Assembly (NCBI GenBank): GCA_030065975.1 | Contig: JASJCN010000010.1 | Coordinates: 1 to 63,196, forward strand | DNA length: 63,196 nt | Direction: 5' to 3' | Origin: Myxococcota bacterium | Lineage (GTDB): Bacteria > Myxococcota_A > UBA9160 > UBA6930 | In this document: positions 1-63,196 of the stretch, one piece after another | Numbering within the stretch: the first letter of the stretch is position 1 | Layout: the number at the start of each line of letters is the position of its first letter | Made by a program: the position numbers and the translations under genes | Notes under the pieces: generated by a model | What the model saw: the letters and a program-made list of their open reading frames with translations, nothing else | Told to the model about the DNA's origin: nothing | Database searches by the model: none

Positions 1-50
1 CTTCAACCGGAGCTTCAACCGGAGCTTCAACCGGAGCTTCAACCGGAGCC
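1..50 (+). repeat. 12-nt tandem repeat, four copies, in frame
   Basis: Four head-to-tail copies of CTTCAACCGGAG begin at the window edge and may continue outside it. In the frame of the NrsF-like gene each copy reads Ser-Thr-Gly-Ala. Because the unit is 12 nt, copy-number change would lengthen or shorten the N-terminal leader without a frameshift. Confidence 0.9.
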
Positions 51-728
51 GCGGCCGAAGCCGCGGCCGAGCGCGAGGTGCTCGACCTGATCGGCGACCT
101 GGCCGACGACCTCGAGCCCGTGACGCCGATTCCGCGCCTGCGCACGGTCGTGGGCGGGTTGCTCCTGTTGTGGGCGGCCGTCGCCGGACTCGGCATCGCG
201 ATGCGCGGGCTGCGACCGGACTTCCTCGAGATGCTGCTGCACGTGCGCGGCACCGCACTGATCTTCACGGGCCTGGGCGTGGCCGGGCTCGGCGGGCTCC
301 TGGCATCGCTGGCCCTCGGCGTTCCCGGACGCGAGGGGGCCGTCCGTTCGGGCTTCGTGGTGGCGGGCATCGGCATGGCGTTGGCCGCCGGGGTCGGGAC
401 CCTGCTCTTCCTGCAGAACCCCGTCTTCGACTCGCCGGTGCCCCTGCGCGCGGACCTCGACTGCCTGATCGTCAGCCTCTCCGTCGCGCTCCTTCCCGCC
501 CTCGGCATCTCCGTCTTCGGCGCACGCACCGTACCCCACCGCCCCCTCGTCCTGGTGCTGGCCGCGGCGGCGGCCATGGCGGCCATGGGTGGCGCCACGG
601 CACAGGCGACCTGTCCCGCCGACGATCCGCGCCACCTCATGCTCGGGCACGTCCTCGCTCCCGCCGTCGGAGCCCTCGTGCTGACCTTCCCGCTGCTCTT
701 CGCGTTGCGGCGAGCGCGCCGGCCGTGA
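1..728 (+). CDS. NrsF-like (DUF1109) anti-sigma membrane protein, 5' end uncertain
   Basis: The reading frame is open from the first bases of the window, so the start may lie outside it; a GTG at 78 would give 216 residues. The protein is almost entirely hydrophobic, with about six membrane segments. It carries two cysteines at family-typical positions: one in a D-C-L-I-V-S stretch and one in T-C-P-A-D-D-P followed by R-H-L and G-H. That pattern is the NrsF/DUF1109 family, inner-membrane proteins that restrain ECF sigma factors of the SigF type. The sigma gene normally lies just upstream and would be outside the window. Before the GTG the frame reads four Ser-Thr-Gly-Ala units, an odd low-complexity N-terminus for this family. 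The stop overlaps the next start (GTGA), so the genes are translationally coupled. Confidence 0.75.
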   Translation, partial: STGASTGASTGASTGAAAEAAAEREVLDLIGDLADDLEPVTPIPRLRTVVGGLLLLWAAVAGLGIAMRGLRPDFLEMLLHVRGTALIFTGLGVAGLGGLLASLALGVPGREGAVRSGFVVAGIGMALAAGVGTLLFLQNPVFDSPVPLRADLDCLIVSLSVALLPALGISVFGARTVPHRPLVLVLAAAAAMAAMGGATAQATCPADDPRHLMLGHVLAPAVGALVLTFPLLFALRRARRP

Positions 729-1153
729 GCTCCGGGGAGTGGCGGGAGCGCTGGCTCCCGCGCGTCGCTCCCATCCTCCTGGTCGCGCTGGCCGGAATCC
801 AGATCGCCCTTGCGTTCGGCGTCGGGCTCTCTCCCTGGAAGGGCGGCGGCTTCGGCATGTTCGCCTCGACGGACCACAGCGGCTTCCGCCGCCTGGTCGC
901 GGTGTCGATCACGGAGGCCGGCGAGTCGCCACTGCGAGTGCCCGGAGAGCTCGATCGCGCGCGTCGCGCGGTGCGGCTCTTCCCCACGGAATCGCGGCTG
1001 CACGAGATCGCCCGTGCCTTGTCGGCGACCGCTCCGCTCGACACCCGCCGGATCCGCGTACGCGTCGAGCGCGGGCTCTTCGAGGGGCCGGAGCTCGCTC
1101 CGCGGTGGGAGCCGATCGCGAGCGTCGAGCACGTCGTGGACGCCGCACCGTGA
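725..1153 (+). CDS. Small membrane-anchored protein of unknown function
   Basis: This is a 142-residue protein starting at a GTG that overlaps the NrsF-like stop by 4 nt. One hydrophobic segment spans roughly residues 12-33, followed by a short motif S-P-W-K-G-G-G-F-G-M-F and then a soluble region of about 100 residues. I do not recognise a catalytic family. Its own stop again overlaps the next GTG by 4 nt, so genes 1-3 form a tightly coupled unit. It may be an accessory of the downstream membrane protein. Confidence 0.75.
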   Translation: MSSGEWRERWLPRVAPILLVALAGIQIALAFGVGLSPWKGGGFGMFASTDHSGFRRLVAVSITEAGESPLRVPGELDRARRAVRLFPTESRLHEIARALSATAPLDTRRIRVRVERGLFEGPELAPRWEPIASVEHVVDAAP

Positions 1154-2010
1154 GCGCCTTCTCCCTCGGCTTGCGGCTGCTCGCGCTCACGCTCCTCCTC
1201 GACGCGTCGCTGCACTGGTTCGAGCGCGTCCCCGTGATGATGCTGGCCGGGACGGCGCTGCTCGTGCCGTGGCTACTGCAGTCGCGCGCGATCTGGATCG
1301 CGCTCACCCTCGCGACGGGCGCCTCGGTGATCTGGGACTTCCCCTTCGCCGACAACCACGACCACCTGATGGCCTTCAGCTGTCTGGCCGTCGTGTGCGC
1401 GCTCCACACCCGGGATCCCGAGCGCGCCTTCGCGACCAGCGCCCGGCTGCTGATCGGCCTCGCGTTCCTCTTCGCGGTGATCTGGAAGGTCGGCCTCTCG
1501 CCCGAGTTCCGTGACGGGCGCTTCTTTCGCGTCACCCTGCTCACCGACACCCGCTTCGCCGACCTCGCGGTGATGGCGGGCGGGCTCGATTGGGACCGCT
1601 GGGAGGCGAACGGCGACCTCCTCGCCGACACCCTCTCTGGCCGCGAGCCCTGGCCCGAGGGCGGCTTCGACGAGCCGCCGGCGCTGCGGCGCCTCGCCAC
1701 CTTCGCGACGGTCTACACCGGAGCGATCGAGGCCTTCGTCGCCCTCGCGTTCCTGCTGCCGCCCACCGGTCGCTTCGGGGGGCGGATCGCCCGCTTCCGC
1801 GATGCGTCGCTCCTGCTCTTCGCCGTCACCACCTACGCCTTCGCCACGGTGCGTGGCTTCGGCTGGCTCCTCATGGTGCTCGGCGTCTCCCAGTGCGAGA
1901 GCCGGCGCATGCGGGTGGCGTACGTGGCCACCTTCTTCCTGATCGAGGCCTACCGCAGCGTGCCGTGGAGCGACGCCGTGATCGCGCTCATGGGCCGCGG
2001 GCCCAGCTGA
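1150..2010 (+). CDS. Polytopic membrane protein of unknown function
   Basis: The protein has 286 residues from the overlapping GTG. It has several hydrophobic helices (near the N-terminus, residues about 30-75, 95-115, 180-210 and 220-275). A conserved-looking W-D-F-P-F-A-D-N-H-D-H stretch near residue 60 has clustered acidic and histidine residues. Overall it resembles HTTM/DoxX-type multi-helix membrane proteins, but I cannot assign a function. It is the last gene of the coupled trio and ends 8 nt before a convergent gene. Confidence 0.75.
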   Translation: MSAFSLGLRLLALTLLLDASLHWFERVPVMMLAGTALLVPWLLQSRAIWIALTLATGASVIWDFPFADNHDHLMAFSCLAVVCALHTRDPERAFATSARLLIGLAFLFAVIWKVGLSPEFRDGRFFRVTLLTDTRFADLAVMAGGLDWDRWEANGDLLADTLSGREPWPEGGFDEPPALRRLATFATVYTGAIEAFVALAFLLPPTGRFGGRIARFRDASLLLFAVTTYAFATVRGFGWLLMVLGVSQCESRRMRVAYVATFFLIEAYRSVPWSDAVIALMGRGPS

Positions 2011-2018
2011 GGCGAGCG

Positions 2019-2633
2019 CTAGGCGGGAATCGCCATGCCCTTGGTGACGGCCGGCCGCTCGGCGATGCGCTCCATCCAGGCCACGACCCGCGGGCGGGTC
2101 ATCATCGGCGGTGCCTTCAGGTCGTAGACGAAGCGCAGCCAGGGGTAGTGCATGATGTCGCCGATGCTGTACGGGCCGGCCAGATGGTCGCGTCCATCCT
2201 CGAGGATGCGATCGATCACGCCGAGGAGGCGGTCCACCTCGCCGGAGAAGATGTCGATCATCTCCTGGTTCTTCTCGCCCTCCTTGCGGAGTGCCGCGCC
2301 GAGGCGGCCGAGGTTGGGCCCGATCCCGCCCGTCTGGAAGAAGGCGTACTGGATGGCGGCCATGCGCTGGGCCGGGTCCTTCGGGAGGATGCGACCCTCG
2401 GGATCGTGCCGTTCGCCCAGGTGGAGCAGGATGGCGCCCGACTCCCAGATCACCAGATCGTCGTCCTTCAACACGGGGATCTTGTGGTTGGGGTTCAGCG
2501 CCAGGAACTCGGGCTTCAGCTGCTCTTCGGCGGCCAGGTCGACGTGCACGAGCTCGTAGTCGATCCCGAGCTCTTCCAGGGCGACGCTGATCTTGCGTCC
2601 GTTGGGGGTCGTCGAGGTGTACAGGGTGATCAC
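2019..2633 (-). CDS. Glutathione S-transferase, Nu-class-like
   Basis: This is a 204-residue cytosolic protein with an N-terminal thioredoxin-fold domain (residues 1-80) and a helical C-terminal domain. The N-terminal motif S-T-T-P-N-G-R-K is the signature of Nu-class/YghU-YfcG type transferases, which act on disulfides and organic hydroperoxides using the Thr and Asn beside bound glutathione. The I-P-V-L cis-proline loop and W-E-S-G-A-I glutathione-binding turn are present. It is the third gene of a minus-strand run with the RidA-like and SnoaL-like genes, which suggests a role in detoxifying or processing a small-molecule intermediate. Confidence 0.9.
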   Translation of the reverse strand: MITLYTSTTPNGRKISVALEELGIDYELVHVDLAAEEQLKPEFLALNPNHKIPVLKDDDLVIWESGAILLHLGERHDPEGRILPKDPAQRMAAIQYAFFQTGGIGPNLGRLGAALRKEGEKNQEMIDIFSGEVDRLLGVIDRILEDGRDHLAGPYSIGDIMHYPWLRFVYDLKAPPMMTRPRVVAWMERIAERPAVTKGMAIPA

Positions 2634-2689
2634 GCGGGGATTCCTCTCGGGGGTCGGGCGCAGGAACGGGGAGCGGAGCCGGGTTCGCG

Positions 2690-3097
2690 TCAGGAGACGA
2701 CGGCGGTGGCCTCGAGCTCGATCAGGAACTCCGGGCTGGCCAGGCTGGCCACGCCGATCCAGGTCTGGGCCGGGGGCTCGCAGTCGCTGAAGAGGCCGCC
2801 GATGCCCTTGGCCACGTCGGCCGCCATCTCGGGGCTGTAGTTCACGATGTAGGCGCGCAGCAGCGTCACGTCCGCGGGGGAGGCGCCGCCGGCCGAGAGC
2901 GCGCGTCGCACGTTCTCGGCGGCCTGCTGAGCCTGTGCGGCGAGGTCGCCCACGCCGACGGTCTTGCCGTTCTCGTCCCAGGCGACCTGCCCGGAGAGGT
3001 AGAGGACGCGACCCGCGGCGGGCGCCGAGACGCCCTGGGAGAAGCCGAGCTTGCGGGAGTCGTAGAGATCCGAGGGGACGATTCGTTCGTTGGACAT
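2690..3097 (-). CDS. RidA/YjgF-family protein
   Basis: This is a 135-residue protein of the Rid superfamily; its length and the final I-E-L-E-A-T-A-V-V strand match. Canonical RidA deaminates reactive enamine/imine intermediates through an arginine in a V-A-R-L context. Here that position reads V-A-S-L, so the catalytic arginine is replaced by serine. The protein is more likely one of the Rid subgroups without imine deaminase activity, acting as a binding protein or another hydrolase within this catabolic run. Confidence 0.9.
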   Translation of the reverse strand: MSNERIVPSDLYDSRKLGFSQGVSAPAAGRVLYLSGQVAWDENGKTVGVGDLAAQAQQAAENVRRALSAGGASPADVTLLRAYIVNYSPEMAADVAKGIGGLFSDCEPPAQTWIGVASLASPEFLIELEATAVVS

Positions 3098-3131
3098 GGC
3101 TTGCCTCGCGTCCTTCGTCGAAGGCCGGCGG

Positions 3132-3677
3132 TCAGCCGGCGGGAAGCTCGCTCCGGCCGTCCGTCGACCAGTAGCTCGCCGTGAGTTTCAGGCTCTGGAT
3201 GTCCGCGCGGCTCGAGATCTCCTCGTACACGCGCTTGTAGCCGGTGTGCTCGATGCGCCAGGCGCCGTCGCCGCCGCGCACGTACACGTCCTCGTAGAAC
3301 GCGGAGCCGCGGATCGTGATCTGGAACTTCGTCTCGATCACCACGTCGTCGAGCTTCCAGGTGCCGCGGGCGCGGTCCGGCCCGTCGAAGCGGATTTCCG
3401 GGTGCCCGGCGTGGTGGCTCGAGTGGAAGGTCTCGGCGCCCATCGAGCGCTTCAGGAAGTCGACGATGGCCGCACGCCCCTCGAAGGTGTACTTGCCCCC
3501 GCTGTAGGCGGCGGTGGCGTCGTCGGTGAAGCAGCCTTCGATGTCGTCCCAGTCCTTGGTGTCGAGGCAGCGCAGGTAGCGGTACTTCAGCCGCCGGATC
3601 GACTCGAGGGCGAGCAGATCCTCGAGCGAGGCCGCCTCTCCGTTCGTGCCCGAGCCACCGGCATCGGATCCCGTCAC
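3132..3677 (-). CDS. SnoaL-like (NTF2-fold) protein
   Basis: This is a 181-residue protein from a GTG start. Residues 18-150 follow the SnoaL_4 pattern: an early helix with I-R-R-L-K-Y-R-Y-L-R-C-L-D, then D-W-D-D-I-E-G-C-F-T-D-D-A, a buried H-H-A-G-H region, and a C-terminal strand ending near Y-K-R-V-Y-E. Such proteins are small cone-shaped barrels that act as hydroxylases, isomerases or dehydratases on polycyclic or aromatic substrates. It is first in the minus-strand run and divergent from the lipoprotein gene at 3779. The substrate cannot be read from the sequence. Confidence 0.85.
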   Translation of the reverse strand: MTGSDAGGSGTNGEAASLEDLLALESIRRLKYRYLRCLDTKDWDDIEGCFTDDATAAYSGGKYTFEGRAAIVDFLKRSMGAETFHSSHHAGHPEIRFDGPDRARGTWKLDDVVIETKFQITIRGSAFYEDVYVRGGDGAWRIEHTGYKRVYEEISSRADIQSLKLTASYWSTDGRSELPAG

Positions 3678-3778
3678 GAGCCCTCCTCCACGGGCCTTGG
3701 ATGCGCGCCCGGCGACCGAGGATACACCGCCTCGTGCTAATCTCCGGATCTTTCCAGCTCCCAGTGGGTGGAGGGATC

Positions 3779-4444
3779 TTGACGAAGCTGCGTCGGAATC
3801 CGTCGAGTCGCAGTGCCCTTCTCAGGACCCTGACCGGGACCCTGACTGGGACCCTGGCTGGGACCCTGACCGGGACCCTGGCCGGGACCCTGCTCGGCGT
3901 GGCCCTCTCCTGCGGCGGAGCGGCGGCGCCCGAGGACGTGGCGACCACCTTCTGGTCTTCGCTTCGCGACGGTCGCATCGACGAGGCCCGTGCCATAGCC
4001 CTCCCCATCGACGCCGGTCGCCTGGAGGGCCTGACGGAGGGCACGTTGATCACGGCGGTCGAGCTCGGCGCGATCGAGCTGGGCGAAGACACGGCCCGGG
4101 TCGAGACGTCGCTGCCCTCGCCCCAGGGCGACGTGGTCTACCGCTTCCCGACCCACCTGACCCGGGTCCAGGGCGAGTGGCGGGTGGACGCCCAGAAGAC
4201 GCTCGGAAGCATGCGCGAGGCCGTCATCACCGCGAGCCTGGAGCAGGCGGGCGAAGCCCTGCGCGAGAGCGGGCGGATCTTCGGAGAGGCGCTCGGCAAG
4301 AGCGCCCGGGACGCGAGCCGCGCCATCGAGGAGGCGCTCGAAGAGTTCAGCCGCTCGCTGGAGGGCCCGCCGCCGCGCGCGCCCGCGGATCCCCCCGCGC
4401 CGGAGTCGCCTCCCGCAGAGCAACCCGGTGGAAGGCCGCTCTGA
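3779..4444 (+). CDS. Putative lipoprotein with repeat-expanded signal segment
   Basis: I chose the TTG at 3779 because a GGAGG lies about 5 nt upstream; an in-frame ATG at 3701 is possible but has no such site. The product has about 221 residues. The hydrophobic N-terminus is built from repeated Gly-Thr-Leu-Thr/Ala units (six 12-nt copies) and ends in G-V-A-L-S-C, a plausible lipobox. The mature part (residues about 45-150) reads like a small beta/alpha domain measuring something across the membrane (D-V-A-T-T-F-W then V-V-Y-R-F-P and W-R-V-D). It ends in a long helix rich in Glu/Ala/Arg and a proline-rich tail. No family is recognised. The stop overlaps the next ATG by 1 nt. Confidence 0.75.
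   Translation: MTKLRRNPSSRSALLRTLTGTLTGTLAGTLTGTLAGTLLGVALSCGGAAAPEDVATTFWSSLRDGRIDEARAIALPIDAGRLEGLTEGTLITAVELGAIELGEDTARVETSLPSPQGDVVYRFPTHLTRVQGEWRVDAQKTLGSMREAVITASLEQAGEALRESGRIFGEALGKSARDASRAIEEALEEFSRSLEGPPPRAPADPPAPESPPAEQPGGRPL
3824..3895 (+). repeat. 12-nt tandem repeat, six copies, in frame
   Basis: Six near-identical units of GGGACCCTGACC (positions 10-12 vary between ACC, ACT, GCT, GCC and CTC) encode Gly-Thr-Leu-Thr/Ala inside the signal peptide of the lipoprotein gene. Length variation would change the hydrophobic export segment by four residues per copy. Confidence 0.95.
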
Positions 4445-5142
4445 TGGAGAAGCTCGTCTACGTCTTGTGGCCCGAGGCGGGCCAGGCCGCCGCCGACTTC
4501 GCGCTGCGCGCGCGCTCGGAGCTCGCGGCGCAGCTGATCGAGCTCGGCTGCCGCGGGCTCGCGCTCTCGCTCGTCGACGAGGATGCCGAGGCCGTACAGG
4601 GCTCGCGGCTCACGAAGATGGAGACCCCGATCGCCGGCCTCGCGTCGTTCTGGCTCGAGTCGGCCGAGGACCGTGGCCCTCACGAGGAGAGGCTCGAGGC
4701 CGCGTGCGGTCGCATCGCGGGCTACGCCGTCTCCGAGTCCGTCCCGCTGCTGCCGGAGTGGAAGGCCGGGACGCGCATCCCGGGCATCGACATGGTGGCG
4801 CTGCTGCAGCGCCCCGAACGGATCGAGCCGGCCGAGTGGCTGCATCGCTGGCTCGACCACCACCGGGTGGTCGCGCTCGAGACCCAGGCCACCTTCCTCT
4901 ACGTCCGGAACGTCGTGGTGCGGGCGCTCACCGAAGGGGCGCCGCCCTACGCCGGCATCGTGGAGGAGGGCTTCGCCACCGAGGCGATCGGCAATCCGGC
5001 GAAGTGGTACGACGCCGAGGGCGACCCGAAGAAGCTCGAGGCGAACGTCTCGCGCATGATCGAGAGCTGCAAGGCGTTCCTCGACCTCGGCGCCGTCGAG
5101 TCCCATCCGACCTCGCTGTTCGCCATTCAGGATCGCCCGTGA
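4444..5142 (+). CDS. EthD-like dimeric barrel protein, hypothetical
   Basis: This is a 232-residue cytosolic protein. It begins M-E-K-L-V-Y-V-L-W-P and contains a second strand-like segment of the same type around residues 115-125 (I-D-M-V-A-L-L-Q-R), with a W-L-H-R-W-L-D-H-H helix after it. This repeated beta-alpha-beta layout suggests a ferredoxin-like dimeric alpha/beta barrel (EthD or related monooxygenase-like fold). The call is weak and no catalytic residue can be named. It overlaps the preceding stop by 1 nt and the following SDR start by 4 nt, so it belongs with the SDR and FAD dehydrogenase. Confidence 0.75.
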   Translation: MEKLVYVLWPEAGQAAADFALRARSELAAQLIELGCRGLALSLVDEDAEAVQGSRLTKMETPIAGLASFWLESAEDRGPHEERLEAACGRIAGYAVSESVPLLPEWKAGTRIPGIDMVALLQRPERIEPAEWLHRWLDHHRVVALETQATFLYVRNVVVRALTEGAPPYAGIVEEGFATEAIGNPAKWYDAEGDPKKLEANVSRMIESCKAFLDLGAVESHPTSLFAIQDRP

Positions 5143-5939
5143 GCACCGGGCGGCTGGCGGACAAGGTCGCGCTCGTGACGGGCGCGGCCCGGGGGACCGG
5201 AGAGCTCGTGGCCCGCCGCTTCGTGGCCGAGGGCGCGCGCGTCGTGCTCGGCGACGTGCTCGAGGCCGAGGCCGGGGCCGTCGCCAAGGATCTCGGCGAT
5301 GCGGCCTGCGCCCTGCGTCTCGACGTCACCTCCGAGGAGGACTGGCAGGCCGCGATCGAGACCACGAACGAACGCTTCGGTGGACTCGACGTGCTGGTGA
5401 ACAACGCCGCGATCCTGCACCTCGAGGCGCTGGTCGACACCCCGCCCGAACGCTTCCAGGCCCTGCTCCAGGTGAACCTCTACGGCCCCTTCCTCGGCAT
5501 CCGCGCGGCCGCCGGCGCGATGACCGAGCGGGGAGGCGGGTCGATCGTGAACGTCTGCTCCGTCGACGGCGTCCAGGGCAAGAACGGCGTCGCCGCCTAC
5601 GCCTCGAGCAAGTGGGGCCTGCGCGGGCTCACCCGGGTGGCGGCGGTCGAGCTCGGTCGCGCCGGCATCCGCGTGAACACCGTCTGCCCGGAGGCCGGCA
5701 GCACCCACATGATCGGGCCCTACGTGCCCGAGGGCGTGGATCCCGGCATCGTGCACGGCTTCGGACAGCCCTTCCTTCCGTACCAGCGCGAGCGCACCAA
5801 CGACGAGCGGCTCGGGGACATCGTGTCGATGATCCTCTTCCTGGCGTCCGACGAGAGCCGCTCCTCCACGGGCTCCGACTTCCTGGTGGACAGCGGCAAC
5901 ACCCAGCTCAAGCGCGTCAAGGGAGCGCCGGGCGCGTGA
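5139..5939 (+). CDS. SDR-family oxidoreductase (hydroxysteroid-dehydrogenase-like)
   Basis: This is a 266-residue classical short-chain dehydrogenase. It has the NAD(P)-binding T-G-A-A-R-G-T-G near residue 14, D-V after strand 3, N-N-A-A near 90, the catalytic Ser in V-N-V-C-S-V-D-G, and the Y-A-S-S-K catalytic pair. The C-terminal D-F-L-V-D-S-G-N is typical of 3-alpha/20-beta hydroxysteroid dehydrogenase-like members. The GTG start overlaps the previous stop by 4 nt. With the FAD dehydrogenase downstream it could perform alcohol oxidation next to a ring or alkyl desaturation step. Confidence 0.92.
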   Translation: MSTGRLADKVALVTGAARGTGELVARRFVAEGARVVLGDVLEAEAGAVAKDLGDAACALRLDVTSEEDWQAAIETTNERFGGLDVLVNNAAILHLEALVDTPPERFQALLQVNLYGPFLGIRAAAGAMTERGGGSIVNVCSVDGVQGKNGVAAYASSKWGLRGLTRVAAVELGRAGIRVNTVCPEAGSTHMIGPYVPEGVDPGIVHGFGQPFLPYQRERTNDERLGDIVSMILFLASDESRSSTGSDFLVDSGNTQLKRVKGAPGA

Positions 5940-5968
5940 GCGCGCCGGGGCCGGCAGGAGCCTGAACC

Positions 5969-7411
5969 TTGCGGAGCGGGATCCGAAGGCGCGCCGAGCT
6001 GTCGCGCTTCGACGAAGAGTGCGACGTGATCGTCGTGGGCCTCGGCGCAGCGGGCGCCTCGGCCGCGATCGAGGCGCGGGCGCATGGCGCCGAGGTCGTG
6101 GTGCTGGAGCGCGCCGCCGCCGGAGGCGGGACCTCCGCGATGTCCGGCGGCGTCGTGTACCTGGGCGGCGGCACCGCGCTGCAGCGGGCGTGCGGCTTCG
6201 ACGACGATCCCGAGGAGATGTTCCGCTACCTGATGGCTTCCTGCGGAGAGGCGCCCGACGAGGCCAAGGTCCGCGACTACTGCGAAGGGAGCCCGGCCCA
6301 CTACGAGTGGCTCGTCGAGCAAGGCGTCCCCTTCAACCCCGTCTTCCACCACGGCTGCAGCGGGGAGCCGCCGAACGAGGACGGCCTCGTGTGGTCGGGA
6401 AGCGAGAACGTGTGGCCCTTCGACGGCATCGCGAAGCCCGCGCCGCGGGGGCACGTGCCGGCGCGGCCCCACCAGGCGGGACCCTTGCTGATGGAGAAGC
6501 TGGTCTCGGCGACCGAAGCCTGCGGCGCCGGGATTCGCACCGGCCATCGCGTCCTCGAGCTGGTGCTCGAGGACGACGGCCGGGTCGTCGGCTGCGTGGC
6601 CCGCGCCTTCGGGGAGGAGCGTGCGCTCGCCGCGCGCGGCGGCGTGGTGCTCACGACGGGCGGGTTCATCAACGACGACGCCATGCTCGAGGCCCACGCG
6701 CCCTGGCTGCGTCGCTGCAGCTTCCGGGTCGGCGCCGAGGGCGACGACGGCAGCGGCATCCGGCTCGGCATGGCCGCCGGAGCCGACACCCTGCACATGG
6801 AGGCGGGCTCGGTCTCCCTGCCCGTGACCCAGCCCTGGGGCCTCAAGCGCGGCATCCTGATCAACGCCCAGGGCCAGCGCTTCATCAACGAGGACGCCTA
6901 CTACGGCCGCCTCGGCGAGCACGCGCTGCTGCGGCAGGAAGGGCGTGCGTGGCTCGTCCTCGATGACGGCTGCTTCGAGCGCGTGACCTACCCGCGCGAC
7001 GTGGCGGCGGTGGGGGAGTCGCCGGCCGAGCTCGAGCAGGAGCTCGGGCTGCCGCCCGGGAGCCTCGTCGCGACCCTCGCTCTCTACAACGAGCACGCGC
7101 GCAAGCAACAGGACCCCGCCTTCCACAAGGGGCCCGACTACCTGACGCCCCTCGAGACCCCGCCCTTCGGCGCCTACGACTGCACCACCGAGGGCTCGCT
7201 GTACGCGGCCTTCACCCTCGGCGGGCTGCGCACCGATCCCTTCGGGCGCGTGCTCGATCCGGCCGGGGCCCCGATTCCGGGCCTGTTCGGAGCGGGGAGG
7301 GCAACCTCCGGGCTGGCCGTGCCCGGCTACTCGAGCGGCCTCTCGCTGGGTGACGGCACGTTCTTCGGGCGGCGCGCGGGGAAGGTGGCCGCGGCGGAGG
7401 CCTCCTCGTAG
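5969..7411 (+). CDS. FAD-dependent dehydrogenase, ketosteroid-delta1-dehydrogenase/fumarate-reductase family
   Basis: This is a 480-residue protein from TTG at 5969, with GGAG 8 nt upstream. The N-terminal dinucleotide fold reads V-I-V-V-G-L-G-A-A-G-A-S-A-A, with E-R ending strand 2 and a glycine-rich G-G-G-T-S-A-M-S-G-G-V. A second FAD stretch is T-T-G-G-F-I-N-D-D near residue 230. The C-terminal G-Y-S-S-G-L-S-L-G-D-G-T closes the flavin domain. The domain order (FAD, cap at about 270-370, FAD) is that of the FAD_binding_2 family, which includes 3-ketosteroid-delta1-dehydrogenases and urocanate/fumarate reductases. Steroid-type desaturation is an inference from family and context, not shown. 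Confidence 0.88.
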   Translation: MRSGIRRRAELSRFDEECDVIVVGLGAAGASAAIEARAHGAEVVVLERAAAGGGTSAMSGGVVYLGGGTALQRACGFDDDPEEMFRYLMASCGEAPDEAKVRDYCEGSPAHYEWLVEQGVPFNPVFHHGCSGEPPNEDGLVWSGSENVWPFDGIAKPAPRGHVPARPHQAGPLLMEKLVSATEACGAGIRTGHRVLELVLEDDGRVVGCVARAFGEERALAARGGVVLTTGGFINDDAMLEAHAPWLRRCSFRVGAEGDDGSGIRLGMAAGADTLHMEAGSVSLPVTQPWGLKRGILINAQGQRFINEDAYYGRLGEHALLRQEGRAWLVLDDGCFERVTYPRDVAAVGESPAELEQELGLPPGSLVATLALYNEHARKQQDPAFHKGPDYLTPLETPPFGAYDCTTEGSLYAAFTLGGLRTDPFGRVLDPAGAPIPGLFGAGRATSGLAVPGYSSGLSLGDGTFFGRRAGKVAAAEASS

Positions 7412-7468
7412 CCGACGGCCAGTCATCACTTCGGTTCGCGGAACCCCGATCTCTGATAGATTCGGGAT

Positions 7469-8428
7469 ATGGACGCTCTCCCCCTCCATCGGCCCTCGGT
7501 GCGTCAGCTCGAGTACCTGGTCGCCGTCGCCGACGAGCTGCACTTCGGCCGGGCCGCGCGCAGCTGCGCCGTGACCCAGCCCGCGCTCTCCGCCCAGGTG
7601 CGGCTCGTCGAGGAGCTGCTGGGCGTCCAGGTCTTCGAGCGCAGCAAGCGCCGGGTGCTGGTGACTCCCGCCGGAAGCCAGGTGATCGAGCACGCGCGCC
7701 GATGCCTCTCCGCCGTCGACGCGCTGGTGGAGGACGCGCGCCGCGCCTCCGAGCCGCTCTCCGGTCCGCTTCGCCTCGGCGTGATCCCGACGATCGCGCC
7801 CTACCTGCTCCCGGCGGTGCTGCCGCGCGTGCGCAAGCAGCACCCGAAGCTCGAGCTGGTGCTGCGCGAGGAGCAGACCCGCCATCTGGTCGAGTCCGTC
7901 GAGTCGGGAGCGCTGGACCTCGGGCTCCTGGCCCTGCCGGTCGAGGAGGCGGACCTGGTGGAGCTGCCTCTCTACGACGAGCCCTTCCAGCTGGTCGCTC
8001 GCGAGGACCATCCGCTGGTGCAGGACAAGGCGGCACGGATCCCCGAGTCGGCCCTCAAGGGCGAGGAGGTCCTGCTGCTCGAGGACGGCCACTGTCTGCG
8101 CGCCCAGGCTCTCGAGGTGTGCCGGCGGGCGGGGGTGAATGCGGGTCGCATCCAGGCGACGAGCTTGAACACCCTGGTCCAGATGGTGGCGGGAGGCCTC
8201 GGCGTGACGCTGCTTCCCGAGCGCGCCCAGGAGGTCGAGCTGCGCCACGGCTCGGGCCTGGCGTGCAAGGCGTTCCGCAAGCCGGAGCCCGTCCGGACCG
8301 TCGGCCTCGCCTGGCGGCAGGGGGCCGCGCGCGAGCACGAGTATCGACTGCTGGCCGAGACGCTGGCGGAGGCCGCCAGGCCGGTCGGACCGTCGGCCAG
8401 GAAGGCGCGGGCGCGCAAGTCCGCTTAG
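7469..8428 (+). CDS. oxyR: OxyR-type LysR regulator with both redox cysteines
   Basis: This is a 319-residue LysR protein with an N-terminal winged helix-turn-helix (residues 8-67) and a substrate-binding-like regulatory domain from about 98. The stretch L-E-D-G-H-C-L-R-A-Q-A-L-E-V-C holds two cysteines (C209 and C218) nine residues apart. That is the same context and spacing as the peroxide-sensing disulfide pair (C199/C208) of enterobacterial OxyR, so it is very likely a peroxide-responsive activator. No katG, ahpC or dps adjoins it; the next gene is a beta-galactosidase. A T/A-richer stretch just before the ATG (ctgatagattcgggat) probably holds its promoter. Confidence 0.9.
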   Translation: MDALPLHRPSVRQLEYLVAVADELHFGRAARSCAVTQPALSAQVRLVEELLGVQVFERSKRRVLVTPAGSQVIEHARRCLSAVDALVEDARRASEPLSGPLRLGVIPTIAPYLLPAVLPRVRKQHPKLELVLREEQTRHLVESVESGALDLGLLALPVEEADLVELPLYDEPFQLVAREDHPLVQDKAARIPESALKGEEVLLLEDGHCLRAQALEVCRRAGVNAGRIQATSLNTLVQMVAGGLGVTLLPERAQEVELRHGSGLACKAFRKPEPVRTVGLAWRQGAAREHEYRLLAETLAEAARPVGPSARKARARKSA

Positions 8429-11644
<3,216 letters not shown>

Positions 11645-11669
11645 CCGAAGAGCGCTCGAGGAGGACGCA

Positions 11670-12533
11670 ATGAACGACGCTTCGATGGCCGGGCGCGTGT
11701 GTCTGGTCACGGGATCGACCAACGGCATTGGCCGCTCGGCGGCCGAGACGCTCGCGCGCCGGGGCGCGAGCGTGGTGATGCTCGCCCGGAATCGCGGGCG
11801 GGGCGAGCGCGCGCGTGACGAGATCCGCTCTCGGACCGGCAACGACGACGTCACTCTGCTGCTCGCCGATCTCTCGTCCCAGGCCCAGATCCGCCGGGCC
11901 GCGGCCGAGTTCCTGGCGCTGGATCGGCCGCTCCACGTGCTGCTCAACAACGCGGGCGTCGTGAACCGGGTGCGCGAGGAGACCGAGGACGGCATCGAGG
12001 CGACCTTTGCCGTCAACCACCTGGCCTACTTCCAGCTCACGAACCTGCTCCTCGATCGGATGAAACGGAGCGCGCCCGGCCGCATCGTGAACGTCTCGTC
12101 CGATGCGCACCGCTTCGCGGGGGCCCTCGACTTCGATGATCTCGAGGCGCGGGGCCGCTACGCGTTCATGACCGTCTACGGCCGCTCGAAGCTCGCGAAC
12201 ATCCTGTTCACCCGGGAGCTGGCGCGCCGCCTCGAGGGCAGCGAGGTGACGGCCAACTGCCTGCACCCGGGCTTCGTGGGCAGCAACTTCGCCGCGAACA
12301 ACGGAACCCTTGCGGCGGGCCTGATGCGTCTGCTCCGTCCCTTCGCGCGCAGCACCGAGAAGGGCGCCGAGACGGCGGTCTACCTGTGCACGGCCGCCGA
12401 CGTCGAGGGGAAGACAGGCGGCTACTACTACGACTGCAAGCCCCACGCGCCCCGCGAAACGGCGCTGCGGGACGAGGACGCATCCCGCCTCTGGGACGTG
12501 AGCCTCCGGATGACGGCCGGCGAATCCGCCTGA
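11670..12533 (+). CDS. SDR-family oxidoreductase (retinol-dehydrogenase-like)
   Basis: This is a 287-residue short-chain dehydrogenase with a strong GAGGAGGAC site before the ATG. Motifs are T-G-S-T-N-G-I-G for cofactor binding, L-N-N-A-G-V near residue 93, the catalytic Ser in V-N-V-S-S-D-A-H, and Y-G-R-S-K. The A-R-N-R sequence after strand 2 suggests NADP preference. The sequence style (D-L-S-S, N-C-L-H-P-G-F-V) matches the RDH/WWOX-like atypical branch. It follows lacZ by 25 nt and may be co-transcribed, but no shared pathway is obvious. A strong hairpin follows its stop. Confidence 0.92.
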   Translation: MNDASMAGRVCLVTGSTNGIGRSAAETLARRGASVVMLARNRGRGERARDEIRSRTGNDDVTLLLADLSSQAQIRRAAAEFLALDRPLHVLLNNAGVVNRVREETEDGIEATFAVNHLAYFQLTNLLLDRMKRSAPGRIVNVSSDAHRFAGALDFDDLEARGRYAFMTVYGRSKLANILFTRELARRLEGSEVTANCLHPGFVGSNFAANNGTLAAGLMRLLRPFARSTEKGAETAVYLCTAADVEGKTGGYYYDCKPHAPRETALRDEDASRLWDVSLRMTAGESA

Positions 12534-12561
12534 AGGGGGAGCGGCCAGGCCACTCCCCCTT
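12533..12561. terminator. Bidirectional intrinsic terminator candidate
   Basis: A 9-bp perfect stem, AAGGGGGAG pairing with CTCCCCCTT across an 11-nt loop, starts at the stop codon of the SDR gene and lies before the stop of the convergent methyltransferase gene. It is A-rich on the left arm and T-ended on the right, so it could serve both directions; the T tract is short. Confidence 0.6.
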
Positions 12562-12577
12562 CCTTCGTCGCGCGCTC

Positions 12578-13399
12578 TCAGCTCATCCGGCGGGGGATCG
12601 GCAGCAGGCCGCGGACCCGTCGGCGGTACTGCTCGTAGTCCTCGCCGTGGAGCTCGACGAGCGTCTTCTCCTCGATGCGCACGCCCACGAGGATGTAGGC
12701 GGTGCAGGTGACGGCGAAGAGCAGGTGGCTCTGCGTCATGTGCGGGGTCGACCAGAAGGCAATCAGGAAGCCGACCATCAGCGGATGGCGGACCCAGCGG
12801 TAGAAGAGGATCTCCTTGAAGCGGGGCGCCACGTACTCGCGACCGAGGGCGTAGGTCACGGTCTGGCGCAGGCCGAAGAGATCGAAGTGATCGATGATGA
12901 AGGTCGAGGCCAGCACCACGCCCCAGCCGAGGAACGAGATTCCCAGGAGCAGCCAGGCGACGGGCCCTTCGACGTGCCACACGACCTCGGGGAGCGGCTG
13001 CCACAGCCACACCGTGGCGATCAGGATCACCGAGGTCACCAGCACGAAGGTGCTGCGCTCGGCGGCGGCCGGGATGATCTTCGTCCAGGCCCGCTTGAAG
13101 GCCGGGCGCGCCATGATCGTGTGCTGGATGCCGAACACACCCAGGCACAGCACGTTGATCAGGATGGCGGTCGCGAGGGGCCCGGACTGTCCCACCACGC
13201 CCGAGTCGAGGGTCTTCGGAACGACGAAGCCGCCGACGAAGCCGATCAGGTAGAGGAAGGTCGCGAAGAAGAGGACGTAGGCGAAGATGCCGTAGGCGAG
13301 GACGGCGGCGCGGCTCGCCGCCGATGCCGGCTGGGGCTGGCCTTCCGAGGCGGGCGAGGCGGGGGAGGGGGAGACGTCAGCGGTCGGGTTCATGGCCAT
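12578..13399 (-). CDS. mddA: Methanethiol S-methyltransferase-like membrane protein
   Basis: This is a 273-residue protein with about five to six membrane helices. The first ATG of an ATG-GCC-ATG pair is chosen because GGAG lies 8 nt upstream. The C-terminal half has the isoprenylcysteine-methyltransferase/NnrU-type signature: I-I-D-H-F-D-L-F-G-L-R-Q, then Y-R-W-V-R-H-P-L-M-V-G-F, and E-E-K-T-L-V-E-L-H-G-E-D-Y. The H-S/T-I-M-A-R-P-A-F-K-R segment is characteristic of MddA, which methylates methanethiol to dimethyl sulfide with S-adenosylmethionine. Family assignment is by recognition; activity is not proven, and no methionine gamma-lyase is nearby. Confidence 0.8.
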   Translation of the reverse strand: MAMNPTADVSPSPASPASEGQPQPASAASRAAVLAYGIFAYVLFFATFLYLIGFVGGFVVPKTLDSGVVGQSGPLATAILINVLCLGVFGIQHTIMARPAFKRAWTKIIPAAAERSTFVLVTSVILIATVWLWQPLPEVVWHVEGPVAWLLLGISFLGWGVVLASTFIIDHFDLFGLRQTVTYALGREYVAPRFKEILFYRWVRHPLMVGFLIAFWSTPHMTQSHLLFAVTCTAYILVGVRIEEKTLVELHGEDYEQYRRRVRGLLPIPRRMS

Positions 13400-13792
13400 G
13401 GAGGTGACTCCTTCGAGGGCGCCCATTCGGAGGGGCGCGTTGGGGTCGGGCGCGTTGGTGGGGCCGTTGCCGGCGTCCTCTCGGGCGCCGGGATCATCGG
13501 GGCGGGCTCGGCTCTCGAGCCCGTCGCGCGGGGCCTCCTCCCTCCGGGGCGGGCCTGATACCATCGCCGCCGTTCACTCAGCGGGAGGCTCGATCCGGGG
13601 TCCGGGCCGTCGCGTCGACGCCGTGGAGCATGGGCCGAGGGACGTCCTCGAACCTGACCGGAAGCTTCCCGTTTGGTGAATTCCACCGGAGTTCCGGGGG
13701 CTGCGCGATCTCCGGCGCCCATCCCGGGCTCGGAGCCGAGGGGCTCGGAGCGCAGGGGCTCGGCGGGGCGAGTCGAGGCGGAACGCAAGGGA
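13400..13792. other. Divergent intergenic region, mddA / winged-helix regulator
   Basis: About 390 bp without a convincing gene separate the two divergent starts. The only pattern I see is a short direct repeat of GGGCGCGTTGG near 13436-13466 and GC-rich low-complexity sequence (repeated GGGGCTCGG near 13737-13765). It must contain the promoters for both neighbours, but I cannot place a -35/-10 pair with confidence. Confidence 0.5.
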
Positions 13793-15757
13793 ATGAGCGA
13801 CACCGGGCGCGAGACGAGGGGTTCGGGCTACGTCTTCGGGTCCTTCGTCCTGGACCTGACCCGCTTCGAGCTGCGCCGGGGCGAGCAGCGCGTGGAGCTG
13901 CAGCCGAAGGTCTTCGCGGTGCTGCGCCTCTTGGTGGAGGCCGCTCCGCGCACGGTTCCGAAGGAGGAGATCCTCGACACGGTCTGGGCCGACGTCGTGA
14001 CGGGCGATGAGGTCCTGACCAAGGCGATCAGCCAGGCGCGCCAGGCGCTGTCCCGCGTGTCACCCGGCGAGGAGGTGATCCGGACCGTCCGCGGCCGCGG
14101 CTACGGGATTGCCCTCGACGTGGCGCCCCTCGATGCCGCCGCGGATCCGGAGCTCGAAGCGAGCGCCGCGGCGCCGAGGGCTCCCGCCCCGGCGGAAGCC
14201 GTGGAGCCGCTGGCAGAGGCCCCGCGGCCCCCCCGCCGCTTCGGCCCGCTGCTCGTGGCCGGAGGGATCGGCGGCGCGGCCCTGGCCGTGCTGGTCGCAG
14301 CCGGCGTCTATCTGGCCCTTCCCACCGAGCTCCCCTTCGCTCCGGCCCGGCCGGCGGCCGGCCCCGGATCCGCGCCCCCGCCCACGGCGGTGGCCGTGCT
14401 GGCGTTCTCCGACCTGAGCCCCGAGGGAGATCACACCTATCTCGCCCACGGGATCAGCGAAGACCTGATCGCGAACCTGTCGCGCCAGGCCGACCTGCAC
14501 GTCGCTGCCCGGACCTCGGCCTTTGCGTTCGCGGACGAGCCCACCGCCATCACCGAGATCGGTCGGCGCCTCGGGGTCGGCTCGGTGGTCGAGGGGAGCG
14601 TCCGCGTGGTGGGAGATCGGCTGCGGGTGTCGGCCCAGCTGGTGCGCGCCCACGACGGCTTCCAGCTCTGGGGGGATCGCTTCGATCGGCCCCTCGACGA
14701 CGTGCTCGGCGTCCAGGACGACATCGCCAACCAGATTGCGCGCGAGCTCGAGGCGCGGCTCTCACCGGTCGTGCGCTCGCCGCGCCGCGACGGGAGCATG
14801 CAGGCCTACCTGCTGACCCTGCGCGGGAGAAAAGCGATCCTGAAGCGGACGCCCGAAGGCGTGGACGAGGCCATCGAGCTGTACGGTCAGGCCGTCGCCG
14901 CGGATCCCGGATCCGCCGAGGCCCAGGCGGGGCTCGCCAGCTCGCTCGGCTACAAGTGGGGCAGCTTCTCGGCCGAGCCGCGCACGAGCGAGCTCCTGGC
15001 TCGGGCCGAGGAGCACGCGCGGCTGGCCGTGGCGGCGGATCCGGCCAGTGCGACGGCCCACAAGCAGCTCGCCGTCGTGATGGAGGTGCGCCATCGGGAC
15101 TGGCCCGCGGCGCTCGCGCTCTACGATCGCGCGCTCGAGCTGAACCCCGGACACCACGACGCGCTCGTCGCCCGGGCGGGGCTCCTGTTGAAGCTCGGCC
15201 GCTTCGACGAGGCCCATCCCCTGCTGCTGCGTGCGGTCGAGCAGGACCCGCTCGGCGCGAGCGTCCATCAGATGCTCGGGCGGCTGCTCTTCTATCGCAC
15301 GGAGTACGACGCCGCGCTCACGTCGCTGCATCGTTCCTGGGCGATCTCGACCGGTCCGGACATCCCCTCGCTGCTCTCCAAGGCCTACGGGCGCAAGGGG
15401 ATGGAGCGCGAGAGCAGCGAGGCGCTGATGCTCGCCTTCCCGCCCGGGCAGCGCCCGGGCTTCCGCATCCTCGCGCGCACCTTGGGGACGGTGGGCTTCC
15501 TGCGCTTCATGATGGACGTCGTGGAGTGGCGCACCGGCTCGCGCTGCGGGACCGTCCCGTGGACCGGCTCCCACGTCTTCGCGTACACCGGCGAGGTCGA
15601 GCGCATGCTCGAGTGCCTGAACGAGGCCGAGCAGCGCCACTTCTGGTACGTCCGCGTCGAGCCCGCCTTCGATCCCTACCGCAAGGACCCGCGCTTCGTC
15701 GCCCTGCTCGAGCGCGCCGGGTTCGGCGACGACGCGATTGCCAGCGCCGGGCACTGA
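13793..15757 (+). CDS. CadC-type winged-helix regulator with TolB/FlgO-like and TPR domains
   Basis: This is a 654-residue membrane-tethered regulator. Residues about 12-108 form an OmpR/CadC-type winged helix (L-Q-P-K-V-F-A-V-L, then V-R-G-R-G-Y-G-I). After a proline/alanine linker one membrane helix lies at about 155-178. The outer part has a FlgO/TolB-N-like domain (V-A-V-L-A-F-S-D-L-S-P-E-G-D, then G-I-S-E-D-L-I, with G-S-V-V-E-G-S-V-R). It is followed by tetratricopeptide repeats to about residue 590. Such one-component regulators sense envelope signals and bind DNA directly. It ends 41 nt before the D-aminoacylase gene, a possible target. Confidence 0.88.
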   Translation: MSDTGRETRGSGYVFGSFVLDLTRFELRRGEQRVELQPKVFAVLRLLVEAAPRTVPKEEILDTVWADVVTGDEVLTKAISQARQALSRVSPGEEVIRTVRGRGYGIALDVAPLDAAADPELEASAAAPRAPAPAEAVEPLAEAPRPPRRFGPLLVAGGIGGAALAVLVAAGVYLALPTELPFAPARPAAGPGSAPPPTAVAVLAFSDLSPEGDHTYLAHGISEDLIANLSRQADLHVAARTSAFAFADEPTAITEIGRRLGVGSVVEGSVRVVGDRLRVSAQLVRAHDGFQLWGDRFDRPLDDVLGVQDDIANQIARELEARLSPVVRSPRRDGSMQAYLLTLRGRKAILKRTPEGVDEAIELYGQAVAADPGSAEAQAGLASSLGYKWGSFSAEPRTSELLARAEEHARLAVAADPASATAHKQLAVVMEVRHRDWPAALALYDRALELNPGHHDALVARAGLLLKLGRFDEAHPLLLRAVEQDPLGASVHQMLGRLLFYRTEYDAALTSLHRSWAISTGPDIPSLLSKAYGRKGMERESSEALMLAFPPGQRPGFRILARTLGTVGFLRFMMDVVEWRTGSRCGTVPWTGSHVFAYTGEVERMLECLNEAEQRHFWYVRVEPAFDPYRKDPRFVALLERAGFGDDAIASAGH

Positions 15758-15798
15758 GCGCGCGAATCGGTGCGCGTGCCGCGTGGTACGCTCGCGGC

Positions 15799-17427
15799 AT
15801 GTCCTTCGACCTGATCCTCAAGGGCGGTGCCGTCCTCGACGGCACCGGTGCCGACGCCGAGCCCGTCTCCATCGGCGTTCGCCAGGGCCGCATCGCCGCC
15901 GTCGGAGATCTCGACGCCGCCGAGGCCACCCGCGAGATCGACTGCAGCGGGCTCACGATCACCCCGGGCTTCATCGACATGCACTCCCACAGCGACTGGG
16001 TGCTGCCCCAGCCCGGGCACGGCGAGGTGCTGGCCCCTCTGGTGGAGCAGGGCATCACGACCCTCGTGGGCGGGAACTGTGGAAGCTCGCCCGCTCCCTG
16101 CTGTGGCCAGAACGAGCAGCTGCTCCCGCTGATGGCGAAGCTCCTGCACGACGACGAGCTCGACTACGAGTGGAGCGGGATGGGCGAGTTCCTGGGCGCC
16201 CTGGACGAGCGGGGCGTGGCCCTGAACGTGGCACAGCTCGCCGGCCACGGCGCGATCCGCAGCGCCATCAAGGGCCTCGACCCCAGGCCCTCGACGCCGG
16301 ACGAGCGCGCGCAGATGGCGGACCTCGCGCGCGCGTGTCTCGACCAGGGCGCCATCGGCCTCTCGACGGGCCTCGGCTATGCCCCGGGGATCTTCGCCGA
16401 CGTGGGCGAGCTGGTGGACGTGACGGCGCCCCTGGCCGAGCGCGGCGGCGTCTACACCTCCCACGCCCGCAGCTACGTGGCGCTCGCCGCGAGGGGCCAG
16501 GACGAAGAGACCCCGTCCAATCAGCTCGCCCTCGACGAGACGGCGGCCATCCACCGGGCCCACGGCGTTCCGGTGCAGCACTCGCACCTGATCTTCGTCG
16601 GCGACGCCACCTGGCCCTCCACCGATCGGATCCTCGAGCACCTCGACGCCCTGCGCGGCGAGGTCGACATCGCGGTGGACGCCTTCCCCTACGTGGGCGG
16701 CAACACCACCCTGATCGTGTTCCTGCCGCCCTGGGCCCTGGCCGACATGCAGACGGCCCTCGACCCCGGAGGCGATCGCGAGCGGCTCCTGCGCGCGGTC
16801 GATCGAACCTTCGAGCGCGTGGGCATGCGCTGGGAGGACACGCAGATCCTATGGGTGCCCCGGCGCGAGCACGCCGACTACGAAGGGCAGACGGTCGCCG
16901 AGATCGCTCGCGAGCGCGGCCGCTCGGGAACCGAGACCTACCTCGACCTGGTGGCCGAGCTCGGCGGGAGCACCCGCATCATCAACTGGAACTACAGCGG
17001 GCGGGACGACGAGGAGACCAGCCTGCGCAAGGTGCTGTCGCACCCGCTCACCTGCTTCGAGACCGACACGATCCTGACGGGCCACGGCGTCGACAACCCG
17101 GCCTCCTTCGGGACCTTTCCGCGGGTGCTGGGGCGCTACGTGCGCGAGCTCGGGCTCTTCTCGCTGCCCGAGGCGGTCCGCCGCATGACGTCGCTCTCCG
17201 CCGAGCGCATGGGGCTACGCGATCGCGGGCGCATCGCGGAGGGACTGGCCGCGGACCTCGTGGTCTTCGACGCCGGGGAGGTGGGCGATCGCGCGACGCG
17301 CCACGATCCGAGCGCGCGCAGCGTCGGCATCGATCGGGTGCTGATCAATGGCCAGGTGGTCGTCGAAGGCGGTCGCTTCGACGCGAGCTCGCGCGCCGGC
17401 GCGGTCCTGCGCCGCGACGCTTCCTAG
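15799..17427 (+). CDS. N-acyl-D-amino-acid deacylase (D-aminoacylase family)
   Basis: This is a 542-residue amidohydrolase. The metal-binding start of the barrel is G-F-I-D-M-H-S-H-S-D-W near residue 60. The family motif G-G-N-C-G-S-S-P-A-P holds the bridging cysteine. H-S-H-L (about 262) supplies further metal ligands and D-T-I-L-T-G-H-G-V-D (about 428) holds the catalytic aspartate. The C-terminal beta-sandwich ends with I-A-E-G-L-A-A-D-L-V-V-F-D. It is expected to hydrolyse N-acyl-D-amino acids or related amides/carbamates in the cytoplasm. Its stop overlaps the convergent ATPase gene by 4 nt. Confidence 0.9.
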   Translation: MSFDLILKGGAVLDGTGADAEPVSIGVRQGRIAAVGDLDAAEATREIDCSGLTITPGFIDMHSHSDWVLPQPGHGEVLAPLVEQGITTLVGGNCGSSPAPCCGQNEQLLPLMAKLLHDDELDYEWSGMGEFLGALDERGVALNVAQLAGHGAIRSAIKGLDPRPSTPDERAQMADLARACLDQGAIGLSTGLGYAPGIFADVGELVDVTAPLAERGGVYTSHARSYVALAARGQDEETPSNQLALDETAAIHRAHGVPVQHSHLIFVGDATWPSTDRILEHLDALRGEVDIAVDAFPYVGGNTTLIVFLPPWALADMQTALDPGGDRERLLRAVDRTFERVGMRWEDTQILWVPRREHADYEGQTVAEIARERGRSGTETYLDLVAELGGSTRIINWNYSGRDDEETSLRKVLSHPLTCFETDTILTGHGVDNPASFGTFPRVLGRYVRELGLFSLPEAVRRMTSLSAERMGLRDRGRIAEGLAADLVVFDAGEVGDRATRHDPSARSVGIDRVLINGQVVVEGGRFDASSRAGAVLRRDAS

Positions 17428-20009
17428 TCCCAGTCGACGTTCAGGTCGATCTCGACGTCGACGCTCTTCTCGGAGGTGCCGGTCTCGGCGTCGCCCAGAT
17501 CGTCTTCGCCGGAGCCGTCGTCGTCTTCGGACTCCTCCGACGAGGCGGAGTCGGCCGCCGCGTCCGAGTTCCCGTGCGAAGTCGCGTCCTGAGTCGCCGG
17601 GTCCGCTCCGGCATCGGACTCGCCCGGCTCGTCCGCCTCGGCCTCCGAGCTCTCGCTCGTCGGCGTCGATGCTTCGATGGTCTCGGGGGCCGGAGCCTCG
17701 GGTGACACCGCTGCAGCGGCAGCAGCAGCGGGTGCCGCAGCGGCCACCGTTCCCGCGGCGGGGGCGGCGGCGGAGGGAGCGGCCTCGGCCTCGTCCTCCG
17801 GGGTCGCCGGCGGGTCGACCTCGGGCATGGACTCGAAGGCCTCGCGGATGCGCTCGAAGAGACGCTCGAAGCGCGGCCGGGTCGGGCCGGCGAGCAGGGC
17901 GCCCACGTTGCGCTCGCTGCCGTTGGCGATGAACTTGGCCGGCCGCGAGCGCTGGAACAGCACGCCCAGCGCCCCCATCGCGGACTCGTAGCGGGCCACC
18001 TGGTTCGGGATCGAGGCATCGAACTCGGGCTCGCGACCCGCGAGCTCGTCGCCGTAGGCCACACGCATGAAGCGCTCGTAGGTGGTCGGATCGATCAGGT
18101 CCTCGATCTCGAAGCGGCCGGAGGGCGTGTCCTCGTGCGCCGAGCCCACGTGCACGTAGGCGTGCATCGCGCGCTTGGGGAGCTCGCCCAGGGCGGCCTC
18201 GACCTCGGCCGGCGGGCGGCTGCCCACCACCACGATCGGGTGCTCGTTCCCCTGACGCGCCAGGCGGGCCAGGATGCCGAGGTAGGCCGCGCCGCCGGCG
18301 GGCACCGGCACGATGTCGTTGGGAAGGCCGGCTCGGCCATCGTTCACCAGGTGCTCGGAGGTGGCGCGCAGGTACCAGAGGTCGGAGACGTTCTCGACCA
18401 GGATCATGGGGCCGTCTCCGACGAGACCGCGGATCATCTGCTCGGCCGCGGCCTCGAGGGTGTGCGTCACGACCAGCGGCTCGGGATCCGGCGTCTCCTC
18501 CGTGGCGGCCTGGAAGAGCGCGTCGACCAGCTCGTCGTCGTCGGCCTCGACCGGCGGCGCCGTGAGGTCGCCATCGGCCGACTCGCTGGCCGCGGCCTCC
18601 GCGGGCGCGGTCTGCGGAGCCGCCGCCGGCGCGGCCAGTGCGTCCGGCCCGACATCCGGCCCGGCATCCGGCCCGACATTCCGGAGGAAGCCCGCCGCCG
18701 CCGGTGCGACGCGGGTTCCGCCCTCGGCCTCGTAGGACACGGCGAGCACCGCGGCGTTGGGGCCGCTCGGCTGGAGCGCGGGGGCCTGGGTCGTGAGCAC
18801 GGTGGGCGACTCGAGCTCGCACAGGTACTGCACGAGATCCCGCTGTCCGACGGGATGCAGCTGCAGGCCCGGCTCGTCGAGCAGCAGGAGCGCGTTGCCT
18901 CCGTCCTCGTCGTGGGAGGCGGAGAGGATCACGAAGAAGGAGAAGAACCAGCGGAAGCCCTGGCTGCGCTGGTTCAGGTTGACCTCGATGTCCGAGAAGT
19001 CGGTCGGGTCGCACACCAGGGTGTTGAGCTGGTCGCCGTCGAGGTGGAAGCGCACCTTGAGCGGGCGGTCCCGCCACAGCTTGCGGATCTTGCGCGTGAC
19101 GGCGCCACCCGCCTGGCTCACGGCCTGGCGGCGAAGCTCGCTGTCGCCCGAGAGGATCTCCTCCAGCACGGTGTCGTCGATGCCGGCCATCTGGAGCAGG
19201 AGGCCGAACTCGAAGTCGCCCTCCTGCAGGTTGCCCTCGCGGATGCGCTGCTGGAAGGCCCGCAGGTCCATCTGGCCATCGAGGTCCGGGACCTCGTCGA
19301 CGAAGACGAAGGAGGGCAGGCGGTCGATCACGAAGCGCTCGCCCGCAGTGCGGTCGGCCGAATCAGGGGCCCCCGGGTTCGCCAGCTCGCGCAGGTCGTC
19401 GAGGGCCTCGCGGGTCTCGTCCGTGACCTCGGTCCGGGTGAGCTTGGCGGCGGCATCGAGGTTCTCGACCGCCGTCTTCATCTCCTCCAACCAGGCGGCC
19501 TCGTCCTCGATGGGCTCTGCGCTGGACGTCGTGACGCGCCCGAGTGCGACCTCGAGGGGCGGCTGGTCGGCCGCGGCGGCCGCGAGGCTGGCCTCGATGC
19601 GACGCCCGAGCTCCTTGGCCCGCTCGCCCACGGACTGCGCGTCCTCGGCGGCCGGGAAGTGCACGCGGGGCGGCCCCGCATAGCATCGCGCGACCTCGAC
19701 CCAGGGAAGGGTCGCCGCTTCGGGCATGATGGCCGTCAGGTCGGCGCGCTCGCGCTGACTCAAGAGCCAGCGCGTCTCGACCACCGGAAGATCGTCGGCG
19801 TACTCGCTTCGCAGCCGGTCGGCCGGGAAGTCGCGCACGCGAGTGAAGACGGGCTCGAAGCTGGGTGCCGTCAGCTGGCTCAGAGCGGTCACCAGATTGG
19901 TCTTGCCGCTCTCGTTGTGTCCGACCAGGGCGGTGGTGTGGGCCAGGTCGATCCAACCGCTGTCGTGGATGTTGCGGAAGTGCGTGACCCGGAACTTGTC
20001 CAGCTTCAT
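17424..20009 (-). CDS. OLD-like AAA ATPase with degenerate Toprim-like region and acidic tail
   Basis: This is an 861-residue protein. The N-terminus F-R-V-T-H-F-R-N-I-H and Walker A G-H-N-E-S-G-K-T (residues 30-37) are typical of RecF/OLD-type ATPases. Walker B is L-L-L-L-D-E-P-G-L-Q-L-H (about 425). A long insertion carries alpha-helical sequence. After a Gly-Pro-Asp repeat linker, a Toprim-like start I-L-V-E-N-V-S-D (about 565) is seen. The later DxD acidic motif is replaced by I-V-V-V-G-S-R-P, so nuclease activity is doubtful. The last 150 residues are Ala/Glu/Asp/Ser-rich and strongly acidic. No helicase partner (as in Gabija) adjoins it. Its role may be in DNA repair or defence, unproven. 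Confidence 0.85.
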   Translation of the reverse strand: MKLDKFRVTHFRNIHDSGWIDLAHTTALVGHNESGKTNLVTALSQLTAPSFEPVFTRVRDFPADRLRSEYADDLPVVETRWLLSQRERADLTAIMPEAATLPWVEVARCYAGPPRVHFPAAEDAQSVGERAKELGRRIEASLAAAAADQPPLEVALGRVTTSSAEPIEDEAAWLEEMKTAVENLDAAAKLTRTEVTDETREALDDLRELANPGAPDSADRTAGERFVIDRLPSFVFVDEVPDLDGQMDLRAFQQRIREGNLQEGDFEFGLLLQMAGIDDTVLEEILSGDSELRRQAVSQAGGAVTRKIRKLWRDRPLKVRFHLDGDQLNTLVCDPTDFSDIEVNLNQRSQGFRWFFSFFVILSASHDEDGGNALLLLDEPGLQLHPVGQRDLVQYLCELESPTVLTTQAPALQPSGPNAAVLAVSYEAEGGTRVAPAAAGFLRNVGPDAGPDVGPDALAAPAAAPQTAPAEAAASESADGDLTAPPVEADDDELVDALFQAATEETPDPEPLVVTHTLEAAAEQMIRGLVGDGPMILVENVSDLWYLRATSEHLVNDGRAGLPNDIVPVPAGGAAYLGILARLARQGNEHPIVVVGSRPPAEVEAALGELPKRAMHAYVHVGSAHEDTPSGRFEIEDLIDPTTYERFMRVAYGDELAGREPEFDASIPNQVARYESAMGALGVLFQRSRPAKFIANGSERNVGALLAGPTRPRFERLFERIREAFESMPEVDPPATPEDEAEAAPSAAAPAAGTVAAAAPAAAAAAAVSPEAPAPETIEASTPTSESSEAEADEPGESDAGADPATQDATSHGNSDAAADSASSEESEDDDGSGEDDLGDAETGTSEKSVDVEIDLNVDWD
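18641..18680 (-). repeat. 12-nt tandem repeat, three copies, in frame
   Basis: Three units of (A/G)CATCCGGCCCG in plus orientation encode alternating Gly-Pro-Asp-Ala and Gly-Pro-Asp-Val inside the linker that separates the ATPase head from the Toprim-like half. Confidence 0.9.
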
Positions 20010-20270
20010 GTTTCCCTCGCTGTCGCGATCCGGCCGGGCGAGACCCGAGGGCGAACCGCATTCGATCGCAGGGAGACGCATCCCGAGCGGCTGTTGCCGC
20101 CAAGTTGCGCGTCCCAGAAGGTGGATCGGGCGGGAGGCGAGGGGGCTTGAGGGGAAGCTGCGACCGGCTCCCGGGCCCAGGCGGAGTGAGGGCGAAAGCC
20201 CGCATTTCCGCATCCCGTCCGCGGATTCCACGCGCCCGAGCGCGTCTCGCGCACCGCTAGTCTCCCGCTC
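20010..20270. promoter_or_regulatory. Divergent promoter region, ATPase / SprT-like
   Basis: 261 bp lie between two outward-facing starts. No gene is visible. Promoters for both genes are expected here; no clear operator or inverted repeat was found. Confidence 0.45.
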
Positions 20271-20771
20271 ATGGCGGCGGATGCTCCGGACGTGGGTGCC
20301 TGGCTGGCGAAGCTCGGCGCGTGCTGGGACGAGCCGGCTCTGGCGGCCCGGCTGCACGTCGCCCCGAGCCGCCGCATGACGCGGACGCTCGGCTGCTACG
20401 ACCTGCGGCGGCGCGAGATCCGCATCGCGGCGTGGCTGCTCGAGGCCCCCTCTTCGCGGGACGACCTGCGGCGCGAGGTGCTGTGTCACGAGGCGGCTCA
20501 CGCGGTGGTCCACGAGCGCCACGGCGAGGCCGCGCGGCCCCACGGAGCGGAGTGGCGCGCGCTCATGCGGCGCGCCGGCTACGCGCCGCGCGTGCGCATC
20601 CCGGGGATCGACGCGGGCGAGGCCGCGCGCCGCGCGGGGCGCGCCTTCGAGCACCGCTGCCCCGTCTGCGACAAGGCGCGGATCCTCTCCTCGCGTCAGC
20701 GGCGGCTTCGCTGCCGCGCCTGCGTCGAGTCGGGACGCAGCGGCGAGCTCGCGATCGCGCTCCTCTCCTAG
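20271..20771 (+). CDS. SprT-like zinc metalloprotease-fold protein
   Basis: This is a 166-residue protein with an SprT-like layout: H-E-A-A-H at residues 73-77 gives the zinc-binding HExxH, with a third histidine likely at H91 in P-H-G-A-E-W. A C-terminal zinc ribbon uses C130/C133 (R-C-P-V-C) and C148/C151 (R-C-R-A-C). SprT-family proteins resemble the DNA-protein crosslink protease Spartan; the bacterial substrate is not established. It lies divergent from the OLD-like ATPase, another DNA-transaction-type protein. Confidence 0.88.
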   Translation: MAADAPDVGAWLAKLGACWDEPALAARLHVAPSRRMTRTLGCYDLRRREIRIAAWLLEAPSSRDDLRREVLCHEAAHAVVHERHGEAARPHGAEWRALMRRAGYAPRVRIPGIDAGEAARRAGRAFEHRCPVCDKARILSSRQRRLRCRACVESGRSGELAIALLS

Positions 20772-20784
20772 GCCGCGTGTCCGC

Positions 20785-23700
20785 CTAGGCGCTCGCCGGC
20801 AGCGCGGCCGCCGGGGCCTCGCTTCGCTCTTCGCCCCGGCTGCGTCGTCGCTGGATCAGTACGAAGCCCGCCGGGACGAACACCGTCGCGAGGATCGTCG
20901 CGCCCGCGACGCCGCCGGCCAGCACGATGGCCAGAGGCGGCCAGAAGTCTCCTCCCACGAAGAGCAGGAGCGGCAGGAAGCCGCCGATGGTCGTGAAGGT
21001 CGTCGAGAGCACGTGGCGCCCGCAGCCGAGCACCGCATCGACGATGGCGTCGAGATCGCCCGCGCGCGCCGCCTCGTCGTCCCGGATCGCCGCCAGCACG
21101 ACGATCGAGTCGTTCAGGGCGACGCCGATCAGGCCGGCCGTGCCGAGGATGGAGTTGAAGCTGAAGGGGTAGCCGCTCACCCAAGTGGCCAGCAGCCCGA
21201 CGCCGGCCGAGAGGCCCGCGACCGAGAAGAGCAGCGCGGCCAGCGCGGCGCTCCGGAACGAGAGCACCACAGTCGCGACCATCAAGACGCCCAGCACCGG
21301 CGCATAGGTCAGCAGGCTCGAGACCGCTGCCGCCTGCTCCTCGGAGTCGCCGCCGACGCGCAGGGAGTAGCCGGCCGGCAGGCTGAAGCCCCCTTCTTCG
21401 AGGCTCTCCATCACGGCGTTGCTCACGTCGATGGGAAGCGAGCCCGCGCGCAGGAAGGCGCGGACCTGGTTGCAGCGCACGCCATCGCAGCGGGTGATGC
21501 CGCCGATCTCCGGGCGCAGCTCGAGCTCGCCGAGGGCCGAGAGCGGCAGCCAGTCGTTGCCGCCCGCGGCGAGCAGCTGGGTGTCCGCGACGCCGGCGCG
21601 ATCGCCGCGCTCGGCGTCCCGCGTGCGGATGCGCACCGGGAGCTCCTCGAAGCTCTCGACGACCGAGCCGCCGGTGCGTCCCTCGAGGCGTCCCTCGAGC
21701 TGGGCGGCCACGTCGCGCAGGGACAGGCCGGCGAGCCGGGCCTCGTCCTCGTCGACGTCGACCCACAGCTTGGGCTCGCCGCGCTCGAGGGTGGCCTGGG
21801 TGTGCAGCACCTCCGGCTGCTCGGTCAGACGCTGTCGGATCTCCTCGCCCAGCTCCTGGAGCGTGGCGAGCGCCGGGCCCCGCAGCTCGAGCTCGATCTC
21901 CGCCTCGACGGGTGGCCCCTGCCCGAACGAGCGCACCACCACCTGCGCTCCCGGTACCCGCGCGTCGATCTCGTCCTGGAGCACCGGAAGCAGGGCCTTC
22001 ACCTCCGCCGCCGTCCCGGTCTCGACCATGCCCCGGGCGTAGTAGGACGCGTCGTCCCGGCTCATCAGCAGGTTGTAGAAGACGCTCGGGAAGCTCCCGC
22101 CGAGCATCCAGGCCACGTGCTCCACCTCGTCGTGGCCGCGGATGACGTCCTCGATCTCGGCGACCGTACTGCGCGTCCGCTCCAGGGAGGCGTCCCGGGG
22201 GAGCCACACCTGCACGTCGAACATGTTGCGATCCACGGGCGGGAAGAACTGGCTTCCGAGGGTCGGCGCGAGCGCGAAGCCGAGCACCGGCAACGCCATG
22301 GCCACGGCGAGCCCGAGCGCCGGCCGCCGTAGGAGCTGGTGCAGGCCGCTGCGTGCTGCCGCGCTGAGCCGAGGGGACTGGATGCCGTGATGCCACCAGC
22401 GCGCCGGGCGCTCCCCGGGCTCGGGTCGCCGCAGCAGCAGACCGGCGAGCGCCGGCACGAGGGTCATGGCCACGACGAAGGACGCGATCAGCGCCAGGAT
22501 CACGGAGACCCCGATCGGCCCGACGAAGTCGCCGACGTTGCCGATCAAGAGGGGGATCGGCGCGAACGAGAGCAGGGTCGTGAGCGTCGAGGCCAGCAGC
22601 GGCGAGAACAGATGCGCCACCGACTGGGTGACGGCCGCGGGCCGATTGATCCCGCGCTGAAGCCGGGCGCTCACCTCGTCGACGACGACGATCGCGTTGT
22701 CGATCAGCAGTCCCAGCGCCATCATCATCCCGAAGATCGACATCTGCTGGAGCGTGCCGCCGCTCGCGAGCAGCGCGAAGAGCGCCAGGGCGACGCTGAT
22801 CGGAAGGGCTGCGCCGACGATCAGACCGGCGCGCAGGCCCATCGTGAGCAGCAGCACCACGACCACCACCGCCGCGCCGAGCACCAGGTTCTCGGCGAGG
22901 GTGCCGAGCCGCTCGACGGTGTAGTGGCTCTGGTCGAAGACGACGCGCAGATCGACCGGCCCGCCGACCTCGGCGCGGAAGCGGTCGGTGATGGCGCGCG
23001 CGCGCTCCGCCCAGGCGTCGGCCTGCTCCCGCGGCTCCATCCGCGCTGCGACGAAGATCGCGCGTCGGCCGTCGACCAGGCCGATCTCGGTGGTGGGCTC
23101 GCGCCAGCGCCGCGTGACCTCGGCCACGTCCCCGACCCGGACGAGAGAGCCGGAAAGCGCCCGGCGCAACGGGACCTCGCGCACGCGCTCGAGGGAGTCG
23201 AGCTCGCCTCGCACCTCGAGCACGAGATCGCTTCCGGGGCTGCGCAGGCGGCCGCTCGGTGTCTTCGCGTCGGCGGCGCGGAGCGCCTGGGCCACGTCCC
23301 GGGTGGTGAGGCCCAGGGCCGCGAGCTCCCGGTCGTCGACGAGGGCGGTGAGCTCCTCCTCCGGCTCGGCGTAGATGCGCACGAGCTCCGTTCCCGGAGC
23401 CGACCGCAGTCGATCGGCCAGATCCTCGGAGAGACGCGAGAGGATGCCCAGCTGACTCTCGTCCTCGGTGGTGAACGCGACGATCCAGGAGAAGGCGGTG
23501 GCGCCGCGCTTGTCGTCGAAGACCGGCGCGCTCGCCTCGGGCGGGAGCAGGGGCACCGCGGCCGCGACCTGGTCGCGGATCTCCGAGAAGACCTCGTCGG
23601 TGTCGTACACGTGGTCGTGCAGGGTGATCGCCACCACCGAGATCCCGGCCCGCGACGTCGAGTCGACCTCGCGGATCTCGGGGATCTCCTTCAGCTTCTC

Positions 23701-23910
23701 CTCGATCTTCTCGGAGACGAGGGCCTCCACGCGCTCGGGCGAGGCGCCGGGCAGCCGCGTCAGCACGATCGGCGCGCGCATGGTGATGCGCGGGTCCTCG
23801 GTGCGCGGCAGGGAGAACAGCGAGCTCACGCCCGCTGCCATCACGACCAGGAGCACCATCACCAGCAGGTGTCGGTTCTGCATGAGCGAGAGGGCGCCGC
23901 GCGAGATCAT
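20785..23910 (-). CDS. RND-family efflux permease (AcrB/HAE-like)
   Basis: This is a 1041-residue inner-membrane pump. The first membrane helix is at 12-32, followed by a large periplasmic porter region. Then comes a block of helices with M-A-L-G-L-L-I-D-N-A-I-V-V-V-D-E (TM4, carrying the proton-relay Asp) and a mirrored second half with a large loop and G-V-A-L-N-D-S-I-V-V-L. Length and the two-fold repeat match HAE-type RND transporters. The start overlaps the stop of the membrane-fusion gene (ATGA), so both are translated together. No TolC-like outer-membrane channel is encoded beside it. Confidence 0.94.
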   Translation of the reverse strand: MISRGALSLMQNRHLLVMVLLVVMAAGVSSLFSLPRTEDPRITMRAPIVLTRLPGASPERVEALVSEKIEEKLKEIPEIREVDSTSRAGISVVAITLHDHVYDTDEVFSEIRDQVAAAVPLLPPEASAPVFDDKRGATAFSWIVAFTTEDESQLGILSRLSEDLADRLRSAPGTELVRIYAEPEEELTALVDDRELAALGLTTRDVAQALRAADAKTPSGRLRSPGSDLVLEVRGELDSLERVREVPLRRALSGSLVRVGDVAEVTRRWREPTTEIGLVDGRRAIFVAARMEPREQADAWAERARAITDRFRAEVGGPVDLRVVFDQSHYTVERLGTLAENLVLGAAVVVVVLLLTMGLRAGLIVGAALPISVALALFALLASGGTLQQMSIFGMMMALGLLIDNAIVVVDEVSARLQRGINRPAAVTQSVAHLFSPLLASTLTTLLSFAPIPLLIGNVGDFVGPIGVSVILALIASFVVAMTLVPALAGLLLRRPEPGERPARWWHHGIQSPRLSAAARSGLHQLLRRPALGLAVAMALPVLGFALAPTLGSQFFPPVDRNMFDVQVWLPRDASLERTRSTVAEIEDVIRGHDEVEHVAWMLGGSFPSVFYNLLMSRDDASYYARGMVETGTAAEVKALLPVLQDEIDARVPGAQVVVRSFGQGPPVEAEIELELRGPALATLQELGEEIRQRLTEQPEVLHTQATLERGEPKLWVDVDEDEARLAGLSLRDVAAQLEGRLEGRTGGSVVESFEELPVRIRTRDAERGDRAGVADTQLLAAGGNDWLPLSALGELELRPEIGGITRCDGVRCNQVRAFLRAGSLPIDVSNAVMESLEEGGFSLPAGYSLRVGGDSEEQAAAVSSLLTYAPVLGVLMVATVVLSFRSAALAALLFSVAGLSAGVGLLATWVSGYPFSFNSILGTAGLIGVALNDSIVVLAAIRDDEAARAGDLDAIVDAVLGCGRHVLSTTFTTIGGFLPLLLFVGGDFWPPLAIVLAGGVAGATILATVFVPAGFVLIQRRRSRGEERSEAPAAALPASA

Positions 23911-25058
23911 CGGGAACCCTCCAGCCGGGCCGACGCGGTCGGGCTCTCGACGCTCGGGGAGAGGTGGACGAGCTGGCCGGGGACCAGACGGTGGACGCCT
24001 CGCTGGACCACCGGCTCGCCCTCCCGCAGCGCGCCCCGCACGTACACCCGCTCGCCGGCCTCGTGGAGCAGCTCCACGGGCCGGCGGTCGAGCCGCGCGT
24101 GGCCGTCCGCGTCGGGCGTGGCCACGTAGGCCACCCACAGCCCGCGGCTGCCCTCGGTGAGGGCCGCTCGGGGCAGCCAGAAGCCGGGCGCGTCCACCGG
24201 CTCGCGCCAGCGCAGCACCGCCAGATCGCCCTGGCGGATCCGCTGATCCGGCTCCTCGATCCGGGCGCGCACCGACACGGTCCGGGTGTCGCCGTGGCGC
24301 TCGGGGAGAACGGCCAGGACGCGTCCGGCGTAGGGGATCGCGTCGATCTCGAGGCTCACGCGCTCGCCGACCGAGAGCTCCGCCGCCACCGCGCGCGAGA
24401 CGCCCACGCGGACCTCGGCCCGGGCCGTCTCGAGCAGGCGCAAGATCGGCTCGCCTCCGCCGACGACCACGCCGGCGTCCACGTGACGTGCCGAGACCTC
24501 CCCCGCAAAGGGCGCGCGCAGCACCGACTTCGCAAGGTCGACGTCGACGCTCGCGATCTGGGCGCGGACGCGGGCCAGGGCGGCCGCGCGGGCAGCCGCC
24601 TCGAGGCGGGTGTCGTCGGCCTGCTGCGGAGCGATCACGTCCTCGTCGAGCAGGAAGCGCGCGCGTCCGTCGCGCAGCTCGGCGAGCTCGAGCAGCGATC
24701 GGGCCTCGACCCGGGCCGCCACCAGCTCGGCGCGGCGGGCGCGCAGGCGCTCGGTGTCGAGCTCTGCGACCGCGGCTCCGGCCTCGACCCGGTCGCCCTC
24801 GTCGATCAGGACCCGTGCCACCTTGCCGCCGAGCTCGAAGGAGAGATCCGAGGCCTGGGCGAACTCGACGCGACCGACGAAGCGCTGGCTCCGCTCGTAG
24901 CCGCTCTCGAGGGCCGCGCGCGCGGCGTCGACGCCGAGGGGCCGCCCGGGGGTGGGCTCGGGCTCGCTGGCCGCGAGGCGCCGTGCGCCGGCGATGCCGG
25001 CGGCGGTGAGGAGGACGAGGAGGATCGCGGTCCAGCGGCTCTTTAGATGCATATACAT
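23907..25058 (-). CDS. RND efflux membrane-fusion (periplasmic adaptor) protein
   Basis: This is a 383-residue protein (377 if the second ATG at 25052 is used). An N-terminal hydrophobic anchor at about 8-27 is followed by the lipoyl half-motif L-S-F-E-L-G-G-K-V-A-R-V-L-I-D-E-G-D-R-V. A coiled-coil hairpin (about 100-165) comes next, then the second lipoyl half (L-R-A-P-F-A-G-E-V) and a beta-barrel plus membrane-proximal domain. It couples the RND permease to an outer-membrane exit duct. A perfect palindrome at 25054-25063 overlaps its start region, as expected for repression by the MarR protein encoded just upstream. Confidence 0.93.
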   Translation of the reverse strand: MYMHLKSRWTAILLVLLTAAGIAGARRLAASEPEPTPGRPLGVDAARAALESGYERSQRFVGRVEFAQASDLSFELGGKVARVLIDEGDRVEAGAAVAELDTERLRARRAELVAARVEARSLLELAELRDGRARFLLDEDVIAPQQADDTRLEAAARAAALARVRAQIASVDVDLAKSVLRAPFAGEVSARHVDAGVVVGGGEPILRLLETARAEVRVGVSRAVAAELSVGERVSLEIDAIPYAGRVLAVLPERHGDTRTVSVRARIEEPDQRIRQGDLAVLRWREPVDAPGFWLPRAALTEGSRGLWVAYVATPDADGHARLDRRPVELLHEAGERVYVRGALREGEPVVQRGVHRLVPGQLVHLSPSVESPTASARLEGSR

Positions 25059-25063
25059 GTATT
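25054..25063. promoter_or_regulatory. Candidate MarR operator within efflux operon
   Basis: ATACATGTAT is a perfect 10-bp palindrome within a 19-bp A/T-rich stretch (gatgcatatacatgtatta) in otherwise GC-rich DNA. It overlaps the start codons of the membrane-fusion gene and shares TGCATAT with the palindrome upstream of marR. Confidence 0.5.
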
Positions 25064-25083
25064 AGCTCCGAAGAAACGATCGT

Positions 25084-25563
25084 CTAGGGCGCGCGTCGAG
25101 ACAGACTCTGGTCGGCGAGGGTCTTGAAGGCTTCGGCTCCGTCGGGCCCCAGGGCCTCTCGGGCCCGGGCCTGCGCCTTGCGCCAGAGCGGGATCGCCTC
25201 GTTGTAGAGGGCCGCGCCCGCGTCGGTCAGCCGCACGAGGCGAGCGCGCTCGTCGGCGGGGTCGGGCAGCATCTCCACCCACTCGTTGCGACGCAGCACG
25301 TCGACGATCCGCGACAGCGAGGAGGGCTCGAGGGCGATCATGTCGGCCACCTCGGAGAGGCGCGCCTCGCCCCGGGCGGCGATCGCCGTCATCACGTTCA
25401 TCTGGGTCGGCTTGAGCCCGAGGGGCCGGAGCGGCTCCTCGTAGAGGCTGGTGAGCGTCCGGCTCAGCGCGCGGACCCGGAACAGGAGGCACTCCCCGGC
25501 GGTCTGCCGGGCCGTGCGCTGGGCCTGCTCGCGGAGGTCGCGTCGCTTCTTCGGGGCTGCCAT
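25084..25563 (-). CDS. MarR-family transcriptional regulator
   Basis: This is a 159-residue protein. The core follows the MarR winged helix: L-K-P-T-Q-M-N-V-M-T-A-I, recognition helix around L-E-P-S-S-L-S-R-I-V-D-V-L, then the wing D-P-A-D-E-R-A-R-L-V-R-L-T-D-A-G. MarR proteins bind palindromes as dimers and release DNA on ligand binding. The gene is first in a minus-strand operon with the membrane-fusion and RND genes and has a perfect palindrome 15 bp before its ATG, so autoregulation together with the pump is likely. Confidence 0.93.
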   Translation of the reverse strand: MAAPKKRRDLREQAQRTARQTAGECLLFRVRALSRTLTSLYEEPLRPLGLKPTQMNVMTAIAARGEARLSEVADMIALEPSSLSRIVDVLRRNEWVEMLPDPADERARLVRLTDAGAALYNEAIPLWRKAQARAREALGPDGAEAFKTLADQSLSRRAP

Positions 25564-25577
25564 CGAGGCCGATTATA

Positions 25578-25589
25578 TTGCATATGCAA
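25578..25589. promoter_or_regulatory. Candidate MarR operator upstream of the efflux operon
   Basis: TTGCATATGCAA is a perfect 12-bp palindrome 15 bp upstream of the marR ATG, set in a local A/T-rich stretch that also contains a TATA-like sequence (gattatat). Position and symmetry fit a MarR dimer site overlapping the promoter. Confidence 0.6.
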
Positions 25590-25679
25590 GTGGGCGCAAG
25601 CCGGCGCACGGAGGCCCCCGGGGCGCTTGGCCCCTCTTCCCCGCGCGATTACCCTCCTCGGGCGCCCCACGGAGACCCC

Positions 25680-26699
25680 ATGAGCACTGCCCCGACCGAC
25701 GCCGCGGACCCCATCGACCAGGATCTCGAGACGATCCTCACCTCCTTCGACACCAACTACGCCTGGAACTACGGCTCGGTGAAGGAGGGGCTCCGGGACC
25801 TGTACGAGAAGGCCAAGCGCGAGCAGTGGAACTCCACCAGCCAGCTGGCCTGGGACACCGACGTCGACCCCGAGGGCGACATCCTGCCCCAGGGGATCAA
25901 TCCCCTCACCGGCTACGGCCCCTTCGAGAAGCTCGACGCCAAGGAGCGGGCCAAGCTGCGCCACGCCCAGGTGTCGCTGCAGCTCTCCCAGTTCCTGCAC
26001 GGCGAGCAGGGCGCCCTGATCGTGGCCTCGCAGCTGGTGGGCGGCGTTCCGTGGATGGACGCCAAGTACTACGCCGGCTCCCAGACCATGGACGAGGCGC
26101 GGCACGTCGAGGTCTTCAGCAAGTACGTCAACGAGAAGCTCGAGTGGGAGTGGCCGATCAACAAGAACCTGAAGGAGCTGCTCGACGCCACCCTCACCGA
26201 CAGCCGCTGGGACTTCAAGTACCTCGGCATGCAGATCATGATCGAGGGTCTGGCCATGGCGGCCTTCGGCAACCTGTTCCAGGTGTGCCAGGAGCCGCTC
26301 CTGAAGGACCTGCTCAAGTACGTGATGCGCGACGAGTCGCGACACGTGGCGTTCGGCGTGGTCTCGCTCCGCGACTACTACAAGGACATGCCCGAGAACG
26401 AGCTGTCGGACCGTGAGGACTTCATCATCTACTCGGCCGAGCTGATGCGGAACCGCCTGATCGGCGACGACATCGCGCGGGCCATGGGCTGGAACCCCAA
26501 GGAGGTCCAGGAGGTCGTGCTGACCTCGGAGATCGGCCAGGCCTTCCGGGCCATGCTCTTCCAGCGCGTGGTGCCCAACCTGAAGAAGCTCGGTCTGCTC
26601 ACGCCGAAGGTGCGCAAGGCCTTCACGGACCTCGACATCATCCGCTTCGAGGACTTCGACACGGACGCCGCCGACCGCGCGCTGGGCTTCGACGCCTAG
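25680..26699 (+). CDS. Ferritin-like diiron protein (R2/AurF-like oxygenase fold)
   Basis: This is a 339-residue protein. Metal-ligand candidates are spaced as in R2-like ferritin-fold proteins: E109 (H-G-E-Q-G), E139 and H142 (D-E-A-R-H), E189 (M-I-E-G), and E219 and H222 (D-E-S-R-H). Two ExxH motifs plus two single glutamates are the full diiron set. The family includes N-oxygenases, fatty-acid desaturase-like and uncharacterised oxidases. The substrate is unknown. It is divergent from marR and stands alone, followed by a strong hairpin. Confidence 0.88.
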   Translation: MSTAPTDAADPIDQDLETILTSFDTNYAWNYGSVKEGLRDLYEKAKREQWNSTSQLAWDTDVDPEGDILPQGINPLTGYGPFEKLDAKERAKLRHAQVSLQLSQFLHGEQGALIVASQLVGGVPWMDAKYYAGSQTMDEARHVEVFSKYVNEKLEWEWPINKNLKELLDATLTDSRWDFKYLGMQIMIEGLAMAAFGNLFQVCQEPLLKDLLKYVMRDESRHVAFGVVSLRDYYKDMPENELSDREDFIIYSAELMRNRLIGDDIARAMGWNPKEVQEVVLTSEIGQAFRAMLFQRVVPNLKKLGLLTPKVRKAFTDLDIIRFEDFDTDAADRALGFDA

Positions 26700-26712
26700 G
26701 CCCTCGGGCCCT

Positions 26713-26734
26713 CCCTGGGCTTCGACGCCCAGGG
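26713..26734 (+). terminator. Hairpin directly after the diiron gene
   Basis: CCCTGGGC pairs with GCCCAGGG around a 6-nt loop (ttcgac), beginning 14 nt after the stop codon. No T tract follows, so it may act as an RNA 3'-end stabiliser or weak terminator. Confidence 0.5.
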
Positions 26735-26835
26735 GCCATGACGGGGCTTCGGCGGCCCGTTGAACATCGTGCGCCGCGATTGAACGCCTGGGGTCGATGC
26801 TCCGGGCCTTCTCGCCAGGCGGGCTGGAACATCCG

Positions 26836-26870
26836 GGGCCTCCCGCAAGGTGCGGGGGGCCCTTTGTGTT
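26836..26870. terminator. Intrinsic terminator between convergent genes
   Basis: A stem of GGGCC + CCCGCA pairing with TGCGGG + GGCCC, with one bulged base on each side and a 3-nt loop, is followed by TTTGTGTT. It lies between the diiron gene (plus) and the malic enzyme stop (minus), and is the best rho-independent terminator in the window for plus-strand transcription. Confidence 0.75.
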
Positions 26871-26895
26871 GCCCCTCGGGGATGGGCGGCTCTCG

Positions 26896-28077
26896 TTAGC
26901 TCCCCTGGTGGCAGACGCCGGCCTCGCGCGCCGCCTCCGCCACCGCCTCGGCGACCCGCACGGCGACCTGTCGGTCGAAGGGGGAGGGCAGGATCCGATG
27001 GGCCGTCGGCTCCTCGACGCAGTGCACGATCGCGTCGATCGCCGCGCGCTTCATGGAGGGCGTGAAGCGGGTGGCGCGCGCCTCGAGCGCTCCGCGGAAG
27101 AGCCCCGGGAAGGCCAGCACGTTGTTCACCTGGTTGGGGAAGTCGCTCCGGCCCGTGCCCACGATCGCCGCCCCCGCCGCCTCGGCGACGTCGGGCATGA
27201 TCTCGGGCGTGGGGTTGGCCATGGCCAGCACGATCGGGTCGTCGGCCATGCTCTCGATGTCCTCGCCGGTCAGGAGGTTGCCGCGCGAGACGCCGATGAA
27301 GACGTCGGCACCGCGCAGGGCGTCGCGCAGGTCTCCACTCTGGCCCTCGGGATTCGTGAGCTTCGCGATCTGCTCCTTGCTCGCGTCGTTTCCGGCGCGG
27401 CCCGGGTGGAGGATGCCCTTGGAGTCGCAAACCCGAAGGCTTCCCTGGTGCGGGCTCTCGTCCGTTCCGGAGAGCAAGAGCGCGATGGCGCGGCCGGCCG
27501 CGCCGGCCCCGTTCACCACGATGTCGAGCTCGTCGATCGGCCGGCCCACGACGCGGGCCGCGTTGGTCATGGCGGCCAGCAGCACGATGGCGGTGCCGTG
27601 CTGGTCGTCGTGCAGGACGGGGATCCCGATGTCCTGCAGGCGCTCCTCGATCTCGAAGCAGCGCGGGGCCGAGATGTCCTCGAGATTGACGCCGCCGAAG
27701 GTCGGCGCGATGGCCTTCACGATCGCGACGATCTCGTCGGGCTCGTGCGCGTCGATCACGACGGGGACGGCATCCACGCCGGCGAACTCGTGGAACAGCA
27801 CGGCCTTGCCCTCCATCACCGGGAGCGAGGCGGTAGGGCCGATGTCGCCGAGGCCGAGCACCGCGGACCCGTCGGAGACCACGGCCACGGTGCGGCCCCG
27901 CCAGGTGAGATCCCAGCCCGCGGCGGGGTCCTTGGCGATCTCCTCGCACGGCCGCGCGACGCCCGGGGTGTACGCCAGGCTCAGATCCTCCTGGGTTTCG
28001 AGTCGCATCCGCGAGCGGACCTCGATCTTGCCTCGGGTCTTGCGGTGAAGCAAAAGCGACTGCTCGAACGCGTCCAT
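26896..28077 (-). CDS. NAD(P)-dependent malic enzyme
   Basis: This is a 393-residue, single-unit prokaryotic malic enzyme. Catalytic residues are visible: Y36 in L-A-Y-T-P-G-V-A, K91 in M-E-G-K-A-V-L-F, and the metal-binding D's in L-H-D-D-Q-H-G-T-A. The dinucleotide fold is N-G-A-G-A-A-G-R-A-I. It decarboxylates malate to pyruvate with NAD(P) reduction. GAGGAGG precedes the ATG. It lacks the phosphotransacetylase-like extension of MaeB. It is divergent from sdhC across a 207-bp region with an inverted repeat, which ties malate and succinate metabolism to a shared control region. Confidence 0.94.
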   Translation of the reverse strand: MDAFEQSLLLHRKTRGKIEVRSRMRLETQEDLSLAYTPGVARPCEEIAKDPAAGWDLTWRGRTVAVVSDGSAVLGLGDIGPTASLPVMEGKAVLFHEFAGVDAVPVVIDAHEPDEIVAIVKAIAPTFGGVNLEDISAPRCFEIEERLQDIGIPVLHDDQHGTAIVLLAAMTNAARVVGRPIDELDIVVNGAGAAGRAIALLLSGTDESPHQGSLRVCDSKGILHPGRAGNDASKEQIAKLTNPEGQSGDLRDALRGADVFIGVSRGNLLTGEDIESMADDPIVLAMANPTPEIMPDVAEAAGAAIVGTGRSDFPNQVNNVLAFPGLFRGALEARATRFTPSMKRAAIDAIVHCVEEPTAHRILPSPFDRQVAVRVAEAVAEAAREAGVCHQGS

Positions 28078-28136
28078 TGCGACCTCCTCGTGACCGGGGC
28101 GTACCGCCGACGACCCTATCACGAATGAACGATCGG

Positions 28137-28164
28137 GTTGCAGGCTCTGTGTGCGAACTGCAAC
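28137..28164. promoter_or_regulatory. Inverted repeat between malic enzyme and sdhC
   Basis: GTTGCAG and CTGCAAC form a perfect 7-bp inverted repeat separated by 14 nt, in the middle of the divergent intergenic region. Spacing and symmetry suit a dimeric repressor or activator that could control both transcripts. Confidence 0.5.
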
Positions 28165-28284
28165 AGACGGGCAGGTTCCGGCGGCGCGGCGTCGAAAATC
28201 CTCGTAACGAACGGCGCACTCCTTCATCCTAGGCGGGAGCGGCACGCAGGCTGCGGCTCTCGTGAGCACAAGCGGAGGGCGTCG

Positions 28285-28971
28285 ATGAATCGACTGATCC
28301 GGCTCTTCGGTACGTCGATCGGCCGGAAGCTGGTCATGGCCGTCACCGGGGTCCTGCTGATCGGCTTCCTGATCAGCCACATGCTCGGGAACATGACGGT
28401 GTTCCAGGGCCAGGAGTCCATGAACTACTACGCGGCCTGGCTCAAGAAGCATCCCTTCCTGTGGGTCGCGCGCGCCGGTCTGCTCACCATCTTCGGTCTC
28501 CACGTCGTGACGGCGATCTCGCTCGCCATCGAGAACAACGCGGCCAGACCGGAGGGCTACCGGAAGAAGAGTGCGGTGGCCGCGACGCTCTCGTCCCGAT
28601 ACATCGTCGTGAGCGGCCTGCTGGTGCTCGCCTTCCTGATCTACCACCTGGCGCACTTCACCTTCGGGTGGGTGCAGCCCGACCTCTACCACTTCGTGGA
28701 CGAGAAGGCGCGCCATGACGTCTACCGGATGGTGGTGCTCGGGTTCCAGAACCCGATCGTCACCGGGAGCTACGTGGCCGCGATGCTGCTCCTCGGCTTC
28801 CACCTGCACCACGGGGCGCGGAGCCTCGTGCAGACGATCGGCTTGAACCACGAGAGCTACAACACGCTCATCCGGATCGGCAGCAACACCCTGGTGGCGG
28901 CGCTGGTGATCGGGAACTGCTCGATTCCGCTGATGATCCTGGCGGGCTTCGTGGACCCGGCGGCCAAGTGA
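28285..28971 (+). CDS. sdhC: Succinate dehydrogenase cytochrome b subunit (B-type)
   Basis: This is a 228-residue membrane protein with five hydrophobic helices, the single-subunit di-haem cytochrome b found in B-type succinate:quinone oxidoreductases. Haem-ligand histidine candidates lie in [21 protein letters not shown] and F-H-L-H-H-G. It passes electrons between the SdhAB flavin/iron-sulfur arm and menaquinone or ubiquinone. It is first of a three-gene sdhCAB operon and is preceded by a GGAGGG-type site. Confidence 0.93.
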
Positions 28972-29014
28972 AGACTCCGGCAGGGACTCCGGCCGGGAGA
29001 GGGAGGCGCGGCTG

Positions 29015-30928
<1,914 letters not shown>

Positions 30929-30959
30929 TCCTTCCGAACCCCCCGAGCCGGAGCGACTC

Positions 30960-31763
30960 GTGAACGACGAAGAGACGATGGACCTGCGCCTGCACGTGTG
31001 GCGCCAGAAGGACTCGAAGTCTCCCGGCAAGATGGTGACCTACCGGGCGAACGGCATCAGCCCGGACATGTCCTTCCTCGAGATGCTCGACGTCGTGAAC
31101 GAGGAGCTCGTGACGGCCGGGAAGCCCCCGATCGCCTTCGACCACGATTGCCGCGAGGGGATCTGCGGCATGTGCTCGCTGGTGATCAACGGCGTGCCCC
31201 ACGGCCCCCAGCAGGGCACCACCGCCTGTCAGCTCCACATGCGGCACTTCCGGCACGGCGACGAGATCACCATCGAGCCCTGGCGGGCCCGGGCCTTCCC
31301 GGTGATCCGGGATCTCGTCGTCGATCGACGCTCGCTAGACCGGGTGCTCCAGGCCGGCGGCTACGTCTCCGTCAACACGGGGTCCGCGCCCGACGCGAAC
31401 GCCATTCCCGTACCCCAGGACAACGCCGAGGCGGCCTTCGACGCCGCCGCCTGCATCGGCTGCGGAGCCTGCGTCGCGGCTTGCCCCAACGCCTCGGCGT
31501 CGCTCTTCGTTGCGGCGAAGGCGCAGCAGCTCTCGCTGCTTCCCCAGGGCCAGCCCGAGCGGGAGAAGCGGGCGATCCACATGGTCGAGGCCATGGACCG
31601 CGAGGGCTTCGGGGGCTGCACGAACCACTACGAGTGCGAGGCGGTCTGCCCGAAGGGCATTCCCGTCCGCTACATCGCGGACCTGAACCGCGACTTCCTG
31701 CGCTCGGCTCTCACGAGCCGGGAGGTGAAGCCGCTCCCTCCGGCCGTCGACGCGGAGGAGTAG
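30960..31763 (+). CDS. sdhB: Succinate dehydrogenase / fumarate reductase iron-sulfur subunit
   Basis: This is a 267-residue protein from GTG. The N-terminal plant-type ferredoxin domain carries C64, C69 and C72 (C-R-E-G-I-C-G-M-C) with a fourth cysteine near C90 for [2Fe-2S]. The C-terminal domain has [12 protein letters not shown] and, further on, [12 protein letters not shown] for the [4Fe-4S] and [3Fe-4S] clusters. It relays electrons from SdhA to the cytochrome b. Its last 53 nt overlap the 3' end of the convergent molybdopterin oxidoreductase gene. Confidence 0.96.
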
Positions 31764-33996
31764 CTCCGCCTCCGCCCGGGATGCCCGACCAGTTGCGCTC
31801 GTCCCGCGGGCCGGCCGCGGGCGTGACCCGCACGGGAATGCCGGTCATGCGCGACATGCCCGACACGCGCTCGACGGCCTCGGGCCCGTCCGCCGCCAGG
31901 AGGTTCACGTTCACGCCGGCGGTGCGCCCCGCCACGGAGAGCCCGCGCGCGTGCTGGTGCCCCCAGCCGTGAGGCAGGGCCACCGCGCCCGGCACCAGAT
32001 CGTCGAGGATGCGCACGGGGAGACGCACACAGCCGCTCTCGGACTCGACGTCGGCGAGGTCGCCGCTCGAGAGGCCGCGGGCCCGTGCGTCGGACGAATG
32101 CATGTAGAGGTGGTTGGTGTCGCCCTCGCCGCGGACGAAGCCCTCGGCGTTGTGCGTCCACGAGTTGTGGGTCTTGACGTAGCGCTTGGTGATGAGCCGC
32201 AGGTCCGAAGGCGTGTCGAGCTCCGCATCGAAGTCGGCCTCGAGGCTCTCGGCCTGCTGCAGCAGCTCGGGAGGGGCCAGGTGGAGCTTCCCGTCGTCGG
32301 TCACCAGCCGCTGCCCGAGGAAGTCGCCGCCCTGATGGTCCGGGCGCAGCCGGCCCTCGGGTGAGCGCAGGAGCGCATCGAAGCTGCCATTGCCGCTGGC
32401 TCGCAGGATCCAGGAGAGGAGCAGACGCTGGGGCAGGGCGCGCAGGCCGCTCGGGTGCTTCGGGCCCAGAAGACGCTGCAGCGCCGTGAACACGCCCTGG
32501 GCGATGCGCGAGCCGAAGAGCGGCGTGCCCGCCGCCCGGCACAGCTCGAGATACATCGTCGCCTCGTCGAGGGCAAAGCCCGCCGGCGGCACCACGGCGT
32601 CGGTGGCCTGCAGGTAGGGATGCGCCTGGAGGCCCAGCATCAGCGGGAACACGAAGGGCAGGTCGGGTCGCTCGAAGGGCGTCGTGGCCGGAAGCACGTA
32701 GTGGGCCAGGGAAGCCGTCTCGTTCAGGAAGATGTCGGTCACCACCAGCAGCTCGAGCTCGCCGAGGGCCTCGCGCAGGCGGCCCGCGCCCGCCATGGTG
32801 ATGAGCGGGTTGCCTCCGGTCACGAAGAGCCCGCGGATCTGCTCGGGCCCCGGCGTCTGGATCTCGTCGGGCAGGATCGCGCCGGGCAGGATGTCGTTCA
32901 CCGCGGGGAAGTCGCCGATCCGCGAACGCACCTTCGTGGTGAGAGCTCCGCCGCGGGTGCTCAGCTTGGGGAAGTCCACGATGCCATGGCCCACCAGGGT
33001 TCCGCCGCGCCGGTCGAGGTTTCCGGAGACGGCGTTGATCACCTCCTGGATCCAGAAGGCGACGGCGCCGTTCCCGCCCATGTTCACGCCCGTCGAGCAG
33101 TAGAGTGCGGCGCCTCCGGCCTCCCCGCTGCACTCGCGGTAGACGCCGACCATGCGGCGCAGGGTCTCCGCCGGAATGCCCGTGACTCGCGCCGTGCGCT
33201 CCGGGCTCCACTCCTTCGCGAGGGCCTCGATCGCGTCGAAGCCGGTCATGAACGCATCGACGCGCTCGCGCTCTACGCCCCCCTTTGCGATCAGCTCGTT
33301 CAGGAAGCCGAGGTAGAAGAAGGCGTCGGTTCCCGGCCGGATCGGGACGTGCTCGCCCGCGACCTTGGCCGTCTCGGTGCGCCGCGGGTCGACGACGAAG
33401 ACCCGCCCGCCCCGTTCCTCGATCGCGCGGAGCTTCCGGCCCGGGTTCGGGACCTGCAGGAAGCTCCACTTCGACACCATCGGGTTCGCCCCCACCATGA
33501 TCAGGCAGCGCGTGCGCTCGACGTCGGGGAAGGTCAGCGTGAAGGGGAAGCCGTAGAGGTGGGTCGAGACGCTGAACTTGTTGGCGCAGTCCTGGGTGGA
33601 CGAGCCGTACATGTTGCGCGAGCCGATCGCGTCCATGAAGCCCTTGGCGAAGATCGGGTGCAGCACGCCGAAGCCGGCCGCCGTCCCGATGTACATGGCC
33701 AGCGAGTGGGGCGAGTGGTCGCTGCGCAGCTGCGCGGTCTTGGCGCCGATCTCGGAGATGGCCTGGCGCCACGAGATGGGCTCGAAGCCAGAGCCCTTGC
33801 GCTTGAGCGGACGAGTGAGACGGTCCTTCGACTGGTACAGCCCCATCTGCTTCAGGCCCTTCACGCAGCCGAAGCCTTCGGTGGCCACGTGGTCCGGGTT
33901 GGGACGGATCTCGGTGATGCGGTCGCCCTCGCGGGTGACCTCGAGGCCGCAGAGGGCCTCGCAGATGCGGCAGAAGGAGGCCTGGGTCTCGGGCAT
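31711..33996 (-). CDS. Molybdopterin-dependent oxidoreductase (DMSO-reductase superfamily)
   Basis: This is a 761-residue protein. The N-terminal [4Fe-4S] site is C9, C12, C16 and C44 (F-C-R-I-C-E-A-L-C, then G-F-G-C-V-K-G). It continues with W-R-Q-A-I and a Mo-bis-MGD-type body to a C-terminal dinucleotide-binding barrel (T-H-N-A-E-G-F-V, then L-P-H-G-W-G-H). Where formate dehydrogenases carry Cys or Sec, this reads T-Q-D-C-A-N-K-F-S, so the molybdenum ligand is uncertain. No Tat signal is visible. The electron partner is not encoded beside it. The substrate is unknown; it resembles formate-dehydrogenase-like orphan members. Confidence 0.88.
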
Positions 33997-34039
33997 CCGC
34001 GAAGTGTAGGGCCTGTGCGCACCTTGGCCCGGGGCGAGC

Positions 34040-34954
34040 CTAGTCCCCGCGGCCGTCCTCCTCGCTCGTCAGGGTCTGGACGCTGTCCGGATGGGCCAGG
34101 TCGAACTCGCGGGCGTGCTGCAGGTGCTCGGGGTCGAATCCCGCCTGGCGGGCCCGGGCCACCAGCTCGGAGAACCCGTCGCTCTGCTTGGTGCGCGTCG
34201 AGAGCGCGGTGCCCGGCGCATGCAGTCGCTGGTCGGAGACGATCTTGGCGCCGCGCTCGGCGCTCACCCCGCGATCGTCCCGGTAGTACTGGGACAGGAC
34301 GAGCAGGCGCGAGCCCAGGAAGGCGGCCTCCTCGAGATCGTGGGTGACGAAGAAGATCGTCATGCCGTGGGTCTCCCACAGCTCGAGCAGGAAGAGCTGG
34401 ACGTCCTCCCGGGTGCTCGGATCCAGCGCACCGAAGGGCTCGTCCATCAGCAGGATCTTCGGCTGCAGGATCAACGACTGCGCCACCGCCACTCGCTGCT
34501 GCATGCCTCCCGAGAGCTCGTGGGGATGCTTGTGCCCGTGCCCGGTGAGCCCGACCTCGGCGAGGTACCCGTTGGCCTCTTCCTCGAACTCGGCGCGGCG
34601 CTTCCGGAACTCGAGCCAGCCGCAGCGCAGCCGCCGCCCGAGGGTCACGTTCTCGAGCACGGTCAAGTGCGGGAAGAGCGAGTAGCGCTGGTAGACCACG
34701 CCGCGATCGACTCCGGGCCAGCCGACGGGCCCGCCCTCGATGCGGATCTCCCCGCCCGTCACGCGCTCCTGTCCCAGGATCAGCCGCAACAGCGTCGACT
34801 TCCCGCATCCGGAAGGCCCGATCACGCAGCACAGCTCGCCCTTTGCGACCGTGAGATCGATGTTGTCGAGCACCAGCTTGTCGCCGTAGCTCTTGTAGAC
34901 GTCGCGGACCTCGAGGAAGGGGGCGCCGTCGCCATTCGGAGTCGCGTCGCTCAC
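34040..34954 (-). CDS. ABC transporter ATPase, nitrate/sulfonate (NitT/TauT) type
   Basis: This is a 304-residue protein from a GTG overlapping the permease stop by 4 nt. Walker A is G-P-S-G-C-G-K-S-T, the signature is L-S-G-G-M-Q-Q-R, Walker B is I-L-L-M-D-E-P-F-G-A-L-D, and the H-loop is F-V-T-H-D-L-E-E-A. The core matches SsuB/TauB/NrtD-like ATPases. The last 80 residues form an extension not needed for ATPase function. It energises uptake by the permease next door. Confidence 0.93.
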   Translation of the reverse strand: MSDATPNGDGAPFLEVRDVYKSYGDKLVLDNIDLTVAKGELCCVIGPSGCGKSTLLRLILGQERVTGGEIRIEGGPVGWPGVDRGVVYQRYSLFPHLTVLENVTLGRRLRCGWLEFRKRRAEFEEEANGYLAEVGLTGHGHKHPHELSGGMQQRVAVAQSLILQPKILLMDEPFGALDPSTREDVQLFLLELWETHGMTIFFVTHDLEEAAFLGSRLLVLSQYYRDDRGVSAERGAKIVSDQRLHAPGTALSTRTKQSDGFSELVARARQAGFDPEHLQHAREFDLAHPDSVQTLTSEEDGRGD

Positions 34955-35781
34955 GTTCGCGTCGCCTCGTACCAGCCGAAGCGCCGGGCCACGATGGTAC
35001 GCAGGGTCCAGTCGAGCACGAAGCCGAGCAGGGTGATCCAGAGCACGTAGGGCAGGATCACGTCCATGGCGAGATAGCGGCGCATCAGGAAGATCCGGTA
35101 GCCGAGGCCGTCCGTGGAGGCGATGGCTTCCGCCGCGATCAGGAAGAGCCAGCCGGCGCCGAGGGTGAGGCGCACCGTGTCGAGCAGCCGCGGCAGCACC
35201 TGGGGCAGCACCACCTGGGTCGCGACCGCCAGGTGGGTGGCGCCCAGGGTGAGCGCCTTGGTGATCTGCTCGGCCGGGATCGCGCGCGTGGTGAGATAGA
35301 CGTCGCGCGTGATCACGAAGACCGTCCCCAGGAAGATCAGCACCACCTTGGACAGCTCGTCCACGCCGAAGCTGATGAACAGGATCGGCAGCAGCGCCAA
35401 GGGTGGGATGATCGACAGGAACGTGACGACCGCGAGCAGCAGTGATCGCAGGCCTGGATACAGCCCCACCGGGAGCCCGACCGCGAGGCCCACCAGGGCG
35501 GCCAGCCCGACGCCGATGCCGAGGCGACGCAGGCTCGAGAGCGTGTCCTGCCAGAACACGTAGCCCCCCGAGCGCTTGTCCTCGGTGAAGGCCAGCCGGT
35601 GCATCGACTCGGCCATGGTCGAGAAGGCCGGGAGGAGCTTGTCGTTCGGGTTCTCGGCCAGCCGCGCGCTCGACGCCATCCAGTACCCGCCCACGATCAG
35701 GACGAACGGAATCGCGGCGAGGAGCAGCGCCAGGCCGCGCCCGGGGCTCGCGTGGAGGCCGAGGAGGCGAGGCGCGCGCAT
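34951..35781 (-). CDS. ABC transporter permease, NitT/TauT family
   Basis: This is a 276-residue inner-membrane protein with about six helices. The EAA loop region reads A-L-T-L-G-A-T-H-L-A-V-A-T-Q-V-V-L-P-Q-V-L-P, the conserved cytoplasmic motif that contacts the ATPase. It is of the BPD_transp_1 type used for nitrate, taurine, sulfonates or aromatic acids. No periplasmic binding protein is encoded before or after the pair, so substrate prediction is not possible from context. The divergent TetR gene at 36046 may control it. Confidence 0.92.
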   Translation of the reverse strand: MRAPRLLGLHASPGRGLALLLAAIPFVLIVGGYWMASSARLAENPNDKLLPAFSTMAESMHRLAFTEDKRSGGYVFWQDTLSSLRRLGIGVGLAALVGLAVGLPVGLYPGLRSLLLAVVTFLSIIPPLALLPILFISFGVDELSKVVLIFLGTVFVITRDVYLTTRAIPAEQITKALTLGATHLAVATQVVLPQVLPRLLDTVRLTLGAGWLFLIAAEAIASTDGLGYRIFLMRRYLAMDVILPYVLWITLLGFVLDWTLRTIVARRFGWYEATRT

Positions 35782-36045
35782 CAGCGAGCCATCCGCGAGA
35801 GGTCCGGGGCGGGGCGAACCGCCCCGCTCGGGCGCGGGACTCCACGCCGCCTTCCAGCCCAGAGCGTCTTCGAAGCCGCCATCCCCTCCCCCCGAGCTTC
35901 CCGAGCGAGCGCTTCGGTACGAGGCGCCTCGAGAGGCCCCCTCGGCGGCCCACAGTACCCGAATCCGTGCCTTCCCGAGAGTCCGTGAGGAGTTGTGTTC
36001 CGATCTGGTGTATTGTCAGAAACGTCCCCGGTAGAGAACCTGGCC

Positions 36046-36702
36046 GTGAGCATTCCCAAGCAAGAGCCTCCCCTAGTCGGCGTCGACGCCGTGCGGGCGC
36101 CCAGCACCTCGGGCTCGAACCCCGACATGGTGGAGTGGATCCTCGAGGCCGGCCTGCGCATCCTCGAGGCCGAGGGCCCCCCCGGTCTCACGGTGCAGCA
36201 CCTGGCCGAGCGCGCGGGTGTCGCCGTCGGCTCCTTGTATCGCCACTTCAAGAACAAGGAAGACATCATCGAGGCCGTCTACCGTCGGCAGCTCGACCAG
36301 GAGCTGAGCGCGATGGAGGAAGGTCAGGATGCCATCGCGAGCCTGCCCATCGAGGACTCCGTCCGCCTCTCGATGGAGCACGCCGTCGCACGCCACCGTC
36401 GGCTGCATCGCCTGCATCCCAAGTTCTACGAAGACAACGCCGCGCGCCTCTCGATCAGCACGTACAACCCCGACGCGAGCAACCGCGCGCGCGCGATGAT
36501 CGAGCAGTCGATCCGCAACCACCTCGACGAGGTGCGCTCCGATCTCGACGTCGACATGGCCTGCTTCATGATCCTCGAGGGTGTGAATGCCATCCTGCGC
36601 TCGGCCGTCGAGTCGCGGCACGACATCCTCGAACACCCGGAGTTCGCCGACGAGCTGGTGCGCCTGTTCACGGGCTACCTGACCAGCCGACCCGTCGAGT
36701 AG
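36046..36702 (+). CDS. TetR-family transcriptional regulator
   Basis: The protein has 218 residues from the GTG at 36046. A longer frame from TTG at 35995 exists, but that stretch is locally A/T-rich (ctggtgtattgtcag) and looks like a promoter. The N-terminal helix-turn-helix follows the TetR pattern: L-T-V-Q-H-L-A-E-R-A-G-V-A-V-G-S-L-Y-R-H-F-K-N-K. The C-terminal ligand domain is all-helical. It is divergent from the ABC operon, its most likely target. Confidence 0.9.
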   Translation: MSIPKQEPPLVGVDAVRAPSTSGSNPDMVEWILEAGLRILEAEGPPGLTVQHLAERAGVAVGSLYRHFKNKEDIIEAVYRRQLDQELSAMEEGQDAIASLPIEDSVRLSMEHAVARHRRLHRLHPKFYEDNAARLSISTYNPDASNRARAMIEQSIRNHLDEVRSDLDVDMACFMILEGVNAILRSAVESRHDILEHPEFADELVRLFTGYLTSRPVE

Positions 36703-36705
36703 GCT

Positions 36706-36740
36706 CGCCGCGCCGCGCCGCGCCGCGTCGCGCCGCGTCG
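36706..36740. repeat. Pentanucleotide tandem repeat
   Basis: Seven 5-nt units in a row, five CGCCG and two CGTCG, begin 4 nt after the TetR stop codon. This is a simple-sequence tract prone to copy-number change, non-coding here. Confidence 0.85.
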
Positions 36741-37000
36741 GGTGGGACTGAACGCCCCGCTCCCAGGGGTCTCGCGGCCGCCCGCCGTCTCTCCCCAAGC
36801 CCTCGTCGCGCAAGCGCTTTCCCGATCGGCGGGCGACGCCTTCGGAATGGAGTGCGGGGCCCGCTTCGCTCATCCATGATCAGAGTACCCGCCAGCTCAC
36901 GTCATCCGGACGGGTGCCCGTGTGTGTATGGAGCCTCCTCGAGAACCTCTCGAGTCTATGCTGATCGTGGGTCGCCCGGAACGCGCGTCGGACTGAGGGG

Positions 37001-37030
37001 GAGCGGGCGCGCCCGGCGGCGCGCCCGCTC
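37001..37030. terminator. Perfect 13-bp GC hairpin between convergent genes
   Basis: GAGCGGGCGCGCC and GGCGCGCCCGCTC pair perfectly around a 4-nt loop (CGGC). It lies between the TetR gene and the convergent PPOX gene. There is no T tract on either side, so it may be a 3'-end stabiliser or a protein-binding site rather than a classical terminator. Confidence 0.6.
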
Positions 37031-37092
37031 GATCCATCGGGCCCCGTTCCCTCCGAGAGCCTGGCTGCGTCCGCGGCGTCAGCCTGCCCGCG

Positions 37093-37716
37093 CTAGAGCT
37101 GGGTGCGCGTGTTCTCGTCGATGGCCGCGTCGATCGCCTTCACGCCGTCCTCGTCGACGCCGAGGCGCTCCTTCAGGATCGAGCCGAACGACACGCGGTA
37201 GCGTTCGCCCCAGCGATCGGGCTTCCACAGGGCGGAGCGCACGAACGCCTTGGCGCAGTGGAAGAACACCTCTTCGGTGTGGATGCGCATGGCCAGCAGC
37301 GCCGGCTTGCCGCGCTCGTCGGTGAGCGACGCGAGCAGCTCCGGGTCCCGGGTGAGCTCCGCGCGGCCGTTCACGCGCAGGGTCTCGCTGGTTCCCGGCA
37401 CCAGGAAGAGCAGGCCGACCCGCGGGTTGGCCAGCACGTTCTGCAGGCCCATCGCGAGCTGGTTGCCGCGCCGCTCGGGGAACACCAGGGTGTGTGGGTC
37501 CTCGACGCGCACGAAGCCCGGAGCGTCGCCCTTCGGCGATGCGTCCAGCCGCCCCGCGGCGTCGCTCGTGGACATCACCAGGAAGGGAGAACGCGCGATG
37601 AAGCCGATGGCGGTCTCGTCGAGGTGATCGAAGATCTTGAGCGCCGTCACCGGACTCGGGCCGGGAAGGATCTCGCGCAGCGCTTCGGCGTCGGGGATTC
37701 GATGGGGGTCGGACAC
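37093..37716 (-). CDS. PPOX-class FMN-binding split-barrel protein
   Basis: This is a 207-residue protein of the pyridoxamine-phosphate-oxidase-like fold. The family features S-P-K-G-D-A-P-G-F-V, F-P-E-R-R-G-N-Q-L-A-M-G-L-Q-N-V, and P-R-V-G-L-L-F-L-V-P-G followed by T-L-R-V-N-G-R-A identify the probable FMN-dependent subgroup near DR_2398/MSMEG_1061. These are cytosolic flavoproteins, often annotated only as possible oxidoreductases or FMN reservoirs. It is divergent from the DUF5060 lipoprotein gene. Confidence 0.88.
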   Translation of the reverse strand: MSDPHRIPDAEALREILPGPSPVTALKIFDHLDETAIGFIARSPFLVMSTSDAAGRLDASPKGDAPGFVRVEDPHTLVFPERRGNQLAMGLQNVLANPRVGLLFLVPGTSETLRVNGRAELTRDPELLASLTDERGKPALLAMRIHTEEVFFHCAKAFVRSALWKPDRWGERYRVSFGSILKERLGVDEDGVKAIDAAIDENTRTQL

Positions 37717-37771
37717 GGTGCTCCTCCAGTGGCGAGAGGCTAGCGTCCGGATCTGGTATCACTGCCCGGCC

Positions 37772-39418
37772 ATGTCGCTGCCCCGCGTCCTTCTCGTGTT
37801 CCCGATTCTGTGCCTCGGGCTCGTGGGGCTCGGCTGCGCGGACGACGGAGAGGGCGGGCCGGGCGCTCGCGCCACCACGGCGGCCGGCACCCTGCGGGTC
37901 ACCGCGCACGGGGCTGGCGTGCGCTCGTCGGACGCCGTCGTCCATCGCACGACCTGGGTCCGCGGCCCCGACTACGACGCCATGGAGGACAACGACCTGC
38001 GCGGCTTCCTCGACGGCCGCTTCGTCTACGGCTGGAACCAGCCGACCCAGGTCCACTCGCGCCTCGGCCGCCGGGGTACGCGGCCGCGCTGGGGCGAGAC
38101 CGAGCTCTTCCGCACGTTGGTCCGCTGGGACGAGATCTCGTTGCCGGCCGGCGCCCGGGTTCGGGACGCGAGCCTGACCCTCGCCGTCGAGAAGGGCCCA
38201 CGCCGCGGCCTCGACGTGATGCTCTATGCGGTGCGGCGCGACTGGAATCCGGGAGACGGCGGGGAGCAGCGCAACAACACGAGCCCGCCGAAGCCCGGCG
38301 AGTCGTGGTGGAACGCGGCCCGCGAGGGCAGCGAGCCCTGGGGACACCCCGGTGTCGGCTTCGCCTCGGACACCCATCCCGACGCCGACACCGGGGCGAT
38401 GGTGCTGGCGGAGACCCACTGGACTCCGGGGGAGGACCGTCTCGTGTTCCGCTCGACGGCGCTGGCGCGCCTGATCGAGGAGCGCGCCACGGCCGGCCAT
38501 CCCATCGGCCTGCTGGTCAAGCTCAGCGACGCGCTCGAGGACACGCCCGACACCGTGCTCTACCTCTACACCGGGAACTACGGCGACTTCCGAAACCCCG
38601 CACGGCGCCCGGTGCTCGAGGCGAGCTGGGAGGCGCCCCATGCGCTGGCCTCGCTCGAGCAGCCGATCCGGCTCGAGCTCGGCCGCAGCGTCGTGTTCGA
38701 TCGCCTGGCGGCCCCGGGCGCGCGCTTCGTGGCCGCGAGCTTCGAGCCCGATGAGTCCGGCGAGGCGCCCTTCGTCGAGGTGCGGGGCGCGCGCGAGGGC
38801 GATCCGCCCGGGCCGTGGCGCCCGGTGATCCACCCCCAGGCCGTCGAGTGGGACTGGCTCGAGGTGCGCGCCACGGCCGGCCACGACCCGGTCGCCCTCG
38901 GCGATGCGTTCGAGACGCGATTGCGCGACACCTGGGTGCGTACTGCGCCGCCGGAGGAGCAGGAGGTGGTCTTCTCCTTCGAGTCGCCGAGCGGAACGGA
39001 GACGCGGGTCCCGGCGACGTACGAGGGCGACTACACCTGGAGCGTCCGCTTCGTGCCAGACGAGATCGGTCGCTGGCGCTATCGCTATCGATCGCGCTTC
39101 GTGAAGCTCGAGGACCAGAGCCCCTACGGGCGCTTCGACGTGGTGGCGGCCGAGCTGCCGCGCGTGCGGTCGAGCCTCGAGCGGCTGCTCGCACGCTTGC
39201 GGAGCGAGTACCCCGAGCTCGACGACTCGCAGGTGCAGCCCCTCGCGCCGACGTTCTGGCGTCTCGAGCGAGCCGTGCACCAGCTGGCCACGCCGGACGA
39301 GCTCGCGAGCCCGGACGGGCGCGAGATCTACGCGCTGCTGACGGAGATCCGGCAGGCTCTCTCGGGACGCCGGGTGCCGGAGAAGGCCCGCGCGACGCCG
39401 ATGCGTCGGGAGTACTAG
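37772..39418 (+). CDS. Putative lipoprotein with DNRLRE-like and DUF5060-like domains
   Basis: This is a 548-residue exported protein. The N-terminus is hydrophobic and ends in L-V-G-L-G-C-A-D-D, a plausible lipobox with C22. Residues about 75-270 have the layout of DNRLRE beta-sandwich domains (L-F-R-T-L-V-R-W-D-E-I, L-T-L-A-V-E, then V-L-Y-L-Y-T-G-N-Y). Residues about 385-470 match a DUF5060/Ig-like region (Y-T-W-S-V-R-F-V-P-D-E-I-G-R-W-R-Y-R-Y). These domains usually accompany carbohydrate-active or surface-adhesion proteins. The helical C-terminus is of unknown role. It is convergent with the ArsC-like selenoprotein gene, 6 nt apart. Confidence 0.82.
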   Translation: MSLPRVLLVFPILCLGLVGLGCADDGEGGPGARATTAAGTLRVTAHGAGVRSSDAVVHRTTWVRGPDYDAMEDNDLRGFLDGRFVYGWNQPTQVHSRLGRRGTRPRWGETELFRTLVRWDEISLPAGARVRDASLTLAVEKGPRRGLDVMLYAVRRDWNPGDGGEQRNNTSPPKPGESWWNAAREGSEPWGHPGVGFASDTHPDADTGAMVLAETHWTPGEDRLVFRSTALARLIEERATAGHPIGLLVKLSDALEDTPDTVLYLYTGNYGDFRNPARRPVLEASWEAPHALASLEQPIRLELGRSVVFDRLAAPGARFVAASFEPDESGEAPFVEVRGAREGDPPGPWRPVIHPQAVEWDWLEVRATAGHDPVALGDAFETRLRDTWVRTAPPEEQEVVFSFESPSGTETRVPATYEGDYTWSVRFVPDEIGRWRYRYRSRFVKLEDQSPYGRFDVVAAELPRVRSSLERLLARLRSEYPELDDSQVQPLAPTFWRLERAVHQLATPDELASPDGREIYALLTEIRQALSGRRVPEKARATPMRREY

Positions 39419-39424
39419 CCCCGA

Positions 39425-39766
39425 CTAGCCCAGCAGCTCGCCGAAGACCTCTTCGTTGAAGCCGACGATGACGTTCTTGCCGCTTCGAAGCGTCGGTGCA
39501 CGGAGGTTGCCCGTGGGCCCGAGCATGGCGTCCACCACGGCCTTCGGCGCCTTTCCGCCGGGCTCGAAGCGATCGACCTTCTTGCCCTTGGCGACGACGA
39601 CCTGGCGCGCCTCCTTCGCGAGCGCGGCCGCGTCGCTGCGTCCGAGCTTGCGGGATGCGGGAACGACTTCCTTCGCCTCGATTCCGCTGGCATCCAAGAA
39701 CTTGGATGCTCGAGTGCAGGACGTTCAGCCCTTGCGGTGGTAGTACCAGTCGACTCGCTTGGCCAT
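39425..39766 (-). CDS. ArsC-family selenoprotein with UxxC redox motif
   Basis: This is a 113-residue thioredoxin-fold protein read through one in-frame TGA (39727-39725, codon 14). The N-terminus is M-A-K-R-V-D-W-Y-Y-H-R-K-G-U-T-S-C, so U14 and C17 make a UxxC pair at the place where ArsC/Spx-like proteins carry the catalytic cysteine. The C-terminal half has the family hallmarks R-A-P-T-L-R-S-G-K and V-G-F-N-E-E. A perfect hairpin lies downstream of the TGA. The protein probably works as a thiol/selenol reductase, and arsenate reduction is only one possibility. Without Sec the gene would be called only from 39697 and lose its active site. Confidence 0.88.
39690..39709 (-). promoter_or_regulatory. 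SECIS-like hairpin for the ArsC-family gene
   Basis: On the minus strand, GCATCCAA pairs with TTGGATGC around loop GTTC. The stem starts 15 nt after the TGA, and G is the first loop base. This fits the bacterial SECIS rule of a short stem-loop just past the UGA with a G in the first two loop positions. Confidence 0.75.
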
Positions 39767-39897
39767 GAGGGGTCCTCCGTTCGAAGCCCAGGATCGCGTG
39801 CGGCAGCCCATGCGCAAGCGCGCCGCAGCCGGGTGCAGCCCGCGCGCAAGGACGCCGGGCGGTCGTCGAGTGCCCCGTTGCGAAACACCCCGAGGGC

Positions 39898-39924
39898 TAA
39901 AGGACCCGACTGTGCCGCCGATGA
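39898..39924 (+). promoter_or_regulatory. Sigma-28 (FliA)-type promoter
   Basis: TAAAGGAC and GCCGATGA are separated by exactly 11 nt. The FliA consensus is TAAAGTTT-N11-GCCGATAA; five of eight and seven of eight positions match, with correct spacing. The promoter points at the small exported-protein gene at 40018 and predicts a leader of about 85 nt containing a 7-bp hairpin (GGAGCGA/TCGCTCC, 39969-39985). Confidence 0.65.
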
Positions 39925-40017
39925 GACAGGGCGAGATCCTTTCGAGTTACCGTGCGCTTGAGCCACCCGGAGCGAAGGTCGCTCCCTCGGCCCAGACAGC
40001 TGCGGACCGGAAAGGGC

Positions 40018-40194
40018 ATGACAATGCGGATCCTGAACGTGGCCGTCATGGCGGCCATCCTGCTCTTGAGCACTGCCGCCTGGGCAGCTCAGGCCACGAC
40101 GGGCGTGGCCGAGACCCAGTCGACCCTCCTGATGGGAGCGGGCCTCGCCGGTCTCGTGATCGCCGGGAACCCGAGGGCAAGCGAGCAGGGCTGA
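40018..40194 (+). CDS. Small exported protein, 58 residues
   Basis: It starts at ATG 40018 (a second ATG at 40024 would remove two residues). The N-terminus is a clear signal peptide with cleavage after A-A-W-A or A-W-A-A-Q-A. The mature part is only about 35 residues, with a second hydrophobic stretch L-L-M-G-A-G-L-A-G-L-V-I-A-G. No family is recognised. The upstream sigma-28-type promoter makes a link to motility or surface structures possible. A GC hairpin follows the stop. Confidence 0.6.
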   Translation: MTMRILNVAVMAAILLLSTAAWAAQATTGVAETQSTLLMGAGLAGLVIAGNPRASEQG

Positions 40195-40200
40195 TCCAAA

Positions 40201-40215
40201 GCGGGCTTCGCCCGC
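40201..40215. terminator. Short hairpin terminator candidate
   Basis: GCGGGC pairs with GCCCGC around TTC, flanked by AAA on the left and CTT on the right. It sits between the stop codons of two convergent genes. Confidence 0.55.
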
Positions 40216-40231
40216 CTTGCGGGCCGGTCGT

Positions 40232-40717
40232 CTACTCGACGTCCGGCTCGCCCTCGTAGTAAGGGCGGATCTTCAGCAGCGCGCCCCCGACGGCCGTGGC
40301 CTTCGCCATGATGTCCTCGGGGATCGCGGCCTTGCGTCCTTCCTCGGCCGCGCTGTTCCGCAGCAGCGAGATCCGCTTGTAGATCGGGTGGGTCTCGTCG
40401 CGGCCCTCGCCGTCCTTCAGGCGCGCCAGGAGCCGCTTCGCCGAGCTGTTCATGACCCGGATGTCGTCGCGCGCCTGGTAGAAGGCGCGCTGGTTCACCT
40501 GGGTGACGTAGGTCGGCCGCGCAGCGAGGGAGCCGTCGAGCTCCGAGCAGGCGGCCACGAGCTCCTCGGCGTACTGGGTGACGCGCGCCTGGTCCCACGT
40601 TGCCGGCTCGCTGGCCGAAGCCGCCCCCGCGCTCAGCAGCAGGAGCGCCGCGGCCCCCAGGAAAAGGCTCATCCGGCGGGCGTTCCGCACGGGCTCGACA
40701 CGAAGAAACAAGCGCAT
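40232..40717 (-). CDS. Exported protein of unknown function
   Basis: This is a 161-residue protein, or 146 from the internal ATG at 40672, which places the signal peptide (S-L-F-L-G-A-A-A-L-L-L-L-S-A-G-A-A-S-A-S) at the very N-terminus and is the better start. The mature protein is mostly helical (Y-A-E-E-L-V-A-A-C-S-E-L, A-F-Y-Q-A-R-D-D-I-R, A-K-R-L-L-A-R-L) with no catalytic motif that I recognise. It is likely periplasmic. Confidence 0.75.
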   Translation of the reverse strand: MRLFLRVEPVRNARRMSLFLGAAALLLLSAGAASASEPATWDQARVTQYAEELVAACSELDGSLAARPTYVTQVNQRAFYQARDDIRVMNSSAKRLLARLKDGEGRDETHPIYKRISLLRNSAAEEGRKAAIPEDIMAKATAVGGALLKIRPYYEGEPDVE

Positions 40718-40790
40718 TCCATCCCCTCCACGGTTGCCGGCTGGGCCTGCCCCAACCCACCCCGTGGGATCGTATCACGCTCCCGTCCCA

Positions 40791-40837
40791 CTGGGGCATA
40801 CACGGCGCTGGGGCGTGCACGGCTGGGGCCTGCACTA
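40791..40837. repeat. Imperfect 15-17 nt tandem repeat overlapping a stop codon
   Basis: Three units beginning CTGGGGC(A/G/C)T(A/G)CAC lie at 40791-40807, 40808-40822 and 40823-40837. The last one contains the stop codon of the minus-strand vWA gene. Confidence 0.7.
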
Positions 40838-42067
40838 TTGGGCCTGATCGGGCCCGGGCAGCACCTTCATCTCGAGCTCGCGCTTCTGGATCCGGCGCCG
40901 CTCCTCCATCTGTCGCCACAGCTCGAGCTCCTCGGAGCGTCGCCGCAGCGCCTCGAGCAGGCGTCGTCGGTCGTCCTCGTTGCTGTCGGTCCCGGCGTCG
41001 TAGACCACGGCGCGCTCGGCGCTCGAGTCCTCGCCGTCCTCGCTGCGGGCCTCGACCCGTAGGAGATTCCGCCCGGGAGCGAGCCCCAGCAGGCCGTCGA
41101 AGGAGCCGTCCGGGAAGAGCCGCAGGGCCCGGGCGGGCTGGTCCGTGGTCTCGTTGCGCACGGTGAGCGACTCGATGCGTGCCAGGTCGAGGTTTCGCAG
41201 CCGCGCGATCAGCTCGGCCGGCCGGACGATCGACTCCGCCGTTCCTCCCGACAGCTCGGTCATCCGTTCGAGCAGAGGGATCGCCTCGGCGCCGTCGCGG
41301 CCCAGGGCGAAGGCGTAGAGCTGCACGTTCGCGAGCCCGGCGACCGCGGCCGACTCGATGGCGCGATCGTGGGCGCGCGTCGAATGCACCGGGAGGGTCG
41401 GGGCCCCGTCGGAGAGGAACACGATCCCGAGTCGCCGCTCGTAGCCGTCGCGCGTTCCGTGCTGGCCGCGGAGGCCCGGGCGCAGCGCCATCACGGAGCC
41501 GTCGATGGCCTTCGAGAAGTCGGTTCCGCCGAGACCGTGGGGGAAGTCCACTCGGATCGTGTCGAGGGCCGCCAGCAGCTCCTCCCGGGAGCTCCCGACC
41601 GGCGCGGCCAGGCGCACCGCATCCGAGAACGTGACGATGCCGACGCGGAAGCGGCGCGGGTCGAGGCGCTCGATCAGCGCCTTGGCCGCCTCGATCTCGC
41701 TGGCCAGGATGGTGTCGTCGAAGTCGCGCTTCTCGCCGAGCAGCCGAAGGGTGTGGGGGCGGATCGCGGGATGGCGCGCCAGGTCCGTGAGCAGCGCTGG
41801 ATCGGTTCTGCCCTCGGGGCCGTCCCCGTCGACGTCCACTCCGGTGTCGTGCAGCACGCTGTCCGAGATGTCGATGGCGATCACCAGGTCGTGGCGCACG
41901 CCCGCCGCCGAGCCCGCGCGGCCGCGGATCTCGATGAGCTCGGTCCCCACCTCGCGGGTCGAGGCGGTCGGCTCGTCGATCTCCACCTTGAAGCCGGCGC
42001 CGCGGCCAGGGCCCGGCACGAACGACAGGGTCAGCAGGATCGGGAGGAGCATCGCGAGCCCGCGCAT
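40835..42067 (-). CDS. Exported von Willebrand factor A domain protein (copy 1)
   Basis: The protein has 410 residues from ATG 42067, which puts a signal peptide at residues 1-23. The vWA domain (about 60-290) has the MIDAS D-I-S-D-S and later T-F-S-D and S-D-G-A-P. Right after the MIDAS there is an insertion with D-V-D-G-D-G, a calcium-loop-like sequence. A small beta domain follows (L-F-P-D-G-S-F-D-G and A-P-G-R-N-L-L). The protein ends in a basic/acidic coiled coil (L-L-E-A-L-R-R-R-S-E-E-L-E). Copy 2 at 47589 has the same layout. It is likely a periplasmic or surface metal-dependent binding protein. Confidence 0.88.
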   Translation of the reverse strand: MRGLAMLLPILLTLSFVPGPGRGAGFKVEIDEPTASTREVGTELIEIRGRAGSAAGVRHDLVIAIDISDSVLHDTGVDVDGDGPEGRTDPALLTDLARHPAIRPHTLRLLGEKRDFDDTILASEIEAAKALIERLDPRRFRVGIVTFSDAVRLAAPVGSSREELLAALDTIRVDFPHGLGGTDFSKAIDGSVMALRPGLRGQHGTRDGYERRLGIVFLSDGAPTLPVHSTRAHDRAIESAAVAGLANVQLYAFALGRDGAEAIPLLERMTELSGGTAESIVRPAELIARLRNLDLARIESLTVRNETTDQPARALRLFPDGSFDGLLGLAPGRNLLRVEARSEDGEDSSAERAVVYDAGTDSNEDDRRRLLEALRRRSEELELWRQMEERRRIQKRELEMKVLPGPDQAQ

Positions 42068-42117
42068 CCGTACAAGGATGCGGAAGCTTCGGGATCCCGT
42101 CACCCTCGCTGCCGCCC

Positions 42118-43101
42118 ATGTCCCCCGACTTCCGCCCCTTCGTCGAGGCACTCGAGGCTCGCCTCCCGCAGCACGCGCTGGCGGAGCCGGGCGCCCACGC
42201 GCGCTGGCGCGGCGGCACGGCCCCCGATCCGTACGGCTGTGCGGACGCCGCGAACATCCTCCACACCCTGGGAGCGCTGCCCCGGGACCCGGCCCTGCGC
42301 GCGGGCTTCGTGCGCCAGCTCCGGGCGTTGCAGGACCCGGAGACCGGGCGCTTCGTGGAGGGAAGCCACCATCCCACCCACACGACGGCCCACTGTCTCG
42401 GTGCCCTCCAGCTCTTCGACGCGCGCCCGCTGCACGCCCTCGCGAGCCTCGCCGAGCTGGAGGCGGCGGATGCCCTCGAGTCGTTCCTCGAGGGGCTCGA
42501 CTGGCGGGACGATCCGTGGCTGGCCTCGCACCAGGGGGCGGGCGCCTACGCGGCGCGAGTGCTGGCCGGCGAGGCCACGGCCTCCTTCGAGGACCGCTAC
42601 TTCGCGTGGCTGGCGCGGACCTGCGACCCGGCCACGGGGCTCTGGCGCGTAGGCTGCGTGACGCCTCCCTTCCGTTGGGGTGAGACGCGCTTCCCCCACC
42701 TCGCCGGCACCTTCCACTACCTGTTCAACCACGAGCACGCCCGGCGACCGCACCCGTACCCGGGCCCGCTGGTCGACACCTGCCTCGAGATGGAGGCGTC
42801 GGCGGAGTGGCCCTTCTCGCGAATGCTCGGCTTCGCCGAGATCGACTGGGTCTACTGCACCACCCGCGCCCTTCAGCAGAGCGGACACCGCGCGGCGGAT
42901 TGCCGGGCGGCTCTGCTTCGCTTCGCCGCGGCGCAGGCCGCCTTCCTCGCCGAGCTCGACTGGGAGCGCGACGACGCCCGGGATCTCCACGCGCTCTTCG
43001 GGGCGCTCTGCTCGGTGGCGGAGCTCCAGCGGGTGCTGCCCGCCGAGGTCGAGGTGGGGCGGCCGCTCTACCTGGTGTTGGACCGCCGCCCCTTCGTCTG
43101 A
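42118..43101 (+). CDS. Alpha/alpha-toroid protein, prenyltransferase/terpene-cyclase-like fold
   Basis: This is a 327-residue cytosolic protein. Repeated helical units carry motifs such as D-P-E-T-G-R-F-V-E-G-S-H-H-P-T-H-T-T-A-H and D-P-A-T-G-L-W-R, typical of prenyltransferase-like (alpha/alpha)6 toroids. The clustered histidines could bind metal or substrate. No QW-type cyclase DxDD motif is seen, so cyclase activity is not supported. It is divergent from vWA copy 1, with 50 nt between starts, so the two may share a promoter region. Confidence 0.8.
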   Translation: MSPDFRPFVEALEARLPQHALAEPGAHARWRGGTAPDPYGCADAANILHTLGALPRDPALRAGFVRQLRALQDPETGRFVEGSHHPTHTTAHCLGALQLFDARPLHALASLAELEAADALESFLEGLDWRDDPWLASHQGAGAYAARVLAGEATASFEDRYFAWLARTCDPATGLWRVGCVTPPFRWGETRFPHLAGTFHYLFNHEHARRPHPYPGPLVDTCLEMEASAEWPFSRMLGFAEIDWVYCTTRALQQSGHRAADCRAALLRFAAAQAAFLAELDWERDDARDLHALFGALCSVAELQRVLPAEVEVGRPLYLVLDRRPFV

Positions 43102-43117
43102 CCGTGCGCTCGAGGCG

Positions 43118-44170
43118 CTAGGCGATGCGGCTCCAGTCCTCGGCTCGCACCTCGTGCTGCAGCGGCTTGCCGGCCACGAAGCGCTCGATCTCGTCGATCG
43201 CGAGATCCACCATGCGCTCGCGCTCGGTGCCCAGCGCGCCCGCGATGTGCGGCGTGAGGAAGACGTTGTCGAGCTCGTAGAGCGGCGACTCCGGGGGCAG
43301 GATCTCCGGGTCGGTCGTGTCGATCACGGCATCCAGACGCCCGGACACGAGCTCGCGTTCGAGGGCCTCGCCGTCGACCAGGTGGCCCCGGGCCGTGTTG
43401 ATCAGCACGGCGCCGTCGGGCATCCGCGCGAGCCCGGTCGCATCGATCATGTGGCGCGTCTCGGGGAGCGCGGGTGCGTGCAGGCTCACCACGTCCGCGC
43501 GGGCGAGCAGCTCGTCGAGCGGCAGGGGCACGACGCCGAGGGCGCGCGCGTCGTCGTCCGAGAGGGTCGGGTCGTGGAGCAGGCACTCGAGGTCGAAAGG
43601 GCGCAGCAGCTCGATCACCCGGCGCCCGATGTGGGAGGCGCCGACGATGCCCACCCGTTTGCGATAGGCGCTCGGGTCGGGCACCTCGCGCGACCAGAGG
43701 CGGAATGTGCGCAGCTCGCGGTAGCGCCGCTGCAGGCGGAAGACGCGCTTGGTCGCGAAGAGGATGGCCGCGAGCGTGTACTCGGCGACGGGCAGGGCGT
43801 TGGCGGCGGCCGCCGACGTGACGCGGAGCCCGCGCTCGAAGCAGGCGTCGGTGACGTGGTTCTTCACGGTCCCGCTGGCGTGCATCACGGCCCGCAGGGA
43901 CGGGGCGCGATCGAGCACCTCGGGGGTGAGGGGCGGGCACCCCCAGGCCGTGAGCAGGATCTCCGCCCGGGCGAGCAGGGCCTCGGCCCGGGCGTCGGCG
44001 AGGTCGGTCAGGGGCTCCGGGTCGGGCAGCTCGCAGAGCCCCCGTAGCCGCTCGAGGTGCGCGCTGCGCACCATCCCCGCGGTGAGTGCGGGGGACATGA
44101 CGAGGACGGCGACCGGGCTGCTCAAGCGGCCTCCGGGGGCATGGGAGGGGCCGGGCAGGGTACCGCTCAC
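43118..44170 (-). CDS. D-isomer-specific 2-hydroxyacid dehydrogenase
   Basis: This is a 350-residue NAD(P)-dependent enzyme; the first 20 residues may be an over-extension of the start. The Rossmann motif is V-G-I-V-G-A-S-H-I-G-R-R. The catalytic triad is R261 (N-T-A-R-G-H), E289 (D-P-E-I) and H308 (T-P-H-I-A-G). It interconverts 2-keto acids and D-2-hydroxy acids. The substrate is not predictable. A palindrome CCCATATGGG lies 50 bp upstream in the region shared with the divergent GGDEF-EAL gene. Confidence 0.92.
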   Translation of the reverse strand: MSGTLPGPSHAPGGRLSSPVAVLVMSPALTAGMVRSAHLERLRGLCELPDPEPLTDLADARAEALLARAEILLTAWGCPPLTPEVLDRAPSLRAVMHASGTVKNHVTDACFERGLRVTSAAAANALPVAEYTLAAILFATKRVFRLQRRYRELRTFRLWSREVPDPSAYRKRVGIVGASHIGRRVIELLRPFDLECLLHDPTLSDDDARALGVVPLPLDELLARADVVSLHAPALPETRHMIDATGLARMPDGAVLINTARGHLVDGEALERELVSGRLDAVIDTTDPEILPPESPLYELDNVFLTPHIAGALGTERERMVDLAIDEIERFVAGKPLQHEVRAEDWSRIA

Positions 44171-44220
44171 CGGCCCTCAGACCACGCGATTCCCGTCCTC
44201 GAGACACCCTGTTCGGGACA

Positions 44221-44230
44221 CCCATATGGG
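44221..44230. promoter_or_regulatory. Perfect palindrome in a divergent promoter region
   Basis: CCCATATGGG is a 10-bp perfect palindrome midway between the hydroxyacid dehydrogenase start (44170) and the GGDEF-EAL start (44290). It is a possible operator or promoter element for either gene. Confidence 0.4.
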
Positions 44231-44289
44231 GGAAATCGCCCTCTCTGCGGGACCTACAGGGTTGCTCCCAACCGGTCGATGGTACCAGC

Positions 44290-46416
44290 GTGAGTGAATC
44301 CGAACGACTCCAGCCCGGAGTGCTGGTGGCCTCGGAGGATGCCGAGCTGCGGGCGCAGATGCGTTCGGAGCTGGGAGCCCGTGGTCACGAGGTCGCCGAG
44401 GTCGCCGACGCCGAAGCCGCGCGGTCGGCCTACCAGGCCGATCGGCACGGGCTCGTGATCGTGGACGCCGACCTCCCCCATGGCGGTGCGTACGCACTCT
44501 GCCGCGATCTGCGCGAGGCGGCGGGCAAGGGCACCCAACCGCTCTTCCTGCTCCACGACGCGCGGGATCGCGAGGCGCCGTCGGCCGCCTACGAGGCGGG
44601 CGCGAGCGACGTGCTGACCAAGCCCATCGACTGGGAGCGCCTCTTCGACCGGCTGCCCTTCCTGGCGCGCCGGGTCCACGGCGTGGCCGAGCTGCGCCGC
44701 GAGCTCACCAGCCTGAAGAACGCCCAGCGCCTCGCCGGGCTCGGAAACTTCGAGCTGCACTACGCCACGCGCAGCATGCGCTGGTCGGACGAGGTCTACC
44801 GGATCCTGGGTCTCTCGCCCGAGGAGACGGCGGCGGACGCCAAGCGCTGGTGGAGCCACGTGCACCCCGCCGATCGCGACCGGGTGCAGCAGGGGGTTCG
44901 CGAGGCGCTCGAGGACGAGGGCAGCTACGTGATCGAGCATCGGGTGGTGACGCCCGACGGTCGCGTCCGCCACGTGCGCCAGCAGGCCGAGCTCGTGATC
45001 GGTGGGCGGACCGAGGATCGCTGGCTGGTGGGCACCCTGCAGGACGTCACCGAGCAGAAGCTCGCGAGCCACCAGATCTGGTACCTGGCCAACTTCGACC
45101 ACCTGACCGGGCTCGCCAATCGGCGTCAGTTCCACCACGAGTTCGAGGAGGCGATCGCCCGGGCCCGGCGCTCCGGCCGACGGGTGGGCCTGCTCTACCT
45201 CGACCTCGACGACTTCAAGCGGGTCAACGACTCGATCGGCCACTCGGCCGGGGATCGCCTGCTGCGCCACGTGGGCGACCTGCTGCGCGGCCGCGTGCGC
45301 GCCTCGGACCTGGTGGCGCGCCCGGTCGAGGACGAGGCCCCGCTCACCATCTCGCGCCTCGGCGGCGACGAGTTCACCGTGCTGCTCACCGACATGGAGT
45401 CCCAGCACGAGCCCGCCGAGGTGGCCGAGCGCATCCTGGGCGCGCTCCAGAGCCCGATCCCGATCGAGGGCCAGGACGTCGCCGCCCTCGGCAGCATCGG
45501 CATCGCCGTCTTCCCGGACGACGGCAACGACGTCGAGACGCTGATGAAGTCGGCCGACACCGCGATGTACCACGCCAAGGAGAAGGGCCGGAACCGCTTC
45601 GAGTTCTTCCGCCCCTCCATGACCGAGGCGCTGGTGCGACGCCTCGAGCTCGAGCGACGCCTGCGGACCGCCATCGAGAGCGGCGGCATGAGCGTGCACT
45701 TCCAGGCGAAGATCGACCTGCGCACCCAGCGGGTGTGCGGCGCCGAGGCGCTCCTGCGCTGGCAGGACGAGAACCTCGGAGTCGTCTCGCCCGGCGAGAT
45801 CATTCCGGTTGCCGAGGAGACGGGCCTGATCGTCGCCCTCGGCCAGCGCGTGCTCGAGGAGGCCACGTCGGCCGCGGCGCGCTGGGCCCAGGAGGGCCAC
45901 GTGGGAATCCCCGTGGCCGTGAACTTCTCGCCCCTGCAGCTGTGTCGCGAGGATGCCGGAGAGGGCGTGACGGCCGCCCTGCAGACCACCGGGCTCGCGC
46001 CCTCGAGCCTCGAGATCGAGATCACCGAGAGCGTGCTGATGCAGGACGACGACCGCGTGGCCACGATGCTCCGGGACCTTCGGGCGATGGGCATCCGCGT
46101 GGCCCTCGACGACTTCGGCACCGGCTACTCCTCGCTCAGCTATCTCACGCGCTTCCCCCTCGACGTGCTCAAGCTCGACCGCTGCTTCACCCGGGACGTC
46201 GACACGGATCCCGCCGGCGAGGGCGTGGTGCGCGCCGTCGTCGGCATCGCCCACAGCCTCGGGCTCTCGGTCGTCGCCGAGGGCATCGACTCCGAGGATC
46301 AGGCGCGGGTGCTGCGCCGTCTCGGCTGCGAGGAGGGCCAGGGCTTCCACTTCAGCCCGGCCCTTCCCTACGACGAGTTCCTGGCCTTCCTGCAGTCGCG
46401 GGAGTCCCTGGAGTAG
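44290..46416 (+). CDS. Receiver-PAS-GGDEF-EAL cyclic-di-GMP protein
   Basis: This is a 708-residue protein. Residues 8-125 form a response-regulator receiver (phospho-acceptor D in V-I-V-D-A-D, lysine in L-T-K-P-I-D). Residues about 135-255 form a PAS domain with PAC tail. The diguanylate cyclase domain has G-G-D-E-F at 358-362. The EAL domain (about 450-700) has A-E-A-L-L-R-W, V-N-F-S-P-L-Q, E-I-T-E-S, D-D-F-G-T-G-Y-S and A-E-G-I-D. Both active sites look intact, so the protein could make or break c-di-GMP depending on its inputs. No cognate histidine kinase is adjacent. Confidence 0.94.
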   Translation: MSESERLQPGVLVASEDAELRAQMRSELGARGHEVAEVADAEAARSAYQADRHGLVIVDADLPHGGAYALCRDLREAAGKGTQPLFLLHDARDREAPSAAYEAGASDVLTKPIDWERLFDRLPFLARRVHGVAELRRELTSLKNAQRLAGLGNFELHYATRSMRWSDEVYRILGLSPEETAADAKRWWSHVHPADRDRVQQGVREALEDEGSYVIEHRVVTPDGRVRHVRQQAELVIGGRTEDRWLVGTLQDVTEQKLASHQIWYLANFDHLTGLANRRQFHHEFEEAIARARRSGRRVGLLYLDLDDFKRVNDSIGHSAGDRLLRHVGDLLRGRVRASDLVARPVEDEAPLTISRLGGDEFTVLLTDMESQHEPAEVAERILGALQSPIPIEGQDVAALGSIGIAVFPDDGNDVETLMKSADTAMYHAKEKGRNRFEFFRPSMTEALVRRLELERRLRTAIESGGMSVHFQAKIDLRTQRVCGAEALLRWQDENLGVVSPGEIIPVAEETGLIVALGQRVLEEATSAAARWAQEGHVGIPVAVNFSPLQLCREDAGEGVTAALQTTGLAPSSLEIEITESVLMQDDDRVATMLRDLRAMGIRVALDDFGTGYSSLSYLTRFPLDVLKLDRCFTRDVDTDPAGEGVVRAVVGIAHSLGLSVVAEGIDSEDQARVLRRLGCEEGQGFHFSPALPYDEFLAFLQSRESLE

Positions 46417-46476
46417 GACCGGCGGCTCTGCGCGCCTTCATGGTCGCGACGGAGGGCCTCTGCTAACCCCGCCCCC

Positions 46477-47592
46477 ATGCCGCAGGGGATGCAGGAGGCG
46501 CAGGGGACGCAGGAGAGCCTGTCGGAGAGCGTCGGGCGCGTGGCCCAGGGCTTCGAGTTCTCGGACTTCCGGGCCCGGGTGACGCTCGACGACGTGCCCG
46601 AGGTGCCGGGCATGATCGCCCAGCCGACCCAGGCCTACTACAAGTGGCTCACCTCCGAGTCGCTTGCGGGCCGCGGTGCCGTGGTGGAGATCGGGACCTT
46701 CCTCGGGCGCTCGACGGTCCACCTCGCAGCCGGGCTGCGCCTGCGTCGGGACGAGCCCGTCCTGCACTGCTTCGATCGCTTCGTGTGGCGACCCGAGCAC
46801 GCCGACACGGTGGCGCTCCCTCTCCAGGCCGGGGAGAGCTTCGAGGCGATCTTCCTCGACAACGTCCGCGCCGTGTACCCCAACGTTCGCACCCACGCCG
46901 GCGAGATCCGCGACATCGCCTGGTCCGGCGAACCGATCGAGCTGCTCGTCCTCGATGCGCCCAAGCAGCTGCCGGATCTCTCGACGGTTCTCTCGGTGTT
47001 CGGGCCGTCGCTGCTCGAGGGCGGCCGCATCGTGCTCGAGGACTTCCTCTACTTCCCCGCCTATCCGATCGCGTGCGTCCTCTCGCGGCTCGGCGACGTG
47101 CTCGCCTACGAGCACGTGGTCGATCGCAGCCACACCGTGGCGCTTCGGGTGGAGGCGCCGCTCGCGTGCGGTGACGCCCAGCCCCTCGACTGGGATCCGT
47201 CGCGCTGGAGCCCGGCGGAGGTGCGCGCGCGCTGGGACGCGATCCTCGAGCCGCTGCCGGAGCCGGCGCGGCGGCGCCTCGCGCCCGGACGCTGGCTCCA
47301 CCTGCACGATCTCGGTGCCGTCGACGAGGCCTGCGCCGGCGTGCGCGGCCTCGACCTGAATCGCGACGAGCAGGCGCTCTGGGAACGACTGGCCCAGACC
47401 CACCTGCACGATCGCTATGCGCCGCTCTTCGCCGCGCTCGGTCTGCGCCGGCGCTTCGACCCGCGCCGCCCGAAGGACCGCACCCGCGCGCGCCGGGAGC
47501 TTCGCCGCGCCTGGCGGCGCGCCTACCTCGGGAGCCGCCGCTTCGGCCGCCGCATGCTGGATGCGATCCAGCCCGGGAGCCAGGGCAGCTAG
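46477..47592 (+). CDS. Class I SAM-dependent methyltransferase-like protein
   Basis: This is a 371-residue protein. The SAM-binding loop is V-V-E-I-G-T-F-L-G-R-S-T (about residues 70-81), followed by C-F-D-R-F after strand 2 and L-L-V-L-D-A-P at strand 4, as in Methyltransf_24/macrocin-O-methyltransferase-like proteins. The C-terminal 150 residues are helical and arginine-rich with no known domain. The target molecule is unknown. Its 3' end overlaps the convergent vWA copy 2 gene by 4 nt. Confidence 0.8.
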   Translation: MPQGMQEAQGTQESLSESVGRVAQGFEFSDFRARVTLDDVPEVPGMIAQPTQAYYKWLTSESLAGRGAVVEIGTFLGRSTVHLAAGLRLRRDEPVLHCFDRFVWRPEHADTVALPLQAGESFEAIFLDNVRAVYPNVRTHAGEIRDIAWSGEPIELLVLDAPKQLPDLSTVLSVFGPSLLEGGRIVLEDFLYFPAYPIACVLSRLGDVLAYEHVVDRSHTVALRVEAPLACGDAQPLDWDPSRWSPAEVRARWDAILEPLPEPARRRLAPGRWLHLHDLGAVDEACAGVRGLDLNRDEQALWERLAQTHLHDRYAPLFAALGLRRRFDPRRPKDRTRARRELRRAWRRAYLGSRRFGRRMLDAIQPGSQGS

Positions 47593-48908
47593 GAGCCGGA
47601 GCCCCCCTGCGGCGGGTCCTCGACCCGGAGCTCCAGATCCTTCTCCTGCTGCGCGCGACGGGCCTCGACGTCGGCCCAGGCCTCGAGCTCCGCGGTGCGC
47701 TGGCGGAGCGCCTCGAGCAGCGCCGCCTCCCCCTCGCCGGGCGGATCGCCCGCCGAGCCGACGGAGGGGCTCGAGCCTTCCTTCGAGTCCCTCTTCACGC
47801 CCGGCTGGTAGGAGATCTCCCGCTCGATCCGATGGGATCCGCCGTCCGCGTCGCGCGCCTCGAAGACGAGGCGGTTCCGGCCGGGAGCCAGGGAGACGAA
47901 GCCGTCGAAGGAGCCGTCCGGGAACGCGCGCAGGGCCCGCGCCTCTTCGCCCGTGGTCTGGTTGGAGACCGCGAGGTCGGCGAGTCCGACCAGGTCGAGA
48001 TGGCGGAGGCGCGAGACCACCCGTGCCGGGCTCTTGACCGATTCGACCCGGCCCGCGGTCCAGGTCGTCATGTTCTCCATCACCGCGATGCCGGCCTCGG
48101 CCTCGGGACCGATGGCGAAGGCGAAGAGCCGGATTCCGTCGTAGCCGGCGTCGATGGCGGCGCGCACGGCATAGCGCTCGGCGCGGTCGCCGTGGACGGG
48201 GCGCGTGGGCGCACCGTCGGTCAGGAACACGATGGAGCGCAGGCGATCGGCGGGCGCGCCGTCGGCTGCCACCAGCATGTCGTGTGCGCGGGAGACGGCC
48301 GCGCCGAAGTGCGTTCCCACCTGGCTCGAGTGGAAGTCGTAGAGGATGGTGTCGAGGGCGCGGTCGAGCTCCTCGCGGGAGCTTCCGATGGGCGCCAGCT
48401 CCCGCGCGTCGTCGGCGAATGTCACGATCCCGACCCGGAAGCGGCCCGGGTCGAGCCGGGCTACCAGGGCGCGCGCCGCCTCGATCTCGGCGGCCAGGAC
48501 CGTGTCGTCGAAGTCGTGGCGGCGCAGCTTGCGCAGCACCCGGGACGACACGCCTTCGGCCTCGAGCTCGAGGATCAGGGTCGGCCGGGTGCGCGCCCCG
48601 GCGCCGTCCCCGTCGAGATCGATGCCCGAGTCCTCGAGGGTGCTCCCGGACACGTCGAGCACGATCACCAGGTCGTGGCCGGCACCTCGGCGTCGCCCCC
48701 CGTGTCCCAGCACCTCGTAGAGCGGGGAGTCGACGGGCGCCGCGCCGGGCTTCGGGGCGTCCACCTCGAGCCAGGGCACCTCTTCGCCCGGGGCCGGAGA
48801 GGGGACCGGGGGTTCCGGAAGCTCCGAGGCCCACGGGCCGATCGCCCCGAGGAGCAGGACCAGGCCGAGCAGCCCGAGGGGCGCGGCGATCGAGGCGGGG
48901 CGCGTCAC
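47589..48908 (-). CDS. Membrane-anchored von Willebrand factor A domain protein (copy 2)
   Basis: The protein has 439 residues from GTG 48908, which gives a hydrophobic N-terminal segment (A-P-L-G-L-L-G-L-V-L-L-L). The vWA domain starts at H-D-L-V-I-V-L-D-V-S-G-S (MIDAS) and again carries an insertion with D-L-D-G-D-G. Later motifs T-F-A-D and T-D-G-A-P, the F-P-D-G-S-F-D-G beta domain and a C-terminal coiled coil all align with copy 1 at 40835. Copy 2 has an extra proline-rich neck (about 30-65). The two arose by duplication and now flank five unrelated genes. Confidence 0.88.
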   Translation of the reverse strand: MTRPASIAAPLGLLGLVLLLGAIGPWASELPEPPVPSPAPGEEVPWLEVDAPKPGAAPVDSPLYEVLGHGGRRRGAGHDLVIVLDVSGSTLEDSGIDLDGDGAGARTRPTLILELEAEGVSSRVLRKLRRHDFDDTVLAAEIEAARALVARLDPGRFRVGIVTFADDARELAPIGSSREELDRALDTILYDFHSSQVGTHFGAAVSRAHDMLVAADGAPADRLRSIVFLTDGAPTRPVHGDRAERYAVRAAIDAGYDGIRLFAFAIGPEAEAGIAVMENMTTWTAGRVESVKSPARVVSRLRHLDLVGLADLAVSNQTTGEEARALRAFPDGSFDGFVSLAPGRNRLVFEARDADGGSHRIEREISYQPGVKRDSKEGSSPSVGSAGDPPGEGEAALLEALRQRTAELEAWADVEARRAQQEKDLELRVEDPPQGGSGS

Positions 48909-49022
48909 GACGGGGCAGTATCGCGATCGCACCCCACCGGCGCCCGTTGCACGCCCCACTCCGTCCCGCGCACTTCGTCCCCGCGGGTTGGGTAGACTCG
49001 CGCCTCATCCAATGGAGCCCGC

Positions 49023-49814
49023 GTGAGGCGCGACTTCCCTTCGTCTGGTGCACCCCTGGGTCGGACCTCTGCGCGGGTCCCGCGCCGGGTGTGGGTGCGT
49101 CTGCTGGGGACGCTGTGCCTGGCCGGGGCCCTGGCCCACGGCTCTCCGAGCGGGGCAGAGACCCGAGACGCCGAGAGCGTGGGCACCGGTGAGCTGCGCG
49201 GCAGCGTGCGCATCCTGAAGAAGCGCCTCTTCGGCGGCGTGCGCCCGGCACGCACGCACGGCGACGTGTTGCTCAGCGTGCGCGGGTTCGGCGCGGCGCC
49301 ACCCGAGGCGCTCGCCGAGCTGCGCCAGCGGAACAAGCGCTTCGAGCCCCGCGTCCTTCCGGTGGTGGTGGGGCAGCGCGTGCGCTTTCCCAACGACGAC
49401 GACATCTACCACAACGTGTTCTCGGTCTCGCCCCACGCGCGCTTCGATCTCGGCCACTACAAGGGGAGCGACCCACCTGGAGAGGTCGCGTTCGACGCGC
49501 CCGGCATCGTTCCGATCTACTGCAACATCCACCCCGAGATGCTCGCCTACGTGGTCGTGCTCGAGAACGCGGCCTTCACCTTCAGCGACGGCGAGGGCGG
49601 CTTCCGACTCGAGGGCCTGCCCGCGGGCTCGTTGCAGCTGGACGCCTGGATTCCCGGCGCCGAGATGGTGAGCCTCCCCATCGAGATCATCGAAGGCGCC
49701 GTGACCGAGGTCGAGCTCGAGGTGGAGCAGGTGCAGAAGATCCCGGCCCACCGCCGCAAGGACGGCAGCCACTACCCGCCGCCCGACGACGATTTCTACG
49801 ACGAGGAAGGCTAG
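49023..49814 (+). CDS. Exported cupredoxin-like protein
   Basis: This is a 263-residue protein from GTG with a twin-basic-rich N-terminus and a hydrophobic segment (L-L-G-T-L-C-L-A-G-A-L-A). The central domain (about 60-180) has a type-1 copper ligand set: H130 in Y-H-N-V-F-S-V-S, and C167, H170 and M173 in Y-C-N-I-H-P-E-M. A carboxypeptidase-regulatory-like beta domain follows (G-F-R-L-E-G-L-P-A-G-S-L). The C-terminus is acidic. It is probably a periplasmic electron carrier or copper sensor. The cyclase ATG follows its stop with no gap. Confidence 0.88.
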   Translation: MRRDFPSSGAPLGRTSARVPRRVWVRLLGTLCLAGALAHGSPSGAETRDAESVGTGELRGSVRILKKRLFGGVRPARTHGDVLLSVRGFGAAPPEALAELRQRNKRFEPRVLPVVVGQRVRFPNDDDIYHNVFSVSPHARFDLGHYKGSDPPGEVAFDAPGIVPIYCNIHPEMLAYVVVLENAAFTFSDGEGGFRLEGLPAGSLQLDAWIPGAEMVSLPIEIIEGAVTEVELEVEQVQKIPAHRRKDGSHYPPPDDDFYDEEG

Positions 49815-51824
49815 ATGGCCGTGCGCCCGCGCTCGTTCCGCACGCGGCTGAGCCTGGTGATGCTCGCGCTGCTCTTCGTGGCGCTGGGGCTCGTGATGGG
49901 GCTCGTGCAGGACGTGACCGCACGGCGTGTGGAGAGCGAGTTCGCCGCGCGCTTCGACCGGGCGGTGGCGGCGCTGCGCCAGGTCCAGGCGCTGACCGGC
50001 GAGCTGGTGGAGCGCGAGCTGGTCTCCCTGTGCTCGGGCAACCCGCGCTTCCGCACGGTGCTCGCGACGGCGTCGCTCCCGGGGACCAACCATCCCGAAG
50101 CGCTCGAGGAAGCGAACCTGTGGGTCCGCTCGCTGCTTCCCACCCTTCCCCTGGCGGCCGAGAGCGACGTCTTCATCGTCTCCGACGCGGCCGGCGAGCT
50201 GGTCTTCACGAAGACCGACGCCCGGCGCGTCGGCGACGACCTGACCGCCCTCCCGGTGCTGCGCGAGGCCGCCGAGCGGGGCCGCGCCTCGGGCGTCTGG
50301 GTGGCGGGGACGCCGCTTCCGGCCGGCCTCTCCTCCGCGCTCTTCCCCGATGCCGTGGGCGTGGTGCAGGTCTGGGTCGAGGCGGTCGCCTACGACGGCG
50401 AGATCCAGGGCTTCGTGATCGCGGGCGAACGGCTGGACGACGCGCTGCTCGGGCGACTGCGAGAGCTCTCGGGCCTGGATCTCGCCCTGGTCGGGGGCGG
50501 GCGGCTGCACGCTTCGACGCTGGTGGTGCGGGTGCAGGACGACCTGCGGGCGCGTGCGGCCGGCACCCCCGCTGAGCGGGGCGCGGATCGTCGGGAGTGG
50601 CTCGGCGGACAGCGCTTCGTCGTGCAGTCGGCCGAGGCCGTGCCCGGAGCCGGCGAAGAGGCGGTGGCCCTGCTGGTGCTGCAGAACCTGGACGCGGAGC
50701 TCGCCTTCCTCGGCTCGTTGCGTCGCACGGCTCTCGCTCTGGGCCTGGGCGTCGGTCTGGTCGCACTGCTGGTGGCCCTGGGCGTCGCGGGCGGCGTGAC
50801 GCGTCCCGTCTCGGAGCTGGCTTCCGCTGCGCGCCGGCTGGGAGCCGGCGAGCTCTCGGCCCGCGTCCGGGTCACGACGGGCGACGAGCTCGAAGACCTG
50901 GGCGACGCCTTCAACGAGATGGCCGAGGGCCTCGAGGAGCGTGAGCGGATCCGCCGCACCTTCGAGCGCTACGTCACGCCCGGCGTCGCGCGCCAGGTGC
51001 TCGAGCGGGAGGAGAGCGGCGGGCCGGCCGCCGACCGGCGCGACATCACCGTCGTGTTCTTCGACCTGGCCGGGTACACCAGCATGGCCGAGCGGCTCGA
51101 GCCCGAGCAGACCCTCGACCGCCTGAACCAGTACTTCGAGATCGTGCACGAGGCGGTCGCAGCCGAGCAGGGGACCGTCAACCAGTTCTTCGGAGACGGG
51201 GTGCTGGCCTTCTGGGGAGCCCCCGAGGCCATGCCCGACCACGCGCTGCGCGCCTGTCGGGCCGCCTCCTCGGCGCTCGAGAGCCTGGCCGCGCGCTCGC
51301 CCGAGTGGGAGCGTCAGGGGCTGCCGCCGATCCGCTGTCGTATCGGCATCCACACCGGAGAGTGTCTGGTGGGCGAGCTCGGCGCGGCGGAGCGCCGCGC
51401 CTACGGGGCCGTCGGTGACGCCATGAATCTCGCCAGCCGGCTCGAGGGGGCGAACAAGATCTACGGGACGTGCATCCTGGCTTCGGAGACCACGGTGCAG
51501 GCGGCCGGCCCGGAGCTCTTCGTCCGAGAGCTCGACTGGCTGCGCGTCGTGGGGCGGCGCGGCCGGGTGACGCTCTACGAGGTGCTGCCCGCCCTCGACG
51601 GCGCCTCTGCCTCGCGTCGCAAGCAGGTCCACATCCTCTACGAGCGCGGGCTCTCCGCCTGGCGGGCCCGTGACTTCGCCACCGCCCGCGAGGCCTTCCA
51701 GCAGGCCGTGGCCCTCGATCCCGAGGACGGCCCCTCGCGGACCTTCCTGCGCCGCTTCGACGATCTGCCCGAGAACCGGCTGCCCGAGGACTGGTCGCCC
51801 GTGCACGAGGCCGCCGAGAAATAG
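49815..51824 (+). CDS. Membrane adenylate/guanylate cyclase with HAMP and sensor domain
   Basis: This is a 669-residue protein. A TM helix lies at 13-30, then a periplasmic sensor of about 270 residues with a dCache/sCache-like look (D-V-F-I-V-S-D-A-A-G-E-L-V). A second TM helix (about 305-330), a HAMP domain (to about 380) and a class III cyclase domain (about 400-590) follow. Metal-binding Asp residues lie in V-F-F-D-L-A-G-Y-T and F-F-G-D-G-V-L-A-F-W-G, and the transition-state pair is in N-L-A-S-R-L-E. A TPR-like tail ends the protein. Its ligand could relate to the cupredoxin encoded directly upstream. The stop codon is part of a 19-nt tandem repeat. Confidence 0.93.
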   Translation: MAVRPRSFRTRLSLVMLALLFVALGLVMGLVQDVTARRVESEFAARFDRAVAALRQVQALTGELVERELVSLCSGNPRFRTVLATASLPGTNHPEALEEANLWVRSLLPTLPLAAESDVFIVSDAAGELVFTKTDARRVGDDLTALPVLREAAERGRASGVWVAGTPLPAGLSSALFPDAVGVVQVWVEAVAYDGEIQGFVIAGERLDDALLGRLRELSGLDLALVGGGRLHASTLVVRVQDDLRARAAGTPAERGADRREWLGGQRFVVQSAEAVPGAGEEAVALLVLQNLDAELAFLGSLRRTALALGLGVGLVALLVALGVAGGVTRPVSELASAARRLGAGELSARVRVTTGDELEDLGDAFNEMAEGLEERERIRRTFERYVTPGVARQVLEREESGGPAADRRDITVVFFDLAGYTSMAERLEPEQTLDRLNQYFEIVHEAVAAEQGTVNQFFGDGVLAFWGAPEAMPDHALRACRAASSALESLAARSPEWERQGLPPIRCRIGIHTGECLVGELGAAERRAYGAVGDAMNLASRLEGANKIYGTCILASETTVQAAGPELFVRELDWLRVVGRRGRVTLYEVLPALDGASASRRKQVHILYERGLSAWRARDFATAREAFQQAVALDPEDGPSRTFLRRFDDLPENRLPEDWSPVHEAAEK

Positions 51825-51919
51825 GCAGGCCGCCGAGAAATAGGCAGGCTGCCGAGAAATAGGCAGGCCGCCGAAGAACAGGCAGGCTGCCGAGGAGTAG
51901 GCGGGCCGCCGGGAAGTAG
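51806..51919 (+). repeat. 19-nt tandem repeat duplicating a stop codon, six copies
   Basis: Six consecutive 19-nt units (type GCAGGCCGCCGAGAAATAG) begin inside the last codons of the cyclase gene and run to 51919, just before the selenoprotein start at 51951. The first unit contains the real stop TAG, and four later units repeat a TAG at the same place; one has CAG. 19 is not a multiple of three, so the copies are in different frames. Confidence 0.92.
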
Positions 51920-51950
51920 GCGTCGGCGCGGGCACGGCTATTCTAGAGCG

Positions 51951-53489
51951 ATGCGTCTCTCCTCCCGTCTCGCCGACCTCGTCCTCTCGGACGACCGGGG
52001 CGAGGACGTGCGTCTCGGCGACCTGTGGCGCGAGCGGGCCGCGGTGCTCGTCTTCGTTCGCCACTTCGGCTGACTCTTCTGCCGCGAGCAGGTCGCCCAG
52101 TTGGGCGACGCACAGGACGAGATCGAGGCCGCCGGAGGCGACCTCGTGGTGATCGGGAACGGCGCCGCGCACTTCGCGAAGGCCTTCCGAGAGGACCTCG
52201 ACTTCCGCGGGACGCTGCTGGTCGACCCCGAGCTACGCGCCTATCGCGTGGCGGGTCTGCGACGCGGTCGGGTCGAGGTCCTGTCGCCGCGGCTCGGCTG
52301 GAACGCCCTGCGAGCCCTGGGCAAGGGACACCGGCAGGGCGCGATCGAGGGCGACCCGTGGCAGCTCGGGGGGGCCCTGGTGATCCGGCCGGGCGGCGAC
52401 CTCGCCTTCCGGCACGTGAGCACCGTGGCCGGGGATCACGCCGACCCCGAGGAGCTGATCGCCGCACTCGAGCCCGGCCTCGTGCCGTTGCCGGAGGGGG
52501 AGGGCGGGAGCGCTCTCGCCAGCGTGGCCCGGCCCCTCGGTCGCCTGGTCGATCCCCTGGTCCCGCTGTCCTTCTCGCGGCCCGGCTACGCGATCCGCGC
52601 GGCAGGCTTCGACCCCGACGATCTCGTCGTCGACCTGGGGGAGCAGCGCTGGCTCGTGACCGGCGCGAACTCCGGGATCGGCTTCGAGACGGCTCTGGCC
52701 CTCGCCGACCTCGGTGCCGAGGTCGAGCTCCTGTGCCGCAACCCCGAGCGCGGCGCCGAGGCCGCCGAGCGGATCGCGGACTCCACGGGAAACCGCCGGG
52801 TCCGGGCCCACGTGCTCGACGTCTCGAGCCTCGCCGACGTGGCCCAGGTCGCCGAGCAGCTGATCGATCGACCCGTCGACGGGATCGTCCACAACGCCGG
52901 GGTGCTTCCCGACGATCTGATCGAGAGTGCGGACGGCCTCGAGCTGACCTGGGCGACCCACGTAGCGGGCCCCCATCTGCTGACGCGGCTGCTGCGCCCC
53001 GCGCTCGAGGCGGCGCCGGCCGCGCGCGTGATCTTCGTCTCTTCCGGCGGGATGTACACCCGCGGCCTCGAGACCCGCGACCCCGACTGGCAGCGACGCC
53101 GCTACGACGGCGTGCTGGCCTACGCCGAGACCAAGCGCGCCCAGGTGGTGCTCGCGGAGCTCTGGGCGGAGGCGTTCGCCGAGACCGGGGTCACGTGCAA
53201 CTCCATGCATCCGGGCTGGGCGGAGACCCCGAGCGTCGAGAGCTCGCTGCCCCGCTTCCATCGCGTGACGAAGCCCTTCCTGCGGACACCGGCGGAAGGC
53301 GCCGACACGGTGGTGTGGCTCGCGGCAAGCCCGGCGGCGGCCGGGGAGACCGGCCGCTTCTTCTTCGACCGCCGGGCGGTCGGGACCCACTGGCTGCTCG
53401 GCACCCGCGAGAGCGCGAGCGAGCGGGCCTGGCTCTGGGAGCGCTGCGAGAAGCTCGCCGCGCCTTTCGTGGTGGTCCCCTCGGACTGA
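51951..53489 (+). CDS. Selenocysteine peroxiredoxin-like/SDR fusion protein
   Basis: This is a 512-residue protein read through TGA at 52071-52073 (codon 41). The N-terminal half (1-180) is an AhpC/TSA_2 (PRXL2/AAED1-like) thioredoxin fold. Its active site reads V-R-H-F-G-U-L-F-C-R-E, a UxxC motif in place of CxxC. The C-terminal half (about 230-512) is a short-chain dehydrogenase with T-G-A-N-S-G-I-G (237-244), H-N-A-G-V, the Ser in F-V-S-S-G-G and Y-A-E-T-K. A SECIS-like hairpin follows the TGA. The fusion suggests that NAD(P)H-linked reduction is coupled to selenol redox chemistry. A conventional gene call would begin at 52101 and miss the active site. Confidence 0.88.
52092..52109 (+). 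promoter_or_regulatory. SECIS-like hairpin for the PRX-like/SDR gene
   Basis: GTCGCCC pairs with GGGCGAC around loop AGTT. The stem starts 18 nt after the TGA, and G is the second loop base. The geometry fits a bacterial SECIS element. Confidence 0.75.
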
Positions 53490-53496
53490 GGCCCGG

Positions 53497-54828
53497 CTAC
53501 GCGCGGGCCGAGCGCCGGCTCCGCAAGAGCCAGCCCTGGACGCGCGACCGGAGCTGGCTCGACTTGATCGGCCCGCTCAGGAAGTCGTGTGCGCCGGCGG
53601 CGAAGGCGCGCTCGGACGTGGCCGCCCGGGTCGGCTCGTGGGCGAGCACCAGCACGGACGCGCACGGGAGGGCCTCGCGAAGGGAGCGGCAGGCATCGGC
53701 CGCCGCCGGCTCGGAGCCGCGGCCGTCGAGCAGCACCAGGTCGGGCGGGGCGGCTCCGCCGCGCGTCGCCTCCTCCTCTCCGTGGGCGACCCGCAAGCGG
53801 ATGCCCTCGGGCTCGAGGGCCTCGGCCACGAGGTCGGCCGTCTCGCGATCGGCGTCGACCAGCAGGACGCACGGCGTCCGGGCCGACGCGTCGCCCGGGG
53901 GAGAGAGGCGCGCGTCGGGGGCCGTCGGCTGGTGTTGCGAGCCGGATCCTCGCAGCTCGAGCTCGCGGCCTTCGGCGGCGGCGAAGACGTCGAGGTCCGA
54001 GCCGACCCGGTCGACGCGCTTCCGGGCCCGCTCCTCGAGCTCGCGGATCGCGTCGTCGTTGCGGGTCGGGTCGTGGGAGAAGAGCGCGAGCCGGCGCGCA
54101 CCGGCGGCGAGCCCGTAGTCGACGGCCTGCTCCACCGGCGTGTGGCCCCAGCCGGCCTTCTCGGGGAACTCGGCCAGGGTGTACTGGGCATCGTGCACCA
54201 CGAGGTCGGCGTCGCGTAGGAATGCCACGTGACGCCGATCCTCGGCGTGGGCGGGCGCACTCCCCGGCGCGACGTCCGGGTCGAAGGCGGCGTGCGGCTC
54301 GTGGTCGGCGGCGTACACGAAGACGGCGCCGTCCACCTCGAGCCGATAGCCGAGGGTGAGCGCCGTGTGCTTCAGCAGCTGGGTCGTCACGCGGATGCTC
54401 CCGAGCTGGAGCGAGCCCTCCTGCAGATCCTCGAAACGCGGCGAGCTGGCGAGGCTCTGCAGCACCACGGGATGGTGTTCGTACGACATCTGCCCCGACA
54501 GCGAACGCTCGGTCTGATGGCGACGAGCGCCCGGAGCGCGGACGGTCCAGTGCTGGCCGGGCTCGAAGAGCGGGCTGAAGAAGGGGAAGCCCTGGATGTG
54601 ATCCCAGTGGGTGTGGCTCACCAGCAGGTGGGAGCGCGCCTCGGGTCCCGATTCCGGGGCCGAGCCCAGGGCCGCGGCCAGGGCGTGGGCGCCGGTGCCG
54701 CAGTCGATCACGACGCGAGTGCCGTCGTCGGCCACCACCTCGAGACACGAGGTGTTGCCGCCATAACGCACCGTCTCCGGTCCGGGCTTCGGAATCGAGC
54801 CGCGCGTACCCCAGAATCGAACCCGCAA
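53497..54828 (-). CDS. Metallo-beta-lactamase-fold hydrolase fused to a receiver-like domain
   Basis: This is a 443-residue protein. The N-terminus R-F-W-G-T-R-G-S-I-P and S-H-T-H-W-D-H (H72, H74, D76, H77) are of the MBL-fold family that includes cyclic-nucleotide-phosphodiesterase-like hydrolases; further metal ligands lie near D-A-D-L-V-V-H-D-A-Q-Y and F-S-H-D. After an Arg/Pro-rich linker (about 290-320) comes a receiver-like domain. It has a phospho-acceptor-type D (L-V-L-L-D-G-R-G) and K (S-G-P-I-K), but only part of the acidic pocket (L-L-V-D-A-D) and Ala at the switch Thr position. It could hydrolyse a cyclic nucleotide made by the nearby cyclase; this is inference. Confidence 0.87.
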   Translation of the reverse strand: MRVRFWGTRGSIPKPGPETVRYGGNTSCLEVVADDGTRVVIDCGTGAHALAAALGSAPESGPEARSHLLVSHTHWDHIQGFPFFSPLFEPGQHWTVRAPGARRHQTERSLSGQMSYEHHPVVLQSLASSPRFEDLQEGSLQLGSIRVTTQLLKHTALTLGYRLEVDGAVFVYAADHEPHAAFDPDVAPGSAPAHAEDRRHVAFLRDADLVVHDAQYTLAEFPEKAGWGHTPVEQAVDYGLAAGARRLALFSHDPTRNDDAIRELEERARKRVDRVGSDLDVFAAAEGRELELRGSGSQHQPTAPDARLSPPGDASARTPCVLLVDADRETADLVAEALEPEGIRLRVAHGEEEATRGGAAPPDLVLLDGRGSEPAAADACRSLREALPCASVLVLAHEPTRAATSERAFAAGAHDFLSGPIKSSQLRSRVQGWLLRSRRSARA

Positions 54829-54854
54829 GGACTGCTCCCGCGCCCCCCCAAAAC

Positions 54855-54884
54855 GGCGCTGACCGGCGCTGACTGGCGCTGACT
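54855..54884. repeat. 10-nt tandem repeat, three copies
   Basis: GGCGCTGACC, GGCGCTGACT and GGCGCTGACT follow each other directly, 26 nt upstream of the MBL/receiver gene start. Confidence 0.85.
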
Positions 54885-55045
54885 CCTATGGGATCGCCTC
54901 CCCCGGCCGGCAGGATGTGAGGAGCCTCACACTCCGGGTCGATCGGCAGAAAAACGGCTCCCGCGCGCAACTCGGGCTCTTCCCTGCGCGTAGCGGGCCA
55001 CATCGGTGCGTGAATCGACACTCACTCTGGAGGCTTCTCGTCCGC

Positions 55046-55077
55046 CATGACGCGACGCGTCTGGGTCATGACGCGAC
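55046..55077. promoter_or_regulatory. Direct repeats, 21-bp spacing
   Basis: CATGACGCGAC occurs at 55046-55056 and 55067-55077. The 21-bp centre spacing equals two helical turns, a typical arrangement for activator sites bound on one DNA face. It lies 100 bp upstream of the di-haem gene start. Confidence 0.45.
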
Positions 55078-55176
55078 TTGCCTTACCGTGTGGACGGTTA
55101 CGTTCCGTGGTAGTTTGCCCGAGGCTCTCCCGACCGATCGTCCGATCGGCGCGGCCAGACCAGAAGGAGCTCTCCT

Positions 55177-58100
55177 TTGCCCGGCTTCCCGACCCTCCCG
55201 GTGCGCGCCCTGTTCTTCGCGCTGCTGATCTCGGCCTCTGCCCAGGCCCAGACGCCCTCGTTCATCACGTTCGAGACGGGGCCCGTCCGCCCCATCGGCG
55301 TCTCCGAGGACGGCAATCGCGTCTTCGTCGTGAACACGCCCGACGCCCGACTCGAGGTGTTCGCCGCCGATGCCGTGGGGCTGACCCACACCGCCTCGAT
55401 CCCCGTCGGCCTCGAGCCCGACGCGCTCGCGGTGCGCGGAAACGACGAAGTGTGGGTCGTGAACCACCTGTCGGACTCGGTGAGCATCGTCGACGTGACC
55501 CTGGGCCGGGTGAAGAAGACCCTGCTCGTGGGCGACGAGCCCCGCGACATCGTCTTCGCGAACGACCGCGCCTTCATCACCACCGCCCACCGCGGACAGC
55601 ACCGCACCGACGCCTCGGTCGCCGGGGTCCCCGGTGTCGGCGATCCGCAGCTCACGACGCCCGGCGTCGGTCGCGCCGACGTCTGGGTCTTCGACGCGGA
55701 CGCGCCCGGCGACTCCCTGGGCGGCGATCCCGTAGCGGTCCTGACCCTCTTCGCCGACACACCCCGAGCCCTGGCCGTGAGCCCCGACGGCGGAACCGTC
55801 TACGCCGCGGCCTTCCACAGCGGCAACCAGACGACCGTGATCTCCGAGGGGCTCGTCTGCAACGGCTTCGACCCCGCGACCCCCTGCCAGATCGGGCCGA
55901 CCCCGGTGCCCGGCGGCAACCCCGGCCCGGCGACCAACCACGAGGGCGTCCCCGCTCCCGAGGTCGGCATCATCGTCCGGCTGAACCCCGCCACCGGCAA
56001 GTGGGAGGACGAGCTCGGCCGCGACTGGAGCGCCGCCGTTCGCTTCGACCTCCCGGACAAGGACGTCTTCGCCATCGATGCGGAGACCCTGCAGACCACC
56101 GAGGAGATCTCCGGCGTCGGCACCATCCTCTTCAACATGGTGGCCAACCCGCGCACCGGCGCGATCTACGTGTCCAACACCGAGGCGCGCAACGAGGTGC
56201 GCTTCGAGGGCCCGGGCGAGTTCTTCGACTCGACGGTCCAGGGCCGCCTGCACGAGTCGCGCATCACGGTGATCAAGGACGGCCAGGTCCTGCCCCGGCA
56301 TCTGAACAAGCACATCGACTACGACGTGCGCCCGGCGCCCCCGGGCACGAAGGACCACAGCCTCGCCACGCCCCTCGACATGGTGATCGACAAGGGCGGA
56401 CGCTTCCTCTACGTGGCCGCGTTCGGCTCGTCCAAGATCGGCGTCTACCGCACCAGCCGCCTCGAGAACGACAGCTTCGATCCCGAGACGGCCAGCGCCC
56501 GGCACATCGACGTCTCCGGTGGCGGCCCGAGCGGCCTGGTGATCGACGATGCCCGCCGGCGCCTCTACGTGGCGACGCGCTTCGACAACGGCGTCTCCGT
56601 GGTGGACCTGCGCAGCCTGCGCGAGGTCGACCACGTGTCCCTCCACAACCCGGAGCCCGACTCCGTGGTCGCGGGCCGCCCCGTCCTCTACGACGCCTTC
56701 AACACCTCGAGCAACGGCGAGGCCTCGTGCTCCTCGTGCCACGTGTTCGGCGACCTCGACTCCCTGGCCTGGGATCTCGGCGACCCGGACGGCGGCGTGG
56801 GCCGGAACCCGATGGTCGTGAACCTGGACACCGCCGTCTTCCTGGCCCGCGATCTCTTCGACGCCGACTTCTTCAGCGGGCTGAACGGCGAGGGCAACCT
56901 CGACGACTTCAGCCCGATGAAGGGGCCGATGACGACCCAGACCTTCCGCGGAATGGTCAACTCGGGCCACATGCACTGGCGGGGCGACCGCGCCGACGGC
57001 TTCTTCGGCTTCGACGCCGGCAACACCAACGACTCGGAGCTCTCCTTCAAGAACTTCATCGTGGCGTTCCCGGGCCTGCTCGGCTCCGAGCGCAGCGTGA
57101 ACGATGCGGATCTGCAGCAGGACATGCAGGCATTCACGGACTTCACCCTCCAGATCGCCCTGCCGCCGAACCCGATCCGGAACCTCGACAACTCCGACAC
57201 GCCGGCCCAGGCCCGCGGACGCGACTTCTTCTTCGGCGGCCCGGACGGCACCCAGCTCTCGGACGGCCTCCCGCTGATCCCCGGGGCCACGGGCTTCACC
57301 TGCAACGGCTGCCACGACCTCGATCCGTCGAAGGGCTTCTTCGGGACGGGTGGCGACTCGAGCTTCGAGTTCGAGGAGCAGACCATGAAGGTCCCGCACA
57401 TGCGCAACCTCTATCAGAAGGTCGGCATGTTCGGGATGGCGCCCGTGCCCAACTTCTTCCTCTTCGGTGACAACGGCCACCAGGGCGACCAGATCCGCGG
57501 CTTCGGCTTCCTGCACGACGGCAGCTCGGACACCCTGTTCCGCTTCTTCCGCTCGATCGTGTTCGATCCGGACACCTTCAGCATCCCGGAGTTCGGCATC
57601 GTGGGTGGCGGCTTCACCGGCGGCAACCCGCAGCGGCGCGACATGGAGGCCTTCGCCCTGGCGTTCCCCTCGGATCTGGCACCCATCGTGGGCCAGCAGG
57701 TCACCCTGACCGCGACCTCCGGGGCCGACGTCGACGCCCGCGTCCAGCTCCTGATGGAGCGCGCCGAGGCGCCCTTCACCTCGAAGTTCCTGGGCGGGGA
57801 CGTGACCGAGTGCGACCTGATCGCCAAGACCAGCCTCCTCGGCGCCCCGCGCGGCTACTTCTATACCGGGGCCGGCACGTTCCTGGCCGACGACGGCAGC
57901 ACGCTCTCCGACGCGGAGCTGCGCGCGATCGCCGACACCAACGACGTGACCTACACCTGCATGCCGCCCGGATCGGGCATGCGCGCCGGGGTGGACCGGG
58001 ACGAGGACGACGTGCTCGACGGCCTCGACAACTGCCCGGCCGTGGCCAACGCCGGCCAGGCCGACGGCGACGTCGACGGCCTGGGCGACGCGTGCGATGA

Positions 58101-58221
58101 CGCCAACGCCCTCGTGCTCGTGGCCAGCAGCGGCACGGGCGCTTGCGGTCTGGGCTTCGAGGCCGTGCTTCCGCTGGCCGCAGCCTTCTGGATGCGCCGC
58201 CGCCGGACGCTTCGCGCCTAA
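55177..58221 (+). CDS. Secreted di-haem beta-propeller protein with C-terminal sorting tail
   Basis: This is a 1014-residue protein from TTG with AAGGAG 7 nt upstream. It has a signal peptide (A-L-F-F-A-L-L-I-S-A-S-A-Q-A). Residues about 30-480 are YVTN/NHL-like beta-propeller repeats (V-S-P-D-G-G-T-V-Y and similar). Two haem-binding motifs follow, C-S-S-C-H (about 515) and C-N-G-C-H (about 710), in a cytochrome-c-peroxidase/MauG-like context. Near the end is a calcium-binding thrombospondin-3-like loop (D-R-D-E-D-D-V-L-D-G-L-D-N-C). The tail G-A-C-G-L-G-F-E, hydrophobic helix and R-R-R-R resembles Myxococcales GC-TM-RRR or MYXO-CTERM sorting signals. It is likely surface-exposed and redox-active. 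Confidence 0.9.
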   Translation: MPGFPTLPVRALFFALLISASAQAQTPSFITFETGPVRPIGVSEDGNRVFVVNTPDARLEVFAADAVGLTHTASIPVGLEPDALAVRGNDEVWVVNHLSDSVSIVDVTLGRVKKTLLVGDEPRDIVFANDRAFITTAHRGQHRTDASVAGVPGVGDPQLTTPGVGRADVWVFDADAPGDSLGGDPVAVLTLFADTPRALAVSPDGGTVYAAAFHSGNQTTVISEGLVCNGFDPATPCQIGPTPVPGGNPGPATNHEGVPAPEVGIIVRLNPATGKWEDELGRDWSAAVRFDLPDKDVFAIDAETLQTTEEISGVGTILFNMVANPRTGAIYVSNTEARNEVRFEGPGEFFDSTVQGRLHESRITVIKDGQVLPRHLNKHIDYDVRPAPPGTKDHSLATPLDMVIDKGGRFLYVAAFGSSKIGVYRTSRLENDSFDPETASARHIDVSGGGPSGLVIDDARRRLYVATRFDNGVSVVDLRSLREVDHVSLHNPEPDSVVAGRPVLYDAFNTSSNGEASCSSCHVFGDLDSLAWDLGDPDGGVGRNPMVVNLDTAVFLARDLFDADFFSGLNGEGNLDDFSPMKGPMTTQTFRGMVNSGHMHWRGDRADGFFGFDAGNTNDSELSFKNFIVAFPGLLGSERSVNDADLQQDMQAFTDFTLQIALPPNPIRNLDNSDTPAQARGRDFFFGGPDGTQLSDGLPLIPGATGFTCNGCHDLDPSKGFFGTGGDSSFEFEEQTMKVPHMRNLYQKVGMFGMAPVPNFFLFGDNGHQGDQIRGFGFLHDGSSDTLFRFFRSIVFDPDTFSIPEFGIVGGGFTGGNPQRRDMEAFALAFPSDLAPIVGQQVTLTATSGADVDARVQLLMERAEAPFTSKFLGGDVTECDLIAKTSLLGAPRGYFYTGAGTFLADDGSTLSDAELRAIADTNDVTYTCMPPGSGMRAGVDRDEDDVLDGLDNCPAVANAGQADGDVDGLGDACDDANALVLVASSGTGACGLGFEAVLPLAAAFWMRRRRTLRA

Positions 58222-58244
58222 CGCTCGCCGACCCGACGAAACAG

Positions 58245-58274
58245 GGCGGGCGGGCCCATGCGGCCCCGCCCGCC
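58245..58274. terminator. Bidirectional terminator hairpin
   Basis: GGCGGGCGGG pairs with CCCGCCCGCC across a 10-nt loop, lying between the di-haem gene stop and the convergent peroxiredoxin stop. It is followed by a weak T-containing stretch. Confidence 0.6.
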
Positions 58275-58294
58275 ATTCGCTCTGTCGTTCGCCG

Positions 58295-58879
58295 CTACTC
58301 GCTCGGCGGGGGCGGAGCCGCGGAGCCGGCTCGCGGGAACGCCAGCTCGTCGAGCTTGTCGGCGATGTCCTGGCCCGCCGTCGAGACGTCGACGGCCTTG
58401 TCCACGTGGCGGACGATGCCGTCGGAGTCGACGTAGAAGGTCCATCGCTTCGCGAAGAAGCCGCCGAATCCCGCGACGCCGTAGGCCTTGGCGGCCTCGG
58501 CCTCGGGGTCGGAGAGGAGCACGTGCTTGGCTTCCAGGGACTCGGCGAAGTCGCGGTTCTTTTCGACGTCGTCGAGGCTCACCATGTAGACGGCGACGTC
58601 GAAGGCCTGAAGGGCTTCGGCGCTGTCACGCAGCGCCTCGAGCTCCTGCGTTCAGCCAGGCGTGAAGGCCTTGGGGAACCAGGCCAGCACCACGCCCCGC
58701 TTGCCCAGGTGGTCGGAGAGGGCGTGGGTGCGGCCGTCCGAGCCGGCCAGTGAGAAGGCGGGCGCCTTGTCGCCCACCTCGGGCGCTGCCTGCGCGCCGA
58801 GGGGCACGGCGAGGAGCAGCGCGGCCAGGGATCCGCCCAGGAATCCGGCCAGGGCCGGCAAGCGTCGTGTGCGCGTCAT
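58295..58879 (-). CDS. Periplasmic selenocysteine peroxiredoxin (Bcp-like)
   Basis: This is a 194-residue protein read through TGA at 58654-58652 (codon 76). The N-terminus is a signal peptide (A-L-L-L-A-V-P-L-G-A-Q-A). Then come V-G-D-K-A-P-A-F-S-L and the active site F-P-K-A-F-T-P-G-U-T-Q-E-L. Ordinary peroxiredoxins have P-G-C-T here, so Sec replaces the peroxidatic cysteine. The rest (V-Y-M-V-S-L-D, L-L-S-D-P, F-Y-V-D-S-D-G-I-V-R) is standard Prx fold. No resolving cysteine is visible, so it is probably a 1-Sec enzyme using an outside reductant. A SECIS-like hairpin follows the TGA. It lies 31 nt after the acyltransferase gene. Confidence 0.9.
58619..58637 (-). promoter_or_regulatory. SECIS-like hairpin for the peroxiredoxin gene
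   Basis: On the minus strand, GGCGCTG pairs with CAGCGCC around loop CGTGA. The stem starts 14 nt after the TGA, and G is the second loop base, as in bacterial SECIS elements. Confidence 0.75.
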
Positions 58880-58910
58880 GGCTCTAGGCTAGCCCCGGCG
58901 CCGACCGGGG

Positions 58911-59654
58911 CTACTCGACGGCCGCCGGGCCCTTGTTTCCGATGTTGGCCGCGATCAGCGTCCGGGTCCGGTCCGCCAGCGACTCCGGCGTTTCGTCCTG
59001 GAAGGACGCGTAGGGCATCGGCTCGAGCACGGTGATGGTCACGGGGTGTCGGCCGCGCAGCACGAGCCCCTTCTTGGGCAGCGCGTGGGAGGTGCCCTCC
59101 ACGACGACGGGCAGGATCGGCGCCTTGGCCTCCAGAGCGACCTGGAAGGCGCCGGGCTTGAAGGGGCGCATCTCGCCCGTGTCCGAGCGGGTGCCCTCCG
59201 GGAACATGAAGATCGAGCTGCCTGCGGCGATCGCCTCGCGACACAGGCCGAGCATCTCGATCACGCTCTCGCGGTCGCCGCGCTTGAGCGGGATGTAGCG
59301 GTTCAGGCGCATGTTCCAGCCGATGAAGGGGATCGAGAAGTTCTCGATCTTCGAGACCCACTTGAAGTGGATGAAGAGCCGGAAGAGCACCACGATGTCG
59401 AGCATCGACAGGTGGTTGGCCACGATCACGTAGGCCTCGTTCGGGTCGACGCGCTCCCGCCCCACGACGCGCGTCGGCCACACGGGGCTGCCCCAGCTGA
59501 AGATGGCGGCCCAGAAGCACGTGAAGCGATGCAGCAGCCACAGCCGCCGGTCGAAGGGCCCGGTCACCAGCCGGATCACCGCGGCGATCGGGTAGAAGAG
59601 CACCGACACGCCGATGATGAGGGTCCAGATCATGCCCGACACGATCACGTTCAT
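58911..59654 (-). CDS. plsC: 1-acyl-glycerol-3-phosphate acyltransferase (PlsC-like)
   Basis: This is a 247-residue membrane-associated enzyme. An N-terminal hydrophobic region (about 8-30) precedes acyltransferase block I N-H-L-S-M-L-D (80-86), block II near R-Y-I-P-L-K-R, block III F-P-E-G-T-R-S (151-157) and block IV P-I-L-P-V-V-V. It transfers an acyl chain to lysophosphatidic acid in phospholipid synthesis. It probably heads a two-gene unit with the selenocysteine peroxiredoxin. Confidence 0.92.
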   Translation of the reverse strand: MNVIVSGMIWTLIIGVSVLFYPIAAVIRLVTGPFDRRLWLLHRFTCFWAAIFSWGSPVWPTRVVGRERVDPNEAYVIVANHLSMLDIVVLFRLFIHFKWVSKIENFSIPFIGWNMRLNRYIPLKRGDRESVIEMLGLCREAIAAGSSIFMFPEGTRSDTGEMRPFKPGAFQVALEAKAPILPVVVEGTSHALPKKGLVLRGRHPVTITVLEPMPYASFQDETPESLADRTRTLIAANIGNKGPAAVE

Positions 59655-59758
59655 GCGCCGGGATTGTAGGCGACCGCGCCGCCGGGGGAGAGCCTCGGGC
59701 CGGGGACGATTCCGAGCCGCGGAGGGGACGGATCGGCCGGGCGGGATACACTTCCCCC

Positions 59759-60190
59759 ATGCACAACGTGATCGTCCTCGCCGCCGTCTCCGTCTTCTTC
59801 CTGCTCTCCTCGCCGGTTCTCGGGCAGGGCCTCGAGCCGATCCCGGCACCGGAGGGCGCCCGCGTCTACGTGATCGCGCCGACCGACGGCGCGACCGTCA
59901 AGAGCCCGGTCACCGTGCGCTTCGGCCTCGAGGGAATGGGCGTGGCGCCCGCGGGCGTCGACCACCCGAAGACGGGGCATCACCACCTGCTGATCGACGT
60001 GCCGCTTCCGCCCGCCGGCCTGCCGGTTCCAGCGGACGCGAACCACATCCACTTCGGCGGCGGACAGACGGAGACCACGGTGGAGCTCGCGCCGGGCAAG
60101 CACACCCTGCAGCTGATCCTCGGTGACTTCCGCCACGTTCCCCACGAGCCGCCGGTGGTGTCCGAGGTGGTGACGATCACCGTCGAGTAG
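59759..60190 (+). CDS. DUF4399 periplasmic protein
   Basis: This is a 143-residue protein with a signal peptide (V-F-F-L-L-S-S-P-V-L-G-Q). The mature domain has the DUF4399 hallmarks G-H-H-H-L-L-I-D, H-I-H-F-G-G-G-Q-T-E-T and L-I-L-G-D-F-R-H-V-P-H. The many histidines suggest metal binding. Function is unknown in this family. Divergent from plsC by about 100 bp. Confidence 0.88.
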   Translation: MHNVIVLAAVSVFFLLSSPVLGQGLEPIPAPEGARVYVIAPTDGATVKSPVTVRFGLEGMGVAPAGVDHPKTGHHHLLIDVPLPPAGLPVPADANHIHFGGGQTETTVELAPGKHTLQLILGDFRHVPHEPPVVSEVVTITVE

Positions 60191-60205
60191 AGGGGCCGCA
60201 GCGCT

Positions 60206-60694
60206 CTAGCGAGCGTCTCCCAGCTCTGCATTCATCGTCGGCTCTTCGAGCCAGGTGGCGATGTCCTGGCCGATCGCGCGGGTCGTGCGCCCGATGATGC
60301 TGCAGGTCCCCTTGAAGGTCGCGAAGGCGCCGCCGGTCGAGAAGCGCTTCGCCCGGAAGCTGCCGAGCTTCTTGCCGTTCTCGCTCAGCGTGCCCGTCAC
60401 CTCGAGCCACTTGGGGCCGGAGAAGGCGCCGCCGCCGGGTGCGTGAACCTCGGTGATCGCCATCTCGATCTTGCGGCCCTTGCCGAGGCCGTCGACCAGC
60501 TTGACCTGGGAGGAATACTCGGCGAGGAAGCTCGGGACCTTCGTCTGGAGCTCGCACTCCTCGCGGACGGCCTTGGGCACGGCGGACTTGAACGGGATCT
60601 CCCGCAGCACCTGGACCGAGCCCTCGGCACCGGCCGTCGCTCCCGGGAGGAGCAGGCCGAGGAGCGCGAGAAGGGGGAGCGCGGAGCGAAGCAT
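60206..60694 (-). CDS. Exported protein of unknown function
   Basis: This is a 162-residue protein with a clear signal peptide (S-A-L-P-L-L-A-L-L-G-L-L-L-P-G-A-T-A-G-A). The mature part has two cysteines (C-E-L-Q and T-C-S-I-I) that may form a disulfide, and beta-rich sequence (F-R-A-K-R-F, G-G-A-F-A-T-F-K-G-T). I do not recognise a family. It is probably periplasmic. Convergent with the DUF4399 gene, 15 nt apart. Confidence 0.75.
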   Translation of the reverse strand: MLRSALPLLALLGLLLPGATAGAEGSVQVLREIPFKSAVPKAVREECELQTKVPSFLAEYSSQVKLVDGLGKGRKIEMAITEVHAPGGGAFSGPKWLEVTGTLSENGKKLGSFRAKRFSTGGAFATFKGTCSIIGRTTRAIGQDIATWLEEPTMNAELGDAR

Positions 60695-60775
60695 GGGAGG
60701 TCCTCCTGGCGTCGCAGGACGCCGGTGCGAGCGAATCGGGAGCGCGCCGGATCGCGGACGATCGGCCGCGGGACT

Positions 60776-62464
60776 CTAGCGGACCAGCAGCTTGTAGCGG
60801 TGGCTCGCGAGCTCTCGTCCGCCGGCCATCACCCGGAGCTTCATGTCGTACTCGCCGGGCACGAGCTGGCTCTTGAGGTCGGCCACCCGGTGCTTGCTCT
60901 GGTAGCGGCCGTTCCCGCGCTCGGTCGACGACACGGTCGTCTTCATGACCAGCCGCCCGTTCTCACGGGCCTCGAGGACCTCGTCGATGCGCACGGGCTT
61001 CGACGTCCGCAGGTCGACGGCCATGTTGTAGCCCGCCGGCCGGTTGAGCCGGCCGAGGCGCATCGAGCGGTGCACGTCGATCTTGACGATCTTCGCCCGC
61101 ACCGAGGGCCTGGGCGCCGCAGCAGTCTTCGGAGGCGGAGCGGGCTTCTCGACGGTCGCCGAGGGGGTCGGCGGCGCGATCGCGGTCTGCGAGCCCGCCG
61201 GAGGCGAACCCGTGGGAGGCGAGCCGGTCGTCTGCGGCGGGGCCGCCGCGGCCGTCTGCTGGGAGGCATCCGGCGTCTGGGTCGCCCCGGCTGCCGCCGT
61301 ACCGACTGTCGCCGTGCCTGCCGCCGTGCCGGTTGCGGCACCGATCGCCGTGCCCGGGGGCTGGCTGGCTCCGCCACCTGCCGTCGGACCCGCGACCGCG
61401 GTCGGCGGACCGGGTACGGGCGGCTGCGTCTGGGCAACGGTCGGCGGTGCGACCGGCGGGCCCGCCGGATCGGCCTCACCCCGCGGCCAGAGCAGGATCG
61501 CGGCGAGGATCACCGCCAGCAGACCGGCGGTGGCGGCCGCGTAGTGGACCGGCGTGAGCTCCTCGAGGGCACCGCGGATGCGGTCGCCCCACTCGGCGCT
61601 GGCCGGCCGCTTGCGAACGACGGTGGCGGCCGCCGCGGCGGAGACCGCGGGGGCGGTCCCGGTCGGGTGCCCCAGGGCCTGGGCGAACTCCTCGGCCGTG
61701 GCGAAGCGCTCCGAGGTGTCCTTGGCGAGGGCGCGGTAGATGGCGTCCTGGACCGGCTGGGGCACGTCCGGCTTGAAGGTCGTGATGTCCCGCGGCTGCT
61801 CTTCCAGGTGGGCCCGCATGGCCTCGAAGTCCGACTGGGCCTCGAAGGGGAGCTTCCCGGTGAGCATCTCGTAGAAGACGATGCCGAGGGAGTAGAGGTC
61901 CGTGCGCGGGTCGACGTCGTGGCCGCGCACCTGCTCGGGAGCCATGTAGGCCGGGGTGCCGACCGCCATGCCGGTCTTGGTCATGCGCGCCGAGCCCACG
62001 AGGTGGGCGATGCCGAAGTCGAGGACCTTCACGAGTCCGCGCTCTCCGATCATCAGGTTGGACGGCTTCAGATCGCGGTGGACGACGCCCTGTTGGTGGG
62101 CGTAGCCGATTCCGGCGAGCGCCTGCCCGAAGAGCGGAACCGCCTCGTCCACGGCGAGGCCCTTGCCGCGCATGATGTCGCCGAAGTCCTCGCCGTCGAC
62201 GTACTCCATCACCAGGAAGAGCTGGTCCTCGCGCTCGAAGAAGCGGTAGACCGTCGCCACGTTCGGGTGATGGAGCTTCGCCAGCATGCGGGCCTCGGCG
62301 CGGAAGCGCGCCGCCAGCTCGTCGCGGCCGGAGAGCTCCCGGCGCATGCACTTGACCGCCACCTCGCGCTCGAGCTCGATGTCGACGGCCTTGTAGACCT
62401 CGCCCATGCCGCCGGCACCGAGCTGCTCGGTGATCCGGTAGTTCTCGATGACGGTGCCGATCAT
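60776..62464 (-). CDS. Membrane-anchored Hanks-type Ser/Thr protein kinase
   Basis: This is a 562-residue protein. The kinase domain (9-265) has G-A-G-G-M-G-E-V (P-loop), K38 in V-A-V-K, H-R-D-L-K-P-S-N (129-136), D-F-G (149-151) and A-P-E; all catalytic residues are intact. One TM helix at about 308-326 follows. The outer part is a low-complexity Pro/Ala/Thr/Gly linker with repeats (G-S-P-P-T-G-S-P-P-A) and a C-terminal beta domain of about 110 residues, possibly the sensor. It resembles PknB-like kinases but lacks PASTA repeats. The ketosynthase gene lies divergent. Confidence 0.94.
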   Translation of the reverse strand: MIGTVIENYRITEQLGAGGMGEVYKAVDIELEREVAVKCMRRELSGRDELAARFRAEARMLAKLHHPNVATVYRFFEREDQLFLVMEYVDGEDFGDIMRGKGLAVDEAVPLFGQALAGIGYAHQQGVVHRDLKPSNLMIGERGLVKVLDFGIAHLVGSARMTKTGMAVGTPAYMAPEQVRGHDVDPRTDLYSLGIVFYEMLTGKLPFEAQSDFEAMRAHLEEQPRDITTFKPDVPQPVQDAIYRALAKDTSERFATAEEFAQALGHPTGTAPAVSAAAAATVVRKRPASAEWGDRIRGALEELTPVHYAAATAGLLAVILAAILLWPRGEADPAGPPVAPPTVAQTQPPVPGPPTAVAGPTAGGGASQPPGTAIGAATGTAAGTATVGTAAAGATQTPDASQQTAAAAPPQTTGSPPTGSPPAGSQTAIAPPTPSATVEKPAPPPKTAAAPRPSVRAKIVKIDVHRSMRLGRLNRPAGYNMAVDLRTSKPVRIDEVLEARENGRLVMKTTVSSTERGNGRYQSKHRVADLKSQLVPGEYDMKLRVMAGGRELASHRYKLLVR

Positions 62465-62639
62465 GGACTGCGCTGCCTCGGATCCTCGTTGTCTGCGTGG
62501 GTTCTTGTCGGCGAACCGGCCTGGGGGAGAGAGTCCGGCTCCGCCGGAGGTACGCAAGCCCTCGGGGGGTGGATGGGGCTGGGCCCCATCGAGGCATCTG
62601 GATGACGCTCCGGTGTCCAAAGCTAGTATCGCCATCGAG

Positions 62640-63196
62640 GTGAAGGCAGCCAGCAACCCCCGTTCCCGCTCCGATCGCCCGGAGCCGTGTCGGCTGCGCG
62701 CCCTCGGGCTGGTGAGCCCCCTGGGCGGCGATGCCGCGTCCGCCTGGCCCCGATTCGTGGCCGGCGACCTCGGCGGCCTGCGCGAGCGCTCGGATCTCGT
62801 GCCCGGGCAGACGCTCTGGGTCGGCGAGGTATGTGGTGAATTACCTACGATTCCACCGCCCCTGTCTCGCTTCGCCTGTCGCAACAACGCCCTGGCCCTG
62901 GCCGCCCTCGAGGGGCTGCGGCCGGAGTGGGAGGCGGTCCAGGGCGTGGCTCCCGAGCGCATCGGCGTGGTGGTCGGGACGAGCACCTCGGGCGTCTCGG
63001 ACGCCGAGACGGCGCTGGCCACCCACCTCGAGACGCAGGCCTTCACGCCGGACTTCGACTACGCCCAGCTCGAGTTCGGCGGCCTGGCGGGATTCGTCGC
63101 CGCCTGTGTCGGGGCTCGGGGGCCGGCCTACACCCTGTCGAAGGCCTGCTCGAGCGGAGCCCGTGCGCTGGCGAGCGCGCGCTCCCTGCTGCGGCT
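62640..63196 (+). CDS. Beta-ketoacyl-ACP synthase of the aryl-polyene type, cut by window edge
   Basis: About 185 residues are visible from GTG 62640; the frame is open further upstream, so the start is uncertain. The segment W-V-G-E-V-C-G-E-L-P with R-N-N-A-L-A-L-A-A-L, then G-V-V-V-G-T-S-T-S-G, and the active-site K-A-C-S-S-G-A-R-A-L match the KS used in aryl-polyene (APE) pigment clusters more than housekeeping FabF. The catalytic His residues lie beyond the edge. An APE cluster may begin here. A patch of A/T-rich codons lies inside the G-E-L-P motif. Confidence 0.85.
   Translation, partial: MKAASNPRSRSDRPEPCRLRALGLVSPLGGDAASAWPRFVAGDLGGLRERSDLVPGQTLWVGEVCGELPTIPPPLSRFACRNNALALAALEGLRPEWEAVQGVAPERIGVVVGTSTSGVSDAETALATHLETQAFTPDFDYAQLEFGGLAGFVAACVGARGPAYTLSKACSSGARALASARSLLR

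Follow-up and report, generated by a model that had tools for sequence, protein, structure and literature searches.

We analyzed a 63,196-nt stretch of a Myxococcota bacterium genome (GTDB lineage Bacteria; Myxococcota_A; UBA9160; UBA6930; assembly GCA_030065975.1, contig JASJCN010000010.1, positions 1 to 63,196 of the forward strand), hereafter the window. One of its genes opens with an ATG and forms a single coding frame whose sole interruption is a TGA at codon 41 (Table 1). Read through this codon, the gene yields a product in which residue 41 is selenocysteine (Sec), set in the sequence RHFG-U-LFC-REQ. The preliminary description of this locus had followed the same frame, with its lone TGA, into a complete short-chain dehydrogenase/reductase (SDR), and rereading the sequence confirmed it.

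Table 1. Features of the fusion gene, in window coordinates.
Feature	Position	Strand	Details
Whole selenoprotein gene	51951..53489	+	512 aa, U41, terminal TGA; full length kept in 29 genomes
SelL-related (PRXL2/AhpC-TSA_2) redox domain	51951..52505	+	Residues 1-185; NF040769, PF13911 and 9us9 matches
TGA codon read as selenocysteine (U41)	52071..52073	+	TGA here in all fusion homologues
Resolving cysteine C44 of U-x-x-C	52080..52082	+	Invariant in 23 aligned fusions
Bacterial SECIS hairpin	52092..52109	+	7-bp stem, AGUU apical loop; covariation, synonymous-codon shuffle, TTG loop codon
Linker and SDR N-terminal extension (DP...SFxRxGF...FDPxDL)	52503..52640	+	Residues 185-230; conserved columns; found in unfused SDR homologues too
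Short-chain dehydrogenase/reductase domain	52641..53489	+	Residues 231-512; PF00106, PDB SDRs by sequence and fold
Nucleotide-binding motif TGANSGIG	52659..52682	+	Residues 237-244
Catalytic Y-x-x-x-K (YAETK)	53121..53135	+	Residues 391-395; Y in 22/23 and K in 23/23 fusions

The N-terminal part of the product matched the profile of the SelL-related redox proteins, NF040769, with 128.7 bits (cut-off 120; residues 9-172 against profile positions 5-172 of 173), as well as PF13911 (AhpC-TSA_2/PRXL2) with 52.1 bits (cut-off 27). The C-terminal part matched the SDR profile PF00106 with 83 bits over about residues 231-470, and an AlphaFold2 model of the fusion consists of two domains, confidently predicted (pLDDT 87.5, pTM 0.83). 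The two N-terminal matches bear out the PRX-like (AhpC/TSA_2) domain with Sec at the first CxxC-type position that had been proposed from the sequence alone. The joining of that domain to an SDR also stood; the domain itself is not new, as it belongs to the described SelL-related family. By sequence comparison, the gene is that of a two-domain selenoprotein whose translation passes from a SelL-related thioredoxin-fold domain on to an SDR.

We then compared the protein with known families. Its N-terminal 172 residues resemble NF040769 members in the profile match, in the sequence RHFGU-x-FCREQ with U-x-x-C, and in the AGUU hairpin described below, and U41 and C44 occupy the motif of that family, in which Sec or Cys comes first and Cys second. 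NF040769 proteins, however, are described as a single domain of ~175 residues, whereas here an SDR is attached. Selenoprotein L (SelL) of fish, invertebrates and marine bacteria, whose motif is UxxU, has a Prx-like fold related to that of the Sec domain and likewise carries Sec first in its redox motif, but it has no SDR fusion. Nor does the fusion belong to Selenoprotein L sensu stricto, which is defined by two Sec, since its motif is UxxC; SelL carries a diselenide (PMC2397514), in contrast to the U-x-x-C found here. Among solved structures, the Sec domain comes closest to prostamide/prostaglandin F synthase (PRXL2B, 9us9), which aligned with an E value of 3.7e-15 over residues 16-172 and placed U41/C44 on its C-x-x-C (CVVC). 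Unlike the fusion, this protein is eukaryotic, has a single domain and carries Cys in the solved structure. SelU is another name for PRXL2, and the hallmark of the PRXL2/SelU family, to which prostaglandin F synthase belongs, is endoperoxide reductase activity with NADPH. In fish, SelU carries Sec (PMC2397514). Previously known selenoprotein fusions (Prx-PP2C, the Prx-like 2 and 3 fusions, and Ndh-SelD) similarly join a thioredoxin-fold selenoprotein to a second domain, but in a marine survey this second domain was never an SDR (PMC2398784). Neither an SDR selenoprotein nor an SDR fusion figures among the 119 prokaryotic selenoprotein families of a 2026 catalogue (PMC13188914), and we found no published SDR selenoprotein in the open-access literature. 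The Sec domain thus belongs to a known family, and its attachment to an SDR seems to be new.

The two-domain frame recurs in 29 genomes of the window's class, and a 30th (G040) carries it split between two contigs. In all 29 intact fusions the aligned codon is exactly TGA (one of them, L057, was scored by eye), and no Cys version of the fusion occurs among these 29 genes. The preliminary description had named a stop other than TGA, or random codons, at codon 41 of close relatives as evidence against Sec; none was found. An independent scan of 84,980 species, using peptide patterns that leave out the Sec position, returned 27 fusion loci, some of them in genomes already among the 29, and all have TGA. 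Among the standalone relatives, two (L144 and L146) have TGC, and all others with a readable motif have TGA. The sequence upstream of this codon also behaves as a gene: across 16 genes, the 40 codons before the TGA differ 1381, 1242 and 2309 times at codon positions 1, 2 and 3, respectively, compared with a flat 2262, 2226 and 2187 in the region 5' of the ATG. These 40 codons therefore evolve as coding sequence.

Downstream of the TGA, the preliminary description had pointed out a perfect 7-bp hairpin with an AGTT loop. We found it as described, beginning 18 nt 3' of the TGA (GUCGCCC-AGUU-GGGCGAC), with a stem that is kept comparatively. Bacterial SECIS elements have a loop 16-37 nt from the UGA and a G within the first two loop bases; the hairpin agrees with both, its AGUU loop starting at +25 nt. 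The same distance holds in nearly all of 66 aligned sequences, and standalone SelL-related members bear the same AGUU hairpin. In this alignment, 95.5% of the pair cells are standard, and five of the seven pairs change on both sides, with 34 such cells observed against 6.8 expected from shuffles. None of 500 shuffles came up to the observed cell counts or covariation score, a figure that is not a probability because the 66 sequences are related, and slid controls failed. The window's own hairpin illustrates such a change: the usual R of LRD is G here, and the partner base changed with it (GCG/CGC to GCC/GGC), so that the pair is kept. Codon usage points in the same direction. All 28 fusion genes tested use TTG for the Leu that closes the loop, while TTG makes up only 8% of their Leu codons, and the 7-bp stem is kept in 27 of the 28, compared with a median of ~8% per gene after synonymous-codon shuffling; in the fusion L093, an internal mismatch interrupts the stem. 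Taken alone, the window's 60-nt RNA does not fold with unusual stability (z = -0.71, single sequence). As this z-score is not significant, single-sequence folding was set aside as proof of the hairpin in favour of the covariation and synonymous-codon tests, and the evidence for the hairpin is comparative.

The window's genome encodes a tRNA-Sec with anticodon UCA. Its assembly, which is 85.5% complete, yielded neither SelA nor SelB. Across the order, 75 of 80 genomes encode SelA, the window's genome being the only one that bears the fusion and lacks SelA; SelB scored above the cut-off in 63 of the 80 and is absent also from several fragmented fusion-bearing assemblies. SelB was considered as a neighbor of SelA, but the large neighboring gene in a relative (L150) encodes RNase G, and the absence of both genes is thus not readily put down to a single small gap. 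The window's genome also encodes a pyridine-nucleotide oxidoreductase fused to a SelD-like domain (L004, on contig C16 of G000). It scored above the selD cut-off, but it also matches, below that model's own cut-off, TIGR04369, whose name marks it as not SelD.

These results allowed us to weigh the reading in which the TGA is a true stop, whether through sequencing error, in a pseudogene or between two proteins, and translation of the SDR begins internally. A TTG at 52101 would indeed open a 462-aa frame, and the SDR is found alone in a few relatives, but starting there would halve the thioredoxin fold. Moreover, the 29 fusions never show another stop or a sense codon at this position, the 40 codons 5' of it are under purifying selection, a covarying hairpin lies 3' of it, and the genome has tRNA-Sec. 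Conservation of the TGA, the coding signal before it and the hairpin covariation dispose of sequencing error, pseudogene and internal start alike; the true-stop reading is already contradicted by the comparative data, and we consider it extremely improbable. A reassigned TGA code is not supported either, given that most fusion genes end with TGA and that tRNA-Sec is encoded. On the comparative evidence, then, UGA codon 41 is decoded as selenocysteine, aided by the hairpin 25 nt 3' of it, and we regard Sec at this codon and the fusion, taken together, as close to certain.

The SDR half resembles classical SDRs in its Rossmann motif (TGANSGIG, of the form TGxxxGIG), its YxxxK, its fold and its S-Y-K active site, all three residues of which are kept. 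It departs from them in carrying the N-terminal Sec domain and in having His337 at the position of the tetrad Asn, a substitution that is invariant in 23 of 23 aligned fusions. SDRs in the PDB match this half by both sequence and fold (3rd5, protochlorophyllide reductases), with NADPH-binding SDRs among the fold matches, and we take it to be DHRS12-like. In SDRs generally, an Arg after strand beta-2 favours NADPH; Arg263 lies at this place and is invariant in the aligned fusions, and the SDR half is probably NADPH-dependent.

With E 1e-60 as the threshold, 33 genomes of the class gave homologues of the SDR half, a count that takes in fusions, contig-cut pieces and a partial match in G062. The preliminary description had proposed examining such homologues for an upstream PRX-like domain, and nearly all of those in the class have one, with U at the aligned position. 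The complete unfused homologues number three, in G011 (of the window's genus), G009 and G088; the G011 protein has the same His at the tetrad position and the G009 protein has Asn. An SRPBCC gene lies immediately 5' of the unfused SDR gene in G011. On contig C12 of that genome, a Cys form of a PRXL2-like protein (L037) and the unfused SDR (L042) lie ~6 kb apart. Phage records gave just generic SDR matches among the matches listed. A single origin of the fusion was considered, but in the SelL-domain tree inner support is weak and some standalone and truncated sequences mix with the fusions.

Our main reading joins Sec decoding and the two-domain fusion to a function on lipid peroxides and carbonyls and a role in oxidative defense, and we assign it, as one explanation, a probability of roughly 0.75. 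Sec41 would attack the O-O bond of a lipid hydroperoxide or endoperoxide, much as the first Cys of prostaglandin F synthase is thought to do. Cys44 would resolve the resulting intermediate to a selenenylsulfide, which a thiol system would then reduce, and the SDR half, probably with NADPH, would reduce a carbonyl arising from the same damaged lipid. The enzyme would in this way serve in defense against (photo-)oxidative lipid damage.

The two halves might instead share no substrate, the Sec domain being a general thiol-disulfide oxidoreductase or a chaperone-like redox switch controlling the activity or the location of the SDR. U-x-x-C is typical of thiol-disulfide oxidoreductases too, and standalone SelL-related proteins are widespread without a demonstrated SDR partner; the closest solved relative, however, is an endoperoxide reductase and not a thioredoxin, and the fusion is kept in many genera of the class. 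We therefore find this arrangement doubtful, though worth keeping in mind.

The preliminary description had proposed a self-contained enzyme linking NAD(P)H to selenol chemistry. Such an enzyme would be an NADPH-selenol reductase whose SDR passes electrons, directly or via a bound carrier, to the Sec-Cys selenenylsulfide. In about 30 genomes a Sec domain is strictly tied, in one chain, to a predicted NADPH domain, which would fit this reading, as would the confidently predicted relative placement of the domains (pTM 0.83), and the invariant His in place of the tetrad Asn suggests that the SDR chemistry may be unusual. Yet SDRs move hydride to a carbonyl or C=C and have no flavin or dithiol relay, no extra conserved Cys pair was seen in the SDR half, and G011, G009 and G088 encode the same SDR without a Sec domain, in G011 even with the same His. 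We know of no non-flavin SDR that reduces an Se-S bond. A self-contained reductase is thus unlikely, and it is safer to regard the protein as a bifunctional enzyme whose activities work in sequence or in parallel. A long shot is a flavin-free, one-chain, NADPH-driven selenoperoxidase, in which the Asn-to-His SDR would regenerate the selenol during reduction of membrane lipid (endo)peroxides without thioredoxin or glutathione.

We also examined the 12-kb surroundings of 27 fusion loci against 58 comparison loci, which were standalone SelL genes and SelA loci and not random samples. Genes for photolyase (6 vs 1, Fisher p 0.004), SRPBCC (4 vs 0, p 0.009), NmrA/YbjT-type SDR (4 vs 0, p 0.009), lipocalin (3 vs 0, p 0.03), CFA synthase (4 vs 2, p 0.08) and flavin amine oxidase (3 vs 2) were counted, and the p-values are only a guide because the seed families were picked after viewing the fusion loci and the comparison loci were not drawn at random. 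Genes for photolyase, cyclopropane-fatty-acid synthase, lipocalin or SRPBCC occur close to roughly half of the fusion loci; the window's own copy adjoins neither photolyase nor CFA genes. A strict operon partner was sought, but none is common to all fusion loci, and the neighborhood is merely enriched. In L081, L084, L090 and L091, a conserved TPR-like lipoprotein gene lies directly 3' of the fusion; except in L081, a photolyase gene comes next.

In other bacteria, PhrB, CFA synthase, an SDR and a flavin amine oxidase make up the core of the RpoE-ChrR singlet-oxygen regulon (PMC5507510), and a similar gene set adjoins light-responsive LitR genes in pseudomonads (PMC9758184). Membership in such a singlet-oxygen or light-induced (ChrR, LitR) regulon would show itself as co-regulation with phrB, cfa and related genes, which at the fusion loci are seen as neighbors. 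From this neighborhood we tentatively suggest that the fusion may act in the repair or detoxification of photo-oxidised lipids, a proposal whose odds we put somewhat below even and of which the window's own surroundings give no sign.

The fusion adds the SDR to the partners of thioredoxin-fold selenoproteins, and it points to a likely pathway for a widespread but functionally obscure selenoprotein family. Its hosts are uncultured Myxococcota, little-known bacteria of soil and water, with Sec machinery in almost every genome examined. Should the SDR turn over what the Sec domain produces, lipid peroxides and their derived carbonyls would become a substrate class open to direct test. Gene callers that read TGA as a stop would cut such genes after 40 residues or start them late, hiding the fusion.

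Several further features were observed in the window and its relatives. A second selenoprotein gene of the window (58295-58879, reverse strand, TGA at 58652-58654) encodes an exported peroxiredoxin with P-x-x-x-T-x-x-U in the sequence FPKAFTPGUTQELEALRDS, a motif known from Sec peroxiredoxins (PMC13188914). Near both selenoprotein genes, positions 55177-58221 encode a 1014-aa protein with a beta-propeller-like N-terminal part and several C-x-x-C-H haem sites. Another standalone Sec form of the SelL-related family (L041 and L043) reads RHFGUPICRQH, again with U-x-x-C, in a different flanking sequence. At 11469-11560, ARAGORN called a tRNA-Asp with anticodon ATC, which is unusual for Asp and possibly a false call. 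Finally, a ~23-nt repeat (gccgagaaataggcaggc...) occurs in roughly four to five imperfect copies at 51815-51920, between the adenylate cyclase gene and the fusion gene.
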